From Nocardioides iriomotensis (GTDB lineage Bacteria > Actinomycetota > Actinomycetes > Propionibacteriales > Nocardioidaceae), in NCBI RefSeq assembly GCF_004168035.1, contig NZ_SDPU01000035.1:434001-498000 (forward strand): a stretch of DNA of 64,000 bases, written 5' to 3'. The notes under the pieces are model-generated. The model did no database searches. It was not told where the DNA came from and saw only the letters and a list, made by a program, of their open reading frames with translations. How positions within the stretch are numbered: position 1 is the first letter of the stretch; each line of letters begins with the position of its first letter. Positions 1 through 64,000 of the stretch are shown one piece after another. A program made the position numbers and the translations under genes.

Positions 1-591
1 CAGTACATCCAGGTCAGCGGCCGCGTCGGTCGACGTGCGGATGTCAGCCCCGGACTGGTCATCACCGTCTACGGTGCCGCCAAGCCCCGTGACCGCAGCC
101 ATTACGAGCGCTTCCGGACATACCATCAGCAGCTCTACGCCCAGGTCGAGCCGACCTCAGTGACGCCTTTCGCTACACCGGTCCTGCGTCGGGCGCTCCA
201 CGCAGCCGCCGTGGCGTACGTCCGCCAGACCTCGCCCGAGGACCTTCCTCCATACCCGTTTCCCGCCAACGGGTACCGGGAGGCGATCGAGCTTCTCCGC
301 GAACGCGCGCTTATTGCCGACAAGGGGGAAGTGCCTGTGCTGGAGCGCATGGCTGAAAAGCGCGCCCGCCAGTGGGACGGCTGGGAGCGGACGATCTGGG
401 AAGCCAACCCCGCACCGTGGGGTGACCCCAAGCAGGGGCTCATGCGCTACGCCGGCACGCTCCCAGATCTCGACAGCAAAGCCACCATATGGGATGTGCC
501 AACCAGCATGAGAAACGTCGATGCTGAGTGCCGACTAGCAATCTCGATGGCCTACATCTACGCCGATGCCGCCACGGAGGACGGACTATGA
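1..591 (+). CDS. drmA: DISARM helicase DrmA, C-terminal part (truncated by window edge)
   Basis: The window opens inside an open frame whose last 196 codons are present. It begins with a superfamily-2 helicase motif VI (QVSGRVGR, residues 4-11), followed by PGLVITVYGAAKPRDRSHYE and a VEPTSVTPFATPVLRRALHA stretch that I recognise from the C-terminus of DISARM DrmA helicases. DrmA is an ATP-dependent helicase-like protein which, with DrmB, is the core of the DISARM anti-phage system. The stop codon overlaps the start of drmB in an ATGA, so the two are translationally coupled. Codon use is visibly less GC-biased at third positions than in genes after 3.3 kb, consistent with horizontal acquisition. 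The helicase N-terminus and any methylase gene lie outside the window. A non-DISARM DUF1998-associated helicase is the alternative. Confidence 0.8.
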   Translation, partial: QYIQVSGRVGRRADVSPGLVITVYGAAKPRDRSHYERFRTYHQQLYAQVEPTSVTPFATPVLRRALHAAAVAYVRQTSPEDLPPYPFPANGYREAIELLRERALIADKGEVPVLERMAEKRARQWDGWERTIWEANPAPWGDPKQGLMRYAGTLPDLDSKATIWDVPTSMRNVDAECRLAISMAYIYADAATEDGL

Positions 592-2501
592 GCACCGGAG
601 CAATGCGGCGAGCCCAGCTCGTCACCCCTTTCGGCGTCGGTGCAATGAGCGTGCTCGTCAACGGCACCTCGGTGATCACCGCCGGGCTCGATCACTGGTA
701 TGAGTCCGGTGACGCCAGCTCGCTCGCTCTGGAGGAGTACCAGGAGCACGACTGGCGGCTCGAAGCGCGCCTCCGAGTCTCGGAGTTCCGGCTGCCCCCA
801 GACTTCCGCTACCAGGGACAGGGCAACGACAACCGAAACGTCAAGCTGACCGTGCCGGTGCTGCGTTTTCCCCGCTGGTGCTTCTGCATGTTCTGCAAGC
901 GAATGGAACTCTCCACCCTCACCATGCAGCAGCCCATGGTCTGCAAGGACAAGAAGCACGCTGACTGGAAGTACAAGCCCCGCATGTCGCAGGTTCCGTT
1001 CGTCGCGGTCTGCGCTGATGGGCACCTGGATGACTTCCCGTTCGACAAATGGGTGCACCGAGCACATCGGCCGTCGTGCAATGGGACTCTGCGCTTGAAG
1101 TCCCTCGGGGGCGGTGGCCTTGAGGGTCAGCGCGTGGTGTGCGATGGCTGCCAGAGGGAGAGGACGCTGCGAGGCATCACCGAAGCTCGCTTCGTCAACG
1201 GCGAAGAACACAGCAACCTGAGCGACCAGCTCTCGTCGCCCGACGATCCGTACCTCTGCACGGGAGCCCGGCCTTGGCTAGCGAAGCTCGAAGGTGCCTG
1301 CGGCCAGCCCACGCGCGGAGCCCTGCGCGCGGCGGGCAACGTCTACTTCCCTAAGGTTGAGTCCTCGATCTACCTGCCGCGCAAGGAGGGTGCAGTCAGC
1401 GAGGAAATGCACGAGCTGATGCGCCACCCGGCTGTTAGCGGCACTATGCGAACCCTCCACAGTATTTTTGGTGCCGAACTCGACGTCGAGATGCTCCGTG
1501 CCCAGTTGCTCAAGAACGTTCCGCCCGAGCTCTTCGGCCCGATCTCCAACGAAGAGCTAATCGCTGGCTACTGCGATCTCCTTGGCGTCGGCGAGGACGA
1601 ACCGAAGTCGGGCGAGGAGTCCGACGCCGAGCTGCTCACCGGCGACGACGAGTGGCGTTACCCGGAGTTCCAGCACATCCGCGAGACTCCGAAGGACGAC
1701 TACCTGACGGCAACCAACCCCGGCATCCACGCCGACCTCCACCCCCATCTGGAGCGGGTCCGCTCGGTCGATGTCCTCCGCGAAACCAGAGCGCTGCGCG
1801 GCTTCACCCGGGTCCGGGACGATGTGCTGAAGCTAAGTGTAGGCAAGAAGTTGCTGCGGCGAGAGCCGCTTCCGCCGGTCCAAGACTGGCTGCCCGCCTA
1901 CGTCGTCAAGGGCGAGGGCATCTACTTCGAACTCGATCCTGGGCGCCTGGCAGCCTGGGAAGCCCGAGCCGAGGTACAAGCCCGCGCCCAGAAGATCACC
2001 GACCACTACGGGCAGGTCGCCTCGCAGCGCGGACTTCAAGATCGGACGCTGCGCCCGCGCTTTGTACTCCTCCACACGCTCGGGCACCTGCTCATAAATG
2101 AGCTTGTCTTCGCCTGTGGATACAGCTCGGCCTCACTCCGCGAGCGACTCTACGTGTCCACGGCGGATGGCCGAGAGATGGCAGGGCTGCTGATCTACAC
2201 GGCAGCCGGCGACTCTGAAGGCACGATGGGCGGTCTGGTGCGCATGGCGCGCCCGGACAACCTGCGGTCTGTCTTCGCCTCAGCGATTTCAGACGCGCGC
2301 TGGTGCTCAACTGACCCGGTCTGTATGGATGCCGGGGAGAAGGGGCAAGGCCCTGACTCCTGCAACCTCGCGGCTTGTCACGGCTGCGCGCTCCTGCCGG
2401 AGACTAGCTGTGAGGAGTTCAATCGATTCCTCGACCGGGGCATGGTGATTGGGACTTTCGAGGACCCATTGCTTGGATACTTCGCTGATCTCTCCGCGTG
2501 A
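588..2501 (+). CDS. drmB: DISARM protein DrmB (DUF1998 domain)
   Basis: A 637-residue protein. The start is the ATG at 588 inside the ATGA overlap with drmA; an in-frame ATG at 528 lies within drmA and was rejected. The N-terminus RRAQLVTPFGVGAM is typical of DrmB. Three cysteine groups (CFCMFC near residue 100, CADGH, CDGC) suggest zinc binding. The C-terminal third is the DUF1998 domain: the LLHTLGHLLINELV helix, then GDSEGTMGGL, and a final Cys cluster (CSTDPVC, CNLAACHGC). DrmB partners DrmA; the DrmAB complex is reported to bind and unwind DNA. A PLD-family drmC usually follows drmB, but no such frame is found downstream here. GC content is lower than in neighbouring core genes. Confidence 0.88.
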   Translation: MSTGAMRRAQLVTPFGVGAMSVLVNGTSVITAGLDHWYESGDASSLALEEYQEHDWRLEARLRVSEFRLPPDFRYQGQGNDNRNVKLTVPVLRFPRWCFCMFCKRMELSTLTMQQPMVCKDKKHADWKYKPRMSQVPFVAVCADGHLDDFPFDKWVHRAHRPSCNGTLRLKSLGGGGLEGQRVVCDGCQRERTLRGITEARFVNGEEHSNLSDQLSSPDDPYLCTGARPWLAKLEGACGQPTRGALRAAGNVYFPKVESSIYLPRKEGAVSEEMHELMRHPAVSGTMRTLHSIFGAELDVEMLRAQLLKNVPPELFGPISNEELIAGYCDLLGVGEDEPKSGEESDAELLTGDDEWRYPEFQHIRETPKDDYLTATNPGIHADLHPHLERVRSVDVLRETRALRGFTRVRDDVLKLSVGKKLLRREPLPPVQDWLPAYVVKGEGIYFELDPGRLAAWEARAEVQARAQKITDHYGQVASQRGLQDRTLRPRFVLLHTLGHLLINELVFACGYSSASLRERLYVSTADGREMAGLLIYTAAGDSEGTMGGLVRMARPDNLRSVFASAISDARWCSTDPVCMDAGEKGQGPDSCNLAACHGCALLPETSCEEFNRFLDRGMVIGTFEDPLLGYFADLSA

Positions 2502-2989
2502 TTCAGGAGATACTTCCTGCCAGCGTGCTTCGTCAGCCCGTAACCAGCCGCGTTGGGTCAGGGCCTGGCCAAGCTCAGGGGCCGAACATCGGGCAGAAGG
2601 TGTGCCGGACCGGACCCCGACATCGCGGAAACTCGAAACGATCCGGCCGGACCGTCAGCCCTATCAAACGCGGCCGAATGACGACTGCCGGTGGGGATAG
2701 CCCGCTTTCAGCGACCACATTTTTCGCGGCGCACGGCTGGTCGAGCTCCACGAGCCCGACCTTACGCACATCGTGAAGTGTGGAGCCGAGCCGACGAGGG
2801 GGAGTTGTTCGATGGTATGCACGACCTGTCGTCGTGACGTGGTCTCTGTTGAGCCCAGGACAGGACCCATCGTCGCGCGCGTGCAGGCTGACGTCGCGTC
2901 GGCGCCCGAAGAATCGTCCAAGACTTGTGAGGTGCGACCCTGCGGAGGGTGCCAACACTGCGGGCGAGCGGAGTCCTGCCGCCGCCCGA
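2502..2989. other. Intergenic stretch after drmB, no recognisable gene
   Basis: About 490 bases between drmB and the decayed repeat. Short open frames exist on both strands but none has a convincing ribosome binding site, conserved motif or consistent codon bias. In particular there is no HKD motif of a phospholipase-D-type DrmC. I see no tRNA, integrase or insertion-sequence end. It looks like degraded DNA at the edge of an acquired island. Confidence 0.6.
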
Positions 2990-3222
2990 CCCTCTGCGGA
3001 GAGACGCCGCCGCGGGCGAGTCCGCGTCGGTGCCGCGGTCGCGCAGCGCGTCAACGCAGCGGCGAGTTTGACTCTTCCACCGTGTCCGGGGCTATCCATG
3101 GATGCGCGAGCTGTAGTCGATCAGAGTGTCCGCCCGCTGGCTCAGCTGAGCGGGACGAGCGTGCCCTCGCCGACGTTCAGGTAGACCGCAGGGGGTGACG
3201 TCGGTGTCAGCGTTCTGTGATC
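2990..3222 (-). pseudogene. Decayed copy of the hypothetical/ScyD gene junction
   Basis: This stretch aligns base for base, with scattered substitutions and small indels, to 4470-4690. Shared blocks include GGTGCCGCGGTCGCGCAGCG, CTCTTCCAC, GAGTGTCCG and CTCAGC..AGCGGGACG. On the minus strand it contains a frameshifted relic of the ScyD-like C-terminus (VGEGTLVPLS before a stop; the intact gene ends KGEVMSVPLG), the intergenic gap, and the first ~25 codons of the small hypothetical gene, now interrupted (GTGGAAGAG then frameshift to TGA). It is therefore a dead duplicate of the core locus, left at the border of the DISARM island. Confidence 0.8.
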
Positions 3223-3326
3223 GCTCGATCAGCTGGTCACATGGGCACCAACATGCGCTCTTCGTCTTGCCGCTGCGTCCCCGAACTGCGCGGTTCGAGC
3301 AGGGCTGCAGTTGACAGGCATGCATA

Positions 3327-3365
3327 GATCGGCCCGGCCTTCCCGGCGGGCGGGCCGGGCCGATC
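3327..3365 (-). terminator. Stem-loop downstream of the Rpf-like gene
   Basis: Perfect 13-bp inverted repeat, GATCGGCCCGGCC against GGCCGGGCCGATC, with a 13-base GC-rich loop, 25 bases past the stop of the Rpf-like gene. There is no T-run, as is common for actinobacterial terminators. Confidence 0.65.
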
Positions 3366-3389
3366 GCCGAGTCTTCGCGGGGGGAATGA

Positions 3390-3743
3390 TCAGCGCAAGC
3401 CGATGCGATCCGAGCAGGCGGGCCAGGCTCGCCAGCCCTGGCTGTTCTGCACGCGCTCGGCGACGCGGATCTGCTCGCCCTTCGTGGCTCGGTGCGCGAA
3501 CCGCGCGAACTTGCCGCCGCCGTAGCCGCGCCACGTGGAGCCGCTGAACTGCAGGCCGCCGTAGTAGCCGTTGCCGGTGTTGATGTGCCATCGACCGCCG
3601 GACTCGCACTGGGCCAGCCTGTCCCAGACTCGTCCGGACGCCGCGTTGGCGGAGCTCGCGGGCCCCACGACACTGAGCGCGCTCGCCACGAGCAGCGTGA
3701 GCAGCATCAGCAGACCGGCGCGCGTCATCCTCATTTCGGACAT
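3390..3743 (-). CDS. Secreted Rpf-type transglycosylase family protein
   Basis: A 117-residue precursor: positively charged start, hydrophobic stretch LLMLLTLLVASALSVVG and an AANAAS-like cleavage region near residue 35. It is followed by a short resuscitation-promoting-factor/transglycosylase core: WDRLAQCESGGRW (with the catalytic-type Glu in CESGG), NTGNGYYGGLQFSGSTW, and a final Cys (PACSD) that can pair with the first. Rpf proteins cleave peptidoglycan and promote resuscitation and growth. It contains little beyond the catalytic domain. The start at 3743 has AAGGGATC nearby; an internal ATG at 3731 is an alternative. Expression is probably controlled by the c-di-AMP riboswitch directly upstream. 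Confidence 0.9.
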   Translation of the reverse strand: MSEMRMTRAGLLMLLTLLVASALSVVGPASSANAASGRVWDRLAQCESGGRWHINTGNGYYGGLQFSGSTWRGYGGGKFARFAHRATKGEQIRVAERVQNSQGWRAWPACSDRIGLR

Positions 3744-3750
3744 GGTTGAT

Positions 3751-3920
3751 CCCTTCCACGCCTACGAGGTGAGCTGTCGGGTTCGGGCGGAAGTTGCCCG
3801 GCCGCGCGTGAGGCGGCTTCACCCCAAGGAACCGATCTGGCCGGCTCCGGGAATTGGGTCCCCCGCTCCTGCCTGTCAACGGTGGACTGGGCGCACCGGC
3901 AGGCAGGATTCGGCGTCCGG
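3751..3920 (-). promoter_or_regulatory. c-di-AMP (ydaO/yuaA) riboswitch upstream of the Rpf-like gene
   Basis: Read on the minus strand, the leader contains the ordered signature blocks of the ydaO/yuaA class: GACGCCGAATCCTGCC near the 5' end, a complementary GGCAGGAGCGGGGGACCCA, TTGGGGTGAAGCCG, a GGGC..GCCCGAACCCGACAGCT block and CTCGTAGGCGTGGAAGG just before the ATG at 3743. This RNA class binds cyclic di-AMP and in actinobacteria commonly precedes rpf and other cell-wall hydrolase genes, usually as an off-switch. The remaining 264 bases up to 4184 contain no gene that I can support; they must hold the promoter and the end of the transcript from 4559. Confidence 0.9.
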
Positions 3921-4184
3921 TGGCCACCCCCGGCAGTAACGCGGGGACCCATCCAGAGTGCGAGAGATGCCGGGGTCAGCCAAATCAGCAAAGGCCAAGA
4001 GGGGGCTGCTGCACGACTCCCCGGGGCGTGTCGGACCCCGCTTTGTCGCGGATCGCCCGCTTTCACGCGCCATGCAGTGCCCAGGCGTGTGCCCGTTCTC
4101 ACAGGGCTTCCTGCGCGAGCCCGCGCACGGTATGCCCGGTTTCAGCAGAGTCGCCGGCCGTCGCACTTCTGCTGCGACGATCGG

Positions 4185-4559
4185 TCAGTCGTGCCGGAAG
4201 CCGCCCATGAAGCGGCGGAAGAGACCGCCACGGCGGGCAAGCGGCGGCGCTGGTGGAGGCGTCGTCGCCTTCCGGGTCGCGATGGGCTTGTCGTAGTCGG
4301 TCCGGACGATCGCCTCGATGATCTGCTCGTCGGTGTAGTCGGCCGAGCCCTCGATAACGGGCACGTAGCCGACGAGCATCCCGTTGCGCATCACCTGCGC
4401 CTCGAGCTCGGCGGTGTTGTCGGAGTCCCACGTGGCCTCGCGGCCGTCGGGGAGCTTCACGACGATGCCGAACTGGTAGACGCCCACCCGGGCCAGGTCC
4501 GCGTTGGTGCCGCGGTCGCGCAGCGCGTCGACGACACGGCGAGCCTTGATCTCTTCCAC
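4185..4559 (-). CDS. Hypothetical protein, 124 aa
   Basis: Starts at a GTG (4559) preceded at 7 bases by a TAGTCT -10 element. The first ~85 residues look like one small alpha/beta domain (VVDALRDRGTNADLARVGVY, then IVVKLPDGREATWDSD). The C-terminus is a low-complexity Pro/Arg tail (TTPPPAPPLARRGGLFRRF). No signal peptide or membrane segment. I do not recognise the family. A decayed copy of its first ~25 codons lies at 3000-3075, showing that the locus was once duplicated. It precedes the riboswitch-rpf unit on the same strand. Confidence 0.7.
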   Translation of the reverse strand: MEEIKARRVVDALRDRGTNADLARVGVYQFGIVVKLPDGREATWDSDNTAELEAQVMRNGMLVGYVPVIEGSADYTDEQIIEAIVRTDYDKPIATRKATTPPPAPPLARRGGLFRRFMGGFRHD

Positions 4560-4566
4560 GTGTTCG

Positions 4567-4572
4567 AGACTA
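4567..4572 (-). promoter_or_regulatory. Leaderless-type -10 element (TAGTCT)
   Basis: TAGTCT sits exactly 7 bases before the GTG start of the 124-aa gene, which would place the transcript start at the start codon. The decayed copy at ~3085 has lost this hexamer. Confidence 0.5.
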
Positions 4573-4619
4573 GCCAGGGATCTGGAGTCGGCTGTTCACC
4601 CGAGTGTCCGTCCGCCGGC

Positions 4620-5741
4620 TCAGCCCAGCGGGACGGACATCACCTCGCCCTTGTTCGGGCACACTGCGCAGGTGGTGACATAGGCGTTGGAGCCCTTGAA
4701 GGCCACGCCGTACGGCGCGAACAGGCCCGCTGCCACCGCGGGGTGGGTGGTCCCGCCGGGCACGACCTGCCGCAGCGACCCGATCGGCGGACCGCCCGAG
4801 GCGAGGCCGGCGTCGGAGATCTGCACCGCGTAGAGCGTCCCGTTGTGCCAACCGAGGTCTGTGACGTTGGTCAGCCCGCTCGCGTAGACCGTCGGCGCCT
4901 CACCGGGCACCGCGCGGTAGATCTGCGCCGCGTTCATCACGAACGGGAAGCCGGTCAGCTGGCTGATGTAGTAGGCGCCGTCGGGCCCCTTGACCACGGA
5001 GGTGGGGACGGCCTGGAACTCGTCCGAGCCGGCGTACGACCGGTCGGGGAAGACGGCCAGGACCTTGACCCCGCGGTCGCGGTGCACCTTCAGCCAGTCG
5101 TTGCCGCCGGCATCGGTGACCAGGAACTTCTTCTTCTTCTTCAGCACGGAGACTGGGTTGCTGTCCGGCGCGGTGGGGTGCGGGTTCTCCCTGGCCTCGA
5201 AGCCGCCCAGGTCGGCGATCTCCTTCAGCTCACCGTCCTGGTGGCCGCCACGCAGGTTCGCGGCGACCAGCATGGCCATCCACCGGCCCTTCTTCGGCAG
5301 GTCCTCGCGCACCGCCGGGTCGGCGCCCAGCCCGACCGTGAACGCGATGCGGTGGTCGCCGTACGGGATCACGTCGGACGGGCCGATGGCTCCGGCTCCG
5401 TCCTTGTCCGCCAACGAGGGGAGCTTCTTGACCAGGCGCTCCAGGTTGCCTCCGCGGAGCCGGGTGATCGCCCCCGACTTGCCGAAGCACACCGGTGACC
5501 CCTCGGGACCGGGCATGCACGGGCCCTTCCCGCCGACGCCGGCCTCGGCGATGAGGAAGCCGACGCCCTTCTTGAAGGTGATCTGGCGGGGGTTGTCGAG
5601 CCCGGAGGCCACGCTCACCGGGGCGGAGGACCGCGGCTGCGCGGTCTCTGCCACCGAAGCAGCAGGGACGACAGCCAGGGGGAGGGCTATCGCCGCCCCC
5701 GCGATGAGAAGGGCCTGGATCGGAGACTTCGAGCGCACCAT
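4620..5741 (-). CDS. Secreted ScyD/ScyE-family protein
   Basis: A 373-residue protein starting at ATG 5741, with GGGAGAG a few bases upstream. It has a clear Sec signal peptide (basic MVRSKS, hydrophobic ALLIAGAAIALPLAVVPAA). The mature part begins VASGLDNPRQITF, the classic opening of ScyD/ScyE and NHL-like beta-propellers, and repeats such as VVKGPDGAYYISQLTG, VYASGLTNVTDLGWHNGTLY and LFAPYGVAFKGSNAYVTTC follow. The ScyD/ScyE name comes from cyanobacterial scytonemin clusters, but most actinobacterial members are secreted propellers of unknown ligand. A five-lysine run (KKKKK) comes from a CTT microsatellite near 5130. A relic of its 3' end lies at ~3150-3220. Confidence 0.82.
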   Translation of the reverse strand: MVRSKSPIQALLIAGAAIALPLAVVPAASVAETAQPRSSAPVSVASGLDNPRQITFKKGVGFLIAEAGVGGKGPCMPGPEGSPVCFGKSGAITRLRGGNLERLVKKLPSLADKDGAGAIGPSDVIPYGDHRIAFTVGLGADPAVREDLPKKGRWMAMLVAANLRGGHQDGELKEIADLGGFEARENPHPTAPDSNPVSVLKKKKKFLVTDAGGNDWLKVHRDRGVKVLAVFPDRSYAGSDEFQAVPTSVVKGPDGAYYISQLTGFPFVMNAAQIYRAVPGEAPTVYASGLTNVTDLGWHNGTLYAVQISDAGLASGGPPIGSLRQVVPGGTTHPAVAAGLFAPYGVAFKGSNAYVTTCAVCPNKGEVMSVPLG

Positions 5742-5884
5742 GATCTCTCCCGGTCGTCGACAGATGGACTCAGTCGACCCCGCGAGATACGGACCGTCCA
5801 GTCGTCCGAAGTGACTACTGCGGAGGGCAGGGGTGCGGCGTAGCGTGGAGAGCTTCTCGCGTGCCGGCAACAGGTCGAACGGCG

Positions 5885-7147
5885 TCAGTCCACGTCCCGC
5901 GCCAGGAGCTCGTCCCACGTCTCCCTACGTACGACGAGGCGCGCCCGCCCGTCGCCCGCGAACACCACCGGGATCCTCCGGTTGCCGTTGTAGTTGTTGG
6001 CCATCGTGAAGCAGTAGGCCCCGGTCGCGGGGACGGCGAGCAGGTCACCCACCGCAGGGCTTGCGAGGTCGACCCCGTCGACGAGGACGTCGCCGCTCTC
6101 GCAGTGCCGGCCGACGACGGTGACGCGCTCGAGGTCCGGGCCGTCGAAGCGGCCGACGACGCCGGCCTCGAAGCGCTGCCCGAACAGCGCGACCTCGAGG
6201 TTGTCGCCCATGCCGCCGTCGACGGCGACGAACGTGCTTCCGCCGCGCTTGACGGTCGTGACCCGGTAGAGCGTGCACGCGGCGGTCGCGACCATGCTGC
6301 GCCCCGGCTCGATGATGATCTCCGCGTCGGCGGGCAGGTGCTGCTCGGCGGCACCGACCAGCGCGTCGAGGTAGCTCCCCGCGCTCGGTGGGTCGTCGGA
6401 CCAGGTGTAGCGCGCGCCCAGACCCCCGCCCAGGTCGTAGACCGGAAAGTCGCCGAGCGCCGCGAGCGGTGCCACCGACCGGGCGAAGGGATCCACGTCG
6501 AGGATCTGGGATCCGACGTGGACGTGCAGCCCGCGCATCCGCAGCTTCGGGCTGCGCGAGATGCGCTCGATCAGCGGCGCGGCCTGGGTCGGCGCGAGGC
6601 CGAACTTGGAGCCGACGTGACCCGTCTGCACGTGGCTGTGCGTGTCGGCGGTGACGCCCGGGATGACTCGGACGAGGACCTCCTGGCGGGCGCCGGCGCT
6701 GACGATGGCCTCGAGCCGGTCCACGTCGTCGGCGTTGTCCACGACGACGAGGCCGAGCCGGTGCTCGATCGCCAGGGCGATCTCCTCGTCGGTCTTCGCG
6801 TTCCCGTGCAGGACGACCAGTCCCGGGTCCACGCCGGCCTTCAGGGCGCTGAGGATCTCGCCGCCACCCGCCGCGTCGAGACCGAGTCCTTCCTCGACCA
6901 TCACCCGCTGCACCGCGGTGCTGGGGAACGCCTTGGAGGCGAAGACCACCCGGGACCTCGCCCACCGGGCAGCCAGCTCGCCGGCGTACTCACGCGCGCG
7001 CTCGCGCAGGGCCTGCTCCGCGACGACCAGCACGGGCGTGCCGAACTCGTCGGCGAGGGCGTCGGCGCGGCAGCCTCCGACGACCAGCGTCCCGTCCGCG
7101 GCGAGCGAGCTGCCGGGCGGGAACAGGGAGAGCAGGTCGGCCGTCAC
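5885..7147 (-). CDS. lysA: Diaminopimelate decarboxylase
   Basis: A 420-residue fold-type III PLP enzyme. It decarboxylates meso-diaminopimelate to L-lysine, the last step of lysine synthesis. Visible features: PLP lysine in VVFASKAF (K72), HGNAK, HVGSQI, the glycine-rich YDLGGGLGARY, EPGRSM, and the C-terminal CESGD and GAYCFTMANNYNG motifs that complete the active site at the dimer interface. The GTG start at 7147 lies 6 bases after the stop of the universal stress gene, so the two are probably co-transcribed. GC-rich codon use matches the core genome. The closest alternative would be another group-IV decarboxylase, since the usual actinobacterial lysA partner (hom) is not adjacent. Confidence 0.88.
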   Translation of the reverse strand: MTADLLSLFPPGSSLAADGTLVVGGCRADALADEFGTPVLVVAEQALRERAREYAGELAARWARSRVVFASKAFPSTAVQRVMVEEGLGLDAAGGGEILSALKAGVDPGLVVLHGNAKTDEEIALAIEHRLGLVVVDNADDVDRLEAIVSAGARQEVLVRVIPGVTADTHSHVQTGHVGSKFGLAPTQAAPLIERISRSPKLRMRGLHVHVGSQILDVDPFARSVAPLAALGDFPVYDLGGGLGARYTWSDDPPSAGSYLDALVGAAEQHLPADAEIIIEPGRSMVATAACTLYRVTTVKRGGSTFVAVDGGMGDNLEVALFGQRFEAGVVGRFDGPDLERVTVVGRHCESGDVLVDGVDLASPAVGDLLAVPATGAYCFTMANNYNGNRRIPVVFAGDGRARLVVRRETWDELLARDVD

Positions 7148-7153
7148 CGGCGC

Positions 7154-8074
7154 TCAGGTCCGGACCGCCCGGTCGGCAAGCTCCTCCGCCTTCTGCCGCG
7201 GTACGACGACGACCGGGACGGGGGAGTGGCGCATGATCTTGGTCGCCCGCGAGCCGAGGAACACGCGTGCCGCCGGCCCCAGCTCGCTCGATCCCATCAC
7301 CAGCACGTCACCGTCGCGCCAACCGACGTCGTCGATCGCCTCCACCCAGCTGCGACCCCGGCCGATGACGGTCTCGACGTCGTGCGGCACCTCCGCGAGC
7401 TCCTGGACCTGGGCGAGTGCGGCGCCGGCGGACTGCCTGACCTTCTCCGTCCACTCCTGCAGGACCAGGTCCTCGGAGTCGGTGCCGAGCGTGGTCGTGT
7501 AGTCCGGTCGCGACCAGACCGCGAACGACGCGATCCGCAGCGCGGCATGCATCAGAGCGGCGACGGAGCCGGCCGCCACCACGAGGCTCTCGGCCTGGCT
7601 CGACTCGCCGTACGCAACGGTCACCCGGTCCACCGTGCCGCCCGGCCGGCAGCGGTACCCCCGCGGTGCCACCGCGAGGGGGACCGGGGAGCTGTGCAGG
7701 AGGCGGTCGCTGACGCTCCCGAGGGCGATGTGCCCGAACCCGCCGGCCGAGGACGAGCCGAGCACGACCAGGTCGGCCGCCCGCCGTGCGGCGAGCTCCA
7801 GCAGGCCGACCGGCGCCGAGCGGGCACTGTGCCTGACGAACCTGGCCGGGACGTCGGCCGGGATGCCGGCTCTCGCCTGGTCGAGCGCGCTGTCCGCCGT
7901 GTCGTTCAGGGCGCTGCGGTACTCCGCGTCGATCCGTGCCATGCCGGGGACCCAGGGCGCAGGCACGACGCACGTCACCAGCAGGTCCTCGCCGGACGAG
8001 CGCGCCAGCATGACGCCGAGGTTGAGGGCGGCGCCACCCCGCTCATCGGTGGCGTAGCCCACGATGATCGTCAT
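7154..8074 (-). CDS. Tandem universal stress protein (two UspA domains)
   Basis: A 306-residue cytoplasmic protein with two UspA domains, about residues 1-145 and 150-300. Each has the ATP-binding glycine pattern: LGSSSAGGFGHIALGSVSD then SSPVPLAV in the first, and MGSSELG..RVFLGSRATK then SPVPVVVVP in the second. Such proteins bind ATP and are induced in stress or dormancy. It lies 12 bases after the amino-acid permease gene and 6 bases before lysA on the same strand, which suggests one transcript. A GGAGAC site precedes the ATG. Confidence 0.9.
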   Translation of the reverse strand: MTIIVGYATDERGGAALNLGVMLARSSGEDLLVTCVVPAPWVPGMARIDAEYRSALNDTADSALDQARAGIPADVPARFVRHSARSAPVGLLELAARRAADLVVLGSSSAGGFGHIALGSVSDRLLHSSPVPLAVAPRGYRCRPGGTVDRVTVAYGESSQAESLVVAAGSVAALMHAALRIASFAVWSRPDYTTTLGTDSEDLVLQEWTEKVRQSAGAALAQVQELAEVPHDVETVIGRGRSWVEAIDDVGWRDGDVLVMGSSELGPAARVFLGSRATKIMRHSPVPVVVVPRQKAEELADRAVRT

Positions 8075-8086
8075 GGCCGTTGTCTC

Positions 8087-9520
8087 CTAGTCGTGGATGA
8101 GCCCGACGTGCTCGTGCCGACCGAGGTGGGAGTGCTTGAAGCCGTAGAGGAAGTACCACACCAGGGCGACCGAGACCCAGATCAGGAAGACCCAGATCGT
8201 GACCGCCCGCAGGTCGAGGATGATCCAGAGGCTCCCGGCGATCGAGAGCACCGGGGTCACCGGGTAGAACGGCACCTTGAAGCCGCGTGGCAGCTCGGGG
8301 TGCGTCCGGCGGAGCACCATCACGCCGATCGAGACGACCAGGAAGGCGACCAGCGTGCCGATGCTGGTCATCTCGGCCAGGAAGTTGATCGGGATGAGCC
8401 CGGCGAGCAGCGCGATGACGACCGCGACGATGATGGTGTTCGGCACCGGTGTCAGCGTGCGGGGGTTCACCTTGTGGAACAGCTCGGGAAGCATGCCGTC
8501 GCGGGACATCGCGAAGAGGATGCGGGTCTGTCCGTAGATCACGACGAGCGTGACGCTGAAGATCGAGATCACCGCACCCGCCGCCAGGACCGTGCCCGGC
8601 CAGCTCGACCCGGTCACGTCCTCGAGGATCGCGGCCAGCCCGGCCTCCTGGCCCTCGAAGTCCGTGTACTTCTGGGCGGCGACCGCCACCACCGAGACCG
8701 CGATGTACAGCGTGGTGACGACCACCAGCGCGATCAGGATGGCCAGCGGCAACGTCCGCCGTGGGTCCTTCACCTCCTCGCCGGCGGTCGAGACGGCGTC
8801 GAGACCGATGTAGGAGAAGAAGATGATTCCCGCCGCCGACGTGATGCCGGCGAGGCCGAACGGTGCGAACGGCTCGAGGTTGGCGGAGTTCCAGCCACCG
8901 ATTCCGATCACGATGAACATCAGCAGGACGGTGATCTTGATGAGCACCATGATCGCGTTGGTCTTGGCTGACTCACTGGTCCCGCGGATCAGGAGCAGCG
9001 TGCACAGCAGCACCAGGAGCACCGCCGGCAGGTTGAACACGCCGCCCTGCTCGGGGGCCTGCGAGAGGCTGTCGGGGAGAGCGACGCCGAACAGGTTGTC
9101 GACGAGCGCGTTGATGTACTCCGACCACCCCACGGCCACCGCGGCGGCCGAGACGCCGTACTCCAGCAGCAGGCAGGCGGCGACGCCGACCGCCGGGAGC
9201 TCGCCGAGCGTGGCGTAGGCGTAGGAGTACGACGAGCCGGACACCGGCACCGCGCTGGCGAGCTCGGCGTAGCAGACCGCGGTCAGACCGGCGACCGTGC
9301 CCGCGATCACGAAGGAGATGATCACCGCGGGGCCGGCGACGGGTACCGCCTGCGAGAGCACGAAGAAGATTCCCGTGCCGATCGTGGCTCCCACGCCGAA
9401 CATCGAGAGCTGGAACAGGCCGATCGACCTGGCCAGCTCGCTACCGCCGGTGTCGGCCCCGGACTCGGCTGACATCTCCGGAACCGGCTTGCGGCGGAAC
9501 AGCTGCTTGACTGTCGGCAT
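8087..9520 (-). CDS. APC-family amino acid permease
   Basis: A 477-residue integral membrane protein with about 12-14 hydrophobic helices. The helix-1 signature FGVGATIGTGIFFVLSQ and the consensus stretch FFSYIGLDAVSTAGEEVKDP identify the cationic amino acid transporter branch of the amino acid-polyamine-organocation superfamily (YfnA/CAT-like). It likely imports an amino acid across the cytoplasmic membrane by proton or exchange coupling; the substrate cannot be read from sequence. A GGAGG site lies directly before the ATG at 9520. It heads the permease-usp-lysA unit and is divergent from dacB. Confidence 0.88.
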   Translation of the reverse strand: MPTVKQLFRRKPVPEMSAESGADTGGSELARSIGLFQLSMFGVGATIGTGIFFVLSQAVPVAGPAVIISFVIAGTVAGLTAVCYAELASAVPVSGSSYSYAYATLGELPAVGVAACLLLEYGVSAAAVAVGWSEYINALVDNLFGVALPDSLSQAPEQGGVFNLPAVLLVLLCTLLLIRGTSESAKTNAIMVLIKITVLLMFIVIGIGGWNSANLEPFAPFGLAGITSAAGIIFFSYIGLDAVSTAGEEVKDPRRTLPLAILIALVVVTTLYIAVSVVAVAAQKYTDFEGQEAGLAAILEDVTGSSWPGTVLAAGAVISIFSVTLVVIYGQTRILFAMSRDGMLPELFHKVNPRTLTPVPNTIIVAVVIALLAGLIPINFLAEMTSIGTLVAFLVVSIGVMVLRRTHPELPRGFKVPFYPVTPVLSIAGSLWIILDLRAVTIWVFLIWVSVALVWYFLYGFKHSHLGRHEHVGLIHD

Positions 9521-9724
9521 CGTCCCTCCTCCGCGGAGGGCCCAGGGCAGCGGCGCGACTCCGCTCCTGACCCAGTCTCGCTCTCACCGATGCCCTCGCG
9601 CATCATCCGCCTCGGACGATGCTGCCGCCGTGTCGACTCCCAGGTCTCGACCTGAGGCCGTCCGTGGCCCAGGATGGAGCCTCCTCGGGCGCTCGGGCCC
9701 GGGCTGACCTTCTCGGGAGATGCC

Positions 9725-11317
9725 TTGTCCAGGATCAGTGGACTCGTCCTTGCCGTGACGACCGCGGTCACGGCCACCAGCGGCCTCGTCGCCACGAACC
9801 TCACCACCGCACCGGCCGCCCAGGTCGCGCAGACGCAGGCGGCCGACCCGGCGCTGACGTTGGCGATCGACACGATCCTCGCCGACCCGCGGTTCACCGG
9901 GTCGATGGTGTCGGTCGCGGTGCGCGACGCGAACACCGGCGAGGCGCTCTACGAGCGCAACACGGGCCAGCGGCTCAACCCGGCGTCGAACATGAAGCTG
10001 TTCACCTCGGCGGCGGCGATGGACGCGCTCGGGCCGGACCACCGGTTCACGACCGACGTGCTGGCGACGGCTCCGGTGGTGGGCGGCAAGGTGCGGTCGG
10101 ACCTGTTCCTGCGCGGGGGTGGCGACCCGACGATGCTGGCCGAGGACTACCGCGACCTGGCCGCGCAGCTCAAGGCGGCGGGGGTGCAGCGGGTCGACGG
10201 CAACCTCGTGGCCGACGACTCCTACTTCGACGACGTACCCCTGGCGACGGCGTGGAGCTGGGACGACGAGCCCTACTACTACAGCGCGGTCACGTCGGCG
10301 CTGACCGTGGCGCCGGACACCGACTACGACTCCGGTACGGCGATCGTGGAGACGAGCCCCGGAAGCCCGGGCGCCAAGCCGACGGTCGCGCTGCAGCCGG
10401 CGACCGACGCGGTCACGATCGTCAACAACGCGACGACCGGCGCGGCCGGGTCGGCCAACACGCTGTCGGTCGAGCGGGAGCACGCAAGCGACAAGGTGTT
10501 CGTGACCGGCAGCATCCCGGCCGGCGCGAGCATCAACCAGGAGTGGGTGACGGTGCCCGACCCGACGACCTACGCCGCGGACGTCTTCGCCCGCGCCCTC
10601 AGGGCCCAGGGGATCACGGTCAGCGGCGCGGTCAGGGAGGGCGCCACCCCGGGCGCTGCGAAGGTGCTCGCCAGCCACGACTCGATGGCGCTGTCGGGGC
10701 TGCTCGTCCCGTTCATGAAGCTCTCCAACAACATGCACGCCGAGGCGCTCGTCAAGACCCTGGGCGCGGAGGCGACCGGCACCGGCAGCTGGCAGGCCGG
10801 GCTCGCCCAGGTACGTGCGTACGCCCAGGAGAAGGGCGTCGACACGAACGTCATCCGGATCTCCGACGGTTCTGGCCTGAGCCGGTTCGACCTGCTGACC
10901 ACGGACGCCGTGGCCGACCTGCTGGTCGCGGCGAAGCAGGAGCCCTGGTTCCAGGCCTGGTACGACGCCCTCCCGATCGCCGGTAACGCCGACCGGTTCA
11001 CCGGCGGCACGCTGCGCAGCCGGATGCGCAACACCGCGGCCACCGACAACCTGCACGGCAAGACGGGGTCGATGACCTCGGTGACGGCGCTGTCCGGCTA
11101 CGTCTCCAACGCCGACGGCCGCGAGCTGGTGTTCTCGATGATCAGCAACAACTACCTGGCGAGCCCGCGCAGCCAGGAGGACGCGCTCGGCGTCACGCTC
11201 GCGCAGTGGAGCGAGGCCGACGGTGCGGCGCCGCCGACGGCGGACTCCCGCAGCCTGCGCCGGAGCACCGACTACGGACCCGCCGACATCGAGTGCTCGT
11301 GGGCCAAGGCATGCTGA
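9725..11317 (+). CDS. dacB: D-alanyl-D-alanine carboxypeptidase/endopeptidase (PBP4, S13 family)
   Basis: A secreted serine peptidase of about 530 residues that trims or cleaves peptidoglycan peptides. The three penicillin-binding motifs are visible: SxxK in PASNMKLFTS, SxN in KLSNNMHAE and KTG in HGKTGSMT. I chose the TTG at 9725 because GGGAGA lies 4 bases upstream and the protein then begins with a normal signal peptide (SRISGLVLAVTTAVTATSG). The in-frame ATG at 9674 would add 17 residues without an obvious ribosome binding site. It runs in the same direction as threonine synthase, 4 bases apart, though no functional link is evident. Confidence 0.87.
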   Translation: MSRISGLVLAVTTAVTATSGLVATNLTTAPAAQVAQTQAADPALTLAIDTILADPRFTGSMVSVAVRDANTGEALYERNTGQRLNPASNMKLFTSAAAMDALGPDHRFTTDVLATAPVVGGKVRSDLFLRGGGDPTMLAEDYRDLAAQLKAAGVQRVDGNLVADDSYFDDVPLATAWSWDDEPYYYSAVTSALTVAPDTDYDSGTAIVETSPGSPGAKPTVALQPATDAVTIVNNATTGAAGSANTLSVEREHASDKVFVTGSIPAGASINQEWVTVPDPTTYAADVFARALRAQGITVSGAVREGATPGAAKVLASHDSMALSGLLVPFMKLSNNMHAEALVKTLGAEATGTGSWQAGLAQVRAYAQEKGVDTNVIRISDGSGLSRFDLLTTDAVADLLVAAKQEPWFQAWYDALPIAGNADRFTGGTLRSRMRNTAATDNLHGKTGSMTSVTALSGYVSNADGRELVFSMISNNYLASPRSQEDALGVTLAQWSEADGAAPPTADSRSLRRSTDYGPADIECSWAKAC

Positions 11318-11321
11318 TCGG

Positions 11322-12539
11322 GTGACTTACTCCTATCTCTCCCACCTGGAGTGCTCGCGGACCGGCGAGCGGTACGACGCGGACGAGGTGCAGGGCGTCA
11401 GCAGGGTCGGCGCCCCGCTCCTCGTGCGCTACGACCTCGAGGCCGCCCGCGGGGCCGTCAGCCGCGACGAGGTGGAGCGCCGCCCGCACGACCTGTGGCG
11501 CTACCACGAGCTGCTCCCGGTCCGCGACGCTCGGCACGTCACGACGCTGGGGGAGGGGATGACACCGCTGCTGCCGATGACGACGTACGGCAGCCAGGTC
11601 GGCATCCCCCACCTGCTGATGAAGGACGAGGGCCTCGTCCCCACCGGCAGCTTCAAGGCACGCGGCGCGGCGGTCGGGGTGTCCCGCGCCCGCGAGCTCG
11701 GGGTCAAGGCGGTCGCGATGCCGACCAACGGCAACGCCGGCGCCGCGTGGTCGGTGTATGCCGCCCGCGCCGGGCTCGGCAGCCTGATCGTGATGCCGCA
11801 GGACGCCCCGGAGATCACCCGCCGCGAGTGCGTCGTCTCGGGCGCCGAGCTGTACCTCGTCGACGGCCTGATCAACCACGCCGGCGCGCTGGTCAAGGCG
11901 GCGGTCGAGCAGCGCACCGGCTACCAGGAGGTCTCCACCCTCAAGGAGCCGTACCGCATCGAGGGCAAGAAGACGATGGGCTACGAGATCGCCGAGCAGC
12001 TCGGCTGGCAGGTGCCCGACGTGATCCTCTACCCGGCCGGCGGCGGCGTCGGCCTCATCGGGATCCACAAGGCGATGCTCGAGATGCAGCAGCTCGGCTG
12101 GATCGGCGACAAGCTGCCGCGCCTCGTCGCCGTCCAGGCCGAGGGCTGCCGGCCGATCGTCGACGCGTTCGAGCAGGGCAAGGACGAGTCCGAGCTCAAG
12201 GACGGCACGCACACGCTCGCGTTCGGGATCAACGTGCCCAAGGCGCTCGGCGACTTCCTGGTCCTCCAGGCCGTCCGCGAGTCGGGCGGTACGGCGGTCG
12301 CCGTCACCGACGACGACATCCTGGCCGAGCTCGCCACGCTCGCCGCCGCCGAGGGGTCGTGGGTGTGCCCCGAGGGGGCTGCCTGCTTCGCCGCGGCGCG
12401 CCGGCTGCGCGAGGACGGCTGGATCCGCGAGGACGAGCAGGTCGTCGTGCTCAACACCGGCACCGGCCTGAAGTACCCCGAGACCGTCGGCGTCGTCGTC
12501 CCGGTCCTCGCCCGCGACGGCCAGGTGCCCGCGCGATGA
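11322..12539 (+). CDS. thrC: Threonine synthase
   Basis: A 405-residue PLP enzyme (fold type II) that converts O-phosphohomoserine to threonine. The N-terminal LECSRTGERYDADE segment is typical of this clade. The PLP lysine is in PTGSFKARG; NGNAGAAWS binds the phosphate/substrate, PAGGGVGLIGI is the PLP-phosphate loop, and LNTGTGLKYPE ends the domain. Start GTG 11322 is 4 bases after dacB; an upstream in-frame ATG within dacB was rejected. It overlaps the following deaminase by ATGA. Related threonine dehydratases are excluded by the N-terminal extension and overall length. Confidence 0.9.
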   Translation: MTYSYLSHLECSRTGERYDADEVQGVSRVGAPLLVRYDLEAARGAVSRDEVERRPHDLWRYHELLPVRDARHVTTLGEGMTPLLPMTTYGSQVGIPHLLMKDEGLVPTGSFKARGAAVGVSRARELGVKAVAMPTNGNAGAAWSVYAARAGLGSLIVMPQDAPEITRRECVVSGAELYLVDGLINHAGALVKAAVEQRTGYQEVSTLKEPYRIEGKKTMGYEIAEQLGWQVPDVILYPAGGGVGLIGIHKAMLEMQQLGWIGDKLPRLVAVQAEGCRPIVDAFEQGKDESELKDGTHTLAFGINVPKALGDFLVLQAVRESGGTAVAVTDDDILAELATLAAAEGSWVCPEGAACFAAARRLREDGWIREDEQVVVLNTGTGLKYPETVGVVVPVLARDGQVPAR

Positions 12540-13012
12540 GCATCACCGAGCAGGATCTCGTACACCTCCGGCGTTGTGTCGAGCTCGCCCGGGAGGGGAT
12601 CGAGGCCGGCGACGAGCCGTTCGGGTCCGTGCTGGTCGACGCCGACGGCGAGGTGCGCTTCGAGGACCGCAACCGCGTCGCCGGCGGGGACGAGACGCGG
12701 CACCCGGAGTTCGAGATCGCCCGCTGGGCCGCCGAGCACCTCACGCCCGACGAGCGCGCGGCCGCGACCGTCTACACCTCCGGCGAGCACTGCCCGATGT
12801 GCTCGGCCGCCCACGGCTGGGTCGGCCTCGGCCGCATCGTCTACGTCGCCTCCTCGGCGATGCTGACCGGCTGGCTCACCGAGTGGGGCGTCGCGCCGGG
12901 ACCGGTCGCGCCGCTGCCCGTCCAGGACGTCGTGCGCGACGCCGTCGTCGACGGCCCGGCCCCCGAGCTCGTCGAGGAGATCAAGGAGCTGCAGCGGCGC
13001 CGGTTCGGGTGA
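12536..13012 (+). CDS. Nucleoside/guanine deaminase-like protein
   Basis: A 158-residue cytidine-deaminase-fold protein. The zinc site is HPEFE (usually HAE) plus GEHCPMCSAAHGW, with the two cysteines spaced CxxC; Glu of HPE would be the proton shuttle. PFGSVLVD and the EDRNRV region match guanine/nucleoside deaminases. It deaminates a purine base or similar amine; the substrate is uncertain. It starts within the threonine synthase stop (ATGA), so it is co-translated with thrC. The gene ends 1 base before the convergent FUSC gene. Confidence 0.82.
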   Translation: MSITEQDLVHLRRCVELAREGIEAGDEPFGSVLVDADGEVRFEDRNRVAGGDETRHPEFEIARWAAEHLTPDERAAATVYTSGEHCPMCSAAHGWVGLGRIVYVASSAMLTGWLTEWGVAPGPVAPLPVQDVVRDAVVDGPAPELVEEIKELQRRRFG

Positions 13013-13013
13013 G

Positions 13014-14297
13014 CTACCGGCGGGGCCGACGGCGCCGCGTGGTGGGCAGCACCTGGGTCTCGTCCTCCGGGCCGGGCTCCGGCGCGCCCGGGGGAGCCGG
13101 CACCACCGGCGGCCGCAGCGAGGTCGCCGGCAGCGCGAGCCGCACCTGACGCCGCACCCGCTCGTCGAGGTCGAGCTCGCGCAGCGTGCGGCGCACGGTG
13201 GACAGCACCGCGGCGTGCAGCTCGAGGAGGTCGCGGCCGATGTCCGCGGCCATCATCTCCTCGAGCCGGGCACGCGCCTCGTGCACGCCGTCGAGGGCCG
13301 CCCGCACGACCTCGGCGTCCTCGGGCGACGGCCGCCGGGTCGGGTCCGCGTCGTCACGCACCATCTGGCCGAAGGCGTCGATGCCGCCGGCGAGCTCGCG
13401 GAACGTCTCCGCCAGGCCGAGCAGCACGTCCTCGGCCACCTCGTCGTCCAGCCACGGCGCGCCGTACGACGTGTCGGCCAGCGCCCGCAGCATCGCGCGC
13501 ACCGCCACCGCGGTGTGCTCGAGCGACTCGAGCCCCTGGCGCAGCCCGGGCTCGACCCGGGCGGTGCCGACCGCGCGCACGTTGAGCCGTCGGCCCTCCT
13601 CGGCGCGCACCAAGAGCTCGTCGATGCGGGGTACGTCGCGGGTGATGGCGCGGCTCTCGTCGTGCCAGCCCCGCGCCGCCGCGGCGAGGTCGCCCTTGCG
13701 CTCGGCCAGCTCGCCGAGCTCGTCGGCAGCCCGGCCGAGCAGCTCGCTGAGGTCGTCCGCGAGTCCGTCGATGGCCGCGCCGGCGTCGCTGCTGACCACC
13801 TGGGGCGGGAACAGCAGGTTCGCGACGATCGCGACCGCGGCGCCGACCAGAGTCTCCGCGATGCGCTGGCTCGCGGCGTGCTCGGCCCCGAGCGTTCCGA
13901 CGCCGAGGACGAGCATGCCGCTGATCGCCACCTCGACGAGGTTCGAGCGAAGCCGGAGCGCCTGGCCCAGCGTGATCGCCACGAAGATGAGCAGCCCGAG
14001 CGTCCACCAGGTCAACGGCACCAAGGTGGCGAACACGACCGCGAGCGACACCCCCGACACCACCGCCACCACCCGGTCGAGGCCGCTGGCCAGGAGCGAC
14101 ACCGGCGTCACCTGGACGACGAGCATCGCGGTGAGCGGAGCCAGCAACGGCTGCGTTCCGGGGAAGATCAGGATGGCGACCACGTAGCTGGCCGTCGCCG
14201 CCACCGTGATCCGCAGCGACCACAGCAGGGCGGCGCGACCGTCGCGGCGGAGCCGATCGAGCTCCCGCCTCCCGAGGTGTCGCCAGCGGTCCAGCAC
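13014..14297 (-). CDS. FUSC/aromatic acid exporter-like membrane protein
   Basis: A 427-residue protein starting at GTG 14297 with GGAAGGA upstream; longer in-frame extensions run across recC and were rejected. Residues ~20-170 contain about six membrane helices (SYVVAILIFPGTQPLLAPL, VVSGVSLAVVFATLVPL, LGLLIFVAITLGQAL). A long cytoplasmic alpha-helical domain and a Pro/Arg-rich tail follow. The arrangement matches the ArAE/FUSC exporter family (half-size, so likely dimeric), which exports aromatic acids or other organic anions. No substrate can be inferred. Divergent from recC. Confidence 0.8.
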   Translation of the reverse strand: MLDRWRHLGRRELDRLRRDGRAALLWSLRITVAATASYVVAILIFPGTQPLLAPLTAMLVVQVTPVSLLASGLDRVVAVVSGVSLAVVFATLVPLTWWTLGLLIFVAITLGQALRLRSNLVEVAISGMLVLGVGTLGAEHAASQRIAETLVGAAVAIVANLLFPPQVVSSDAGAAIDGLADDLSELLGRAADELGELAERKGDLAAAARGWHDESRAITRDVPRIDELLVRAEEGRRLNVRAVGTARVEPGLRQGLESLEHTAVAVRAMLRALADTSYGAPWLDDEVAEDVLLGLAETFRELAGGIDAFGQMVRDDADPTRRPSPEDAEVVRAALDGVHEARARLEEMMAADIGRDLLELHAAVLSTVRRTLRELDLDERVRRQVRLALPATSLRPPVVPAPPGAPEPGPEDETQVLPTTRRRRPRR

Positions 14298-14370
14298 CGT
14301 CCCATCCTTCCGCGCGCAGCCCCGCGCGGCCAACCGCCGTACCGTCGGCGGCCCGTGACATCCTGCGGGC

Positions 14371-17300
14371 GTGACCCTGCAGATCCATCGCGCCGAGCGG
14401 ACGGACCTGCTGGCCGACGGGCTGGCGGGCCTCCTCGCCACGCCCCTCGACGACCCGTTCGCCGAGGAGCTCGTGGTCGTGCCGGCCCGCGGCGTCGAGC
14501 GCTGGCTGACCCAGCGGCTTTCGCACCGGCTCGGCGTCGGTGAGCGCGGCGGCGACGGCGTCTGCGCGGGCGTCCGCTTCCTCAGCCCGCACTCCCTCGT
14601 GGCGCTGCTGCTCGGCAAGGAGCGCGACGACCCGTGGGACCCCGACCGGCTGGTGTGGCCGCTGCTCGAGGTCGTCGACGGCTCCCTCGACGAGCCCTGG
14701 TGCCGCACGCTCGCGACCCACCTCGGGCACGGCGTCCCCGGCGACGAGGGCACGCTGCGGCGCAGCCGCCGCTACTCCGTCGCGCGCCGGCTGGCCGGGC
14801 TGTTCGCGTCGTACGCCGTGCAACGGCCGCAGGTCGTCACCGACTGGCGCGAGGGACGCGACACCGACGGCGTCGGCCACCCGGTCGAGGACGACCTGGC
14901 CTGGCAGCCCGAGCTGTGGCGCCGGCTCGTCGCCCGCGTCGACGCCGCGCCACCCGACGTCCGCCACGCCGAGACGCTCGACCGGCTCCGCGCCGGCGGC
15001 GAGGGGCTCGACCTGCCGCCGCGGCTGTCGCTGTTCGGGCACACCCGGCTGCCCCGCACCGAGGTCGAGCTGCTCACCGCCCTGGGCGTGCTGCGCGACG
15101 TGCACCTGTGGCTGCCCCAGGTCTCCTCGCGGCTGTGGGACGACCTCGCCCCTGACGCCGGCGGTCCGGTGGCCCGCGCCGACGACCGGTCGATCCTGCG
15201 CGTCGGCCACCCCCTGCTCGGGTCGCTCGGCCGCGACGCACGCGAGCTGCAGCGCACCCTGGGCGACACCCCCTCGACCACCACGACCGCGGCGGCGGCC
15301 ACCACCGGCGCGGCCGGCACCGACCTGCTCGGCTGGCTGCACGACGACCTGCGCGCCAACGCCGAGCCCGACGCCGCCACTCGCACCGCCCGCATCCTCG
15401 ACCCCGCCGACCGGTCGGTCCAGGTGCACGCCTGCCACGGCGCCGCCCGGCAGGTCGACGTGCTGCGCGAGGTGCTCGTCGGGTTGCTCGAGGACGACCC
15501 CACCCTCGAGCCGCGCGACATCCTCGTGATGTGTCCCGACATCGAGGCGTTCGCCCCGCTCGTCCAGGCCGGTTTCGGCCTCGCCGACCTTCCGGGTGAG
15601 CGGCCGGGCCACCCCGGTCACCGGCTCCGCCTGCGGCTCGCCGACCGAGCCCTTGCCAGCACCAACCCGCGGCTCGCCGTCGCCGCCACCCTCACCGAGC
15701 TCGCCGGCGGCCGCGTCACCGCCACCGAGGTGCTCGACCTCGCGACCGCCGAGCCGGTCCGCCGGCGCTTCGGCTTCAGCGACGACGACGTCGCCCAGCT
15801 CGCCGTGTGGGTCGAGCAGGCCGGCATCCGCTGGGGCGTGGACGCCGCCCACCGGCGGACCTACGACCTCGACCTCGCCGACAACACCTGGGCGGCCGGG
15901 CTCAGCCGCATCCTGCTCGGCGCCGCCGTCGCCGAGCACGAGGGCGGCGAGCACCGCGTCGTCGGCGACACCCTCCCCGTCGACGGCGTCTCCAGCGGCG
16001 GCATCGAGCTGGCCGGCAGCTTCGCGGAGTACGTCGACCGGCTGCGCACCTTCGTCGAGGCCGCCGACGCCGCCACCACCGTCGGCCAGTGGGTCCGCGC
16101 CCTGGCCGACGGCGTGCACGGCGTCACCGCGGTCGGCACTCGCGACCTGTGGCAGCAGGCCCAGTTCGACCGCGAGCTCGCCCGGATCGTCGACTCCGCC
16201 CGCGGCAGCGACAGCTGCGGTGGCAATGACGCCGCGACCGGCGGGGACGACGGCGACGCCGCCACCGGCCTGCTGCTCGCCGACGTGCGGCAGCTCCTCG
16301 CGCACCGGCTCGGGGGCCGGCCGACCCGCGCCAACTTCCGCACCGGCACGCTCACCGTCTGCACGATGGTCCCGATGCGCTCCGTGCCGCACCGGGTGGT
16401 CTGCCTGCTCGGCCTCGACGACGGGGTGTTCCCGCGCAGCACCTCGGTCGACGGCGACGACGTCCTGGCCCGGCACCCGATGACGGGGGAGCGCGACGTG
16501 CGCAGCGAGGACCGCCAGCTGTTCCTCGACGCGATCATGGCCGCGACCGAGACGCTCGTCGTCACCTACACCGGCGCCAACGAGCACACCGGGGCGGAGC
16601 GGCCGCCCGCCGTACCCCTCGGCGAGCTGCTCGACGCCCTCGACACCACGGCGGCCACCGGCGAGGTCTCGACAGGCTCGACCGGCCGCCGGGTCCGCGA
16701 CCACGTGGTCGTGCACCACCCGCTGCAGCCGTTCGACGCGCGCAACCTCGAGGCCGGTGCGCTGGTGCCCGACCGCGCGTTCAGCTTCGACCGGGCCGCC
16801 CTCGACGGGGCCACGGCCGCCCGCCGTCCGCGCGTGGCCGTCACCCGGCTCGTCACCACTCCGCTGCCCGCGGCGCCGAACGTTGACGTCGCCCTCGCCG
16901 ACCTGCACGCCTTCCTCGCGCACCCCGTGCGCGCGTTCCTGCGCCAGCGGCTCGACGTCACCGCGCCGCTGGAGGCCGACGAGACGCTCGACGCCATCCC
17001 GATCACCCTCGACGGCCTGCAGACCTGGTCGATCGGCGACCGCCTCCTCGACCAGGTCCTCGCCGGGGTCAACCCGTTCACGGCCGCCCACGCCGAGCGG
17101 CTGCGCGGCGTCGTCCCGCCCGGTCCGCTCGGTGAGCGCACGCTCGTCGACGTCGACGCCAAGCTCCGCCCGATCGTGCGCTCCGCGCTCGGCCTGCGCC
17201 AGGGAGAGCCGCGCACGCTCGACGTCGACATCGACCTCGGCGACGGCCGCCGGCTCACCGGCACCGTCGGCAACGTCTGGGGCAACCGCCACGTGACCGT

Positions 17301-17814
17301 CACCTACTCCCGCCTCGCGGCCAAGCACCGGCTCGCCTCCTGGCTCGACCTGCTCGCCCTCAGCGCCGGGCGCCCCGACGAGAGCTGGACCGCCCACGCC
17401 CTCGGCCGGGGCCGCGCCGCGACGACCGTCGCCGAGGCCGGCCCTATCGACCACCGCGCCGAGACCTGGTTGCGCGAGATCGTCGCCCTCTACGACCGCG
17501 GCATGCGCGAGCCGCTCCCGCTGCCGGTCAAGACCGCCTGCTCCTGGGCCGAGGAACGCCTCAAGGGTGGCGGCCAGGAGTGGAAGGCGAAGCGCGACTG
17601 GGTCACCGACCGGTTCAGCCCCACCGGCATCCCCGGCGAGGACGCCGACCCCGCCCACGTCCAGGTGTACGGCGAGCACGCGCCGTTCGACGTCCTGACC
17701 GAGCCGGCGCGCCCCGACGAGGACTGGAGCAACGCGCCGCACAGGCTCGGGCAGTACTCCCTGCGTCTCTGGGGACCGCTCCTCGGCGGCGCCGAGCGGG
17801 TGAGCCACCTGTGA
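14371..17814 (+). CDS. recC: Exodeoxyribonuclease V subunit gamma (RecC)
   Basis: A 1147-residue subunit of the RecBCD helicase-nuclease, which processes double-strand breaks and degrades linear foreign DNA. Near the start, ELVVVPARGVERWLTQRLS is the RecC-specific opening. CMVPMRSVPHRVVCLLGLDD and NTWAAGLSRILLG are conserved segments of its inactive helicase domains, and the C-terminal part is the decayed nuclease domain that recognises Chi-like sequences. RecC lacks Walker A, as expected. Start GTG 14371. Its stop overlaps the recB GTG, giving a coupled recC-recB-recD operon. Length is normal for the family. Confidence 0.92.
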   Translation: MTLQIHRAERTDLLADGLAGLLATPLDDPFAEELVVVPARGVERWLTQRLSHRLGVGERGGDGVCAGVRFLSPHSLVALLLGKERDDPWDPDRLVWPLLEVVDGSLDEPWCRTLATHLGHGVPGDEGTLRRSRRYSVARRLAGLFASYAVQRPQVVTDWREGRDTDGVGHPVEDDLAWQPELWRRLVARVDAAPPDVRHAETLDRLRAGGEGLDLPPRLSLFGHTRLPRTEVELLTALGVLRDVHLWLPQVSSRLWDDLAPDAGGPVARADDRSILRVGHPLLGSLGRDARELQRTLGDTPSTTTTAAAATTGAAGTDLLGWLHDDLRANAEPDAATRTARILDPADRSVQVHACHGAARQVDVLREVLVGLLEDDPTLEPRDILVMCPDIEAFAPLVQAGFGLADLPGERPGHPGHRLRLRLADRALASTNPRLAVAATLTELAGGRVTATEVLDLATAEPVRRRFGFSDDDVAQLAVWVEQAGIRWGVDAAHRRTYDLDLADNTWAAGLSRILLGAAVAEHEGGEHRVVGDTLPVDGVSSGGIELAGSFAEYVDRLRTFVEAADAATTVGQWVRALADGVHGVTAVGTRDLWQQAQFDRELARIVDSARGSDSCGGNDAATGGDDGDAATGLLLADVRQLLAHRLGGRPTRANFRTGTLTVCTMVPMRSVPHRVVCLLGLDDGVFPRSTSVDGDDVLARHPMTGERDVRSEDRQLFLDAIMAATETLVVTYTGANEHTGAERPPAVPLGELLDALDTTAATGEVSTGSTGRRVRDHVVVHHPLQPFDARNLEAGALVPDRAFSFDRAALDGATAARRPRVAVTRLVTTPLPAAPNVDVALADLHAFLAHPVRAFLRQRLDVTAPLEADETLDAIPITLDGLQTWSIGDRLLDQVLAGVNPFTAAHAERLRGVVPPGPLGERTLVDVDAKLRPIVRSALGLRQGEPRTLDVDIDLGDGRRLTGTVGNVWGNRHVTVTYSRLAAKHRLASWLDLLALSAGRPDESWTAHALGRGRAATTVAEAGPIDHRAETWLREIVALYDRGMREPLPLPVKTACSWAEERLKGGGQEWKAKRDWVTDRFSPTGIPGEDADPAHVQVYGEHAPFDVLTEPARPDEDWSNAPHRLGQYSLRLWGPLLGGAERVSHL

Positions 17815-20800
17815 GCGACGAGAGCCAGGTGCCCAGCGTCTTCGACATCCGCGACCCGCTGCCCACCGGCACCACCCTGCTGGAGGCCAGCGCCGGCACC
17901 GGCAAGACCTGGACCATCGGCGCGCTGGTCACCCGGTTCGTCGCCGAAGGCGAGGCGCGATTGCCGGAGATGCTCGTCGTGACGTTCGGCCGCGCCGCCA
18001 GCCAGGAGCTGCGCGAGCGCGTCCGCGCCCAGCTCGTCGAGGCCGAGCGAGCCCTCGCCGACCCGGCGTCCGTGACCGAGCCGAGCGACCTGGTCGAGCT
18101 GCTGCTCGACGCCGACGACGCCACCCGCGAGAGCCGCCGGCTGCGGCTGCGCCAGGCGCTCGGCGACTTCGACGGCGCCACGATCGCCACCACCCACCAG
18201 TTCTGCCACCTCGTGCTGCGCAGCCTTGGCGTCGCCGGCGACACCGACGCCAACGCCACCCTGGTCGAGGACCTCGAGGACCTGCTCGGGGAGGTCGTCG
18301 ACGACCTCTACCTCGCCCGCTACGGCGCGCGCGACACCGACCCGCCGTTCGACCACGCCTTCGCCCGCAAGCTGGCGCGCGCGGCGGCCAACGACCCGCA
18401 GGCCCGGCTCGAGCCCACGGACGCGCCGCAGGACCACACGGCGGGGGAGCGGGTCGCGTTCGCGTCTGCCGTCCGCGCCGAGCTCGACCGCCGCAAGCGG
18501 CGGCTCGGCGTCCTCTCCTACGACGACCTCCTGTCCCAGCTCGCGCACGCCCTCGCCGACGACGACGCCCCCGCGCGGCAGCGGATGCGCCGGCGCTGGA
18601 AGGTCGTCCTGGTCGACGAGTTCCAGGACACCGACCCGGTGCAGTGGCAGGTGCTCGACCGCGCGTTCACCGGCCACGCCCGGATGGTGCTGATCGGCGA
18701 CCCCAAGCAGGCGATCTACGCCTTCCGCGGCGGCGACGTCACGACGTACCTCCAGGCCGCCGCCACCGCCACCACCCACCAGACCCTCGGTCGCAACTGG
18801 CGCTCCGACGCCGACCTGATCGCGCCGCTCCAGCTGATGCTCGGCGGTGCCGCGCTCGGCGACGAGCGCATCGTGGTGCGCGACGTCGAGGCCGAGCACC
18901 CCGGCACCCGGCTCGCCGGCGCCGGCGCACCGTTCCGGCTGCGGGTCGTGCGCAAGGACGTGCTCGGCGCCCGCAAGGACCTCACCGTCGCGCAGATCCG
19001 GCCGCACCTGTACGCCGACGTGGCCCGCGACATCAAGCGGCTGCTCACCTCCGGCGCCACCTTCGACGGCGCCCCGCTGCAGCCCGCCGACGTCGCGGTC
19101 ATCGCCTATCGCAACAACGACCTGCAGGCCGTCCAGCGTGCCCTCGCCGACGTCGGTGTCCCGGCGGTGGTCGCCGGCAGCGGCAGCGTGTTCGCAACCC
19201 CGGCCGCGACCGAGTGGCTGCGCCTGCTCGAGGCGCTGGAGCAGCCGCACCGGTCGTCCCGCGTGCGCAGCGCCGCGCTCACGTCGTTCTTCGGGTACGA
19301 CGCCGCGACGCTCGACAGCGGCGGCGACGAGCTCACCGACCGGGTCGCCGAGACCGTGCGCGACTGGGGCGAGCTGTTCTCCGCGCGCGGGGTCGCGGCC
19401 GTCCTCGAGGCCGCCGTCACGCACGGCCTCACCGCACGGGTGCTCGCCCGGGTCGACGGCGAGCGGCTGCTCACCGACCTGCGTCACGTCGGGCAGTCGC
19501 TGCACGAGGCGGCGACCGACGACCGGCTCGGCCTGCTCGCGCTGCTCACCTGGCTGCGCGAGCAGATGGCCGACGACAAGCTCGAGGTCGCCTCCGACCG
19601 CACCCGGCGCCTCGACAGCGACGCGGTCGCGGTCCAGCTCGTCACGATCCACGGCAGCAAGGGCCTGGAGTACCCCGTCGTCTACCTCCCGACCCTGTGG
19701 GACCGCTACCCGCAGGAGCCCGACGTGCCGCTGTTCCACGCCGACGCCGACGACCCCGAGGCGCCGGGCCGGCGCTGCATCGACGTCGGTGGCAGCGGGC
19801 CGCAGTGGTCCGCCAACGTCGCGCGGGCCAAGGCGGAGGACGACGGCGAGTCGCTGCGGCTGCTCTACGTCGCGATGACCCGCGCCCGCTCCCAGGTCGT
19901 GGCGTGGTGGGCGCCCGCCCCCAAGAACACCCCGCGGTCGCCGCTCCAGCGGATGCTGTTCGGCCGCCGCCCCGGCGACCTCACCGTCAAGCCGGCGCAG
20001 GACCTGCACGACGAGGCCGACGTGGTCCGGATCCTCGACCTGGTCCGCCAGCTCGGCGGCGCCTGCTGGGAGGAGTCGCGGCTCGCCGACCTCCCCGACG
20101 CCGACCTCCCCGTCGACACCCGGCCGCTGACCGTGCGCTCGTTCACCCGTGAGGTCGACACCGCGTGGCGGCGCACGTCGTACTCCTCGCTCAGCGCCGC
20201 CGCCGCGACCGAGCCCGTGGCCGGCCGCGCGGCCGCCACCAGCGAGCCCGAGGAGCCACCGCGCGACGACGAGCCCGACCTCGCCGTGTCGGTCGCCGAC
20301 GGGTCCGGCGAGCAACCGGGTGCGGCGCAGGGCGTGCCGTCGCCGATGGCCGACCTGCCGGTGGGCGCGACGTTCGGCTCGCTCGTGCACGCCGTGCTGG
20401 AGCATGCCGATCCGGCCGCGCCCGACTGGCGGGCCGAGCTGCGCGCGAGGATCGACGAGCAGTGGGTCTTCTGGCCGGTCGAGCTCGACCGCGACGAGCT
20501 GGCCGACGCGCTGGTGGCGGTGTGCGACAGCCCGCTCGGCCCGCTCGCCGGGGAGGCGACGCTGCGGCAGATCGGGCTGGGCGACCGGTTGCGCGAGATG
20601 GAGTTCGAGCTGCCGCTGTCGGGCGGCGACGTCCGCGGCTACGCACGCGGATCCGGCGGGTCCCGCGACGCCGTGGTGCTGGGCGACCTGGCGCCGCTGC
20701 TGCGCAAGCACCTGCCCGAGGGTGACCCGCTGCTCGGCTACGCCGACGCGCTGGCCGACCCGGCGCTCGGCGGCCAGGACCTGCGCGGCTACCTCACCGG

Positions 20801-21215
20801 CTCCGTCGACGTCGTGCTGCGCGTGCCGTCGGGTCGGGGCGCCGACGGACACCGCTACCTCGTGGTCGACTACAAGACCAACTGGCTGGGCGGGGTCCCG
20901 GGCGAGGCCGGCGACGACGGACCCGTGCTCACCTCCGACGACTACCGGCCGTCGGTGCTCGCGGCCGCGATGGGGCACTCCGACTACCCCCTCCAGGCGC
21001 TGCTGTACGCCGTCGTGCTGCACCGGTTCCTGCGCTGGCGGCTGCCCGGCTACGACCCGGCGAGGCACCTCGGCGGCGTGCTGTACCTCTACCTGCGCGG
21101 CATGTGCGGACCCGACACCCCGCGGGTCGACGGTCATCCGTGCGGGGTGTTCGCGTGGCAGCCCCCGGCGGCGCTCGTGGAGGCGTTGTCCGACCTGCTG
21201 GACGGTGAGGGATGA
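17811..21215 (+). CDS. recB: Exodeoxyribonuclease V subunit beta (RecB)
   Basis: A 1134-residue UvrD-type helicase-nuclease. Start GTG 17811, overlapping the recC stop (GTGA). Helicase motifs in order: LEASAGTGKTWTIGA (Walker A), LLVTFG-type motif Ia, VDEFQDTDPVQWQ (motif II), GDPKQAIYAFRG (III), GRNWRSDADL (IV), HGSKGLEYPVVYLP (V) and LYVAMTRARSQ (VI). The C-terminal nuclease shows GSVDVVLRV and YLVVDYKTNW, carrying the Asp and DYK catalytic residues. It unwinds 3' to 5' and contains the complex's only nuclease site. The stop overlaps a tiny reading frame that leads to recD. Confidence 0.95.
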   Translation: MSDESQVPSVFDIRDPLPTGTTLLEASAGTGKTWTIGALVTRFVAEGEARLPEMLVVTFGRAASQELRERVRAQLVEAERALADPASVTEPSDLVELLLDADDATRESRRLRLRQALGDFDGATIATTHQFCHLVLRSLGVAGDTDANATLVEDLEDLLGEVVDDLYLARYGARDTDPPFDHAFARKLARAAANDPQARLEPTDAPQDHTAGERVAFASAVRAELDRRKRRLGVLSYDDLLSQLAHALADDDAPARQRMRRRWKVVLVDEFQDTDPVQWQVLDRAFTGHARMVLIGDPKQAIYAFRGGDVTTYLQAAATATTHQTLGRNWRSDADLIAPLQLMLGGAALGDERIVVRDVEAEHPGTRLAGAGAPFRLRVVRKDVLGARKDLTVAQIRPHLYADVARDIKRLLTSGATFDGAPLQPADVAVIAYRNNDLQAVQRALADVGVPAVVAGSGSVFATPAATEWLRLLEALEQPHRSSRVRSAALTSFFGYDAATLDSGGDELTDRVAETVRDWGELFSARGVAAVLEAAVTHGLTARVLARVDGERLLTDLRHVGQSLHEAATDDRLGLLALLTWLREQMADDKLEVASDRTRRLDSDAVAVQLVTIHGSKGLEYPVVYLPTLWDRYPQEPDVPLFHADADDPEAPGRRCIDVGGSGPQWSANVARAKAEDDGESLRLLYVAMTRARSQVVAWWAPAPKNTPRSPLQRMLFGRRPGDLTVKPAQDLHDEADVVRILDLVRQLGGACWEESRLADLPDADLPVDTRPLTVRSFTREVDTAWRRTSYSSLSAAAATEPVAGRAAATSEPEEPPRDDEPDLAVSVADGSGEQPGAAQGVPSPMADLPVGATFGSLVHAVLEHADPAAPDWRAELRARIDEQWVFWPVELDRDELADALVAVCDSPLGPLAGEATLRQIGLGDRLREMEFELPLSGGDVRGYARGSGGSRDAVVLGDLAPLLRKHLPEGDPLLGYADALADPALGGQDLRGYLTGSVDVVLRVPSGRGADGHRYLVVDYKTNWLGGVPGEAGDDGPVLTSDDYRPSVLAAAMGHSDYPLQALLYAVVLHRFLRWRLPGYDPARHLGGVLYLYLRGMCGPDTPRVDGHPCGVFAWQPPAALVEALSDLLDGEG

Positions 21216-21268
21216 GCACCCCACCACGCCACTCGCTGCGCTCGCGCCGCGTCGGGGACCCCGCATGA
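21212..21268 (+). CDS. 18-codon bridging frame between recB and recD
   Basis: ATG at 21212 overlaps the recB stop (ATGA), and the frame ends in a TGA that itself overlaps the recD ATG at 21265. The peptide would be MSTPPRHSLRSRRVGDPA. Both overlaps are the four-base type used for termination-reinitiation elsewhere in this window, so ribosomes leaving recB could translate this peptide and re-start at recD. The DNA contains the CACTCGCTGCGCTCGCG type of near-palindrome often seen as a short repeat in such genomes. Whether the peptide itself matters is unknown. Confidence 0.4.
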   Translation: MSTPPRHSLRSRRVGDPA

Positions 21269-23022
21269 CCGACCTCTTCGAGCCGCTCGACACCGCCGAC
21301 CGGCGGATCGCCCTGTCCGCCGACGGCGTGCTGCGCGCGTTCAACGACGCCGGCGTGCTCGAGGCCGCCGACGTGCACGTCGCCATCCAGGCCGGCCGGC
21401 TGACCGGCGAGACCGACGAGCGCGCGCTGCTGGCGGCCGCGCTGGCGGTCCGGGCGGTCCGGCACGGCTCGGTCAGCCTCGACCTGACCGCCCTCGACGA
21501 CCTGGTGGCCGCGGCGCCCGGCCTGCCGTGGCCCGACGCCGGTGACTGGCCGACGGCGGTCTCGGACTCCCGGCTGGTGGCCGAGGGCGTGCTGCGGTGG
21601 GAGCACGACCTGGTGTACCTCGACCGCTACTGGCACCAGGAGCGCCAGCTCGTCGCGGACCTCGACGCGCGCCTGACCCGCCCGGCGCCCACCGTCGACC
21701 CCGTCACGCTTGACGCCGGCGTGCAGCGGGTGTTCCCCGGCGAGACCTACGGCGAGCAGCGCACCGCCGCCCGCCGCGCGGCCGCCGCCTGGACGACCGT
21801 GCTGACCGGCGGACCGGGCACCGGCAAGACCACCACGGTCGCCGGTCTGCTCGCGCTGCTGGCCGAACAGGCAGCACGCGTGGGACATCCGCGGCTGCGG
21901 ATCGCGCTCACGGCGCCCACCGGCAAGGCGGCCGCCCGGCTGCAGGAGTCCGTCGCGCGCGAGCTGCGCGCGCTGCCGGCGGAGGACCAGGCGCGGGTCG
22001 GCACCGTCCAGGCCGTGACCATGCACCGGCTGCTCGGCACCCGGCGCGACAACGGCACCCGGTTCCGGCACCACCGCGGCAACCGGCTCCCGCACGACGT
22101 CGTGGTGGTCGACGAGTCGTCGATGGTGTCCCTGACGATGATGACCCGGCTGGTCGAGGCGGTGCGCCCCGAGGCGCGCCTGGTCCTCGTCGGCGACCCC
22201 GACCAGCTAGCGTCGGTCGAGGCCGGCGCCGTGCTGTCCGACCTGGTGGCCGGCCTCGCCGACCGCGACGACAGCCCGGTCGTGCGACTGGCGACGACGC
22301 ACCGGTTCGGGGCCGAGATCGGCGCCCTGGCCGACGCGCTGCGAGCGGGCGACGCCGATCTGGTGATGGAGCGGCTGCGGGCGGGCGGATCCGGGGTGGA
22401 GTACGTCGAGAGTGACGACCCGGCGGCGCACGTCCAGGCGCGCGTGGTCGACGCGGCGCTCGCCGTACGCCGGCACGCCGAGGCGGGCGACGCGACCGAG
22501 GCCGTGCGTGCGCTCGACGCCCACCGCCTGCTGTGCGCGCACCGCGACGGGCCCTACGGCGTCGCGCACTGGAACCGCCAGGTCGAGCACTGGCTGGCCG
22601 AGGCCACCGGCGACCCGCTGCACGAGCGGATGTACGTCGGCCGGCCGCTGCTGGTGACGGCCAACGACTACGGCCTCGGCGTCTACAACGGCGACGCCGG
22701 CGTCGTGGTCCGTTCCGCCGAGGGCACGCGGGCGGTGATCGACGGGGCGCAGGGGCTGGCCGACTTCGCGCCGAGCCGGATGGCCGACGTCGAGACGATG
22801 TTCGCGACCACGATCCACAAGAGCCAGGGCAGCCAGGCGCGCGAGGTGACCGTGCTGCTGCCGCCCCCGGAGTCGCGGCTGCTCACGCGCGAGCTCTTCT
22901 ACACCGCGGTGACTCGGGCGCAGGACACCGTCCGCGTCGTCGGCACCGAGGAGGCCGTGCGCGCCGCCGTCGGGCGACGCGCGCTGCGGGCGAGCGGGCT
23001 GCGCCAGCGACTGGGCTCCTGA
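21265..23022 (+). CDS. recD: Exodeoxyribonuclease V subunit alpha (RecD)
   Basis: A 585-residue 5' to 3' helicase of the RecBCD complex. The N-terminal domain (to ~170) contacts RecC. The helicase core then shows LTGGPGTGKTTTVAGL (Walker A), TAPTGKAAARLQES, VVVDESSMVS (Walker B), LVGDPDQLASVEAG, and near the end TIHKSQGSQ and FYTAVTRAQDTV. I chose ATG 21265; the same frame stays open upstream inside recB but has no family similarity there. Translation is probably coupled to recB through the small bridging frame. Typical length. Confidence 0.95.
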   Translation: MTDLFEPLDTADRRIALSADGVLRAFNDAGVLEAADVHVAIQAGRLTGETDERALLAAALAVRAVRHGSVSLDLTALDDLVAAAPGLPWPDAGDWPTAVSDSRLVAEGVLRWEHDLVYLDRYWHQERQLVADLDARLTRPAPTVDPVTLDAGVQRVFPGETYGEQRTAARRAAAAWTTVLTGGPGTGKTTTVAGLLALLAEQAARVGHPRLRIALTAPTGKAAARLQESVARELRALPAEDQARVGTVQAVTMHRLLGTRRDNGTRFRHHRGNRLPHDVVVVDESSMVSLTMMTRLVEAVRPEARLVLVGDPDQLASVEAGAVLSDLVAGLADRDDSPVVRLATTHRFGAEIGALADALRAGDADLVMERLRAGGSGVEYVESDDPAAHVQARVVDAALAVRRHAEAGDATEAVRALDAHRLLCAHRDGPYGVAHWNRQVEHWLAEATGDPLHERMYVGRPLLVTANDYGLGVYNGDAGVVVRSAEGTRAVIDGAQGLADFAPSRMADVETMFATTIHKSQGSQAREVTVLLPPPESRLLTRELFYTAVTRAQDTVRVVGTEEAVRAAVGRRALRASGLRQRLGS

Positions 23023-23042
23023 GCCCGCGCGACCTCAGCCGC

Positions 23043-23450
23043 TCACGGCCCGTCCGGCGCGTCCGGGACGTCGCGCACCCCGCGTCCGGTCGCCAGGTCG
23101 GCCACCACGACCGGAGCCGGTGTGTGCTGGCGCAGCCAGGCGTCGACGTCCTCGGGTGCGGGCACGGGTCCGACGCCGTCGGCCAGGGCGACGTTGAGCA
23201 CCGCCGCGCCGGTCTCGAGCGCGTGCAGCCCCTCGTGCAACCGCACCGGGTACCCGACCGGCAGGTGGTCCAGCGCCTCGTGGTGCCACAGGGTGGCATC
23301 GCCGCCGTCGAGGTACGCGACGACGACGACCTCGCGGCCGAGCACCTCCGCCACGGTGCCCGCCCGCCAGCCCCAGGGCCGGCGGCCGAGCTCGCGCAGG
23401 TGCAGGAATTGCACCTGGTGGCCGGGTCCGTAGTGTGCGCAGCGACGCAT
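23043..23450 (-). CDS. Hypothetical protein, 135 aa
   Basis: The ATG at 23450 has a strong GGAGG six bases upstream, which supports a real gene. Residues 1-70 hold short beta-rich segments (HQVQFLHLRELGRRPWGWR, VAEVLGREVVVVAYLDGG), perhaps a small barrel such as those in DUF402-like proteins. The C-terminal half is acidic and alanine-rich. No signal peptide, metal motif or membrane helix. I do not recognise the family. It converges on recD with a 20-base gap and lies after the VOC gene on the same strand. Confidence 0.65.
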   Translation of the reverse strand: MRRCAHYGPGHQVQFLHLRELGRRPWGWRAGTVAEVLGREVVVVAYLDGGDATLWHHEALDHLPVGYPVRLHEGLHALETGAAVLNVALADGVGPVPAPEDVDAWLRQHTPAPVVVADLATGRGVRDVPDAPDGP

Positions 23451-23496
23451 GGTGACCTCCGGGTCTCGTGGACCCGCGCAGGGAGGGTCCGCTGTT

Positions 23497-23516
23497 CCGC
23501 GGCCGGGCGGCCGCGG
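23497..23516 (-). terminator. Stem-loop after the VOC gene
   Basis: Perfect 8-bp repeat CCGCGGCC/GGCCGCGG with loop GGGC, about 110 bases past the VOC stop codon. A second hairpin (ACCCGC/GCGGGT, near 23537-23555) lies between. Together they could separate the VOC transcript from the 135-aa gene. Confidence 0.4.
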
Positions 23517-23624
23517 CGGGTCGTCCTCCGGGGCACCCGCAGCGGTGCGGGTTGCCGCCCAGCCAGCCGGGGCTTCGCGCTGGGGCTCGTGACCTGGGGA
23601 GAGGCTAGCGGTGACCGGGGACGG

Positions 23625-24122
23625 TCATAGGACGACGAGGTCGTACATCTCCCCGAGCGGGTCCGCGATCAGCTCGATCCGGGCACCGTCGGGGTCGGTG
23701 AAGTACATCGACGTGCCGCTCTCCAGCACGTACCCGACGCCGGCCTCGTCGAGCTTGCCGCGCAGGTGCTCCCAGCGTTCGGGCTCGACGGAGATGGCGA
23801 GGTGGTGCAGGCCGCCCAGCACCTCGGCGTAGGGCCCGAGGTCGAGGCCGGGCAGGTCGAAGAACGCCAGCAGGTTGCGGTTGCCGATGTCGAAGAAGAA
23901 GTGCGTGGAGCCGGGGTAGTCCCGGTTCTCGACGACCTCGGTCAGCGGGAACTCCAGCACGCCCTGGTAGAAGCGGATCGTGCGCGCGACGTCGGCGCAG
24001 ATCAGCGCGGTGTGGTGCAGTCCGCGCGCCGAGGACGCCGGTCGGTCGTCGGTGCGGAGGTGCTCGTCGCGCAGCCGGGTCCGGTTCCGCGCGAGCTCGT
24101 CGAGGTCGGCAGGGGTGAGCAT
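23625..24122 (-). CDS. VOC-family (glyoxalase/dioxygenase-like) protein
   Basis: A 165-residue protein with two betaalphabetabetabeta repeats. Metal-ligand candidates are the His in GLHHTALICADV, the His in GLHHLAISVEPERW and the Glu in ARIELIAD. DVARTIRFYQGVLEFPL and YFTDPDGARIE are the standard VOC signatures. Members include glyoxalase I, extradiol dioxygenases and resistance proteins; the reaction cannot be told from sequence. The first ~30 residues form an extra helix before the domain. It lies 55 bases after pepN on the same strand. Confidence 0.82.
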   Translation of the reverse strand: MLTPADLDELARNRTRLRDEHLRTDDRPASSARGLHHTALICADVARTIRFYQGVLEFPLTEVVENRDYPGSTHFFFDIGNRNLLAFFDLPGLDLGPYAEVLGGLHHLAISVEPERWEHLRGKLDEAGVGYVLESGTSMYFTDPDGARIELIADPLGEMYDLVVL

Positions 24123-24177
24123 GCGTCACGGTCGCACCCCGGAGCGGGTCGGCGGAATGGCCCGATCGAGCGGGTCG

Positions 24178-26646
<2,469 letters not shown>

Positions 26647-26653
26647 CCGGCCG

Positions 26654-26659
26654 AACCTA
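26654..26659 (-). promoter_or_regulatory. Leaderless-type -10 element of pepN (TAGGTT)
   Basis: TAGGTT, then 7 bases, then the GTG start of pepN. This spacing puts the transcript start on the start codon. Confidence 0.5.
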
Positions 26660-26751
26660 CGCGAGCCGGTTCACCGGACGCCGGCCGGTCGCGGCCGGTA
26701 GCGTCGGCGGTCCGCGAGGACGGGCCTCGCGACGGGGGAACGAGGTGGGTC

Positions 26752-28386
26752 GTGCCGATCATGGTCCCGGAGGCGCCGTCGTTCACGACCTCCAGCGAGC
26801 GCGAGGTCTGGGAGCTGCTCCGCGAGCAGCTCGGCGACGACGACCTGCTGATCAGCGGGCAGCGGATCTCGGCGCGCGACAAGGACCACGAGATCGACAT
26901 CTGCGTGGCGTTCGCCGACGCCGGCATCGTCGTGGTGGAGGTCAAGGGCGGCCAGGTCTGGTACGACGACGGCTGGTGGATCGACCGGCGCGGGCGCGAG
27001 GACCGCATCGACCCGATCACCCAGGCCCGCGAGGCGCAGTACGCCCTGCGCGGCTGGCTCGACCGCGACCCCCGCTGGGGCTCCCGGTCCGGGCTGCGCT
27101 GGGGCCACGCCCTGGTGCTGCCGCACACCAAGATCGCCGAGGACTTCGGCACGCCCGACGCGCAGCGCTGGCAGGTCGCCGGCCGCGACGACATGGACGG
27201 CCTCGCCGACTTCCTCCGTCGCGTGGTCACCGGGCAGACCAACAACAAGCGGATGCTGACGTTGGACGACGTCGACGCGCTCCGCGAGGCGCTGGCCGGT
27301 CGCGGGCTCCCGCAGCGCGACCTGATCGGGTTCGCCGCCGAGCGCGACGACGAGGTCGAACGGCTCAGCGCCGAGCAGGCGGTGATCCTGAGGGCGGCCC
27401 GGCTGCTGAACCGGGTCGAGGTCCGCGGCGGCGCCGGCAGCGGCAAGACCTGGCTGGCCGTCGAGCAGGCGCGGCGGCTGAGCCGGGAGGGCAAGCGGGT
27501 CGCGCTCACCTGCTACTCCCGCGGCCTGGCCGCCTGGCTCGAGCGCCGGGTGGCCACGTTGCCGCGCCGGGAGCGTCCGGCGTACGTGGGCACCTTCCAC
27601 AACCTCGGCGTGGAGTGGGGCGCGCCGACCGGCAGCGAGGACGACAGCCACTTCTGGGAGGTCGAGCTGCCCACCCGGATGGTCGACCTCGGCCGCGAGC
27701 AGCCCGAGGGCCGGCTCTACGACGCGCTCGTGATCGACGAGGCGCAGGACTTCGCCGACCTCTGGTGGCCGGCCGCGCTGGCCGCGCTCAAGGACGAGGA
27801 GACCGGCGGCCTCTTCGTGTGCACCGACGAGGGGCAGCGGGTCTTCTCCCGGTACGGCGGCCCGCCGCCCGGCCTGGTCCCGCTGGTGCTCGACCAGAAC
27901 CTGCGCAACACCCGCCAGATCGCCGAGAGCTTCTCGACGCTCGCGCCGATCCGGATGCGGCTGGGCACCGCCAACGGTCCCGACGTCACCTTCGTCGAGT
28001 GCCCGACCACCGACGCGCTGGACGTGGCCGAGGACCACGTCGACTGGATGCTCGACGCGGGCTGGCGGCCCGAGGACCTCGCCCTGCTCACGACCGGGTC
28101 GCGCTCGGCCGAGCAGCGGCTCCGGCAGGAGGCCGGTGCGGACGCCTACTGGAGCACCTTCTGGGACCACGAGCAGGTGTTCTACGGCCACGTGCTCGGG
28201 TTCAAGGGGCTCGAGCGGCCGGCCGTGATCCTCGCGCTCAACGAGACCACGATCAGCGAGCGGTCGAAGGAGCGGCTCTACGTCGGGCTCTCGCGGGCCC
28301 GCGACCAGCTGCTCGTCGTCGGCGACCCCGACTTCGTCGCCGAGGTCGGAGGGCCGGCGGTGCTCCGGCACCTGCGCGGCGGCTGA
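26752..28386 (+). CDS. NERD-domain UvrD-like helicase
   Basis: A 544-residue fusion. Residues ~10-150 form a NERD (nuclease-related) domain: KDHEIDICVAF then GIVVVEVKGGQVWYDDG gives the D..E.K arrangement of restriction-like nucleases. Residues ~215-540 form a superfamily-1 helicase: RGGAGSGKTWLAVEQA (Walker A), LVIDEAQDFADLWWP (Walker B), a QNLRNT arginine motif, FKGLERPAVILA and LYVGLSRARDQL. Such fusions are thought to act on nucleic acids and often sit in defence or repair loci. Start GTG 26752 (GAGGTGG upstream); ATG 26761 is possible. It heads an accessory-looking group up to 31191. Confidence 0.87.
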   Translation: MPIMVPEAPSFTTSSEREVWELLREQLGDDDLLISGQRISARDKDHEIDICVAFADAGIVVVEVKGGQVWYDDGWWIDRRGREDRIDPITQAREAQYALRGWLDRDPRWGSRSGLRWGHALVLPHTKIAEDFGTPDAQRWQVAGRDDMDGLADFLRRVVTGQTNNKRMLTLDDVDALREALAGRGLPQRDLIGFAAERDDEVERLSAEQAVILRAARLLNRVEVRGGAGSGKTWLAVEQARRLSREGKRVALTCYSRGLAAWLERRVATLPRRERPAYVGTFHNLGVEWGAPTGSEDDSHFWEVELPTRMVDLGREQPEGRLYDALVIDEAQDFADLWWPAALAALKDEETGGLFVCTDEGQRVFSRYGGPPPGLVPLVLDQNLRNTRQIAESFSTLAPIRMRLGTANGPDVTFVECPTTDALDVAEDHVDWMLDAGWRPEDLALLTTGSRSAEQRLRQEAGADAYWSTFWDHEQVFYGHVLGFKGLERPAVILALNETTISERSKERLYVGLSRARDQLLVVGDPDFVAEVGGPAVLRHLRGG

Positions 28387-28462
28387 CCCGCTGACCCACC
28401 CCGTCCACGGTCGGCCCGCCTGCCCGAAACTGTCGGTGGTCGGGCCTACGGTGTAACCATCA

Positions 28463-28508
28463 GGGCCGGTCGGGGGGACCGGCCCGGGGTCGATCGGGGG
28501 GATCGATG
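28463..28508 (+). promoter_or_regulatory. Twin G5-loop hairpins covering the start of the TY-Chap gene
   Basis: Two perfect hairpins lie in tandem. The first pairs GGGCCGGTC (28463-28471) with GACCGGCCC around a GGGGG loop. The second pairs TCGATC (28490-28495) with GATCGA (28501-28506), again with a GGGGG loop. In the second, the loop is the only ribosome-binding-like sequence and the first base of the ATG (28506) closes the stem, so folding could control translation. Confidence 0.55.
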
Positions 28509-29876
28509 AGCGTTTTCTGGACCCTGGACGGTGCCGGCGACGACGCCTGGGCGGCCTTCCGCCGGCGGCTGGCCGACCACGTCGCCGCGATGGCCGACCA
28601 CGACATCCTGGTCGTCGAGGCCGAGCGCGGCGAGGACGTGCCGTTCGCCGACGACCTCGGCGGGGCCGAGCCCTACGTGCAGTTCCTGGGGCACGGCGAC
28701 GGCCGGGTGCACGCCGAGGTGTCGTCCAACGCCTGGCTCCGCCCGGGGCGGCTGCTCGACGCGGCGTCGGTCGACGCGCTGGTCGCGCTCGGCTGGACGG
28801 CACCCGGCGACGAGGACGACGCCAACTTCACCGAGGACGCGCCGACCGGCGAGGCCGACCGGCTGGCGGTGATGGCCGTGGCGGCGCTGCGCGACGTGTT
28901 CGGCGTGCCGCACCCGGCCTTCCTGCTGGCCGAGGGCCTGGAGGTGGAGCGGGGCGCGACCCGGTACGTCGAGCACGACCCCGACGACGTACCCGCGACG
29001 GGCGACGAGCCGACGGCCACCCGTCCGGCCGACCGCGACGAGCTGGTCGCGCTCGTCGACGGCGCGCTCACGCCCGTGTTCGGACACGAGCCGCACCGCG
29101 ACGACGACGGTGACATCCCGGTGACGGCCGGCACCGCGACGGTGTTCGTGCGGGTGCGCGACGACATGCCCGTCGTGGAGATCTTCTGCCGTGTGGTGCA
29201 CGGGATCGAGGACCACGACGCCGCGCTGTTCGAGGTCAACGAGCTCAACAACGAGCACCGGCTGATCTCGTTCGCCGTGGTGGGCGACGCGGTGATGGCC
29301 GAGATCCTCGTCCCCGCGCTGCCGTTCGCGCCCGCGCACCTGCGCGACATGCTCGAGGTGATGTGCGGCACCGTGGACCGCGTCGCGCCGGCCCTCGCGC
29401 GCCGGGTCGGCGGCGGCGTCGAGCGCGAGCCGGAGGCCGAGGCGGACCCGGAGCTCGAGCCCGACGACGGCCTGACCGACGACGTCCTGCTCGACGAGGA
29501 CGTCCTGGCCGACCTGTTCGACCTCGCGCCGCCCGAGCCCGAGGCGGTGCGGCTGCTCCGGCAGCTCGACCTCGACGCGCCCGGGACCCTCACGCCGAGC
29601 CTGGTCGCCGAGGTGTGCGACTGGGACCGCTCCACCGTGCTCGCGGTGATCGAGTGGTGCGAGGCGTCCGAGGACGACGAGGCCGCCGCGTGGCTGCGGC
29701 TGCTGCGGCGCACCCTTCGGCACGTCCTCGAGCGCCAGGCGGCCCGCCGCACCGGCGACCGCCCGCGGCGCCACCGGCAGCCCGACGTGACGCTGCCCGG
29801 CCTCGACGACGTGTCGCCCGAGGGGCCCGGCCTGTTCGGCGCGGGCACCACCTGGTCCGAGGGTGGTCGCGCGTGA
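28506..29876 (+). CDS. TY-Chap (T3SS chaperone/YbjN-like) domain protein
   Basis: A 456-residue acidic cytoplasmic protein. Residues ~1-150 resemble the TY-Chap N-terminal domain (AWAAFRRRLADHVAAMAD, YVQFLGHGDGRVHAEVSSN, LGWTAPG..). Residues ~175-300 resemble a YbjN/CesT-like fold (VFVRVRDDMPVVEIFCRVV, VNELNNEHRLISFAVVGDA). The last ~130 residues are helical and acidic, then basic. From memory, these domains are predicted peptide-binding chaperones tied to prokaryotic conflict systems; the exact role is unknown. The stop overlaps the next gene (GTGA). Neighbouring NERD-helicase and ScoMcrA-like genes fit a defence context. Confidence 0.68.
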   Translation: MSVFWTLDGAGDDAWAAFRRRLADHVAAMADHDILVVEAERGEDVPFADDLGGAEPYVQFLGHGDGRVHAEVSSNAWLRPGRLLDAASVDALVALGWTAPGDEDDANFTEDAPTGEADRLAVMAVAALRDVFGVPHPAFLLAEGLEVERGATRYVEHDPDDVPATGDEPTATRPADRDELVALVDGALTPVFGHEPHRDDDGDIPVTAGTATVFVRVRDDMPVVEIFCRVVHGIEDHDAALFEVNELNNEHRLISFAVVGDAVMAEILVPALPFAPAHLRDMLEVMCGTVDRVAPALARRVGGGVEREPEAEADPELEPDDGLTDDVLLDEDVLADLFDLAPPEPEAVRLLRQLDLDAPGTLTPSLVAEVCDWDRSTVLAVIEWCEASEDDEAAAWLRLLRRTLRHVLERQAARRTGDRPRRHRQPDVTLPGLDDVSPEGPGLFGAGTTWSEGGRA

Positions 29877-30070
29877 CCGAGTGGCCGCTGCCCGGCAGCT
29901 GTCCGGCCTGCGGCAGCGGTGACGTCCACGTGCTCGCCTTCGGGATGCCGCTCCCCGAGGAGGTGGCGGCCGCCCCACCGTGGGTGTGGTTCATCGGTTG
30001 CGTCGTCGACGGTCCCGAGGACCGGCACTGCCTGCGCTGCCGCAACCGCTGGGTGGCGTCACCGGCCTGA
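29873..30070 (+). CDS. Small zinc-ribbon protein, 65 aa
   Basis: Starts at GTG 29873, overlapping the TY-Chap stop. Cysteine pairs CPAC (residues ~10-13) and CLRC (~53-56) can bind one zinc as a ribbon; a lone Cys lies between them. The middle stretch PPWVWFIGCVVDG is hydrophobic. The family is unknown; the overlap means it is made together with the TY-Chap protein, so it may be its partner. Confidence 0.72.
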   Translation: MTEWPLPGSCPACGSGDVHVLAFGMPLPEEVAAAPPWVWFIGCVVDGPEDRHCLRCRNRWVASPA

Positions 30071-30089
30071 TCACGGCGCATCCGCGGAT

Positions 30090-30095
30090 TAGGGT
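30090..30095 (+). promoter_or_regulatory. Leaderless-type -10 element (TAGGGT)
   Basis: TAGGGT ends 6 bases before the ATG at 30102. Directly before it is a perfect 10-bp palindrome, ATCCGCGGAT (30080-30089), a possible operator. Confidence 0.5.
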
Positions 30096-30101
30096 CGACA
30101 C

Positions 30102-30653
30102 ATGGCCGGGCGCGACGACGAGGAACGGATCCGTCGTGCCCGCGAGCAGGCCGACCGCATCCGCGGGCGGGCGTCCCGGCGCGAGCGGGTGCCCGGACCG
30201 GAACACAAGGCCCGCGACCTCCCCGACGGCTGGTCGCGCGTCCGGGTGACCGCGGCGCAGCGACGCGCGGCCCGGGTCGACCAGGTGCTCGTCGGGCCCG
30301 GCGGCGTCGTGGTCGTGGCCGAGGCGCAGCCGTCGTTCGCGGCGCATCCCGACCTCGGGCACGAGCCGGTCACGACGTGTGCGGCCACCGACCTCGGCTC
30401 GACGCTCGCCGGCTTGCCGGCGGTGCTGGACAAGGCCCACGTCGAGGCGGCCCGGGTGCGCGTCGAGGCGGCCCTGCGGTCGCTCGACACCGGGTTCGCC
30501 GACCACCGCGAGAGCGCGACGGGGCGGTCCGCCGACGAGACCCGGTCCCGGGTGCCGGCCGTGGTCGCGGCCGCGCTGGTCGTCGTGCTCGTCGCGCTGA
30601 TGGCGCTGGCCGCGTCCGGGCTCGCCGACCGGGTCGGCGAGCTGACCGGTTGA
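30102..30653 (+). CDS. Membrane-anchored protein with NERD-like segment, 183 aa
   Basis: The N-terminus is highly charged (DEERIRRAREQADRIRGRAS). A central segment, ARVDQVLVGPGGVVVVAEA, resembles the first strands of NERD domains (the H/D-x-lvvGPgGvfvi pattern), but a catalytic Lys after it is not obvious. One membrane helix lies near the C-terminus (VVAAALVVVLVALMALAAS), leaving a short tail. It may be a degenerate, membrane-tethered NERD protein; this is an inference. It follows the zinc-ribbon gene by 31 bases but appears to have its own leaderless promoter. Confidence 0.6.
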   Translation: MAGRDDEERIRRAREQADRIRGRASRRERVPGPEHKARDLPDGWSRVRVTAAQRRAARVDQVLVGPGGVVVVAEAQPSFAAHPDLGHEPVTTCAATDLGSTLAGLPAVLDKAHVEAARVRVEAALRSLDTGFADHRESATGRSADETRSRVPAVVAAALVVVLVALMALAASGLADRVGELTG

Positions 30654-30663
30654 CCGGCCGACG

Positions 30664-31191
30664 TCAGTCGCAGTTGTCGCAGATGCCGGTCGCCGGCAGC
30701 GCCATGAAGCAGGTCGGGCAGATCTTGGCCGGCGCGTCCGCGGGCTTGGCCCGCTTGGGGGCCGCGGGCGCCGCCGTGCGCGTCGCGCGGGGAGCACGCG
30801 GGGTCTTGGCAGCTCCCGACGAGGCCGACCCGCTCGCCCGGCCGGACCCGCCGGACCCGCTCGACCCCGTGCTCGACGACGCGCGCCGGGTGGGGCGGGG
30901 CAGGTTCGCCATCGCGTCCTCGTCCACGACCACGTCGAAGCCGAGCGTCTTCAGCACCTGGGCCGCGGCCGGCTCGTCGAGGTCCGCGGCGTCGACCCCG
31001 CGCCCGGACGCCTGGACGTACGCGACGCCCAGCACCGCGATCGGGTCGAACTCCTGCCCGCCGTACCAGAGGGTCGACGCCTTGGCCCGCCGGAACCGGT
31101 AGCGCGCCAGGAACTCCGACGGCCCCAACCGGACGCCCTCGGCGAGGACGGCGGCGACGTGGGAGCGGGCGACGAGGGACCAGTCGGGCAT
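30664..31191 (-). CDS. ScoMcrA-head-like protein with C-terminal zinc ribbon
   Basis: A 175-residue protein from ATG 31191. Residues 1-90 (HVAAVLAEGVRLGPSEFLAR, FDPIAVLGVAYVQ, VLKTLGFDVV) match the pattern of the N-terminal head domain of Streptomyces McrA-type restriction enzymes (ScoMcrA), which is found fused to many effectors. A Ser/Gly/Ala/Pro/Lys-rich linker follows, then a ribbon with CPTC and CDNC at the very end. No HNH nuclease is present, so if the head assignment holds, this is a recognition or adaptor module alone. It converges on the NERD-like gene with a 10-base gap. The start has a TAGGCT element 7 bases upstream. Confidence 0.62.
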   Translation of the reverse strand: MPDWSLVARSHVAAVLAEGVRLGPSEFLARYRFRRAKASTLWYGGQEFDPIAVLGVAYVQASGRGVDAADLDEPAAAQVLKTLGFDVVVDEDAMANLPRPTRRASSSTGSSGSGGSGRASGSASSGAAKTPRAPRATRTAAPAAPKRAKPADAPAKICPTCFMALPATGICDNCD

Positions 31192-31198
31192 GGTCCCC

Positions 31199-31248
31199 AG
31201 CCTAGGTCGGGCGGACGGGTGGCGGTTCGGCGGCATCTCTCCTAGCGT
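31199..31248. promoter_or_regulatory. Back-to-back leaderless promoters
   Basis: TAGGCT (31204-31199, minus strand) lies 7 bases before ATG 31191, and TAGCGT (31243-31248, plus strand) lies 7 bases before ATG 31256. Both divergent genes would start transcription at their start codon, from a shared 64-base gap. Confidence 0.55.
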
Positions 31249-31255
31249 GGCGGCG

Positions 31256-32620
31256 ATGTCCGACCACGAACTCGGCGTGCCGGCACCGCTCGCCCCCTCC
31301 ACCGCCTACCTCGACCGCGTCGAGGAGGAGACCGCCCGCCGTGCCGCGCGCACGGCGCCGCTGACGTCGCCGCACGCCGGCGCCCCGGAGCCGCTGACCA
31401 AGGCCGTCGCGGGCCACGTCGACGACCTGGCCGCGGACCTGCACGCACTGGTCCACGCGCTGCACGCGGAGCCGGAGACGGCGTTCGCCGAGCACGCCTC
31501 CGCCCGGCGGATCGCCGACCTGCTCGGGCGGCACGGGATCGACGCGACGGCCGGGGTGCACGGGCTGGAGACCGCGGTCCGCGCCGAGGTGACCAGCGCC
31601 GGGTTCGACCCGGCCCGGCACCGCACCGTCGCGGTGCTGGGGGAGTACGACGCCCTCCCGGAGATCGGCCACGGCTGCGGTCACAACGTGATCGCCGCGA
31701 CCGCGGTCGGCGCGACCATCGCGCTCGCCCGGCTGCTCGACCAGGACCCGTCGGCGTTCCAGGGCCGGGTGGTCTTCCTCGGCACGCCCGCGGAGGAGGG
31801 CCACACCGGCAAGGAGTACCTCGCCCGCGAGGGCGCGTTCGACGGCCTCGACGCCGCGATCATGGTGCACCCGTACGGCGAGGACGTCGCCGAGCAGGTC
31901 TGGCTCGGCCGGCGCGTGCTGACGGCGACGTACACCGGGGTCTCGGCGCACGCCAGCGCGCAACCGTTCATGGGACGCAACGCCCTCGACGCGGCGAGCC
32001 TGGCCTACCAGGGCATCGGCGTGCTGCGGCAGCAGGTCCCGCCGGTCGACCGGGTGCACGCGATCGTCACCGAGGGCGGCGCCCGTCCCTCGGTGATCCC
32101 GCGGACCGCCCGGATGGACCTCTACGTCCGGTCGAAGTACGCCGAGACGCTCAAGGACCTCAGCCGCCGGGTCGAGGACGTGCTGCGCGGCGCGGCCCTG
32201 ATGGCCGGGGTCGACGTCGAGATCGACTGGGACACCCACCCGCCCTCGCTGCCGGTCCGCGCGAACGACCCGCTGACCGAGCGGTGGGCGCTGACCCAGC
32301 AGGCGCGGGGCCGCGCGCCGCTGCCCGCCGGCGTCATCTCCGAGACGATCGCGGCCTCGACCGACTTCGGCAACGTGAGCTACCGGGTGCCCGGCATCCA
32401 CCCGCTGATCAAGATCGCCGGCCTCGACACCGCGTTGCACACCCCGGAGTTCGCCGAGGCGGCGGGCTCCCCGGAGGCCGAGCGGGCCGCGACCGACGGC
32501 GCCTACGGGCTCGCCGTCACCGCCCTCGACCTGCTTCTCGACGACGACCTGGCCACGGCAGTGAAGGAGGAGTTCGACAGCGCCGGCGGCGCCATCGACG
32601 TCGCCCACTACTTCGACTGA
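31256..32620 (+). CDS. M20 amidohydrolase (AbgB-like)
   Basis: A 454-residue metallopeptidase-fold amidohydrolase. Metal and active-site segments: VAVLGEYDALPEIGHGCGHN (acidic and HGCGHN ligands), GTPAEEGHTGKEY (catalytic EE) and the dimerisation-domain stretch GVSAHASAQPFMGRNALDA. The best fit is the AbgA/AbgB subgroup of M20D, which cleaves p-aminobenzoyl-glutamate or other N-acyl amino acids. I set the start at ATG 31256, with a leaderless -10 before it. It is followed after 52 bases by an AbgT-type importer, which supports the substrate class. Only one subunit is encoded, unlike E. coli abgAB. Confidence 0.85.
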   Translation: MSDHELGVPAPLAPSTAYLDRVEEETARRAARTAPLTSPHAGAPEPLTKAVAGHVDDLAADLHALVHALHAEPETAFAEHASARRIADLLGRHGIDATAGVHGLETAVRAEVTSAGFDPARHRTVAVLGEYDALPEIGHGCGHNVIAATAVGATIALARLLDQDPSAFQGRVVFLGTPAEEGHTGKEYLAREGAFDGLDAAIMVHPYGEDVAEQVWLGRRVLTATYTGVSAHASAQPFMGRNALDAASLAYQGIGVLRQQVPPVDRVHAIVTEGGARPSVIPRTARMDLYVRSKYAETLKDLSRRVEDVLRGAALMAGVDVEIDWDTHPPSLPVRANDPLTERWALTQQARGRAPLPAGVISETIAASTDFGNVSYRVPGIHPLIKIAGLDTALHTPEFAEAAGSPEAERAATDGAYGLAVTALDLLLDDDLATAVKEEFDSAGGAIDVAHYFD

Positions 32621-32672
32621 CCCTCGACTGGCAGTCGACTGACGCACCGCATCCATCTCGGGAGACGCGCAC

Positions 32673-34286
32673 ATGTCAGACACACGCTTCAACCAGTCCG
32701 GCCCGGACACCGAGCCGAAGGTCTTCGGCGACCGGTTCCTCTCCGCCCTCGAACGCGCGGGCAACCGGCTGCCGCAGCCGTTCAACCTGTTCCTCTACCT
32801 GTTCCTGCTCGTCGGCGTCGTCTCGACGGTGCTGGCCTGGGCCGACGTGACCGTCACCGTGCCCGGCACCGACGACCCGGTCGCGATCCAGGGGCTGTTC
32901 ACCGGCCCCGGCCTGGCCTGGTTCACCGCGAACCTCGGCCCGAACTTCATCGAGTTCCCGCCGCTGGTCACCGTCGTCACGATCCTGCTGGCCATCGGCA
33001 TCGCCGAGAAGACCGGCTTCCTCTCCGCCGGCATCCGCACCGCGATCGGCGCCTCGCCGCGCTGGATGCTGCCGTACGCCGTCGGCTTCGTCGGCGTGGT
33101 CGGCTCGATCATGGCCGACTCCGCGTTCGTGGTGGTCCCGCCGCTGGCCGCGATGGCGTTCAAGGCCGCGGGCCGGCACCCGATGGCCGGCCTGCTCGGC
33201 GGGTTCGCGGCCGTCGGCGCCGGCTACTCGACCAGCATCTTCCCGACGTCGCTCGACGCCCTCTTCGCGGGCATCACCACCGCGGTCGTGCCGACCGTCC
33301 CGCTGCTCGAGCAGTTCGCCGCGCCGGTGAACCCGCTCTCGAACTACTTCTTCAACGTCGTCGCCTCGGTCGTCCTCGCCCTCGTCGCGGGGCTGCTGAT
33401 CGACCGCGTGCTGGAGCCCCGGATGACGCGGCTCGACGTGCCCCGCGACGAGATCGTCGACGAGGACGAGGACGGTACGGCGATCCGCGACACCGACGAG
33501 GTCACCACCACGCTCACGCGCGAGGAGCGCCGTGGGCTCGTCGCGGCCGTCGTCGCGCTCGTCGTGGTTGCCGTGGTCATGGTCGTCGCGGTCCTGCTGC
33601 CGATGTCGCCGTGGCGCAACGAGGACGGCAACTACCTGCCGGAGTCACCCCTGCTCGACTCGATCGTCTTCGTGGTCTTCACGTTCTTCGCCGTCGGCGG
33701 CTTCGTCTACGGCAAGGTCGCGCGGACGATCGACGGGCTGGGGGACGTGCCGCGGCTGATGGGCGCCGCGGTGAAGGACATGGTCCCGTTCATCGTGCTG
33801 GCCTTCATCCTCGGCCAGTTCATCGCGCTCTTCGACTGGTCGGGCGTGGGGTCGGGCATCGCCGTCGCGGGCGCCGACGGCCTGCAGTCGATCGGGCTGA
33901 CCGGCGTACCGGTGATCCTGCTGTTCGTCCTGCTCTGCTCGGTGCTGAACCTGTTCATCGTGTCCGGGTCGTCGATGTGGACGCTGATGGCGGCGGTGTT
34001 CGTCCCGATGTTCGGGCTGATCGGCTACGAGCCGGCGTTCGTGCAGGCGGCGTTCCGGATCGGCGACTCGGCGACACAGATCATCACGCCGCTCAACCCG
34101 TACATGATCGTGCTGCTCACGTTCGTCCGCCGCTACGAGCCGGATGCCGGGCTCGGCACGCTGATGGCGCGGCTGTTCCCGTTCGTCATCCCGTTCTGGG
34201 TGGTGTGGGCGGTGATCCTGCTGGTCTTCTACGGCTTCGACCTACCGTTGGGGCCGGGCAACGACATCCACGTGCAACGCGGCTGA
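32673..34286 (+). CDS. abgT: AbgT-family transporter (first copy)
   Basis: A 537-residue membrane protein. The opening ALERAGNRLPQPFNLFLYLF is the AbgT signature; about 12 helices and two re-entrant hairpins follow (SNYFFNVVASVVLALVAG; LNLFIVSGSSMWTLMAAVFV; TPLNPYMIVLL). AbgT proteins import p-aminobenzoyl-glutamate, and some export sulfonamides. A GGGAGA site precedes the ATG. It is paired with the M20 hydrolase upstream, so substrate is probably imported and cleaved inside. A second copy lies at 40454. It ends directly against the pirin stop codon. Confidence 0.9.
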   Translation: MSDTRFNQSGPDTEPKVFGDRFLSALERAGNRLPQPFNLFLYLFLLVGVVSTVLAWADVTVTVPGTDDPVAIQGLFTGPGLAWFTANLGPNFIEFPPLVTVVTILLAIGIAEKTGFLSAGIRTAIGASPRWMLPYAVGFVGVVGSIMADSAFVVVPPLAAMAFKAAGRHPMAGLLGGFAAVGAGYSTSIFPTSLDALFAGITTAVVPTVPLLEQFAAPVNPLSNYFFNVVASVVLALVAGLLIDRVLEPRMTRLDVPRDEIVDEDEDGTAIRDTDEVTTTLTREERRGLVAAVVALVVVAVVMVVAVLLPMSPWRNEDGNYLPESPLLDSIVFVVFTFFAVGGFVYGKVARTIDGLGDVPRLMGAAVKDMVPFIVLAFILGQFIALFDWSGVGSGIAVAGADGLQSIGLTGVPVILLFVLLCSVLNLFIVSGSSMWTLMAAVFVPMFGLIGYEPAFVQAAFRIGDSATQIITPLNPYMIVLLTFVRRYEPDAGLGTLMARLFPFVIPFWVVWAVILLVFYGFDLPLGPGNDIHVQRG

Positions 34287-35234
34287 TCAGCCCCAGGCGC
34301 TCGCGTCCGTCGCGGCCGGGTGCAGCTCGCGCGGCTTGAGCCGCACGCCCGGCAGCGGGGGAGCGGGCAGCCGCTGGGTGCCGCCGACGTACCCCTCGAC
34401 CCGGCCGAACCGGTCCGACTCGCTCTCCCAGTCCTCACGTGCCTGCACGACCTCGTCGTGGGAGCCGCCGACGAAGTTCCACCACATCACCAGGTCGTCG
34501 TCGTACGGCGTCCCGCCGAGCAGCAGGGCGCGGGCCGGCTCCGGCCCGTCGTTGGCGACGGTGAGCCGGTCCCGGCCGGCCGGCAGGTAGCCGAGCTGGG
34601 CGCGCTCCAGGGTCGTGTCCTGAAGCCGCACGTCGTCGCCGGCGTCGACCAGCAGCCCGTGCTCGAAGGCCGGGTCGACCTCGAACGTCACCGCCGCGGC
34701 CGGCGGCAGCACGAGCTCCGCGCCCAGCAGCGGCGAGTGCGTCGGCACCGGCGACGTCGAGCCGGCCAGGCTGCCGAGCAGGACGCGCACGGTCACGCCG
34801 TCGACCTCGAGGGCCTGCGGCACGTGGTGCGCGAAGTCGCGCTTCACGCCGCGGGCCGCCGCAGGCAGGGCGAGCCAGAGCTGGACGCCGTGCAGCACCG
34901 TCGTGCCCGCGGTCGACACCTCCGAGTGCGCGACCCCGTGCCCGGCGGTCATCAGGTTGAGCTCGCCGGGCCGGACGGTCGCGACCACGCCGACGGTGTC
35001 GCGGTGCTGGATCTCGCCGGTGAACAGCCAGCTCACCGTCTGGAGGCCGGTGTGCGGGTGCGGCGGGACGTCCATGCCGCCGGTGGTCGCGACGTCATCG
35101 GGACCGTAGTGGTCGACGAAGCACCAGGCGCCGATGAGCGACCGGGCGCGCTGCGGGAGGGTGCGGCGCACCGTCATCGCGCGTGGCCCGCCGAGGGGCA
35201 CGTCGCGGGCGGTGAGGATCTCGACGTCGTCCAC
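34287..35234 (-). CDS. Pirin family protein
   Basis: A 315-residue bicupin. The metal site of the N-terminal cupin is seen in PPHPHTGLQTVSW and GEIQHRDTVG, with HGVAHSE completing the pocket; all ligands are intact. The C-terminal cupin is YDDDLVMWWNFVGGSHDE. Pirins bind iron and include quercetin dioxygenases and redox-sensing regulators. I chose GTG 35234 (start VDDVEILTAR) because similarity begins there; ATG 35261 would add 9 residues. Convergent with abgT. Confidence 0.88.
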   Translation of the reverse strand: MDDVEILTARDVPLGGPRAMTVRRTLPQRARSLIGAWCFVDHYGPDDVATTGGMDVPPHPHTGLQTVSWLFTGEIQHRDTVGVVATVRPGELNLMTAGHGVAHSEVSTAGTTVLHGVQLWLALPAAARGVKRDFAHHVPQALEVDGVTVRVLLGSLAGSTSPVPTHSPLLGAELVLPPAAAVTFEVDPAFEHGLLVDAGDDVRLQDTTLERAQLGYLPAGRDRLTVANDGPEPARALLLGGTPYDDDLVMWWNFVGGSHDEVVQAREDWESESDRFGRVEGYVGGTQRLPAPPLPGVRLKPRELHPAATDASAWG

Positions 35235-35342
35235 GCGCCCATCGTGGCACGGCGGTGGCACGCCTCAGTCACGGAGGGCCGCGCGACGATTTCCCGCATC
35301 TGAGCATTGACAATGGGGATTCCAGTCACCCAAGGTAAAGAG

Positions 35343-36359
35343 ATGCCCGGTTATCCCCACCTGGACGCCGCCGATCGGCAGATCGCGGCGGCGCTGCAGG
35401 TCAACGGCCGCGCGTCGTGGCGCCGGATCGCCTCCGCGCTGCACGCGCCGGAGTCGACGGTGACCCGGCGCGGCCAGCAGCTGCTCGCCGACCGGGCGGT
35501 GGCCGTGACCGGCGTGCTGGACCACCTGCGCTGCGGCCTGGGGGTGTCGGTCTACGTCCGGCTGCGGGCCCGGCCCGGTCGCGCGCTCGAGGTGGCCCGC
35601 GCCGTCGCGGCGCACCCGCGCCCGCGCTTCGTCGCCGTGGTCACCGGCTCCTACGACGTCACCGCCGAGGTCGTGGTCGACAGCCACCGCGACATCCTCC
35701 GGGTCATCGGCGAGTTCGAGGCGATCGACGACGTCGTGGAGACCGAGTCGGTCCTCGTGATCCGCAAGTTCAGCGCCTTCGAGGAGTGGTCGCCGCACCT
35801 GCTCGACGGCGCAGCCGTCGACGAGCTGCGCGCCGGCCGGGAGGTCGTGGACTACGCGCACCGCGCCTGGACCGAGCCCGAGCGGCTCACCGAGTCCGAG
35901 CTGGCGATCGCCCACGTGCTGGCCGCCGACGGGCGGGCGAGCTACGCGACGATCGCCCAGCAGGTCGGGGTCAGCGAGTCCACCGCCGCACGCCGGGTGG
36001 AGTCGCTCGTCGAGCGCGGCTGCCTGCGCTTCCGCACCCTGTTCGAGTCGCCGGTCCTCGGCTACGACGTCGAGTTCCTGCTCTGGCTCACCGTCGACCC
36101 GGCCCACATCGAGGAGGTCGGCGAGCGCCTGGCCAAGCACCCCTCGACCCGCTACGTCTCCGCCGCCACCGGCCGGCACACGCTCATCGCCCAGGGCGTC
36201 CTGCCTGGGTACGGCGACCTCTACCCGTACACCACCGAGATCGTCGGCCGGCTGCCCGGCGTGCAGGCCGCGGACCTGACCCTCCACGTCCAGGCCCTCA
36301 AGCGCGCCTGGGTGCCCATCGACGACGACGGCCGCCCGCGGCCCGAAGGGGTGCACTGA
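35343..36359 (+). CDS. Double-module Lrp/AsnC-family regulator
   Basis: A 338-residue regulator with two complete Lrp units in tandem. Helix-turn-helix 1 is at residues ~5-52 (LDAADRQIAAALQ, SWRRIASALH) with its ligand-binding RAM domain at ~60-150. Helix-turn-helix 2 is at ~180-225 (SYATIAQQVGVSESTAARRV) with a second RAM domain at ~235-320. Lrp proteins respond to amino acids or related effectors. It is the first gene of an operon whose next start overlaps its stop by one base, so it most likely controls that operon. ATG 35343 is preceded by AAGGTAAAGAG. Confidence 0.87.
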   Translation: MPGYPHLDAADRQIAAALQVNGRASWRRIASALHAPESTVTRRGQQLLADRAVAVTGVLDHLRCGLGVSVYVRLRARPGRALEVARAVAAHPRPRFVAVVTGSYDVTAEVVVDSHRDILRVIGEFEAIDDVVETESVLVIRKFSAFEEWSPHLLDGAAVDELRAGREVVDYAHRAWTEPERLTESELAIAHVLAADGRASYATIAQQVGVSESTAARRVESLVERGCLRFRTLFESPVLGYDVEFLLWLTVDPAHIEEVGERLAKHPSTRYVSAATGRHTLIAQGVLPGYGDLYPYTTEIVGRLPGVQAADLTLHVQALKRAWVPIDDDGRPRPEGVH

Positions 36360-37285
36360 TGACGAGCGACTCGGCGACGCGCGCGGAGCCCTGGCAGTGG
36401 GACGAGCCGACCTGGCGCGGTCACGTCGAACGCGTGCGCGCGGGTGCCTCGCTGACGCCCGACCGCTGGCCCGGCGACACCTCCGTGGCCGTGGCGATCT
36501 CGTTCGACTCCGACCACGAGACCATTCCGCTGCGGGACGGCGAGACCAGCCCCGGCCTGCTGGCGGCGGGGGAGTACGGCGCCCGCGCCGCCGCGCCGAG
36601 GATCCTCCGCCTGCTCGCCGAGCTCGAGGTGCCCGCGTCGTTCTTCATGCCGGGCGTGTCCGCGCTGCTGCACCCCGCCGAGGTCGAGGCGTACGCCGCC
36701 GGAGGTCACGAGGTGGCGGTGCACGGCTGGATCCACGAGCGCAACACCCTGCTCGGCCACGCCGACGAGCTGGAGCTGACCGGTCGCGCGATGGACACCC
36801 TGGAGCGGCTCTCCGGCACCCGGCCGACCGGGATCAGGACGCCGAGCTGGGACTTCTCGGACCACACGCTCGACGTGATCCGCGAGCTCGGCTTCACCTA
36901 CGACTCGTCGCTGATGGCCGACGACGAGCCCTACCTCATCCTCGCCGACGGCCAGGACACCGGCGTCGTCGAGATCCCCGTCGAGTGGATCCGCGACGAC
37001 GCGCCGTACTTCATGATGCAGCGCTACTCCGGCCTCCGGCCCTACATGCCGCCGCGGTCGGCGCTGCAGATCTGGATCGACGAGTTCGACGCCGCCCGCG
37101 CCGAGGGCGGCCTCTTCCAGCTCACCCTGCACCCGCACGTGATCGGGCACCGGTCCCGGCTCGTCGTGCTGCGTGCCCTGCTCGAGCACATCCGTGCCCA
37201 CGACGACGTCTGGTGGGCGACCCACGCCGACGTCGCCGACCTGCTGCGCCCCGGTCCGTCCACCTCGGGAGGAGACCCGTCATGA
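36359..37285 (+). CDS. Polysaccharide-deacetylase-fold hydrolase
   Basis: A 308-residue cytoplasmic NodB-type protein without signal peptide. ISFDSDHETI carries the Asp pair, and EVAVHGWIHERN supplies the two His metal ligands; GIRTPSWDFS and TLHPHVIGH complete the pocket. This set resembles the PuuE/HpPgdA branch, which acts on amides and cyclic ureides rather than on chitin, so a small-molecule C-N bond hydrolase is likely. It overlaps the regulator by one base (TGATG) and the transporter by ATGA. Confidence 0.82.
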   Translation: MTSDSATRAEPWQWDEPTWRGHVERVRAGASLTPDRWPGDTSVAVAISFDSDHETIPLRDGETSPGLLAAGEYGARAAAPRILRLLAELEVPASFFMPGVSALLHPAEVEAYAAGGHEVAVHGWIHERNTLLGHADELELTGRAMDTLERLSGTRPTGIRTPSWDFSDHTLDVIRELGFTYDSSLMADDEPYLILADGQDTGVVEIPVEWIRDDAPYFMMQRYSGLRPYMPPRSALQIWIDEFDAARAEGGLFQLTLHPHVIGHRSRLVVLRALLEHIRAHDDVWWATHADVADLLRPGPSTSGGDPS

Positions 37286-38589
37286 CCACGCAGTCCACCG
37301 CGCCCGCGGCCGCCAGTCCCAAGCTCACCGGAGAGCAACGCAAGGCGATCGTCGCCGGCTCGATCGGCAACGCCGTCGAGTGGGTCGACTGGGCGCTCTA
37401 CGCCACGCTCGCCCCGGTCTTCGCGAGCCAGTTCTTCGGCAGCGACGACCCGGCCGTCAACCTCCTGTCGACGCTGGCGATCTTCGCCGTCGGCTTCGTG
37501 ATGCGCCCGATCGGTGGCGCGGTGCTCGGCGCCTACGCCGACCGCAACGGCCGCAAGAAGGGCCTGACGCTGACCATCGCGCTGATGGCCGGCGCCGCGC
37601 TGGTGATCGCCGTGGTCCCGACGTACTCCGCGATCGGCATCGCCGCACCGCTCGTCCTCCTGCTGGCCCGCCTCGTGCAGGGGTTCTCGGCGGGTGGCGA
37701 GTTCGGGTCCTCGTCGTCGTTCCTGGTCGAGTCCGCCGCCCCGGGACGCCGGGCCTTCGCCGGCTCGTGGCAACAGGTGTCGGTGGCCTCCGGCGTGCTG
37801 ATCGCCTCCGGCACGGGCTACGTGCTCACCTCGACGCTGAGCGAGGAGGCGATGGCGTCGTACGGCTGGCGGATCGCCTTCGCCGTCGGCGGCCTGCTCG
37901 GCCTGGTCGGGCTGTGGCTGCGGGTGTCCGTCTCCGAGACCGAGAGCTTCACGCGCGCCTCCGAGTCGGGGCGCACGCAGCGGAAGCACCCGCTGGTCGG
38001 CATCCTCAAGGACCACCCGCTGGCTGCGCTGCGCGTCGTCGGGATCACCATCGCCGGCACGCTGCTGTACTACATCTGGCTCAACTACATGCCGGGCTAC
38101 GCCAGCACCACCGGTGACGTCGAGCTGCAGGAGGGGCTGGCCGCCAACTTCATCGCGGTCGCGTTCTTCATGGTGCTGCTGCCGTTCGTGGCGCTGCTGT
38201 CGGACCGGATCGGTCGGAAGCCGACGATGTTCGGCTTCGCGTTCGGGTTCCTGCTGTTCGCCTACCCGGCGTTCCAGCTGCTCGACGGCGCCGGCTTCGG
38301 CACGCTGCTCGTCGTCGAGCTGATCGGCGTCGCGCTGCTCACCGGCTACTCCGCCAACTGCGCGGTGATCATGTCCGAGCAGTTCCCGCCGGAGGTGCGC
38401 TCGACCGGCATCGGTCTGCCGTACGCCGCCGCCGTCGCGCTCTTCGGCGGGACCGCGCCGTACATCACGACCTGGATGGCGGAGAACGGCTACCGCGACC
38501 TGACCTGGATGTACGTCGCGGCCGCGGCGCTGATCGGGTGCGTGGTCTACGCGACGATGCCGGAGACGAAGGACGAGGAGTTCGCGTGA
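37282..38589 (+). CDS. MHS-family major facilitator transporter
   Basis: A 435-residue, 12-helix proton symporter. IVAGSIGNAVEWVDWALYA is the metabolite:H+ symporter family opening; GGAVLGAYADRNGRKKGL is the loop 2-3 signature and LARLVQGFSAGGEFGSSS the conserved helix-4/5 segment. MHS members import organic acids, betaines or shikimate-like compounds. GTG/ATG overlaps on both sides put it firmly in the operon, so it probably imports the substrate or an intermediate. Confidence 0.9.
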   Translation: MTTQSTAPAAASPKLTGEQRKAIVAGSIGNAVEWVDWALYATLAPVFASQFFGSDDPAVNLLSTLAIFAVGFVMRPIGGAVLGAYADRNGRKKGLTLTIALMAGAALVIAVVPTYSAIGIAAPLVLLLARLVQGFSAGGEFGSSSSFLVESAAPGRRAFAGSWQQVSVASGVLIASGTGYVLTSTLSEEAMASYGWRIAFAVGGLLGLVGLWLRVSVSETESFTRASESGRTQRKHPLVGILKDHPLAALRVVGITIAGTLLYYIWLNYMPGYASTTGDVELQEGLAANFIAVAFFMVLLPFVALLSDRIGRKPTMFGFAFGFLLFAYPAFQLLDGAGFGTLLVVELIGVALLTGYSANCAVIMSEQFPPEVRSTGIGLPYAAAVALFGGTAPYITTWMAENGYRDLTWMYVAAAALIGCVVYATMPETKDEEFA

Positions 38590-39395
38590 GCACCCGCGTG
38601 ACCGTCGCGAGGCACGTGCTGGTCACGGGCGCCGCGGGCGGTGTCGGCGCGGCCTGCGCCGCAGCCTTCGGGGCGAACGGCGACCACGTCACCGGCGTCG
38701 ACGCGCGGGCCGAGCAGCTCGAGGCGTTGATGGCACGCCTGGCGTCGGAGCACGGAGTGCGCACCGCGGCGGAGGTCCTCGACCTGGCCGACCCGGAGTG
38801 CGGCGCGGTCGTGGCGCGGGCCGCCGAACGGCTCGGCCCGGTGGACGTGCTCGTCAACGCCGCCGGCATCTACCCCGCGACGCCGCTGGCGGACATGACG
38901 GCCGCGGCCTGGGACCGGGTGCAGCAGGTCAACGTCCGTGCGCCGGTCCTGCTGACCGTCGCGTTCGCGGCGCAGGGCAGGGGCGGTGCGGTCGTCAACA
39001 TCAGCTCGGGTGCCGCGACCCGGGCCCGTCCCGGCGCCGCGCACTACTGCACCTCGAAGGCGGCCCTCGAGATGGCGACCAAGGCGTGCGCCGTCGAGCT
39101 CGCGTCCTCCGGGATCCGGGTCAACGCGGTCGCGCCCGGCTTCATCACGGTGGACAGCCCGGTCAACCCGGTCACCGACGCCTACCGCGACGCCGTGTCG
39201 CGCAACCCGCTCGGCCGGCCCGGTGAGGCCCACGAGGTCGCCGCCGCCGCCCTGTGGCTGGCGTCCGACGCGGCGTCGTTCACCACCGGGGCCGTGCTCC
39301 GCGTCGACGGGGGAGCGACGGCCGGCACCACCGACCTGCCCCTGCACCACGACCACGCGACACCCCTGCAGGTCGGAGGTGAGCTCGCCTCGTGA
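38586..39395 (+). CDS. Short-chain dehydrogenase/reductase
   Basis: A 269-residue classical SDR from GTG 38586 (GTGA overlap). Cofactor loop TGAAGGVGAA, NAAGIYP, catalytic Ser in VVNISSGAA and YCTSK with the Tyr and Lys; the NVRAP and VAPGFI segments are standard. An acidic residue at the end of strand 2 (GVDAR) favours NAD over NADP. The C-terminus has an unusual extra tail rich in His (LPLHHDHATP). It oxidises an alcohol or reduces a ketone in the pathway of its operon. Confidence 0.87.
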   Translation: MSTRVTVARHVLVTGAAGGVGAACAAAFGANGDHVTGVDARAEQLEALMARLASEHGVRTAAEVLDLADPECGAVVARAAERLGPVDVLVNAAGIYPATPLADMTAAAWDRVQQVNVRAPVLLTVAFAAQGRGGAVVNISSGAATRARPGAAHYCTSKAALEMATKACAVELASSGIRVNAVAPGFITVDSPVNPVTDAYRDAVSRNPLGRPGEAHEVAAAALWLASDAASFTTGAVLRVDGGATAGTTDLPLHHDHATPLQVGGELAS

Positions 39396-40405
39396 GCCAT
39401 CACGACTACGCGATCGTCGGAGGCGGTGCCATCGGCGGGACCCTCGGCCACCACCTGGCCCGGACGGGCCACCGGGTGACCGTCGTCGACGCCGACCCGG
39501 GGCACGTCGCGGCGATCCGGGAGCACGGGCTGGCGATCGTCCGCGACGGCGAGCGCTCGGTCGTGCCCGTCGCCGCCGCCGTCACGCCCGACGAAGGCGG
39601 ACCCGAGGTCGTCGACCGGGTGATCCTCGCGGTGAAGGCCCAGGCCACCGACGCCGCTCTCGCGTGGGTCGTCCCCCGGCTGTCCGCCGACGGCTTCGTC
39701 GTGTCCCTGCAGAACGGCCTCAACGAGGCCGCCATCGCCGACAGGGTCGGCGCCGACCGCACCGTCGGAGCCTTCGTCAACCTGTTCGCCGACGTCACCG
39801 GTCCGGGGGAGATCCGCGACGGGGGACTGGGTGCCCTCGTGATCGGCGAGCTCGACGGCACCGGGTCGGCACGGGTCCGGTCGGTCGTCGACGACCTCCA
39901 GGCCTGGGGGCCGGCCCGCGCGACGGGCAACGTCCACGGCTTCCTCTGGTCCAAGCTCGGCTTCGGCGCCATGCTCACCGCGACCGCGCTCGCCGACGCC
40001 CCGATGGCGGACCTCATCGACCGGCACCGCCCGGTCATGCACGCACTCGCCGCCGAGATCTTCGCGGTCGCCGCTGCGGAGGGCATCACCCTCGAGCAGT
40101 TCGACGCCTTCGACCCCGCGTCGTACGCCGGGAGCGACGCCGGCGCGCGGGAAGCCGCCACCGACCGCCTCGTCGCCTGGCTGCGCACCCAGTCCAAGGA
40201 CCGCAGCGGCATCTGGCGCGACCTGGCCGTGCGGCGCCGGAGAACCGAGGTGCCGACGCACTACGGCGAGGTGATCCGGGTCGCCGGCCGGCTCGGGGTT
40301 CCGACCCCGCTCACCGAGCGGCTGCTCCGGCACATCCGCGAGCTCGAGGGCGGCGGCCCGATGGGCGAGGACCGCCTGGTCGACCTCGCCGCCCACCTGG
40401 GCTGA
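39392..40405 (+). CDS. PanE/ApbA-family 2-oxo acid reductase
   Basis: A 337-residue dehydrogenase. AIVGGGAIGGTLGHH is the nucleotide loop; VKAQATDAAL and LQNGLNE are signature segments, and WSKLGFGAM holds the catalytic Lys. The C-terminal helical domain has the TEVPTHYGEV region of ketopantoate reductases. Because it lies in a catabolic operon (GTGA overlap with the SDR), a role in reducing another 2-oxo acid is at least as likely as pantothenate synthesis, so I give no gene symbol. Confidence 0.82.
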   Translation: MSHHDYAIVGGGAIGGTLGHHLARTGHRVTVVDADPGHVAAIREHGLAIVRDGERSVVPVAAAVTPDEGGPEVVDRVILAVKAQATDAALAWVVPRLSADGFVVSLQNGLNEAAIADRVGADRTVGAFVNLFADVTGPGEIRDGGLGALVIGELDGTGSARVRSVVDDLQAWGPARATGNVHGFLWSKLGFGAMLTATALADAPMADLIDRHRPVMHALAAEIFAVAAAEGITLEQFDAFDPASYAGSDAGAREAATDRLVAWLRTQSKDRSGIWRDLAVRRRRTEVPTHYGEVIRVAGRLGVPTPLTERLLRHIRELEGGGPMGEDRLVDLAAHLG

Positions 40406-40453
40406 CCGCCCACCGCCCCTCAACCTGCACACCACATCTCGGGAAGGACGTGC

Positions 40454-42013
40454 ATGTCCACCACCACTGCCACCGAACCGCAGTCGCGGGCGATGCGGGC
40501 GGCGTTCCGCTCGTTCAGCGCGATCGAGCGGGTCGGCAACAAGCTGCCGCACCCGTTCTGGCTGTTCTGGCTGCTCGCCGTCGTCGTGATCGCACTGAGC
40601 TGGCTGCTCGCGTCGCTCGACGTGAGCGCGACCGCGCCGGGCACCGACGACGTCGTCGCGGCCAAGAGCCTGGTCAGCCAGGAGGGCATCGCCTACATGA
40701 TCGGGGAGGCGGTCACCAACTTCGCCGCCTTCCCGCCCCTGGCCACGATCCTCACCGTCATGCTCGGCATCGCGGTGGCCGAGCGCAGCGGCCTGATCAC
40801 CAGCCTGCTGCACGCGATGGTCTCGCGCGTCCCGGGGCGCTACCTCACCTTCGCGCTGTCGATGACCGCGATGGTCGGGCACGTCGCGGGCGACGCGGCG
40901 TACGTCACCCTGATCCCGCTCGGCGCCCTCGTGTTCAAGGCCGCGGGGCGCAGCCCGGCGCTCGGCGCGATCGTGGCCTTCGTGTCGATCAGTGCCGGGT
41001 ACGACGCGTCGCCGTCGCTGACCACCACCGACGTCCTGCTGTCGGGCATCTCGACCGCGGCGGCCCAGACCATCGACGAGTCCTACGTCGTCACGCCCGT
41101 CGACAACTACTTCTTCGGGCTGGCGTCGTCGGTGCTCATCGCGCTGGTGATCACGCTGGTGACCGAGAAGATCCTCTCGCGCCGCCCGGACCTCGAGACC
41201 GAGGACGACGACGCCGACATCGCCGCCGACGAGGCCAGCCTGGAGTCGACCCCGACGAAGCGTCGTGCCCTGCGGATCACCGGGCTCGTCGCGCTCGGCT
41301 ACGTGCTGCTCCTGGTCGTGGCCGTCGCGCCTCCCGGATCGCCGTTGCGCGGCGAGGACGGCGCCGTCGTGAGCTCCCCGCTCTTCGTCGGGATGGCGTT
41401 CGTGCTGGGTGTGTTCTTCACGCTCGTGGGCGCGGTGTACGGCGCCGCCGCGGGCACCATCCGCCGCCCGCGCGAGGTCGTCGAGGCCATGGTCGACGGC
41501 ATCCGCTCGATGGCGCCGATCCTGGTGCTGTTCTTCGCGATCTCGCAGTTCCTGGCCTACTTCAAGTGGACGGGCCTGGGGGAGATCCTCGCGATCAAGG
41601 GCGCCGAGTCGCTGCGCGACATCTCCGCGCCCGGCTGGGCCGTCCTGCTCGGTATCGCGGTCCTGGTGACCCTCATGAACCTGGTGATCACGAGCGGGTC
41701 GGCGCTCTGGTCGCTGGCGGCCCCGGTCTTCGTGCCGATGCTGATGCTGCTCGACATCAACCCCGAGACCACGCAGGCGATCTACCGCGTCGCCGACTCG
41801 GTGACCAACTGCGTCACGCCGATGAGCCCGTACTTCGTGATGGCCCTCGGCTTCGTGCAGCGCTTCCGCCGCTCGGCCGGCATCGGGACGCTGGCGTCGT
41901 ACACGATCCCGCTGGCAGCGGTGATCTGGGTGGTGTGGGTGCTCTTCTTCCTCGCCTGGTACCTCGTCGGGCTGCCCCTCGGTCCCGGCGCGCCCGTGGG
42001 AGCGATGCCGTGA
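40454..42013 (+). CDS. AbgT-family transporter (second copy)
   Basis: A 519-residue, ~12-helix protein that begins with the same family pattern as the copy at 32673 (IERVGNKLPHPFWLFWLLAV) and ends with TPMSPYFVMALGFVQ. It is clearly paralogous but well diverged, not a recent duplication. GGGAAGGAC precedes the ATG. Its stop overlaps the start of an M20 peptidase, giving the same transporter-hydrolase pairing as the first locus but in reverse order. Confidence 0.88.
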   Translation: MSTTTATEPQSRAMRAAFRSFSAIERVGNKLPHPFWLFWLLAVVVIALSWLLASLDVSATAPGTDDVVAAKSLVSQEGIAYMIGEAVTNFAAFPPLATILTVMLGIAVAERSGLITSLLHAMVSRVPGRYLTFALSMTAMVGHVAGDAAYVTLIPLGALVFKAAGRSPALGAIVAFVSISAGYDASPSLTTTDVLLSGISTAAAQTIDESYVVTPVDNYFFGLASSVLIALVITLVTEKILSRRPDLETEDDDADIAADEASLESTPTKRRALRITGLVALGYVLLLVVAVAPPGSPLRGEDGAVVSSPLFVGMAFVLGVFFTLVGAVYGAAAGTIRRPREVVEAMVDGIRSMAPILVLFFAISQFLAYFKWTGLGEILAIKGAESLRDISAPGWAVLLGIAVLVTLMNLVITSGSALWSLAAPVFVPMLMLLDINPETTQAIYRVADSVTNCVTPMSPYFVMALGFVQRFRRSAGIGTLASYTIPLAAVIWVVWVLFFLAWYLVGLPLGPGAPVGAMP

Positions 42014-43179
42014 GCCGCGCGTTGCTGACCCAGGCCACGGAACGCGTCGACGCGATCCTGCGCGACGTCGTCGCCCTCGTCGAGGTGGAGACGTCCAGCT
42101 ACGACAAGGCCGCCCTCGACCGCGGCCTCGACCACGTCGACGGGCTGCTACACGAACACCTCGGCGACCCCTCCGAGTCCCGCCGGCACGACGGCGGTGA
42201 CAAGGGCGACGTCCTCACGGCGACGTACGCAGGCAGCGGTGGCGGGCACGTCTCCCTGCTCGCGCACTACGACACCGTCTGGCCGACCGGAACGCTCGCG
42301 GGGTGGCCGGTCACGACCGAGGAGGTCGACAGCGGGCTCCGCACGACCGGGCCGGGGATCTTCGACATGAAGACCGGCCTGGTGCAGGGGATCTGGGCGC
42401 TGCGGCTGCTGCGCGAGAGCGGCGCCCCGACCCCGACCGTCACGTTCGTCCTCAACGGCGACGAGGAGATCGGCTCGATCTTCTCGCGCCAGGTCATCGA
42501 GGCCGTCGCGACGGGCACCGACGCCACGCTCGTCCTCGAGCCGAGCGTCGGCGGTGCGGTGAAGACCGGCCGCAAGGGCATCGGCATCTTCGGGCTGGAG
42601 ACCGCGGGCGTCGAGTCGCACGCCGGGCTCGACCCCGAGGCCGGTGCGAGCGCCATCCACTCGCTCGCCCGGGTGATCGGCGACGCCGCGCGGATCGCCC
42701 GGCCGGAGGTGGGCACCACGGTCAACGTCGGTCTCGTCGAGGGCGGCTCGGGGTCCAACGTGGTCGCCGGCCGTGCCTCCGCGCTGGTCGACGTACGTGT
42801 CGCCGACGTCGCCGAGCAGGACCGGGTCGACCGGGAGTTCGACGCGCTCGAGACCGGTGACGACCGGGTCAGCCTGACGGTGAAGCACGGCTGGAACCGG
42901 CCGCCCATGACCCTCGGGCCGGCGAGCCGGCCGCTCCTCGACCTGGCCCAGGCCGTGGCGGCCGACCTCGGCTCGCCGCTGCGCGACGTCAGCGTCGGCG
43001 GTGCCAGCGACGCAAACTTCGTCGCCGCCCTCGGCAAGCCGGTCCTCTGTGGACTCGGTGCGGTCGGACAAGGCGCGCACGCCCGGGGCGAGTACATCGA
43101 CCCCGCCACGGTCCCGCACCAGACCGCGCTGGTGGCCGGGCTGCTCGGCCGGCTCGCGGAGGGGATGCGGCCGGTGTGA
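42010..43179 (+). CDS. M20 peptidase, glutamate carboxypeptidase (CPG2)-like
   Basis: A 389-residue zinc exopeptidase from GTG 42010 (GTGA overlap with the transporter). LLAHYDTVWPTGTLAGWP and GPGIFDMKTGLVQG carry the first metal ligands; NGDEEIGSIFS the catalytic Glu pair; VLEPSVGGAVKTGRKG follows, and GQGAHARGEYID near the end supplies the last His. This is the carboxypeptidase G2 subgroup, which removes glutamate from folates and p-aminobenzoyl-glutamate. It fits the substrate of the adjacent AbgT. Confidence 0.87.
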   Translation: MSRALLTQATERVDAILRDVVALVEVETSSYDKAALDRGLDHVDGLLHEHLGDPSESRRHDGGDKGDVLTATYAGSGGGHVSLLAHYDTVWPTGTLAGWPVTTEEVDSGLRTTGPGIFDMKTGLVQGIWALRLLRESGAPTPTVTFVLNGDEEIGSIFSRQVIEAVATGTDATLVLEPSVGGAVKTGRKGIGIFGLETAGVESHAGLDPEAGASAIHSLARVIGDAARIARPEVGTTVNVGLVEGGSGSNVVAGRASALVDVRVADVAEQDRVDREFDALETGDDRVSLTVKHGWNRPPMTLGPASRPLLDLAQAVAADLGSPLRDVSVGGASDANFVAALGKPVLCGLGAVGQGAHARGEYIDPATVPHQTALVAGLLGRLAEGMRPV

Positions 43180-43270
43180 TATGCAGCGCAAGCCGGTTTG
43201 GACATTCCGAGGACGCGCGGCCGGGACGGTAGCGAGACTGGGACTGTTCGTCTCAACGGGGGAGTCATCC

Positions 43271-43897
43271 ATGTCCGAGCAGTCGCTGCCGCCTGTCCAC
43301 GAGTACCCGGGCTACTTCAGCCGGAAGCCGCCGATCTTGCGCCGCCGTGGAACCCAGGTCGGCGGTGCCGCGGTCGCAGGTGTGGTGCTCGGGCTGCTCG
43401 TGGGCGCAGGTGGGTCGACCTCGGCCACGGCGACGCCGGAGCCGGCTGACATCTCCGCCGCCGTCGACCAGGCGGACATCGACCACCAGGTCGAAGCCGC
43501 CGTGGAGGAAACCGTCGACGCGGCAGTCGACGAGGCCGTGGACGACGCCGTCGCCGTCGAGCAGGAGCGCGCGGACGACCGCGTCGCCGAGGTCAAGCAG
43601 GACCTCCGTCAGGACCTGCGCCGCGTCCAGCGCGCCGCCAAGGCCGCCAGGACGCGCGCCGTTACGGCGGCGGTCGAGCGCACCAAGCGACAGATGCGCA
43701 CACAGTTCGCTGCCACCGCTCCTGCCGCGCTCGGTGGTGTGACCAGTGGCTCGTCGTCCGGCGGTGGTGCGACGGACCCGCGCTTCAGCTACTGCTACGA
43801 GGCGAACGACAACGGTTACGGGCCGTACCGCCGTGGTGTCGACCCCGAGTACGCCTGGTACGACGACGCCGACAACGACGGCGTCGTCTGCGAGTGA
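43271..43897 (+). CDS. Membrane-anchored Excalibur-domain protein
   Basis: A 208-residue protein with GGGGGAG 6 bases before the ATG. One membrane helix lies at residues ~35-55 (GGAAVAGVVLGLLVGAGG). Then come a long acidic alpha-helix/coiled coil (AVEETVDAAVDEAVDDAVAVEQE; basic half after residue 110), a Ser/Gly linker and an Excalibur calcium-binding domain ending in DADNDGVVCE, with the paired Cys in SYCYEAND. Excalibur domains are extracellular and often attached to surface enzymes. It forms a cluster with the next two genes. Confidence 0.83.
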   Translation: MSEQSLPPVHEYPGYFSRKPPILRRRGTQVGGAAVAGVVLGLLVGAGGSTSATATPEPADISAAVDQADIDHQVEAAVEETVDAAVDEAVDDAVAVEQERADDRVAEVKQDLRQDLRRVQRAAKAARTRAVTAAVERTKRQMRTQFAATAPAALGGVTSGSSSGGGATDPRFSYCYEANDNGYGPYRRGVDPEYAWYDDADNDGVVCE

Positions 43898-43910
43898 CGG
43901 GGAGACGTCC

Positions 43911-44954
43911 GTGCCGAGCTTCTTCTCGTTCCGCGTCGCACCCGGCGTCCGCATCTCCGCGTCCGGTCGCGGAGTACGGGCTCACCTCGGTCCTCGCGCC
44001 GCCCGGCTGCACGTTGGCGGCGGCGGCACCGGGGTCTCCACCGGCGCAGGCCCGTTCACGCACTACCAGTCCTTGAGTCGAGGCTCGTCCGGCCGACGGC
44101 CGGCCTCCGGCCCTTCGGCAGCGGAGCAGAAGGCTCGCGAGGCGCAACGGATCGAGGCCGTGCTGCGTGGCATCCGCACGTTGCACCGAGCGGAGTTCGC
44201 GTCGCCCGTCAAGCAGACGGCACCGCTTCCGTCGCTGCCGCCGTTCCGGTCCCTGGTCGAACGCGCCGAGGCGCATCACGTGCGCGCCGCGAGCCTGTTC
44301 CGGCGAGCGCAGCGGCGATCCGCCCGCAACCGCGCGCGAGCAGACGCGGAGATCCACGCCCAGCGCCTCCTGGGAGAGGCGCGAGCGGAGCAGCGGCGGG
44401 CGCAGGACGCGATGGACGAGTCCTGGCGCCTCCTCATGATCAACGACGAGGACACGTTGCTGCCCGCGCTCGAGGCGGCGTTCGAGGACAACCAGGCGCC
44501 TGCGGCAGCGCTCGGCGTCGACATCGACACGGTCAACGTCGTGGTGCTCGTGCCTGGCCTCGACGTGCTGCCGGACCGGATGCCGTCGGTCACGAAGGCG
44601 GGCAACCTCAGCCTCAAGGCGATGCCCAAGTCCACCCAGGCCGCGGTGTACCGCGACCTCGTTGCCGGCCACGTACTGCTCTCCGCGCAGGAGGCCCTTG
44701 CCGTCGGCGTCGGTCTCGAGGCGGCCGCGGTCGTCGCTGTCCGGCGTGAGGCCGATGGCGGACTGAGTGCCTTGCTGGCCACCCGCATCGAGCGGCACGC
44801 CCGGATCCCGGAGGGGACGCCGTGGGCGGTGCTGGAGCACGCGGGCCGGGACACGACGGTGAACCTGCGCGGCATCAGCAAGGCGTTGTCGCCGCTGAAC
44901 CTTGCGAAGGAACCCGAGCTGCGCGCACTCGTCGACGAGTGCGCCCTCGACTGA
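43911..44954 (+). CDS. DUF4236-domain protein
   Basis: A 347-residue protein from GTG 43911 (GGGGAG upstream). The N-terminus SFRVAPGVRISASGRG and HLGPRAARLHVGG is the DUF4236 pattern, a short glycine-rich basic module. Residues ~90-190 are a basic alpha-helical stretch (HHVRAASLFRRAQRRSARNR), and the last ~170 residues form an unassigned alpha/beta domain (VNVVVLVPGLDVLPDRMPSV). No signal peptide. DUF4236 function is unknown. It lies 13 bases after the Excalibur gene, so the two are probably one transcript. Confidence 0.78.
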   Translation: MPSFFSFRVAPGVRISASGRGVRAHLGPRAARLHVGGGGTGVSTGAGPFTHYQSLSRGSSGRRPASGPSAAEQKAREAQRIEAVLRGIRTLHRAEFASPVKQTAPLPSLPPFRSLVERAEAHHVRAASLFRRAQRRSARNRARADAEIHAQRLLGEARAEQRRAQDAMDESWRLLMINDEDTLLPALEAAFEDNQAPAAALGVDIDTVNVVVLVPGLDVLPDRMPSVTKAGNLSLKAMPKSTQAAVYRDLVAGHVLLSAQEALAVGVGLEAAAVVAVRREADGGLSALLATRIERHARIPEGTPWAVLEHAGRDTTVNLRGISKALSPLNLAKEPELRALVDECALD

Positions 44955-44999
44955 AGCCACGCGTGGCGCTCGGCCACGCGCGATCCCTGGGAGGGAACC

Positions 45000-45281
45000 A
45001 TGTCCAAGAAGATCACGCGCTCGCTCGCGGTGTCGGCCGTCGCCGCTGTCATCGCGCTGCCCGTCGGAGTCGGCACCGCTCAGGCCGCCGGCCCGGCGCC
45101 GCGGGAGTACGCCAATTGCACCGCGCTGAACAAGGTCTACCCGCACGGTGTCGGCAAGCTCGGTGCGCGCGACAAGACGTCCGGCACCCGAGTGACGACG
45201 TTCACCCGCAACAACAAGGTCTACAGCCTCAACACCAAGAGCGACCGCGACAAGGACGGCATCGCCTGCGAGAAGGCCTGA
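45000..45281 (+). CDS. Small secreted Excalibur calcium-binding protein
   Basis: A 93-residue precursor with Sec signal peptide (SKKITRSLAVSAVAAVIALP, cleavage near AQAA). The mature ~60 residues are a single Excalibur domain: YANCTALNKVYPHGVGK and SDRDKDGIACEKA, the DxDxDGxxCE calcium loop, plus two Cys. GGGAGGGAACC precedes the ATG. It resembles the last domain of the protein at 43271, so the cluster encodes two Excalibur modules on either side of a DUF4236 protein. Confidence 0.9.
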   Translation: MSKKITRSLAVSAVAAVIALPVGVGTAQAAGPAPREYANCTALNKVYPHGVGKLGARDKTSGTRVTTFTRNNKVYSLNTKSDRDKDGIACEKA

Positions 45282-45291
45282 TCGCCTCGCG

Positions 45292-45348
45292 CCAGCGCGT
45301 CGAGGGCCCGCACCCGTCGGTCAGAGGGTGAGGGCCTCGGCGCGCTGG
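45292..45348 (+). terminator. Stem-loop ending the Excalibur cluster
   Basis: An imperfect 17-bp stem, CCAGCGCG..CGAGG.CCC against GGGCCTCGGCGCGCTGG, with a 22-base loop, begins 10 bases after the stop codon. No T-run. Confidence 0.6.
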
Positions 45349-45478
45349 TGTGACCGACCAACGGAGCGGTTCCGCGAAGGCCGACCATCGAGGGGTCCTT
45401 GTGCACCCGTTCGCCGGCGACGAGCCCGAAGATGTGACTCCTCGGCCAGAGCTGGCTGCTCAGCGCGCCGAGGTGGAG

Positions 45479-45658
45479 TACGACGAGCCGGGTGGGGAGG
45501 GTGATCGTCTTCGGCGCGCTGATGTCGCCGGCCAGCCGATGGAACAGCATGTGCGCGGCCTGCGCGCCGAGGGCGGCGGGGTCCTGCGCGCCGACGGTGA
45601 CCGCCGGCACGAGCAGGTCGGCGAGCTCGAAGTCGTCGAAGCCGACGACCGCTCGACC
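45479..45658 (-). pseudogene. Relic of a LacI-family regulator (C-terminus only)
   Basis: On the minus strand, the frame reads GRAVVGFDDFELADLL, VPAVTV, ALGAQAAHMLFHRLAGD and ITLPTRLVV, the last ~60 residues of a LacI/GalR sensor domain. Nothing of the DNA-binding or main ligand domain is present. Upstream the similarity stops abruptly at 45658, and after LVV the frame runs on into unrelated DNA. It lies beside a sugar ABC importer now controlled by a ROK protein, so it may be the remains of an older regulator. Confidence 0.78.
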
Positions 45659-45660
45659 CG

Positions 45661-45744
45661 GCCAAGGAGCCGGTGTCGCTGCGGCTGCCGAACGACCCGC
45701 GGTTGGAGGTCTACGCCCTCAACAGCCGCAACGGCTCAGGCTGA
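45661..45744 (+). pseudogene. Relic 3' end of an unidentified gene
   Basis: The plus-strand frame AKEPVSLRLPNDPRLEVY plus ALNSRNGSG ends in TGA at 45744. It looks like a real protein C-terminus (balanced composition, DPRLEVY strand) but starts abruptly exactly where the LacI relic stops. It overlaps the end of the ROK gene by 9 bases. The source gene is unknown; a carbohydrate enzyme is plausible from context only. Confidence 0.4.
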
Positions 45745-46983
45745 CCGGTGGTCCGCAGCCGTGGGCAGCCCGGCGACCGCGGGGACGTCCTTGGCGAGCG
45801 CCAGCGCTCCCATGACGCCCGCGTGCTCGCCGAGGCTGCCCGGGATCACCCGCAGCGCCGAGGCGGTGTCGGGCTGGGCGTAGCGGGCCACCGAGTCGCG
45901 GATGCCGCGCAGCAGCGAGGGGGAGACGCCCACGGCGCCGCCCACCACGATGACCGCGGGGTTGAGGTGGTTGCTCAGGTCGGCCAGCACGCGCCCGATC
46001 GCCCGTCCGGCGTCGTCGAAGATCCGGTTGACGCCGGCGTCCTCGGCGCGGCTGAGCGCGAGCATCCGCTCGACGTCCAGCTCCACGCCGTACGCCGGAC
46101 GGAGCAGCTCGACCAGCCGGGGCGCGGCCACCTGCGTCTCGAGGCAGCCGCGGTTGCCGCAGCGGCACACCGGCCCGTCGTCGTCGAGGCGCACGTGCCC
46201 GATCTCGCCGGCGATGCCGGTGACGCCGCGGTGCAGCCGGCCGGCCAGGATCAGCCCGGCACCGATGCCGCCGGCGACCTTGACGTAGATGACGTCGTCG
46301 TGGCCGCGCGCGGCGCCGTGCACGAGCTCGCCGAGCGCGCCGACGTTGGCGTCGTTGTCGGTCCGCACGTCGAGGCCGATCCGGTCCGCGAGCTCGACCG
46401 ACGGCTGCAGGGTGACCCAGCCCGGCAGGATCGGCGAGACGATCGTGCCGGTGCGCGGGTCGATCGGGCCGGGGACGCCCATGCCCACGCCGACGACCCG
46501 GGACTCGTCAGCGCCGGCCTCGGCCAGGCACTCGCGCACCATCTTTGCGGTGAGGTCGAGGGTGGGCGGGGCCGGCTCGCGGTCGACGTCGTAGGCGACC
46601 TCGCGCTCGCTGAGGATGTCCGAGGCCAGGTCGCTGACCGCGACGCGTACGTGCCGGTGGCCGATGTCGACCCCGACCAGCACGCGTGGGTCGCCGGCGA
46701 GCGTCAGCCGGGTCGGCGGGCGTCCGGTGCCCTTGGGGGCGGGCTCGCCGGACGTCTCGGCGAGGTGGCCCTCGGTCATCAGCTCCTTGACGATGCTCGA
46801 GACCGTGCTGCGGGAGAGCCCGGTGCGCCGGGTCAGCTCGCTGCGGCTGAGCGGCTCGGAGCGGCCGAGCAGGTCCAGCACGAGGGCACGGTTCGTGGTC
46901 CGAAGAGCGCTCGGTCCGGATTCGTCCGTTCCGACCGTCTCGTCCGTATCTACGGCACCACGCGCACCGCCCGCCTCGGTCAT
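45736..46983 (-). CDS. ROK-family transcriptional regulator
   Basis: A 415-residue repressor-type ROK protein. The winged helix lies at residues ~27-80 (NRALVLDLLGRSEPLSRSEL, GLSRSTVSSIVKEL). The sugar-kinase-like domain follows, with LVGVDIGHRHVRVAVSDL, VGVGMGVPGPIDP, NDANVGALGE, the ROK zinc site GEIGHVRLDDDGPVCRCGNR..CLE and VVGGAVG. Such proteins bind a sugar and release DNA. ATG 46983 is 168 bases from the divergent ABC importer, and a palindrome in the gap (47042-47070) is its likely operator. Open frame further upstream lies antisense to the importer and was rejected. Confidence 0.9.
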   Translation of the reverse strand: MTEAGGARGAVDTDETVGTDESGPSALRTTNRALVLDLLGRSEPLSRSELTRRTGLSRSTVSSIVKELMTEGHLAETSGEPAPKGTGRPPTRLTLAGDPRVLVGVDIGHRHVRVAVSDLASDILSEREVAYDVDREPAPPTLDLTAKMVRECLAEAGADESRVVGVGMGVPGPIDPRTGTIVSPILPGWVTLQPSVELADRIGLDVRTDNDANVGALGELVHGAARGHDDVIYVKVAGGIGAGLILAGRLHRGVTGIAGEIGHVRLDDDGPVCRCGNRGCLETQVAAPRLVELLRPAYGVELDVERMLALSRAEDAGVNRIFDDAGRAIGRVLADLSNHLNPAVIVVGGAVGVSPSLLRGIRDSVARYAQPDTASALRVIPGSLGEHAGVMGALALAKDVPAVAGLPTAADHRSA

Positions 46984-47001
46984 GGTGACGAGGCTAACCG
47001 A

Positions 47002-47081
47002 ATTATGCCGAAGTTGAACAGAAACAACTCGGTAAAGACACGGGTTTCTGCATTGACTGGTCAGAAACCCCGTCATACGTT
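47002..47081. promoter_or_regulatory. Divergent promoter region with ROK operator candidate
   Basis: A perfect 9-bp inverted repeat, GGGTTTCTG (47042-47050) and CAGAAACCC (47062-47070), spans a TTGACT -35 box (47053-47058). A TACGTT -10 follows at 47076-47081 with 17-base spacing, facing the ABC genes. A third half-site, CAGAAAC, is at 47019-47025. On the other strand, CATAAT (47007-47002) can serve the ROK gene. Binding of the ROK protein would block the importer promoter. Confidence 0.65.
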
Positions 47082-47151
47082 GACTCGAAATGAAAGCGAC
47101 CACCGCGGACCTGCTGCCGGCGGTCGAGCTCGTGCGAACCGGAGGAACGTC

Positions 47152-48435
47152 ATGAGAGCAACCCCCAAGAAGCTGGTCGCGGTGCTGGCCACCGCCGGCC
47201 TGCTGACCCTGACCGCCGCGTGCGGTGGGGACAGCGGCAGCGGCGGCGGAGGCGGCGACAGCGCCGACGTCGAGGTCTTCACCTGGTGGGCCGAGGGCAG
47301 TGAGAAGGAGGGCCTCGACGCCCTCGTCAAGGTGTTCGAGGAGCAGAACCCGGACTTCAACTTCGTCAACGGCGCGGTGGCCGGCGGCGCCGGCTCCGAC
47401 GCCAAGAACGTCCTCGCCTCGCGCCTGCAGACCAACGACCCGCCGGCGACGTTCCAGGCGCACGCCGGTGCGGAGCTGACCGACTACATCGAGCAGGGCC
47501 AGATCGAGGGCCTGTCCGACATGTACGAGGAGAAGGGCTGGAACGAGCTCTTCCCGGAGGGCCTGCTCGAGCGGCTGCAGCAGGACGGTGAGATCTACTC
47601 CGTCCCCTCGAACATCCACCGGGCCAACGTGGTCTGGGCCAACCCGGCCGTGCTGAAGGACGCCGGCCTCGACCCCGAGGCCACCTACGACACGCTCGAC
47701 GACTGGATCGCGGCGCTGAAGAAGGTCGACGCGGCCGGCAAGATCCCGCTGTCCGTCGCGACCGACTGGACGCAGGTCCACCTGCTCGAGACCGTGCTGC
47801 TCGCCGACCTGGGTCCCGAGGGATACAGCGGCCTCTGGGACGGGTCGACCGACTGGAGCGGTCCCGAGGTCTCCGACGCGCTCGACGACTACGCCACGCT
47901 GATGGACCTCACCAACACCGACCGTCAGTCGCTCGACTGGCCCGACGCCACCCAGCTCGTCATCGACGGCGACGCGGCGTTCAACGTGATGGGCGACTGG
48001 GCCGAGGCGGCCTTCGCCAGCCAGGACAAGACCCTGGGCACCGACTACATGGCGTTCCCGGTGCCGGGCACCGACGGTGTCTTCGACTTCCTGGCCGACT
48101 CGTTCACGATGCCGGTCAACGGCCCGAACCCCGACGGCACCGAGGCCTGGCTCGACACCGTGGCCAGCGCCGAGGGCCAGGAGGCCTTCAACAAGGCCAA
48201 GGGCTCGATCCCGGCCAACCTCGAGGCGAAGACCGACGACTTCGGTGACTACCAGCAGACCGCCATCGAGTCGTGGCAGAACGACGAGATCGTGTCGTCG
48301 CTCGCCCACGGTGCGGCGGCGTCCGTCAGCTGGCTGACCGACGTCACGGCTGCGGTCGCGAAGTTCGGATCCGACGGCGACGTGGCCAGCCTGCAGGAGG
48401 GCCTGTCCGCCGCGGCGGAGAAGAACCAGTCCTGA
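47152..48435 (+). CDS. Sugar ABC transporter substrate-binding lipoprotein
   Basis: A 427-residue family-1 solute-binding protein. The signal peptide ends in a lipobox (LLTLTAAC, Cys 24), so it is anchored outside the membrane. VEVFTWWAEGSEKEGLDALV, GAGSDAKNVLASRLQTNDPP and VPSNIHRANVVWANP are typical of glucose/mannose-type binders with aromatic stacking residues. GGAGGAACGTC precedes the ATG. It is the first gene of an importer operon (two permeases and an isomerase follow). A hairpin after its stop probably lowers expression of the permeases relative to this protein. Confidence 0.92.
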   Translation: MRATPKKLVAVLATAGLLTLTAACGGDSGSGGGGGDSADVEVFTWWAEGSEKEGLDALVKVFEEQNPDFNFVNGAVAGGAGSDAKNVLASRLQTNDPPATFQAHAGAELTDYIEQGQIEGLSDMYEEKGWNELFPEGLLERLQQDGEIYSVPSNIHRANVVWANPAVLKDAGLDPEATYDTLDDWIAALKKVDAAGKIPLSVATDWTQVHLLETVLLADLGPEGYSGLWDGSTDWSGPEVSDALDDYATLMDLTNTDRQSLDWPDATQLVIDGDAAFNVMGDWAEAAFASQDKTLGTDYMAFPVPGTDGVFDFLADSFTMPVNGPNPDGTEAWLDTVASAEGQEAFNKAKGSIPANLEAKTDDFGDYQQTAIESWQNDEIVSSLAHGAAASVSWLTDVTAAVAKFGSDGDVASLQEGLSAAAEKNQS

Positions 48436-48497
48436 CCGGCTGACGCCGTCGTGACCCCGGCGCCGCCCAGCGCTGCCGGGGGCACGACCCCAGGAAC

Positions 48498-48537
48498 ACG
48501 GTGGCGGTCGTCTGCCTCGCGCAACGGCCGCCACCGT
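48498..48537 (+). terminator. Intra-operon stem-loop after the binding-protein gene
   Basis: Perfect 10-bp repeat ACGGTGGCGG/CCGCCACCGT with a 20-base loop, 62 bases past the binding-protein stop and 62 bases before the first permease. A partial terminator or mRNA-stabilising hairpin at this place is common in solute-binding-protein operons. Confidence 0.55.
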
Positions 48538-48599
48538 CCTTCCGCCGCCTTACCGGCGCGGTCTCGACAAAGGTCGACCACCGACGAAAGGCTTCACCC

Positions 48600-49514
48600 A
48601 TGAGCACCCAGACCCCCGCGAAGCCGCGGCAGGGGTACCGGACCTGGGGACCGCCCCTGCTGCTGATCACCCCGACGATCATCGTCCTCGGCGTGTTCGT
48701 CTACGGCCTGATCGGCGCCAACCTCAACACCTCGTTCCAGGACCGGCACACCCGCGGTCCGGCCGAGGGCTACGTCGGGTTCGAGAACTACACCGCACTG
48801 TTCTCCGACGACACGTTCATCTACTCGCTGCGCAACCTGGTCCTCTACACCGGCACGTTCCTGGTCGGGACGCTGGTCCTCGGGTTCCTGTGGGCGTGGC
48901 TGCTCGAGCGCGGCGCCCGGGGCGAGTCCCTGTTCCGCGCCGTCTACCTCTTCCCGATGGCCGTCTCCTTCATCGCCTCGGGCGTGGTGTGGCGGTGGCT
49001 GCTGAACAACGCCGAGGGCGACCGCGCGTCGGGCCTGAACCGGCTGTTCGAGTCGCTCGGGCTCGGGTTCCTGCAGAACCCGTGGTGGACCGACCAGCGC
49101 TTCGGGATCATGGCGATCGCGCTCCCGGCGGTGTGGCAGCTGACCGGCTACGTGATGGCGCTGTTCCTGGCCGGCTTCCGGGGCATCCCCGAGGAGCTGC
49201 GCGAGGCCGGCCGCATCGATGGGGCGTCGGAGTGGCAGCTCTACCGGCACGTGCTGTTCCCGCAGCTGAGCCCGGTCGCGCTCTCGGCGACCATCATCAT
49301 CGGCCACATGTCGCTGAAGGTCTTCGACCTGATCATGGCGATCGCCGGCCAGACCAACTACACGACCCAGGTGCCGGCCACCCAGATGTGGGTGGAGTTC
49401 ACGCGCGGCGACTATGCCAAGTCCGCGGCCATCGGCACGGTGCTGCTGCTCATCGTGGCGGTGCTGATCGTGCCCTACCTCGTGGCCACCTACCGACAGG
49501 AGCGTCGCCGATGA
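48600..49514 (+). CDS. Sugar ABC transporter permease (MalF-type)
   Basis: A 304-residue inner-membrane subunit with about six helices. It begins GPPLLLITPTIIVLGVFVYG; the cytoplasmic EAA loop that contacts the ATPase is EELREAGRIDGASEWQLYRH. WTLLNTF-like segments are replaced by VWRWLLNNAEGD, usual for the glucose/mannose group. It overlaps the second permease by ATGA. Confidence 0.9.
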   Translation: MSTQTPAKPRQGYRTWGPPLLLITPTIIVLGVFVYGLIGANLNTSFQDRHTRGPAEGYVGFENYTALFSDDTFIYSLRNLVLYTGTFLVGTLVLGFLWAWLLERGARGESLFRAVYLFPMAVSFIASGVVWRWLLNNAEGDRASGLNRLFESLGLGFLQNPWWTDQRFGIMAIALPAVWQLTGYVMALFLAGFRGIPEELREAGRIDGASEWQLYRHVLFPQLSPVALSATIIIGHMSLKVFDLIMAIAGQTNYTTQVPATQMWVEFTRGDYAKSAAIGTVLLLIVAVLIVPYLVATYRQERRR

Positions 49515-50398
49515 GCACCGCCGTCACCACCGAGGCGCTGCCCGAGGCCAAGGGCACCGCTCCCGTCCGTCCCGCCTCCGGCAACGCCGTGGCCATGCGC
49601 ACCCTGAAGTACGCCCTGCTCCTAGTGTTCCTGTGCATCGTGCTGATGCCGGCGTACGTCCTGTTCGTCACCAGCTTCAAGGGGATCGGCGACGCGACGC
49701 CGACCCGTGCCTGGCGGCTGCCCACCGAGTGGGAGACCGCCGGCTGGCAGCGCGCGTGGGAGACGCTGGCCCCGGCCCTCGTCCGCACGTTCTCGATGGT
49801 CATCCCGGCCGCGATCATCTCGGCGCTGATCGGCTCGATGAACGGCTTCGTGCTGTCGCGCTGGCGGTTCCCGGGTGCCGACATCGTGTTCACGCTGATC
49901 CTGTTCGGCATGTTCATCCCGTACCAGGCGGTGATGATCCCGCTGGTGCAGCTCGTGCAGTCGCTCGGTGTGCCGTCCGGCGTACCCAGCCTGATCCTGC
50001 TCCACGTCGTCTACGGCCTGCCGATCACGACGCTGATCTTCCGCAACTACTACGCCGGCGTGCCGCACGAGCTGATCGAGGCGGCCCGCGTCGACGGGGC
50101 CGGGCTGCTGCGCACCTACGCGTCGATCATCCTGCCGATCTCGATGCCGGCGTTCGTGGTCGTGCTGATGTGGCAGTTCACGTCGGCGTGGAACGACTAC
50201 CTGTTCGCGCTGTTCTTCTCCAACTCGCGCAACGGGCCGGTCACCATCTCGCTGAACTTCCTGGCCAGCGGCCAGCTCCAGGACTACTCGGCGAGCATGG
50301 CGGGAGCGCTGATCGCCTCCGTGCCGACGCTGCTGGTCTACATCCTGCTCGGTCGCTACTTCGTCGGCGGGCTGATGGCGGGCTCGGTCAAGGGATGA
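49511..50398 (+). CDS. Sugar ABC transporter permease (MalG-type)
   Basis: A 295-residue partner permease with about six helices. The EAA loop is PHELIEAARVDGAGLLRTYA, followed by ILPISMPAFVVVLMWQFTSA and WNDYLFAL, all hallmarks of the MalG side. The N-terminal ~25 residues are a variable cytoplasmic tail. It overlaps both neighbours by ATGA. No ATP-binding subunit gene is present in the operon, so the importer must borrow a shared MsiK-type ATPase encoded elsewhere, as in many actinobacteria. Confidence 0.9.
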   Translation: MSTAVTTEALPEAKGTAPVRPASGNAVAMRTLKYALLLVFLCIVLMPAYVLFVTSFKGIGDATPTRAWRLPTEWETAGWQRAWETLAPALVRTFSMVIPAAIISALIGSMNGFVLSRWRFPGADIVFTLILFGMFIPYQAVMIPLVQLVQSLGVPSGVPSLILLHVVYGLPITTLIFRNYYAGVPHELIEAARVDGAGLLRTYASIILPISMPAFVVVLMWQFTSAWNDYLFALFFSNSRNGPVTISLNFLASGQLQDYSASMAGALIASVPTLLVYILLGRYFVGGLMAGSVKG

Positions 50399-51597
50399 CC
50401 GCGCAGGTGGCGCGGGTCGACGCCGCCGCTGAGCTGCTGCGGCTGCTCGACTTCGCCCGGGGGGCTGCCGCCACGCCGGCCGGGTTCGCGTGGCTCGACG
50501 ACCGCGGGGTGCCCGACCTCGCGCAGCACGTGCACACCTGGATCACGACGCGCATGACGCACGTGTTCTCGCTCGCCCACCTCCAGGCGGTCGGGGACGC
50601 GGCCGGGCTGGCGGCGCACGGTGTCCGTGCGCTCGCCGGCCCGCTGCGCGACGCCGAGCACGGCGGCTGGTACGCCGCGGTGTCGGCAGACGGGCGCGTC
50701 GTCGACGCCACCAAGGCGGCGTACGCGCACGCGTTCGTGGTGCTGGCCGGGTCGAGCGCGACGGTGGCGGGTGTGCGCGGCGGCGAGGCGCTGCTCGACG
50801 AGGCGCTGGAGGTCGTCGACACGCACTTCCTCGACGGCGACGGCCGGGTCGTCGACGCGCTCGCACCCGACATGGGGCCGGGCGAGGCCTACCGTGGCGC
50901 GAACTCCAGCATGCACATGGTCGAGGCGCTGCTCGCCGCCGGCGACGTCACCGGCGACCGGCGCCGGCACGACACCGCGCTCGGCATCGCCGAGCACCTC
51001 GTCCACGGCGTCGCGCGCGAGCACGACTTCCTGCTGCCCGAGCACTTCACCGCCGACTGGGTCGCCCTGCCCGACTACAACGCCGACGACCCGGCGGACC
51101 AGTTCCGCCCCTTCGGCTGCACGCCCGGCCACCTGCTGGAGTGGTCGCGGCTGCTGCTGCACCTCGAGGCGACCGTCGCGGAGCCGCCGGCCTGGCTGCT
51201 CGAGGACGCCGTGTCGCTGTTCGAGTCCGCCACCGAGGTCGGATGGACCGTGGACCTCGAGCCCGGCTTCGTCTACACCGTCGACTGGCAGCGGCACCCC
51301 GTGGTCCGCAGCCGGATGCACTGGGTGCACGCCGAGGGCCTCGCGGCCGCGGCGGCGCTGCACCGGCGCACGGGTGAGGCGTCGTACGCCGACTGGCAGC
51401 GGGTGCTCGAGGAGTACGTCGCGACGTACCTCGTCGACCGCGACCTCGGCTCGTGGCACCACGAGCTCGACGAGCACAACCGGCCGGCCGCGACGACCTG
51501 GCAGGGCAAGCCCGACGTGTACCACGCCTACCAGGCGCTGCTGCTCGCGAGCCGGCCGCTGGCGCCGGTGCTGTCGGTGCAGCTCGCAGGACGCTGA
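50395..51597 (+). CDS. AGE-family epimerase/isomerase (YihS-like)
   Basis: A 400-residue cytoplasmic alpha/alpha-barrel enzyme of the N-acylglucosamine 2-epimerase family. Conserved segments include HTWITTRMTHVFSLAHL, AYRGANSSMHMVEALLAA, GCTPGHLLEWSRLLL, RSRMHWVHAEGLAAA and KPDVYHAYQALL, carrying the catalytic histidines of the YihS/mannose isomerase group. It interconverts an aldose and ketose (for example mannose or sulfoquinovose with their 2-keto forms). As the last gene of the importer operon it probably acts first on the imported sugar. The start overlaps the permease stop (ATGA). Confidence 0.87.
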   Translation: MTAQVARVDAAAELLRLLDFARGAAATPAGFAWLDDRGVPDLAQHVHTWITTRMTHVFSLAHLQAVGDAAGLAAHGVRALAGPLRDAEHGGWYAAVSADGRVVDATKAAYAHAFVVLAGSSATVAGVRGGEALLDEALEVVDTHFLDGDGRVVDALAPDMGPGEAYRGANSSMHMVEALLAAGDVTGDRRRHDTALGIAEHLVHGVAREHDFLLPEHFTADWVALPDYNADDPADQFRPFGCTPGHLLEWSRLLLHLEATVAEPPAWLLEDAVSLFESATEVGWTVDLEPGFVYTVDWQRHPVVRSRMHWVHAEGLAAAAALHRRTGEASYADWQRVLEEYVATYLVDRDLGSWHHELDEHNRPAATTWQGKPDVYHAYQALLLASRPLAPVLSVQLAGR

Positions 51598-51598
51598 C

Positions 51599-51647
51599 AG
51601 GCCACTTTCCGACCGACACGCCGGGCGTGTCGGTCGGAAAGTGGCCT
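51599..51647. terminator. Perfect 22-bp bidirectional terminator
   Basis: AGGCCACTTTCCGACCGACA (51599-51618, plus CG) is repeated inverted at 51626-51647 with a 5-base loop CCGGG: 22 consecutive pairs without mismatch. It lies between the convergent isomerase and ackA stop codons, 1 and 6 bases from them. No T-run on either side. Confidence 0.8.
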
Positions 51648-51653
51648 CTCGCG

Positions 51654-52841
51654 CTAGATGACGGCGAGAGTCTGGCGGGCGATCTCCCACTCCTCGTTGG
51701 TGGGCACCACGAGCACGGCGACGTCGGCGCCGTCGGGGGAGACGGCGCGGGCGTCGCGGCTTCGGGCCTCGTTGCGGCCGTCGTCGACGACGATGCCCAG
51801 CCTGTCGAGTCCTGCGAGCGCGGCGGCGCGGACCGAGGGGGAGTTCTCGCCGACGCCGGCGGTGAACACCACCGCGTCGACGCGGCCGAGCACGGCGTAG
51901 TAGGCGCCGACGTACTTCCTGATCCGGTGCACGTAGACGTCGAACGCCAGCCGCGCGTCCTCGTCGCCGGCGTCGCGCAGCTCCGTGAGCCGGCGGAAGT
52001 CGTTGACCCCGGAGAGGCCCTTGAGGCCGGACTCCTTGTTGAGCGCGCGGTCGATGTCGAGCAGCGACCAGCCGAGCTGGCGGTTGAGGTGCGCGGGCAC
52101 GGCCGGGTCGAGGTCGCCGGAGCGGGTGCCCATGACGAGGCCCTCGAGCGGGGTCAGGCCCATCGACGTCTCGACCGAGCGGCCGCCCTCGACGGCCGTG
52201 ACCGAGCAGCCGTTGCCGAGGTGCAGCACGACCAGGTTGGTGTCCTCGACCGGCTTGCCGAGGAGGTCGGCGGCGGCCTGCGAGACGAAGGCGTACGACG
52301 TGCCGTGGAAGCCGTAGCGGCGGACGTGGTGCTCGTCCCGCCACGCCTTGGGTACGGCGTACGTGTAGGCGTGCTCGGGCAGCGTGGCGTGGAAGGCCGT
52401 GTCGAACACCGCCACCTGCGGCAGGTCCGGGAACAGCCGGCGGGCGACGCGCAGGCCCTCGAGGTTCGCCGGGTTGTGCAGCGGCGCGAGCGGCACGAGC
52501 TCCTCGACGGCGGCGAGCAGGGCGTCGTCGACGACCGTCGGCTCCGAGAACAGCTCGCCGCCGTGCACCACGCGGTGCCCGACGGCGCGGATGTCGGCGT
52601 CGGCGAGAGCGGGACCGTGCTGCTCGAACGCGTCGAGCACCGCACGCAGCGCGTCCTCGTGGTCGGTGAAGGCGCGCTTGTCGGTGTGCTCGCCGGACGG
52701 ACCGCGGTGCGTGAGCGCGCCCCGGTCCTCGCCGATCGCCTCGACGATCCCGTCGGCCGGCTCGTCGCCGGTGGCGGCGTCGACGAGGGAGTACTTCAGC
52801 GAGGACGAGCCGGCGTTGACCACCAGCACGAGGTCGCTCAT
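51654..52841 (-). CDS. ackA: Acetate kinase
   Basis: A 395-residue kinase that converts acetyl phosphate and ADP to acetate and ATP, the second step of the Pta-AckA pathway. Motifs: VVNAGSSSLKYSL (start), GHRVVHGG, FDTAFHATLPEHAY, RRYGFHGTSY, LHLGNGCSV and TAGVGENSPSVR; the catalytic Asp and Arg in these are intact. ATG 52841 overlaps the pta stop (ATGA), so both are made together. It faces the isomerase gene across a strong terminator. Confidence 0.96.
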   Translation of the reverse strand: MSDLVLVVNAGSSSLKYSLVDAATGDEPADGIVEAIGEDRGALTHRGPSGEHTDKRAFTDHEDALRAVLDAFEQHGPALADADIRAVGHRVVHGGELFSEPTVVDDALLAAVEELVPLAPLHNPANLEGLRVARRLFPDLPQVAVFDTAFHATLPEHAYTYAVPKAWRDEHHVRRYGFHGTSYAFVSQAAADLLGKPVEDTNLVVLHLGNGCSVTAVEGGRSVETSMGLTPLEGLVMGTRSGDLDPAVPAHLNRQLGWSLLDIDRALNKESGLKGLSGVNDFRRLTELRDAGDEDARLAFDVYVHRIRKYVGAYYAVLGRVDAVVFTAGVGENSPSVRAAALAGLDRLGIVVDDGRNEARSRDARAVSPDGADVAVLVVPTNEEWEIARQTLAVI

Positions 52842-54922
52842 GCGTCGTGCCCCTCTCCCTGGGCCTGGATCGCGGTGATCGCCACCGTGTTGACGATGTC
52901 GCGCACGGTGGCGCCGCGGGACAGGTCGTTGACCGGCTTGCGCAGACCCTGGAGCACCGGCCCGATCGCGACGGCGCCGGCCGAGCGCTGCACGGCCTTG
53001 TAGGTGTTGTTGCCGGTGTTGAGGTCGGGAAAGACGAACACGGTGGCGCGGCCGGCGACCTCCGAGCCGGGCAGCTTGGTGCGGGCGACCGCGACGTCGA
53101 TGGCGGCGTCGTACTGGATCGGTCCCTCGACGAGCAGGTCGGGCGCCTTCTGCTTGACCAGTGCGGTGGCCGCGGAGACCTTCTCGACGTCGGTCCCGGC
53201 GCCCGACGTACCGGTGGAGTAGGACAGCATGGCCACGCGAGGCTCGACGCCGAAGGCCGCGGCGGTGCGCGCGGACGACACGGCGATGTCGGCGAGCTGC
53301 TCGGCGGTCGGGTCGGGGTTGACCGCGCAGTCGCCGTAGACGAGGACCTGGTTCTCCAGGCACATGAAGAACACCGACGACACGACCGAGACCCCCGGCG
53401 TCGTCTTCACGATCTCGAGCGCCGGCCGGATCGTGTGCGCCGTGGTGTGCACCGCCCCGGACACCATGCCGTCGGCGAGGCCGAGCTCGACCATGAGCGT
53501 GCCGAAGTAGGACACGTCGGTGACCAGCGTGCGGGCGTCACCGAGCTCGACGCCCTTGTGCTTGCGGCGCTCGTAGTACTCCCGCGCGAACCGGTCCACG
53601 AGCTCCGCGTTTTGCGGGCTGACCAGCCGGGCGCCGGAGATGTCGACGCCGAGACCGGCCGCGGCGGCGTTGACCCGGATCGGGTCGCCGAGCAGGGTGA
53701 GGTCGACGATGCCGCGTCGCAGCAGGATGTCGGCCGCGCGCAGCACCCGCTCCTCGTCACCCTCGGGCAGCACGATGTGCTTCCTGTCGGCGCCGGCCCG
53801 GTCGACGAGCTGGTGCTCGAACATCAGCGGCGTGACCGCGTCGGTGCGCGCGACCTCGAACCGGTCGAGCAGCGTCTCGCCGTCGACGTGCTCGGCGAAC
53901 AGCTGGATGGCGGTCTGCACCTTGCGCGGGGAGTCCTTGGTGAGCCGGCCCCGCACGCTGTTCAGCGCCGTGGTGGTCGCGTGGGTGCCGAGGTCGGTCT
54001 CGACGATCGGCATGGTGGTGCCGAGTCCGTCGAGCAGCCGGGACACCTGCTCGTGGAGGCTGAGCCCGCCGTTGAGGACGATGCCGGACATCTGCGGGAA
54101 GCCGGTGGACAGGTGGGCCGTGATCACGCCCAGGACGATCTCCGGCCGGTCTCCCGGGGTGACCACGACCGCGCCCTCGAACAACCGGTCGAGCACGTTG
54201 GGCAGCGTCATCGCCGCCACCACGAGCCCGGTGGTCTCGCGGCCGAGGAGGTTCTCGTCGCCGCTGACGAGGCTGCCGCCGCACGCGCGCATCAGGTCGG
54301 CCAGCGACGGAGCGCTGAGCAGCGGCTGCTCGGGCAGGGCGTAGGCGAGCGCGCTGTCGACGGTGATCGCCTCGGCGTCGGCCAGCACGTCGGCGGCGTC
54401 CACCCGGTTGGCGACGACGGCGAGGAGCGTCCCGTGCTGCGCACGCAGCTCCGCGACCGCGACCGCGGCCATCGTGCGGAGCTCGTCGGGGGTGCGGCCG
54501 TAGCCGTTGAGCACCAGCAGCACCGGGGCGCCGAGGTTGGCGGCCAGCCGGGCGTTGTAGGAGAACTCGGTCGGGCTGCCGACGTCGGTGTAGTCGGTGC
54601 CGACGATCACCACGACGTCGCACACATCGGCGACCTCGTGGTAGCGCTCGACGATCCGGTCCAGCGCCGCCGTCGGGTCCTTGTGCACGTCGTCGTACGT
54701 GACCCCGGCGCACTCCTCGTAGCTCAGCGTCACCGCCTCGTGGGAGGTGAGCAGGTCGAGCACGTAGTCGCGGCCGTCGGGGGAGTCGCTGCCGGACCGG
54801 ACGACCGGCCGGAAGACCCCGACCTTGCCGACCCGGCGCGACAGCTGCTCGAGAAGGCCGAGCGCGACGGTGGACTTGCCCGAGAAGCCCTCGGCGGAGG
54901 CGACGTAGACGCTGCGTCCCAT
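52838..54922 (-). CDS. pta: Phosphate acetyltransferase (long form)
   Basis: A 694-residue three-domain enzyme. Residues ~1-220 are a P-loop/BioD-like domain (VASAEGFSGKSTVALGLLEQ), ~225-340 a DRTGG domain, and ~370-694 the catalytic PTA domain (LPEGDEERVLRAADILLRRG, SYSTGTSGAG, DAAIDVAVARTKLPGS, FVFPDLNTGNNTYKAVQR). It makes acetyl phosphate from acetyl-CoA. The start ATG 54922 has TAGGCT 6 bases upstream, overlapping the stop of the preceding gene, suggesting a leaderless transcript of its own for pta-ackA. Confidence 0.95.
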   Translation of the reverse strand: MGRSVYVASAEGFSGKSTVALGLLEQLSRRVGKVGVFRPVVRSGSDSPDGRDYVLDLLTSHEAVTLSYEECAGVTYDDVHKDPTAALDRIVERYHEVADVCDVVVIVGTDYTDVGSPTEFSYNARLAANLGAPVLLVLNGYGRTPDELRTMAAVAVAELRAQHGTLLAVVANRVDAADVLADAEAITVDSALAYALPEQPLLSAPSLADLMRACGGSLVSGDENLLGRETTGLVVAAMTLPNVLDRLFEGAVVVTPGDRPEIVLGVITAHLSTGFPQMSGIVLNGGLSLHEQVSRLLDGLGTTMPIVETDLGTHATTTALNSVRGRLTKDSPRKVQTAIQLFAEHVDGETLLDRFEVARTDAVTPLMFEHQLVDRAGADRKHIVLPEGDEERVLRAADILLRRGIVDLTLLGDPIRVNAAAAGLGVDISGARLVSPQNAELVDRFAREYYERRKHKGVELGDARTLVTDVSYFGTLMVELGLADGMVSGAVHTTAHTIRPALEIVKTTPGVSVVSSVFFMCLENQVLVYGDCAVNPDPTAEQLADIAVSSARTAAAFGVEPRVAMLSYSTGTSGAGTDVEKVSAATALVKQKAPDLLVEGPIQYDAAIDVAVARTKLPGSEVAGRATVFVFPDLNTGNNTYKAVQRSAGAVAIGPVLQGLRKPVNDLSRGATVRDIVNTVAITAIQAQGEGHDA

Positions 54923-54928
54923 GCCGGG

Positions 54929-54934
54929 AGCCTA
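54929..54934 (-). promoter_or_regulatory. Leaderless-type -10 element of pta-ackA (TAGGCT)
   Basis: TAGGCT, then CCGGC-type 6 bases, then ATG. The hexamer shares its first three bases with the TAG stop codon of the LigD-like gene. Confidence 0.5.
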
Positions 54935-55291
54935 GTGTCCCGGCTGGTCCTTGGTGCGGTGCAGGAGCCAGTCGGAGCCGGTGTCGATCAGCGCGTAGCG
55001 CACGGAGCCGTCCCGCCCGTGCAGCGTGAACAGCAGCCGCTTGTCGTTGCTGCCCTCGTCCTCCCACCAGCCGATGTCGGCGATCGTCTTCTCGTCGTCC
55101 TCGTAGGTCAGGTGGTCGAGCTCGTGGTCGTCGACGGGCACCGCGAGGCGGTCGCGGCGCGGGTCGGTCGGCAGGCCCTTGGGCACCGCCCACGAGCGGA
55201 GCACCCCGTCCGCCTCGAGGCGCAGGTCGAAGTGCGGCTGCGGCTTGCGGTGGTCGTGCAGCACGAACGACGGCCGCGACGGGGCGCTCAC
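54932..55291 (-). CDS. Stand-alone LigD 3'-phosphoesterase-like domain
   Basis: A 119-residue protein matching the phosphoesterase (PE) domain of bacterial ligase D: FVLHDHRKPQPHFDLRLEAD (the H..H-x-DLRLE motif), LRSWAVPKGLP and a terminal beta-stretch. In full LigD, this manganese-dependent domain trims 3' ends in non-homologous end joining. Here no polymerase or ligase domain is attached or adjacent. The start (GTG 55291) overlaps the stop of the alcohol dehydrogenase gene. It is shorter than most PE domains (~150 residues), so some late strands may be missing. Confidence 0.8.
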   Translation of the reverse strand: MSAPSRPSFVLHDHRKPQPHFDLRLEADGVLRSWAVPKGLPTDPRRDRLAVPVDDHELDHLTYEDDEKTIADIGWWEDEGSNDKRLLFTLHGRDGSVRYALIDTGSDWLLHRTKDQPGH

Positions 55292-56355
55292 GCCAGGTCC
55301 AGGTCGACGACGGTCATGCCCGCGCCTGCGGCGGGGGCGCTCATGGCGGCCAACGCGTGGCCGGCGTCGGCGAGCGGGATCGTGCGGCCGACGAGGCGCA
55401 GCGGGTCGACGGCGCCGGACGAGACGAGGTCGAGCATCGCGGGGTAGTCGCGCGCGGCCATGCCGTGCGAACCGTGGATCGAGAGCTCCTTGGCGACGAC
55501 CGCGCCCATCGGCAGCGGAGGGGCGGCGTGCTCGCCGAGCAGCAGGCCGACCTGCACGTGCCGGCCGCGCGGGCGGAGCGAGTCGACCGACGCGACAGCG
55601 GTGGCCGAGGAGCCCACGGCGTCGAGCGACACGTGGGCCCCACCGTCGGTGGCCTCGTGCACCCGGCGTACGGCGTCCGGCCCGGCCGCGACGACGACGT
55701 CGGCGCCGAGGTCGCGGGCGAGGTCGCGCGCCGCGGGGGAGAGGTCCACGGCGACGACGTGGGCGCCGAGCGCCTTGGCGAGCAGGACCGCCGACAGCCC
55801 GACGCCGCCGCAGCCGTGCACCACGACGTGCCGGCCGGGCGCGACCTGGCCGTGCGCGGTGAGGGCGCGGAACGCGGTGGCGAACCGGCAGCCCAGCGAC
55901 GCCGCGGCGACGAACCCGATCGCGTCGGGCAGGACCACGAGGTTGAGGTCGGCGGCCGGCAGCGCGACCCGCTCGGCGAACGAGCCGGGCATCGTGAAGC
56001 CGGGCTGCTGCTGGTCGGGGCACACCTGCGCGTCACCGCCCGCGCACCAGGCGCAGCGGCCGCAGCCGCACACGAACGGGACGGTGACGCGCTCGCCGAC
56101 GTGGCGCGTGGTCACCTCCGGGCCGACCTCGACGACGACGCCGGCGAGCTCGTGCCCCGGCACCATCGGCAGCGGCACCGGGTCGTGCCCCTGCCAGGCG
56201 TGCCAGTCCGACCGGCACACGCCGGTCGCCCGGATCTCGACGACCGCGCCGTCGGGCGGGCAGACCGGGTCGGGGACGTCGACCACGCAGGGCGTCGCGC
56301 CGTAGGCGTCGTACCGGACCGCTCGCACGGTGGCCATCGTAGGAACCGGCCTCAC
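55288..56355 (-). CDS. Zinc-dependent alcohol dehydrogenase
   Basis: A 355-residue medium-chain dehydrogenase. Catalytic zinc ligands: Cys in ATGVCRSDWHAWQ, GHE in VPGHELAGVVVEVG and Cys/Asp further on. The structural zinc lobe has CGCGRCAWCAGGDAQVC (four Cys). The cofactor loop is VVHGCGGVGLSAVLLAKALG. It oxidises an alcohol with NAD(P). The GTG at 56355 overlaps the upstream stop in GTGA style; the ATG at 56337 (MATVRAVRYDAYG) is an equally possible start. Confidence 0.88.
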   Translation of the reverse strand: MRPVPTMATVRAVRYDAYGATPCVVDVPDPVCPPDGAVVEIRATGVCRSDWHAWQGHDPVPLPMVPGHELAGVVVEVGPEVTTRHVGERVTVPFVCGCGRCAWCAGGDAQVCPDQQQPGFTMPGSFAERVALPAADLNLVVLPDAIGFVAAASLGCRFATAFRALTAHGQVAPGRHVVVHGCGGVGLSAVLLAKALGAHVVAVDLSPAARDLARDLGADVVVAAGPDAVRRVHEATDGGAHVSLDAVGSSATAVASVDSLRPRGRHVQVGLLLGEHAAPPLPMGAVVAKELSIHGSHGMAARDYPAMLDLVSSGAVDPLRLVGRTIPLADAGHALAAMSAPAAGAGMTVVDLDLA

Positions 56356-56873
56356 ACCGCGTGCACGTCGCCCGTCGTGGTGTCGACGACGACGAGCGGT
56401 CCGAGAGCGGCGTCGACCGGGAGGATGTCGAAGGCCAGCCCGGCCACGACCGGCAGCCGGTCGAGGTGCAGCCGCGGGGCGAGCGTGAGGTGCGGGGTCC
56501 AGGCGCCGGCCGCGTAGTTGCGGTGCAGCATGGCGTCGGTCGAGGCGGCGATGCCGGCCACCTGCTCCTGCCGGTCGAGCAGGGGCCGGGAGGCCTCCGG
56601 CACCAACCAGCAGCGGCTGCGCCGGAAGATGCCGAGGGCGTCGAACCGCAGCGTCAGGGAGGCGGCGTCACGGCAGGGCGCGAGCCGGTCCCGCAGCACC
56701 GGCAGCGTCGCGGGTGTGGCGTCGAGCAGGGACGCGAGGGTCAGGTGCGGCCGGTGCCGGCCGTGGGTGTGGGTCAGCAGCGAGCCGACGCCGACGTCCT
56801 CGAGCCGCTGCCACAGCGCCCGGACGGCGCGGTCGGCGCGCTCGTCGAGCAACAGGCAGACGGAGAGCGCCAC
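56352..56873 (-). CDS. 2'-5' RNA ligase/2H phosphoesterase family protein
   Basis: A 173-residue protein with both HxT motifs of the 2H superfamily: GRHRPHLTLASL (residues ~40) and WTPHLTLAPRLHL (~125). These His/Thr pairs hydrolyse 2',3'-cyclic or 2',5' phosphodiesters. I chose the GTG at 56873 because the protein then opens with the family-typical ALSVCLLLDERADRAVRALW; an earlier GTG (56915) would overlap the regulator upstream. The RNA or nucleotide substrate is unknown. Confidence 0.8.
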   Translation of the reverse strand: MALSVCLLLDERADRAVRALWQRLEDVGVGSLLTHTHGRHRPHLTLASLLDATPATLPVLRDRLAPCRDAASLTLRFDALGIFRRSRCWLVPEASRPLLDRQEQVAGIAASTDAMLHRNYAAGAWTPHLTLAPRLHLDRLPVVAGLAFDILPVDAALGPLVVVDTTTGDVHAV

Positions 56874-56881
56874 GGCCGCGC

Positions 56882-57250
56882 TCAGTCCCGGCGGTCGACG
56901 TACGTGTGCAGCCACTCCAGCACCGGCGTCAGCCGGGCGACGACGTCGTGCCCGTCGGCGGTGAGGGAGTACTCCACGTGCGGGGGTACGACGGGCAGCG
57001 CCTCACGCCGGACCAGCCCGTCGGCCTCCAAGGTGCGCAGCGTCTGGGCCAGCATCTTCTCGGTCACACCTTCGATCGAGCGCCGCAGCTCCGCCCAGCG
57101 CAGCGTGCCGTGCGAGAGCTGGACGAGCACGAGGACGCCCCACTTGCTGGTGATGTGCTCGAACATCGCGCGGTAGGGGCAGTCGGCACTGGCCGCCATG
57201 AACGGAAGCGGCGGGGTCGACGCGGCGGGCTCGACGGTCCGGGCGGCCAT
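56882..57250 (-). CDS. HxlR-family redox regulator (QorR-like)
   Basis: A 122-residue winged-helix protein. SADCPYRAMFEHITSKWGVL begins the domain with the single Cys (C24) that in QorR-type members senses oxidants; TLRWAELRRSIEGVTEKMLA is the recognition helix region and YSLTADG the wing. It is divergent from a qorB-like reductase gene, the same arrangement as E. coli ytfH-ytfG and C. glutamicum qorR-qor2. It probably represses that gene and itself through the dyads in the 131-base gap. Confidence 0.87.
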   Translation of the reverse strand: MAARTVEPAASTPPLPFMAASADCPYRAMFEHITSKWGVLVLVQLSHGTLRWAELRRSIEGVTEKMLAQTLRTLEADGLVRREALPVVPPHVEYSLTADGHDVVARLTPVLEWLHTYVDRRD

Positions 57251-57258
57251 GGCGTACC

Positions 57259-57300
57259 TACTTACCTGGAGGTGGGTACCGCACTTGGAAGTGGGTACCG
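57259..57300. promoter_or_regulatory. Paired operator dyads between the HxlR and qorB genes
   Basis: Two 10-bp palindromes, ACCTGGAGGT (57264-57273) and ACTTGGAAGT (57283-57292), are centred 19 bases apart, within a 13/14-matching direct repeat (GGAGGTGGGTACCG and GGAAGTGGGTACCG). The first extends to TAC..GTA. They lie just upstream of the regulator's start, as expected for QorR-type autoregulation. Confidence 0.65.
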
Positions 57301-57381
57301 GACATCGGGAAGGGTACTCCGTCTGCCGGGGTTGGGCACGGGTGAAAGCCCGTCCACCCCTTCCATCCCACCGGAGGACCC

Positions 57382-58260
57382 ATGTCCGCACCGTCTCCCC
57401 GCTACGTCGTCACCGGCGCCACCGGCCACCTCGGCCACCTCGTCGTGGAGGAGCTGCTCGCCCGCGGCGTCCCGGCCGATCGGGTCGTGGCCACCGGCCG
57501 CAACCTCGCCAAGGTCGCCGACCTCGCCGAGCGCGGCGTCCGGGTCGCGCACGTCGACCTCGACGAGCCGGACACCCTGGCCGACGTCCTGGAGGCCGGC
57601 GACGTGTTCCTGCTCGTCTCCACCAACGACATCGCCCACCGGGTCCAGCAGCACGTCGACGCGGTCGCGCTGGCGGGCAAGGCCGGCGTCGCCCGGATCG
57701 CCTACACCAGCGCGCCGCGCGCCGGCGACACCCCGCTGGTGCTCGCGCCCGACCACGCGCGGACCGAGGAGGAGATCCGCGCCAGCGGGCTACCGTTCAC
57801 GATCCTGCGCGACAACTGGTACATCGAGAACTACGCCCAGGACCTGGCCCGGGCCGCCGAGACCGGCGTCGTCGCCTCCAGCACCGGCGCGGGTCGGGTC
57901 GCCTCGGCGACCCGCCGCGACTACGCCGCCGCGATCGCCGGCGCGCTGGCGACGGAGGGCCACGAGGGAGCCACGTACGAGCTCGGCGGCGACACCGCCT
58001 GGACCTATGCCGACCTGGCCGCGGCGTTCGCCGAGGTGCTCGGCCGCGACGTCGTCCACCAGGACCTGACTCCCGCGGAGCACCTGGCCGCGCTCATCGC
58101 TGCCGGCCTCGACGAGGGCACCGCCGGGTTCGTCGTCGCCCTCGACGGCAACATCCGCGACGGCGCGCTCGACCTGCCCGGCGACGACCTGGCCCGCCTG
58201 GCCGGTCGCCCGGCGACCGGGCTGGTCCACAGCGTCCGGCTGCTCGAGCAGCAGGGGTAA
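57382..58260 (+). CDS. NAD(P)H:quinone oxidoreductase 2-like (NmrA-type)
   Basis: A 292-residue atypical SDR. VVTGATGHLGHLVVEELLA is the cofactor loop, ATGRNLAKVADLAERG the second strand (Arg favours NADP), and LPFTILRDNWYIENY and YELGGDTAWTYADLA are family-conserved. It matches QorB/YtfG, which reduce quinones and relieve electrophile stress. GGAGGACCC precedes the ATG. The divergent HxlR regulator with a lone Cys supports a redox-induced role. Confidence 0.87.
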   Translation: MSAPSPRYVVTGATGHLGHLVVEELLARGVPADRVVATGRNLAKVADLAERGVRVAHVDLDEPDTLADVLEAGDVFLLVSTNDIAHRVQQHVDAVALAGKAGVARIAYTSAPRAGDTPLVLAPDHARTEEEIRASGLPFTILRDNWYIENYAQDLARAAETGVVASSTGAGRVASATRRDYAAAIAGALATEGHEGATYELGGDTAWTYADLAAAFAEVLGRDVVHQDLTPAEHLAALIAAGLDEGTAGFVVALDGNIRDGALDLPGDDLARLAGRPATGLVHSVRLLEQQG

Positions 58261-58347
58261 AGCTTCGGCGAACCCGCTGCGCCATGCACCCCGGTTTCAG
58301 CGGGAACGCCCGAAAAATACGCGTCGCCCGCGCCGGGCCGGCCGCCC

Positions 58348-58353
58348 TACCGT
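58348..58353 (+). promoter_or_regulatory. Leaderless-type -10 element (TACCGT)
   Basis: TACCGT ends 6 bases before the ATG at 58360 of the receiver/reductase gene, with no ribosome binding site between. Confidence 0.45.
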
Positions 58354-58359
58354 CGCGCC

Positions 58360-60090
58360 ATGGACGCGTCGGAGATCCAGGTGGGCACGGCGCGGCTGCG
58401 GCCCGTGCTGCTCGCGGTCGTGCCGGACCCTCAGCAGCTCGACCGCGTCGAGCACGAGCTGCAGCAGGCCTTCGGCACGGAGTTCCGGGTGCGCGGCGAG
58501 CGCACCTGCGCGGACGCGCAGCGGGTGCTCGACGACTGCCGGGACCTGGGCCAGCGCGTCGCGGTGGCGCTGGTGGACTACGCGCTCGATGAGGGGCCGC
58601 GCGCGGAGGTCCTCACCCGGCTGCGCAGCGACCACCCCGACGCGCGGCGCGCGATGCTCGTCGACTGGGGCTCGTGGGCCGACCGCGACGCGGCCCGCAC
58701 GATCCTCCAGTCGATGGCGGTCGGCGACATCTCCTACTACGTGCTCAAGCCGTGGATCAACCGCGACGAGCTGTTCCACCGGACGGTCGCGGAGTTCGTG
58801 CAGGAGTGGTCGCGCAGCGACCCCACCAACCTCCGCGAGGTCGTGGTCGTGGCCGAGCGCACGTCGGTGCGCGCGTCGCAGATCCGCAGCCTGCTCACCC
58901 GCAACGGCATCCCGCACGCCTTCCGCGAGAAGGGCTCGGCCGACGCCGAGGACGTCCTCCGGTACGTCGACCTGGTCGGCTTCGACCGCTCCAACGCCGA
59001 GGTGCTCGTCTGGATGGCCGCCCTCGACGGGAAGGTGCTGCTCGACCCGACCGACGTCGAGGTCGCCGAGGCGTGGGGCGTCGCGACGACGCTGCCCCGG
59101 GACCAGCGCGACTTCGACCTGCTGGTCGTCGGTGGGGGACCGTCGGGCCTGGCCGCCGCCGTGTACGGCGCGTCGGAGGGGCTGCGCACGCTCGTCGTGG
59201 AGCGCGAGTCGCTCGGCGGCCAGGCGGGGTCGTCCTCGCTGATCCGCAACTACCTCGGGTTCTCCCGCGGGATCGGCGGCGCAGAGCTTGCCCAGCGCGG
59301 CTACCAGCAGGCCTGGGTGTTCGGCACCTACTTCCTCTTCATGCGCGAGGTGGAGCAGCTCAAGCCCGGCCCGGACGGTGTCTTCACCGCCACGATCGGC
59401 GGCGTCGGCGACGTCACCGCGCGGGCGGTCGTGCTGGCCACGGGTGTGAGCTACCGCCGGCTCGGGGTGCCCGACCTGGAGGCGCTGACCGGCGCCGGCG
59501 TGTTCTACGGCGCCAGCGTGTCCGAGGCGCAGGGTCTCACCGGGCTGCACGCGGTCGTCGTGGGCGGCGGCAACTCCGCCGGCCAGGCGGTGCTGCACCT
59601 CGCGCGCTACTGCGAGCAGGTGACGCTCGTGGTGCGGGGCGACGACCTCGGCGAGAGCATGTCGTCCTACCTGGTCGAGACGGTCGGCGCGACCGGCAAC
59701 ATCGGGGTCCGCCTGGCGAGCGAGGTCGTGGGCGGCGGGGGGTCGCCACGCCTCGACCACGTGGTCGTCCGCGACCGCAACGGGGGTGCGGAGGAGACGA
59801 TCCGGGCCGACGGCCTCTTCGTGATGATCGGCGCCGAGCCGCGCACCGCATGGCTGCCCGACGACGTCGGGCGCGACCGGTTCGGCTACGTGCTCGCCGG
59901 CGCCGACGCCGCGTCGGCCGGCAGCTGGCCGCTCGCGCGGGCGCCGTACCCCTACGAGTCGACGGTGCCCGGGCTGTTCGCCGTCGGCGACGTCCGCTGC
60001 GGGTCGGTCAAGCGCGTCGCGTCCGCGGTCGGGGAGGGCTCGGTGGTGGTCTCGCAGGTGCACCAGCTGTTCAAGGAGCCGCATGGCTGA
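58360..60090 (+). CDS. Receiver-like/thioredoxin-reductase-like fusion protein
   Basis: A 576-residue flavoprotein. Residues ~12-150 resemble a response-regulator receiver (VALVDYALD phosphate-site strand, VLKPW Lys), ~165-230 a glutaredoxin-like fold (LREVVVVAERTSVRAS, RNGIPHAFREKG) and ~245-576 a thioredoxin-reductase fold (LLVVGGGPSGLAAAVYG, GGNSAGQAVLHLA, GLFAVGDVRCGSVKR). The redox CxxC of thioredoxin reductase is absent (only GSSSLIRNYLGF), so it is not a normal disulfide reductase. This architecture is known in actinobacteria, and a redox-signalling role is inferred. Its end overlaps a nucleotidyl cyclase gene by 8 bases. Confidence 0.85.
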   Translation: MDASEIQVGTARLRPVLLAVVPDPQQLDRVEHELQQAFGTEFRVRGERTCADAQRVLDDCRDLGQRVAVALVDYALDEGPRAEVLTRLRSDHPDARRAMLVDWGSWADRDAARTILQSMAVGDISYYVLKPWINRDELFHRTVAEFVQEWSRSDPTNLREVVVVAERTSVRASQIRSLLTRNGIPHAFREKGSADAEDVLRYVDLVGFDRSNAEVLVWMAALDGKVLLDPTDVEVAEAWGVATTLPRDQRDFDLLVVGGGPSGLAAAVYGASEGLRTLVVERESLGGQAGSSSLIRNYLGFSRGIGGAELAQRGYQQAWVFGTYFLFMREVEQLKPGPDGVFTATIGGVGDVTARAVVLATGVSYRRLGVPDLEALTGAGVFYGASVSEAQGLTGLHAVVVGGGNSAGQAVLHLARYCEQVTLVVRGDDLGESMSSYLVETVGATGNIGVRLASEVVGGGGSPRLDHVVVRDRNGGAEETIRADGLFVMIGAEPRTAWLPDDVGRDRFGYVLAGADAASAGSWPLARAPYPYESTVPGLFAVGDVRCGSVKRVASAVGEGSVVVSQVHQLFKEPHG

Positions 60091-61459
60091 GCAGCCGTTC
60101 GCGTCGTCCCGCCGCATGCTGGTCCTCTCGGCCGGCGTGCTCGTGCTGCCGCTGCTGGGCTTCGTGCTCCTCATGCGGCGCCCCGCGCTGGACCTGCACT
60201 GGGAGCACCACCCCTCGCACTTCTGGCTGGTGCTCGCGACGGCGGCGCTCAGCGCGGTGCTCGCCTACGCGACCGGCACCGCCGCCCAGCGGCGTGGCGA
60301 CGCCCGCGTGATGCTGGTGTCGCTCGCGTTCCTCTCCGCGGCGGGGTTCCTGGGGCTGCACGCCCTCGCCACGCCGGGCGTCCTGCTCGACGAGGCCAAC
60401 GCGGGCTTCGCGGTCGCGACGCCGGTCGGCATCGCGATCGGCTCGCTGTTCGCGGTGGCGTCGTCGGCCGACTTCGGCGGCGACCGGGCCGTGCGCGCGG
60501 TGGTGCTCGCTCGCCGGGCCCGCGTCGTCCTGCTCGTGGTGATGGCGGCGTGGGCGGTCGCGTCGCTCGCCCAGCTGCCCCCGCTGCAGGCGGACCAGGT
60601 CGTGCCCGAGCAGGCGGGGGGCCTGCTCGGGCCGCTGGCGCTGGTCGCGATCCTGCTGTACGGCGTCGCCGCCGCGCGCTACCTGCGGCTGTGGCTGCTC
60701 CGGCCCTCGCTCATGCTGCTGTCGATGCTCTCGGCCTTCGTGCTGCTCGCGGAGGCGATGGTGGCGGTCGTCTTCGCCCGCAACTGGCAGCTGTCCTGGT
60801 GGGAGTGGCACGTCCTGATGCTCGCGGCGTTCGCGCTCGTCGCCCTCGGGGCCCGTTTGCAGTGGCACGAGGAGCGGTTCGCGGACCTCTACCTCCAGGA
60901 CACCGTCGCCGGAGAGCGCGAGATGAGCGTGCTGTTCGCGGACCTGCAGGGGTTCACGACGTTCTCCGAGGCGCACGAGCCGGCCGAGGTCACGGCCATG
61001 CTCAACACCTTCTTCCAGGTCGCCGTACCCCCGGTCGTGCGTCAGTACGGCGGTGACATCGACCGGATCATCGGCGACGCGCTGATGGTCACGTTCAACA
61101 AGCGCGGCGACCAGCCCGACCACGCCGCCCGTGCGGCCGGGGCCGGCCTGGCGCTGCAGGAGGCGACGTCGCGGGTGCTGGCCGAGCACCCGGACTGGCC
61201 GCGGTTCCGGGTCGGCATCAACAGCGGCCCCGTGCTGGTCTCGCTGCTCGGCACCGAGGGCGGGCGCACGCACACCGTCATCGGGGACACCGTCAACACC
61301 GCCTCCCGCATCGAGGGCAAGGCGCCCGGAGGCGGCGTCGCGATCGGCCCGGCGACCAAGGCGCTGCTGCCGGCCGCGCGCACGGAGTCGCTCGGGCCGA
61401 TGGAGCTCAAGGGCAAGACCGAGCCGATCGAGGTGCACCGGCTCCTGGCGCTGGGCTGA
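60083..61459 (+). CDS. Membrane-bound class III adenylate/guanylate cyclase
   Basis: A 458-residue protein. Residues 1-265 contain about seven membrane helices without recognised sensor (LVLSAGVLVLPLLGFVLLM ... WEWHVLMLAAFALVALGA). The C-terminal ~190 residues are a class III cyclase domain: MSVLFADLQGFTTFSE (first metal Asp), DIDRIIGDALMVTFN (second Asp), RVGINSGPV and HTVIGDTVNTASRIEG (transition-state Asn/Arg). It would form cyclic AMP or GMP. The ATG lies inside the stop region of the receiver/reductase gene, so one likely controls the other. Confidence 0.9.
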   Translation: MAEQPFASSRRMLVLSAGVLVLPLLGFVLLMRRPALDLHWEHHPSHFWLVLATAALSAVLAYATGTAAQRRGDARVMLVSLAFLSAAGFLGLHALATPGVLLDEANAGFAVATPVGIAIGSLFAVASSADFGGDRAVRAVVLARRARVVLLVVMAAWAVASLAQLPPLQADQVVPEQAGGLLGPLALVAILLYGVAAARYLRLWLLRPSLMLLSMLSAFVLLAEAMVAVVFARNWQLSWWEWHVLMLAAFALVALGARLQWHEERFADLYLQDTVAGEREMSVLFADLQGFTTFSEAHEPAEVTAMLNTFFQVAVPPVVRQYGGDIDRIIGDALMVTFNKRGDQPDHAARAAGAGLALQEATSRVLAEHPDWPRFRVGINSGPVLVSLLGTEGGRTHTVIGDTVNTASRIEGKAPGGGVAIGPATKALLPAARTESLGPMELKGKTEPIEVHRLLALG

Positions 61460-61469
61460 GAGCGGCCGG

Positions 61470-62657
61470 TCAGGTCGGCAGCAGGCGCAGGGACACGATC
61501 GCCACGTCGTCGCGCAGGTTGTCGCCCTGGAAGGCGACCACGTCCGCGAGCACCGCGTCGACCACCGCGGCGGCGGACTCGCTGTGGCGCTGGATGCAGC
61601 GCCGCAGCCTGTCCTCGCCGTACAGCTCGCGGTTCCGTCGTGCCTCGGTGACGCCGTCGGTGAACAGCGTCAGCACGTCGCCGGTGCGGAGGTCGATCTC
61701 GCGGTCGACGAACTCCACGGCGTCGAGGACGCCGACGAGCGGGCCGACGCCTCCCACCGGGACCGCGTCCTCGCCCGGGTGGGAGAGCAGGGGCGCCGGG
61801 TGCCCGCCGGAGCCCAGCGTGGCGTGCCAGGTCCCGTCCGGTCGGCGCTGGAGGCGCGCCATCGCGAGGGTGCAGTAGCGGTAGCCGTCCTGGCGGAGCA
61901 GCACCTCGTTGAGCGCCGAGAGCGCCTGGCTCGGGGCGTGCATCCCCACCACGACCGCCCGGATCGTGTGCCGCGCGAGGGCGGTCACGATGGCGGCCTC
62001 GACGCCCTTGCCGCAGACGTCGCCGAGCACGACCACCCAGTCGTCCGCTGCCACCTGGAAGGCGTCGTAGAAGTCGCCACCGACCTCGGCGCCCTCGCCG
62101 GCGGGCCGGAAGGCCGCGGCGAACTCGAGGCCCGGGATGCTGGGCGTGCTCGGGGGCAGCAGGGTGCGCTGCAGCGTCCGGGCGAGCGATCGAGCCCGCC
62201 GCTCGGAGTCTTCGGCCCGTTCCTTCGCGCGCAGGAGCTCGCGCTCGTAGGCGCGACGCTCCGTCGCGTCGAACACCACGATGCGGATCACGCGGGCGGC
62301 TTCGACCTCGTCGCGCTCGAGGACGGCGTTGACCAGCACGGGCAGCCGCGACCCGTCGGGCACCATGACCTCCAGCGCGATCTCGCGCACCTGACCCTGC
62401 ATCTGCAGCAGCGGCATGTAGTGGGTCTCGTGGTAGAGCCGTCCGCCCGGGCTGAGCAGCTCGGCGAACCGCCGCCGCCCGACCAGGTCGTCGCGCTCCC
62501 AGCCCGTCCAGCGCAGGAAGGTGTCGTTGACGTTGACGATCGTGCCGGTCGGCGTCACGGACAGGTAGCCGCAGGGAGCGTTCTGGTACAGCTCCTCGGC
62601 GTCGTCCTCGGACACCGGCGGTACCAGGTCCCGCCGGCTCGTGGGAGGACCGCTCAT
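61470..62657 (-). CDS. PAS-PP2C phosphatase (RsbP-like)
   Basis: A 395-residue protein. Residues ~20-130 form a PAS domain (APCGYLSVTPTGTIVNVNDT, GWERDDLVGRR), a short coiled coil follows (AYERELLRAKERAEDSERRA) and ~165-395 a SpoIIE-type PP2C phosphatase: VGGDFYDAF, LGDVCGKGVEAA, FTDGVTEAR and NLRDDVAIVSLRL hold the metal-binding Asp residues. In B. subtilis, RsbP with RsbQ dephosphorylates the anti-anti-sigma factor in energy stress. Here too it is coupled (ATGA) to an RsbQ-like hydrolase gene. No anti-sigma genes are in the window. Confidence 0.88.
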   Translation of the reverse strand: MSGPPTSRRDLVPPVSEDDAEELYQNAPCGYLSVTPTGTIVNVNDTFLRWTGWERDDLVGRRRFAELLSPGGRLYHETHYMPLLQMQGQVREIALEVMVPDGSRLPVLVNAVLERDEVEAARVIRIVVFDATERRAYERELLRAKERAEDSERRARSLARTLQRTLLPPSTPSIPGLEFAAAFRPAGEGAEVGGDFYDAFQVAADDWVVVLGDVCGKGVEAAIVTALARHTIRAVVVGMHAPSQALSALNEVLLRQDGYRYCTLAMARLQRRPDGTWHATLGSGGHPAPLLSHPGEDAVPVGGVGPLVGVLDAVEFVDREIDLRTGDVLTLFTDGVTEARRNRELYGEDRLRRCIQRHSESAAAVVDAVLADVVAFQGDNLRDDVAIVSLRLLPT

Positions 62658-63466
62658 GAGCGAGCCGGCACGGAGCGCAGGAAGTCCGCGATCGCCGCGG
62701 CCGTCTCCTCGGGTGCGCTGAGGTTGGGGCAGTGACCCGTCGCGTCGAGCACGGTCAGGACGCTGCCCGGGATCGTCTCGTGGACGTAGCGCCCCACCTC
62801 GATCGGGGCGATGACGTCGTCGCGGCACTGCAGCACCAGGGTGGGCACGGAAACGTCCGCCAGGTCCGCGCGGTTGTCGGACAGGAAGGTGACGCGCGCG
62901 AAGCGCTTCGCGATGTCGGGGTCGGTGCGGCAGAAGCTCGCCGTGAGCTCCTGTCCCAGCTCGGGACGGTCGTCGTTGCCCATGATCACCGGGGCGATGG
63001 CGCTCGACCAGCCGAGGTAGTTGCTCTCCAGCGAGCCGAGGAGCTCGAAGATGTCGGCCTCGGAGAAGCCGCCGACGTAGTCGTCGTCGTCGATGTAGCG
63101 GGGCGAGGGGCCGACCAGCACGAGGGCGCCGATGCGGTCGGGGCGGGCGGCCTGGGCGAGCACGCCGATCATCGCCGACACGGAGTGACCGACGAGGACC
63201 ACGTCGTGGAGGTCGAGCGCGTCGCAGATCTCCACCACGTCCTGGGCGTACCCCTGCAGGGTCGCGTGCCGCTCGACGTCGTACGCCGCCGGGTCCACGG
63301 GACCGGCGCCGACGTGGTCGAAGAGCACCACGCGGTACTCGTCGGTGAACGCCGGCGTCACGTAGCGCCACATGTTCTGGTCGCACCCGAAGCCGTGCGC
63401 GAAGAGCAGCGGCCGGCCGTCGGAGGGCCCGTGCACCGTCACGTTGTGCCGAGCCAGTACGTCCAC
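62654..63466 (-). CDS. Alpha/beta hydrolase (RsbQ/KAI2-like)
   Basis: A 270-residue hydrolase of the RsbQ/D14/KAI2 clade. The oxyanion loop is FAHGFGCDQNMW, the nucleophile elbow VGHSVSAMIG (Ser), the Asp lies in LQCRDDVIAP and the His in DATGHCPNLSAP, so the triad is complete. RsbQ opens a small-molecule ligand to activate RsbP. Start GTG 63466, with TAGGCT 6 bases upstream. It is first in a two-gene unit with the RsbP-like phosphatase, overlapping by ATGA. Confidence 0.9.
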   Translation of the reverse strand: MDVLARHNVTVHGPSDGRPLLFAHGFGCDQNMWRYVTPAFTDEYRVVLFDHVGAGPVDPAAYDVERHATLQGYAQDVVEICDALDLHDVVLVGHSVSAMIGVLAQAARPDRIGALVLVGPSPRYIDDDDYVGGFSEADIFELLGSLESNYLGWSSAIAPVIMGNDDRPELGQELTASFCRTDPDIAKRFARVTFLSDNRADLADVSVPTLVLQCRDDVIAPIEVGRYVHETIPGSVLTVLDATGHCPNLSAPEETAAAIADFLRSVPARS

Positions 63467-63472
63467 CCCCGC

Positions 63473-63478
63473 AGCCTA
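63473..63478 (-). promoter_or_regulatory. Leaderless-type -10 element of the rsbQ-like gene (TAGGCT)
   Basis: TAGGCT, 6 bases (GCGGGG), then the GTG start. It is the same hexamer as before pta and the ScoMcrA-like gene. Confidence 0.5.
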
Positions 63479-63657
63479 GTCCGGCCGCGCCGGCGTCTCG
63501 GGCGCGTCCGTGGCGCGCGGCGTGCCCCGCGGGTCGGGACCGGGGGCATGCTTTGTTGCCGTTGCGGGTTTTGCCCGGAACTTGCGCCGTCGGGTCGCGG
63601 ATCGCCGTACCGTTTCGGGTACCGCAGAGGAGTTCGGGACAACCGGGGGAGATTCTG

Positions 63658-63804
63658 ATGCAGGGACCATGGTCGTACGACGACAGCATGGGCGGCCGCG
63701 TGGTCGCGACGTCCGGTCCGCTCGGCAGCGCGGCGAGCGGAGACGGGGGAACGTCGCTCCAGGTGGTCGACGGGCAGCGGCCTGAGCCGCCGTCCGAGCG
63801 GTGA
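63658..63804 (+). CDS. Small protein of 48 codons
   Basis: ATG 63658 follows GGGGGAGATTCTG, a strong ribosome binding site, which favours a real gene. The peptide opens MQGPWSYDDSMGGRVVATSG and ends in a Pro/Glu/Arg tail; it is polar, Gly/Ser-rich and probably disordered. No signal peptide or known motif. Upstream, GTTTCGGGTA (63612-63621) resembles alternative-sigma elements but with wrong spacing. It is divergent from the rsbQ-like gene. Confidence 0.55.
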   Translation: MQGPWSYDDSMGGRVVATSGPLGSAASGDGGTSLQVVDGQRPEPPSER

Positions 63805-63858
63805 GGGCGTCCGGGCCCTCGCAGCGCACGGCCCTCGTGGTGTGGACCTCGCGTCCCT

Positions 63859-63875
63859 GCCACGGGGGCCGTGGC
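63859..63875. terminator. Small stem-loop between convergent genes
   Basis: Perfect 7-bp repeat GCCACGG/CCGTGGC with loop GGG between the 48-codon gene and the phosphodiesterase gene. Confidence 0.45.
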
Positions 63876-63885
63876 CGTCCGCAGG

Positions 63886-64000
63886 TCAGGAGGTCTCGGC
63901 GCCCCGCTGCTGGAGGACCCGGCCCAGGATGTTCGGCCGGTTGGTGACGACGGCGTCGACGCCCTTGTCGAGGTTGGCGTTCATGTTCTCCTCGGTGTCG
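63886..64000 (-). CDS. Glycerophosphodiester phosphodiesterase, C-terminus (truncated by window edge)
   Basis: The last 37 codons read TEENMNANLDKGVDAVVTN, RPNILGRVLQQRG and a short end. The NLDKGVDAVVTNRPN stretch is the final strand-helix of GDPD-type TIM barrels (pattern lGVDgivTDrPd). These hydrolyse deacylated phospholipids to glycerol 3-phosphate. The catalytic residues lie outside the window, so activity cannot be judged. Confidence 0.78.
   Translation of the reverse strand, partial: DTEENMNANLDKGVDAVVTNRPNILGRVLQQRGAETS

Follow-up and report, generated by a model that had tools for sequence, protein, structure and literature searches.

The window analysed here (64,000 bases; G000:C29:434001-498000) opens within the last two genes of a five-gene operon. 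Our data indicate that this operon is probably a complete, horizontally acquired and DrmC-free relative of DISARM, composed of a DrmE-like part split between two genes (A and B), a NERD nuclease/UvrD-type helicase fusion (NERD-UvrD), DrmA and DrmB, with a C5 methyltransferase in the same island and with NERD-UvrD as the likely effector. The five genes overlap in their reading frames and are conserved as a block, the NERD and helicase motifs are intact, and drmC is absent from the operons of the clade. Its best reading is a variant of the known DISARM system that lacks DrmC and bears a NERD-helicase. A preliminary description saw here the edge of a DISARM island that had lost drmC or been reduced to two genes. 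Kinship with DISARM, transfer and the absence of drmC are borne out, while loss and two-gene reduction are not, and the window holds one edge of a complete and different operon.

The operon and its island

The operon consists of five tightly packed forward-strand genes in the order A-B-NERD-UvrD-drmA-drmB. Upstream of the window, for which C29 coordinates are used, lie genes A (C29:426888-427886) and B (C29:427883-429397), both unannotated, and NERD-UvrD (C29:429394-431097). They are followed by drmA (1165 amino acids; G000:C29:431094-434591, or L006:12094-15591), which begins 2906 bases before the window and leaves its last 196 codons and stop at window 1..591, and by drmB (637 amino acids; window 588..2501, or C29:434588-436501). 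Every junction is an NTGA overlap (GTGA, ATGA, ATGA and ATGA), with ATG taken as the start of NERD-UvrD and a GTG nine bases earlier also possible. The drmA/drmB overlap comprises the four bases at window 588-591, so the preliminary description was right that these two genes are coupled and intact within the window; its two-gene arrangement does not fit the three further open genes upstream.

Profile and PDB matches confirm that the first gene encodes DrmA, which scores 684 bits with the PADLOC DrmA model, 821 bits with NCBIfam DrmAS (below the equivalog cut-off of 950) and E 9e-140 with DrmA of PDB 7s9v. DrmB, a DUF1998/MZB protein, scores 423 bits with NCBIfam DrmB_fam (cut-off 240), 34.1 bits with Pfam MZB (cut-off 24.2) and E 8e-73 with chain B of 7s9v. 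The DrmA helicase and the DUF1998/MZB-containing DrmB of the DISARM core are both present, and it is through them that the operon is kin to DISARM; by the PADLOC definitions it lies outside class 1 and outside class 2. The PLD nuclease DrmC, which as a core feature follows DrmB, is missing from the operon. In tblastn searches with 16 DrmC proteins we found no drmC gene or remnant in the whole window or in the 40 kb upstream, the best E values being 0.049 for the window as a whole and 0.12 for 56 kb of this locus (L003+L004+L005); in the positive control, two seed DrmC proteins recovered the drmC of locus L113 at E 4e-45. No PLD gene was found upstream in the same operon, and the earlier report of its absence after drmB stands. 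The DNA that follows the operon (window 2502..3389, no strand assigned) is non-coding and partly decayed, in agreement with the same report, and contains neither drmC nor a drmC remnant. No convincing gene lies between the end of drmB and window 3389, and window 3002-3207 is a decayed copy, 76% identical over 212 bp to window 4478-4687, the original being a host gene junction in parallel orientation about 1.5 kb further on.

Between the host gene nrdJ and gene A the island carries a NaeI-type nuclease (C29:420888-421820), a C5 methyltransferase (C29:421864-423138), an AspBHI/Mrr-type nuclease (C29:423185-424444), Vsr (C29:424441-424911) and, on the reverse strand, a HEPN-like gene (C29:424936-425466) and a DUF262/GmrSD_N gene (C29:425475-426731). 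The last two are paired (L006:5936-7731), the same two kinds of gene adjoin each other on Rhodococcus opacus plasmid pROB02, and we regard them as a candidate defence pair. The methyltransferase, about 3.7 kb upstream of gene A and adjoining the NaeI nuclease, is matched best by DruM2 (651 bits) and a Type II model (589 bits) and reaches only 93 bits with DrmMII; it may be part of the NaeI module only.

Horizontal acquisition of the operon, proposed earlier from composition, is supported by third-position GC of 0.74-0.79 in the operon, compared with 0.95 in nrdJ and a lysA-like gene, two host genes that flank it. In the relatives G397, G398 and G405 nucleotide similarity breaks off where nrdJ ends (C29:420817-420819), immediately ahead of the NaeI gene, and we therefore place the left edge of the island there. 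On the right side, similarity to G397 is back from C29:443696, the order is changed in G405, with two short matches (437390-437915) and a further one that starts at 445326, and G398 shows no similarity within the 40 kb examined. Integration borne by a tRNA was rejected because both L004 and the window lack one.

Genes A and B

At other loci, a single DrmE-like protein of about 860 amino acids stands in place of A and B. By hhalign, B pairs with the C-terminal region of these proteins (probability 99.9) and A, weakly, with their N-terminus (probability 42, E 2.7e-4); with HMMER the A profile matches none of them. The operon yields no PADLOC DrmE match, and its B scores 19.3 bits with Pfam DrmE_C, below the cut-off of 27. 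Among relatives, L086 (41.3), L095 (34.9) and L020 (28.2) score above that cut-off and L072 (25.4) and others below it. Two of four single-gene proteins pass (L086 and L095) and two fall below (L110 and L129), and passes are also recorded for B of Nostoc and for a 1106-amino-acid protein of L137, a class 2 locus with DrmC. A match of B in genome G221 (E 7.6e-4) was dropped, no other operon component being present in that stretch. A Lactiplantibacillus plasmid (L030) carries a C5 methylase, an 801-amino-acid DrmE candidate, drmA and drmB, without drmC or NERD; the 801-amino-acid protein matches neither A, B, the single-gene proteins of about 860 amino acids nor any DrmE model.

Structure models of the Nostocoides proteins (pLDDT 91.5 for A and 90.8 for B) resemble the lobes of SF2 helicases. 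Among the Foldseek candidates the similarity is to RecA1 lobes for A (162 positions aligned at rmsd 3.9, Z 8.6 at best) and to RecA2 lobes for B (best match Hef, with 184 positions aligned at rmsd 3.6 and Z 10.0), the lobes being assigned from the matched chain ranges; these Z values are middling. Foldseek returned no match under E 0.001 for either protein, and the A and B profiles found nothing meaningful among PDB sequences. A GxGK(S/T) motif is present in none of the 34 A and none of the 39 B proteins but in 7 of 7 DrmA, and a looser P-loop pattern in one A (of 34) and one B (of 39). What favours the reading of a split pseudo-helicase is that two separate models each picked a different lobe of the same superfamily, and did so in the expected order. 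On these models, DrmE here looks like an SF2 fold that lacks ATPase motifs and is divided between its lobes A and B. This offers a structural hypothesis for DrmE, for whose function the passages of the DISARM literature available to us hold no description.

Recurrence of the block and exclusion of DrmC

The five-gene block occurs in at least 15 phyla. All five genes are present in G050 (identities of 51, 66, 76, 83 and 89%) and on plasmid pROB02 of R. opacus B4, there with the same satellites (NaeI, Vsr, C5 methylase, DUF262 and HEPN) in rearranged form. The nearest relatives, G050 and Nostocoides, have DrmA proteins 83-86% identical to ours, and no drmC is found in their operons or in those of the whole clade. 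We classified 119 drmA loci by profiles: the best 80 of 534 relatives from a contig scan with a DrmA alignment, 12 from plasmids and genomes of the same phylum, and 27 from a phylum sample. The alignment was DrmC-free, so the 80 loci are a biased sample, and in the set that includes them NERD-UvrD occurs in 69 loci, DrmC in 16, both in 0 and neither in 34. At L066 a further PLD-type gene (746 amino acids) that lies on the opposite strand and is separated from drmA by about 8 kb was not scored as an operon drmC. The phylum sample, which was not chosen for drmC, covered 396 genomes and gave 30 drmA loci in 29 of them, with helicase matches below 200 bits omitted; here NERD occurs in 8, DrmC in 14, both in 0 and neither in 8 (Fisher p 0.0027, kinship ignored).

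Within the 69 NERD loci the order A-B-NERD-DrmA-DrmB is kept in 42 and B-NERD-DrmA-DrmB in another 15, many of the latter with one B of about 860 amino acids. NERD lies within 30 bp of DrmA in 65 of the 68 loci measured. Of the 50 NERD loci whose flanks are long enough, 43 have a C5 methyltransferase; the corresponding figures are 1 of 13 for DrmC loci and 10 of 23 for loci with neither nuclease. Its frequency beside NERD fits a cytosine marking of self. The 34 loci with neither nuclease belong to Bacillota and cyanobacterial branches and include L043 in the subclade of our operon; some of their contigs are cut. The NERD gene is therefore not always needed. On a Tsukamurella plasmid (L029), the genes immediately after DrmA-DrmB encode a DrmD-like helicase, a large methylase, a further DEAD/DEAH helicase and a Zn-binding protein, so that two systems may be adjacent here.

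We inferred trees from 114 DrmA rows (FastTree) and 71 rows (IQ-TREE). The former omits L065 (same place as L024), L105 (a copy of L081) and the fragments L075, L047 and L089, which are all still counted among the 119 loci. The 71-row tree (71 of the 119) and a 42-row tree (29 of the 119 plus 13 of 17 phage contigs) are hand-picked subsets. One side of the 71-row tree, with 51 rows and an SH-aLRT of 98, holds 40 NERD loci, 11 with neither and no DrmC, and both the 114-row and 71-row trees place DrmC in the class 1 clade and one small class 2 clade. Our operon is on the side where no member's operon examined has drmC, which contradicts the earlier suggestion of loss. Independent-pair tests of DrmC against NERD gave four pairs and did not separate replacement from common descent, and the exclusion is a clade-level pattern without independent replication. 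None of the 17 phage or prophage contigs combines a strong NERD-helicase match with DrmC; L154 has DrmC and a weak SF1 helicase match (32 bits), and in L153 and L158 NERD-UvrD directly follows drmB. Within a supported group of four phage loci the slot after drmB holds PLD DrmC in L154 and NERD-UvrD in L153, a suggestive local case. A second drmC-free DrmAB branch (L125, L127, L128 and L130-L133) encodes UvrD-type helicases upstream or downstream of drmA-drmB, and some of these include a NERD domain.

Proposed role of NERD-UvrD and comparison with known systems

Nearly all sequences retain the PD-(D/E)xK residues of the NERD domain: counting those with a letter at the position among the 69 aligned, E51 is found in 65/65, D53 in 65/65, E67 in 66/67 and K69 in 67/67. 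Key residues of the helicase Walker motif and motif VI are invariant in the same alignment. A distant paralogue of the NERD-helicase (29% identity) lies at window 26773-28329, and G397 and G398 have matches to it at about the same distance from nrdJ.

We propose that DrmAB would load at single-stranded ends exposed on entering phage DNA and be restrained by host methylation, both by analogy with characterised DISARM, for which the sections of PMC9142583 seen by us report binding of DrmAB to DNA with 5' overhangs, restraint by a trigger loop and an ATPase limited by methylated DNA. DrmE, with a predicted helicase fold, no ATPase motifs and two split lobes, may be a non-catalytic scaffold or DNA-sensing adaptor. 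NERD-UvrD would then unwind and cut the captured DNA, the part played elsewhere by DrmC. Our confidence is evenly balanced on the broader proposal of a third DISARM class, ancient and spread over many phyla. In such a class DrmE would be a catalytically inactive SF2 helicase whose two lobes are encoded separately, and a NERD PD-(D/E)xK nuclease fused to an active SF1 helicase would replace the PLD effector, as a motor-nuclease that unwinds and cuts DrmAB-captured DNA in place of DrmC. According to the same sections of PMC9142583, DISARM can dispense with DrmC and often lacks it; for the destruction of phage DNA, the conserved nuclease-helicase built into this large DrmC-free branch is a candidate effector. 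The PADLOC paper, in the part consulted, requires DrmC for both DISARM classes, and such definitions would miss this branch.

NERD-UvrD could instead be an autonomous defence gene that travels within a DISARM operon. NERD-helicases of other systems (PADLOC RTasNERD-Hel and C3a187), the paralogue in the window and the branches without a NERD gene lend this some weight, but we consider it unlikely given the overlapping frames and the fixed place before drmA across so many phyla. It is likewise improbable that DrmAB works with a PLD nuclease from another genomic location, NERD-helicase being accessory: the sections of PMC9142583 cited above suggest that other PLD proteins may replace a missing DrmC, and 18 PLDc_2 matches occur in our genome, several of them within a single gene, but none is on contig C29, and the conserved nuclease-helicase inside the operon of most relatives would be left unexplained. 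Recent loss of drmC from a DISARM now in decay is very improbable and largely refuted, since, for all that drmC is absent and degenerate DNA occupies its usual slot directly after drmB, the five genes are all open and overlapping, the nearest relatives and the whole clade also lack an operon drmC, and part of the degenerate stretch matches a host gene junction and not drmC.

In the parts of the DISARM literature searched, we found no description of a NERD-helicase/DrmAB arrangement, nor one of a NERD-helicase in DISARM in the portions seen of PMC10270631, PMC10952713, PMC12839542 and PMC9716671. PMC12458937, as far as seen, describes DISARM as typically having the PLD protein DrmC, recognises many uncharacterized DISARM-like classes in a DISARM-like clade, and mentions NERD only in TALON. 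TALON resembles our operon in pairing a YprA-type helicase with a NERD-subtype PD-(D/E)xK nuclease. It has ARMADA-like YprA, TPR-CSD and TBP genes, whereas in our operon the helicase and the DUF1998 protein each have a DISARM-like gene of their own and the NERD domain is joined to an SF1 helicase. Among the 11 island proteins, Pfam scans found no TPR, CSD or TBP, and DrmA and DrmB are of DISARM type. ARMADA type II, according to the same portions, likewise combines a YprA-type helicase and a GajB/UvrD-like helicase in one operon, but with BrxHII-like and PglX-like genes and a RelE-helicase rather than a NERD fusion. Our helicase scores only 27.8 bits with GajB, and no GajA (OLD/TOPRIM nuclease) of Gabija is among the island proteins. 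RTasNERD-Hel and C3a187 share the NERD plus UvrD layout, but these models are not tied to DrmAB and score only 101 and 60 bits with our protein.

DISARM class 1 (DrmD, DrmMI, DrmA, DrmB, DrmC) shares only DrmA and DrmB with our operon, which lacks DrmC; profiles found neither DrmD nor the adenine methyltransferase DrmMI in L006, whereas they detected both in 10 class 1 loci. For archaeal proviruses, the text of PMC11705971 available to us lists a class 2 DISARM made up of DrmE, DrmA, DrmB and a methylase, without DrmC. With class 2 (PADLOC type II: DrmA, DrmB, DrmC, DrmE, DrmMII) our operon shares DrmA, DrmB, an apparently DrmE-related part and a nearby C5 methyltransferase. It differs from that class in lacking DrmC, in dividing the DrmE-like part, whose profile match is weak or none, between two genes, in having its methylase in the NaeI module, and in placing NERD-UvrD between the DrmE-like part and DrmA.
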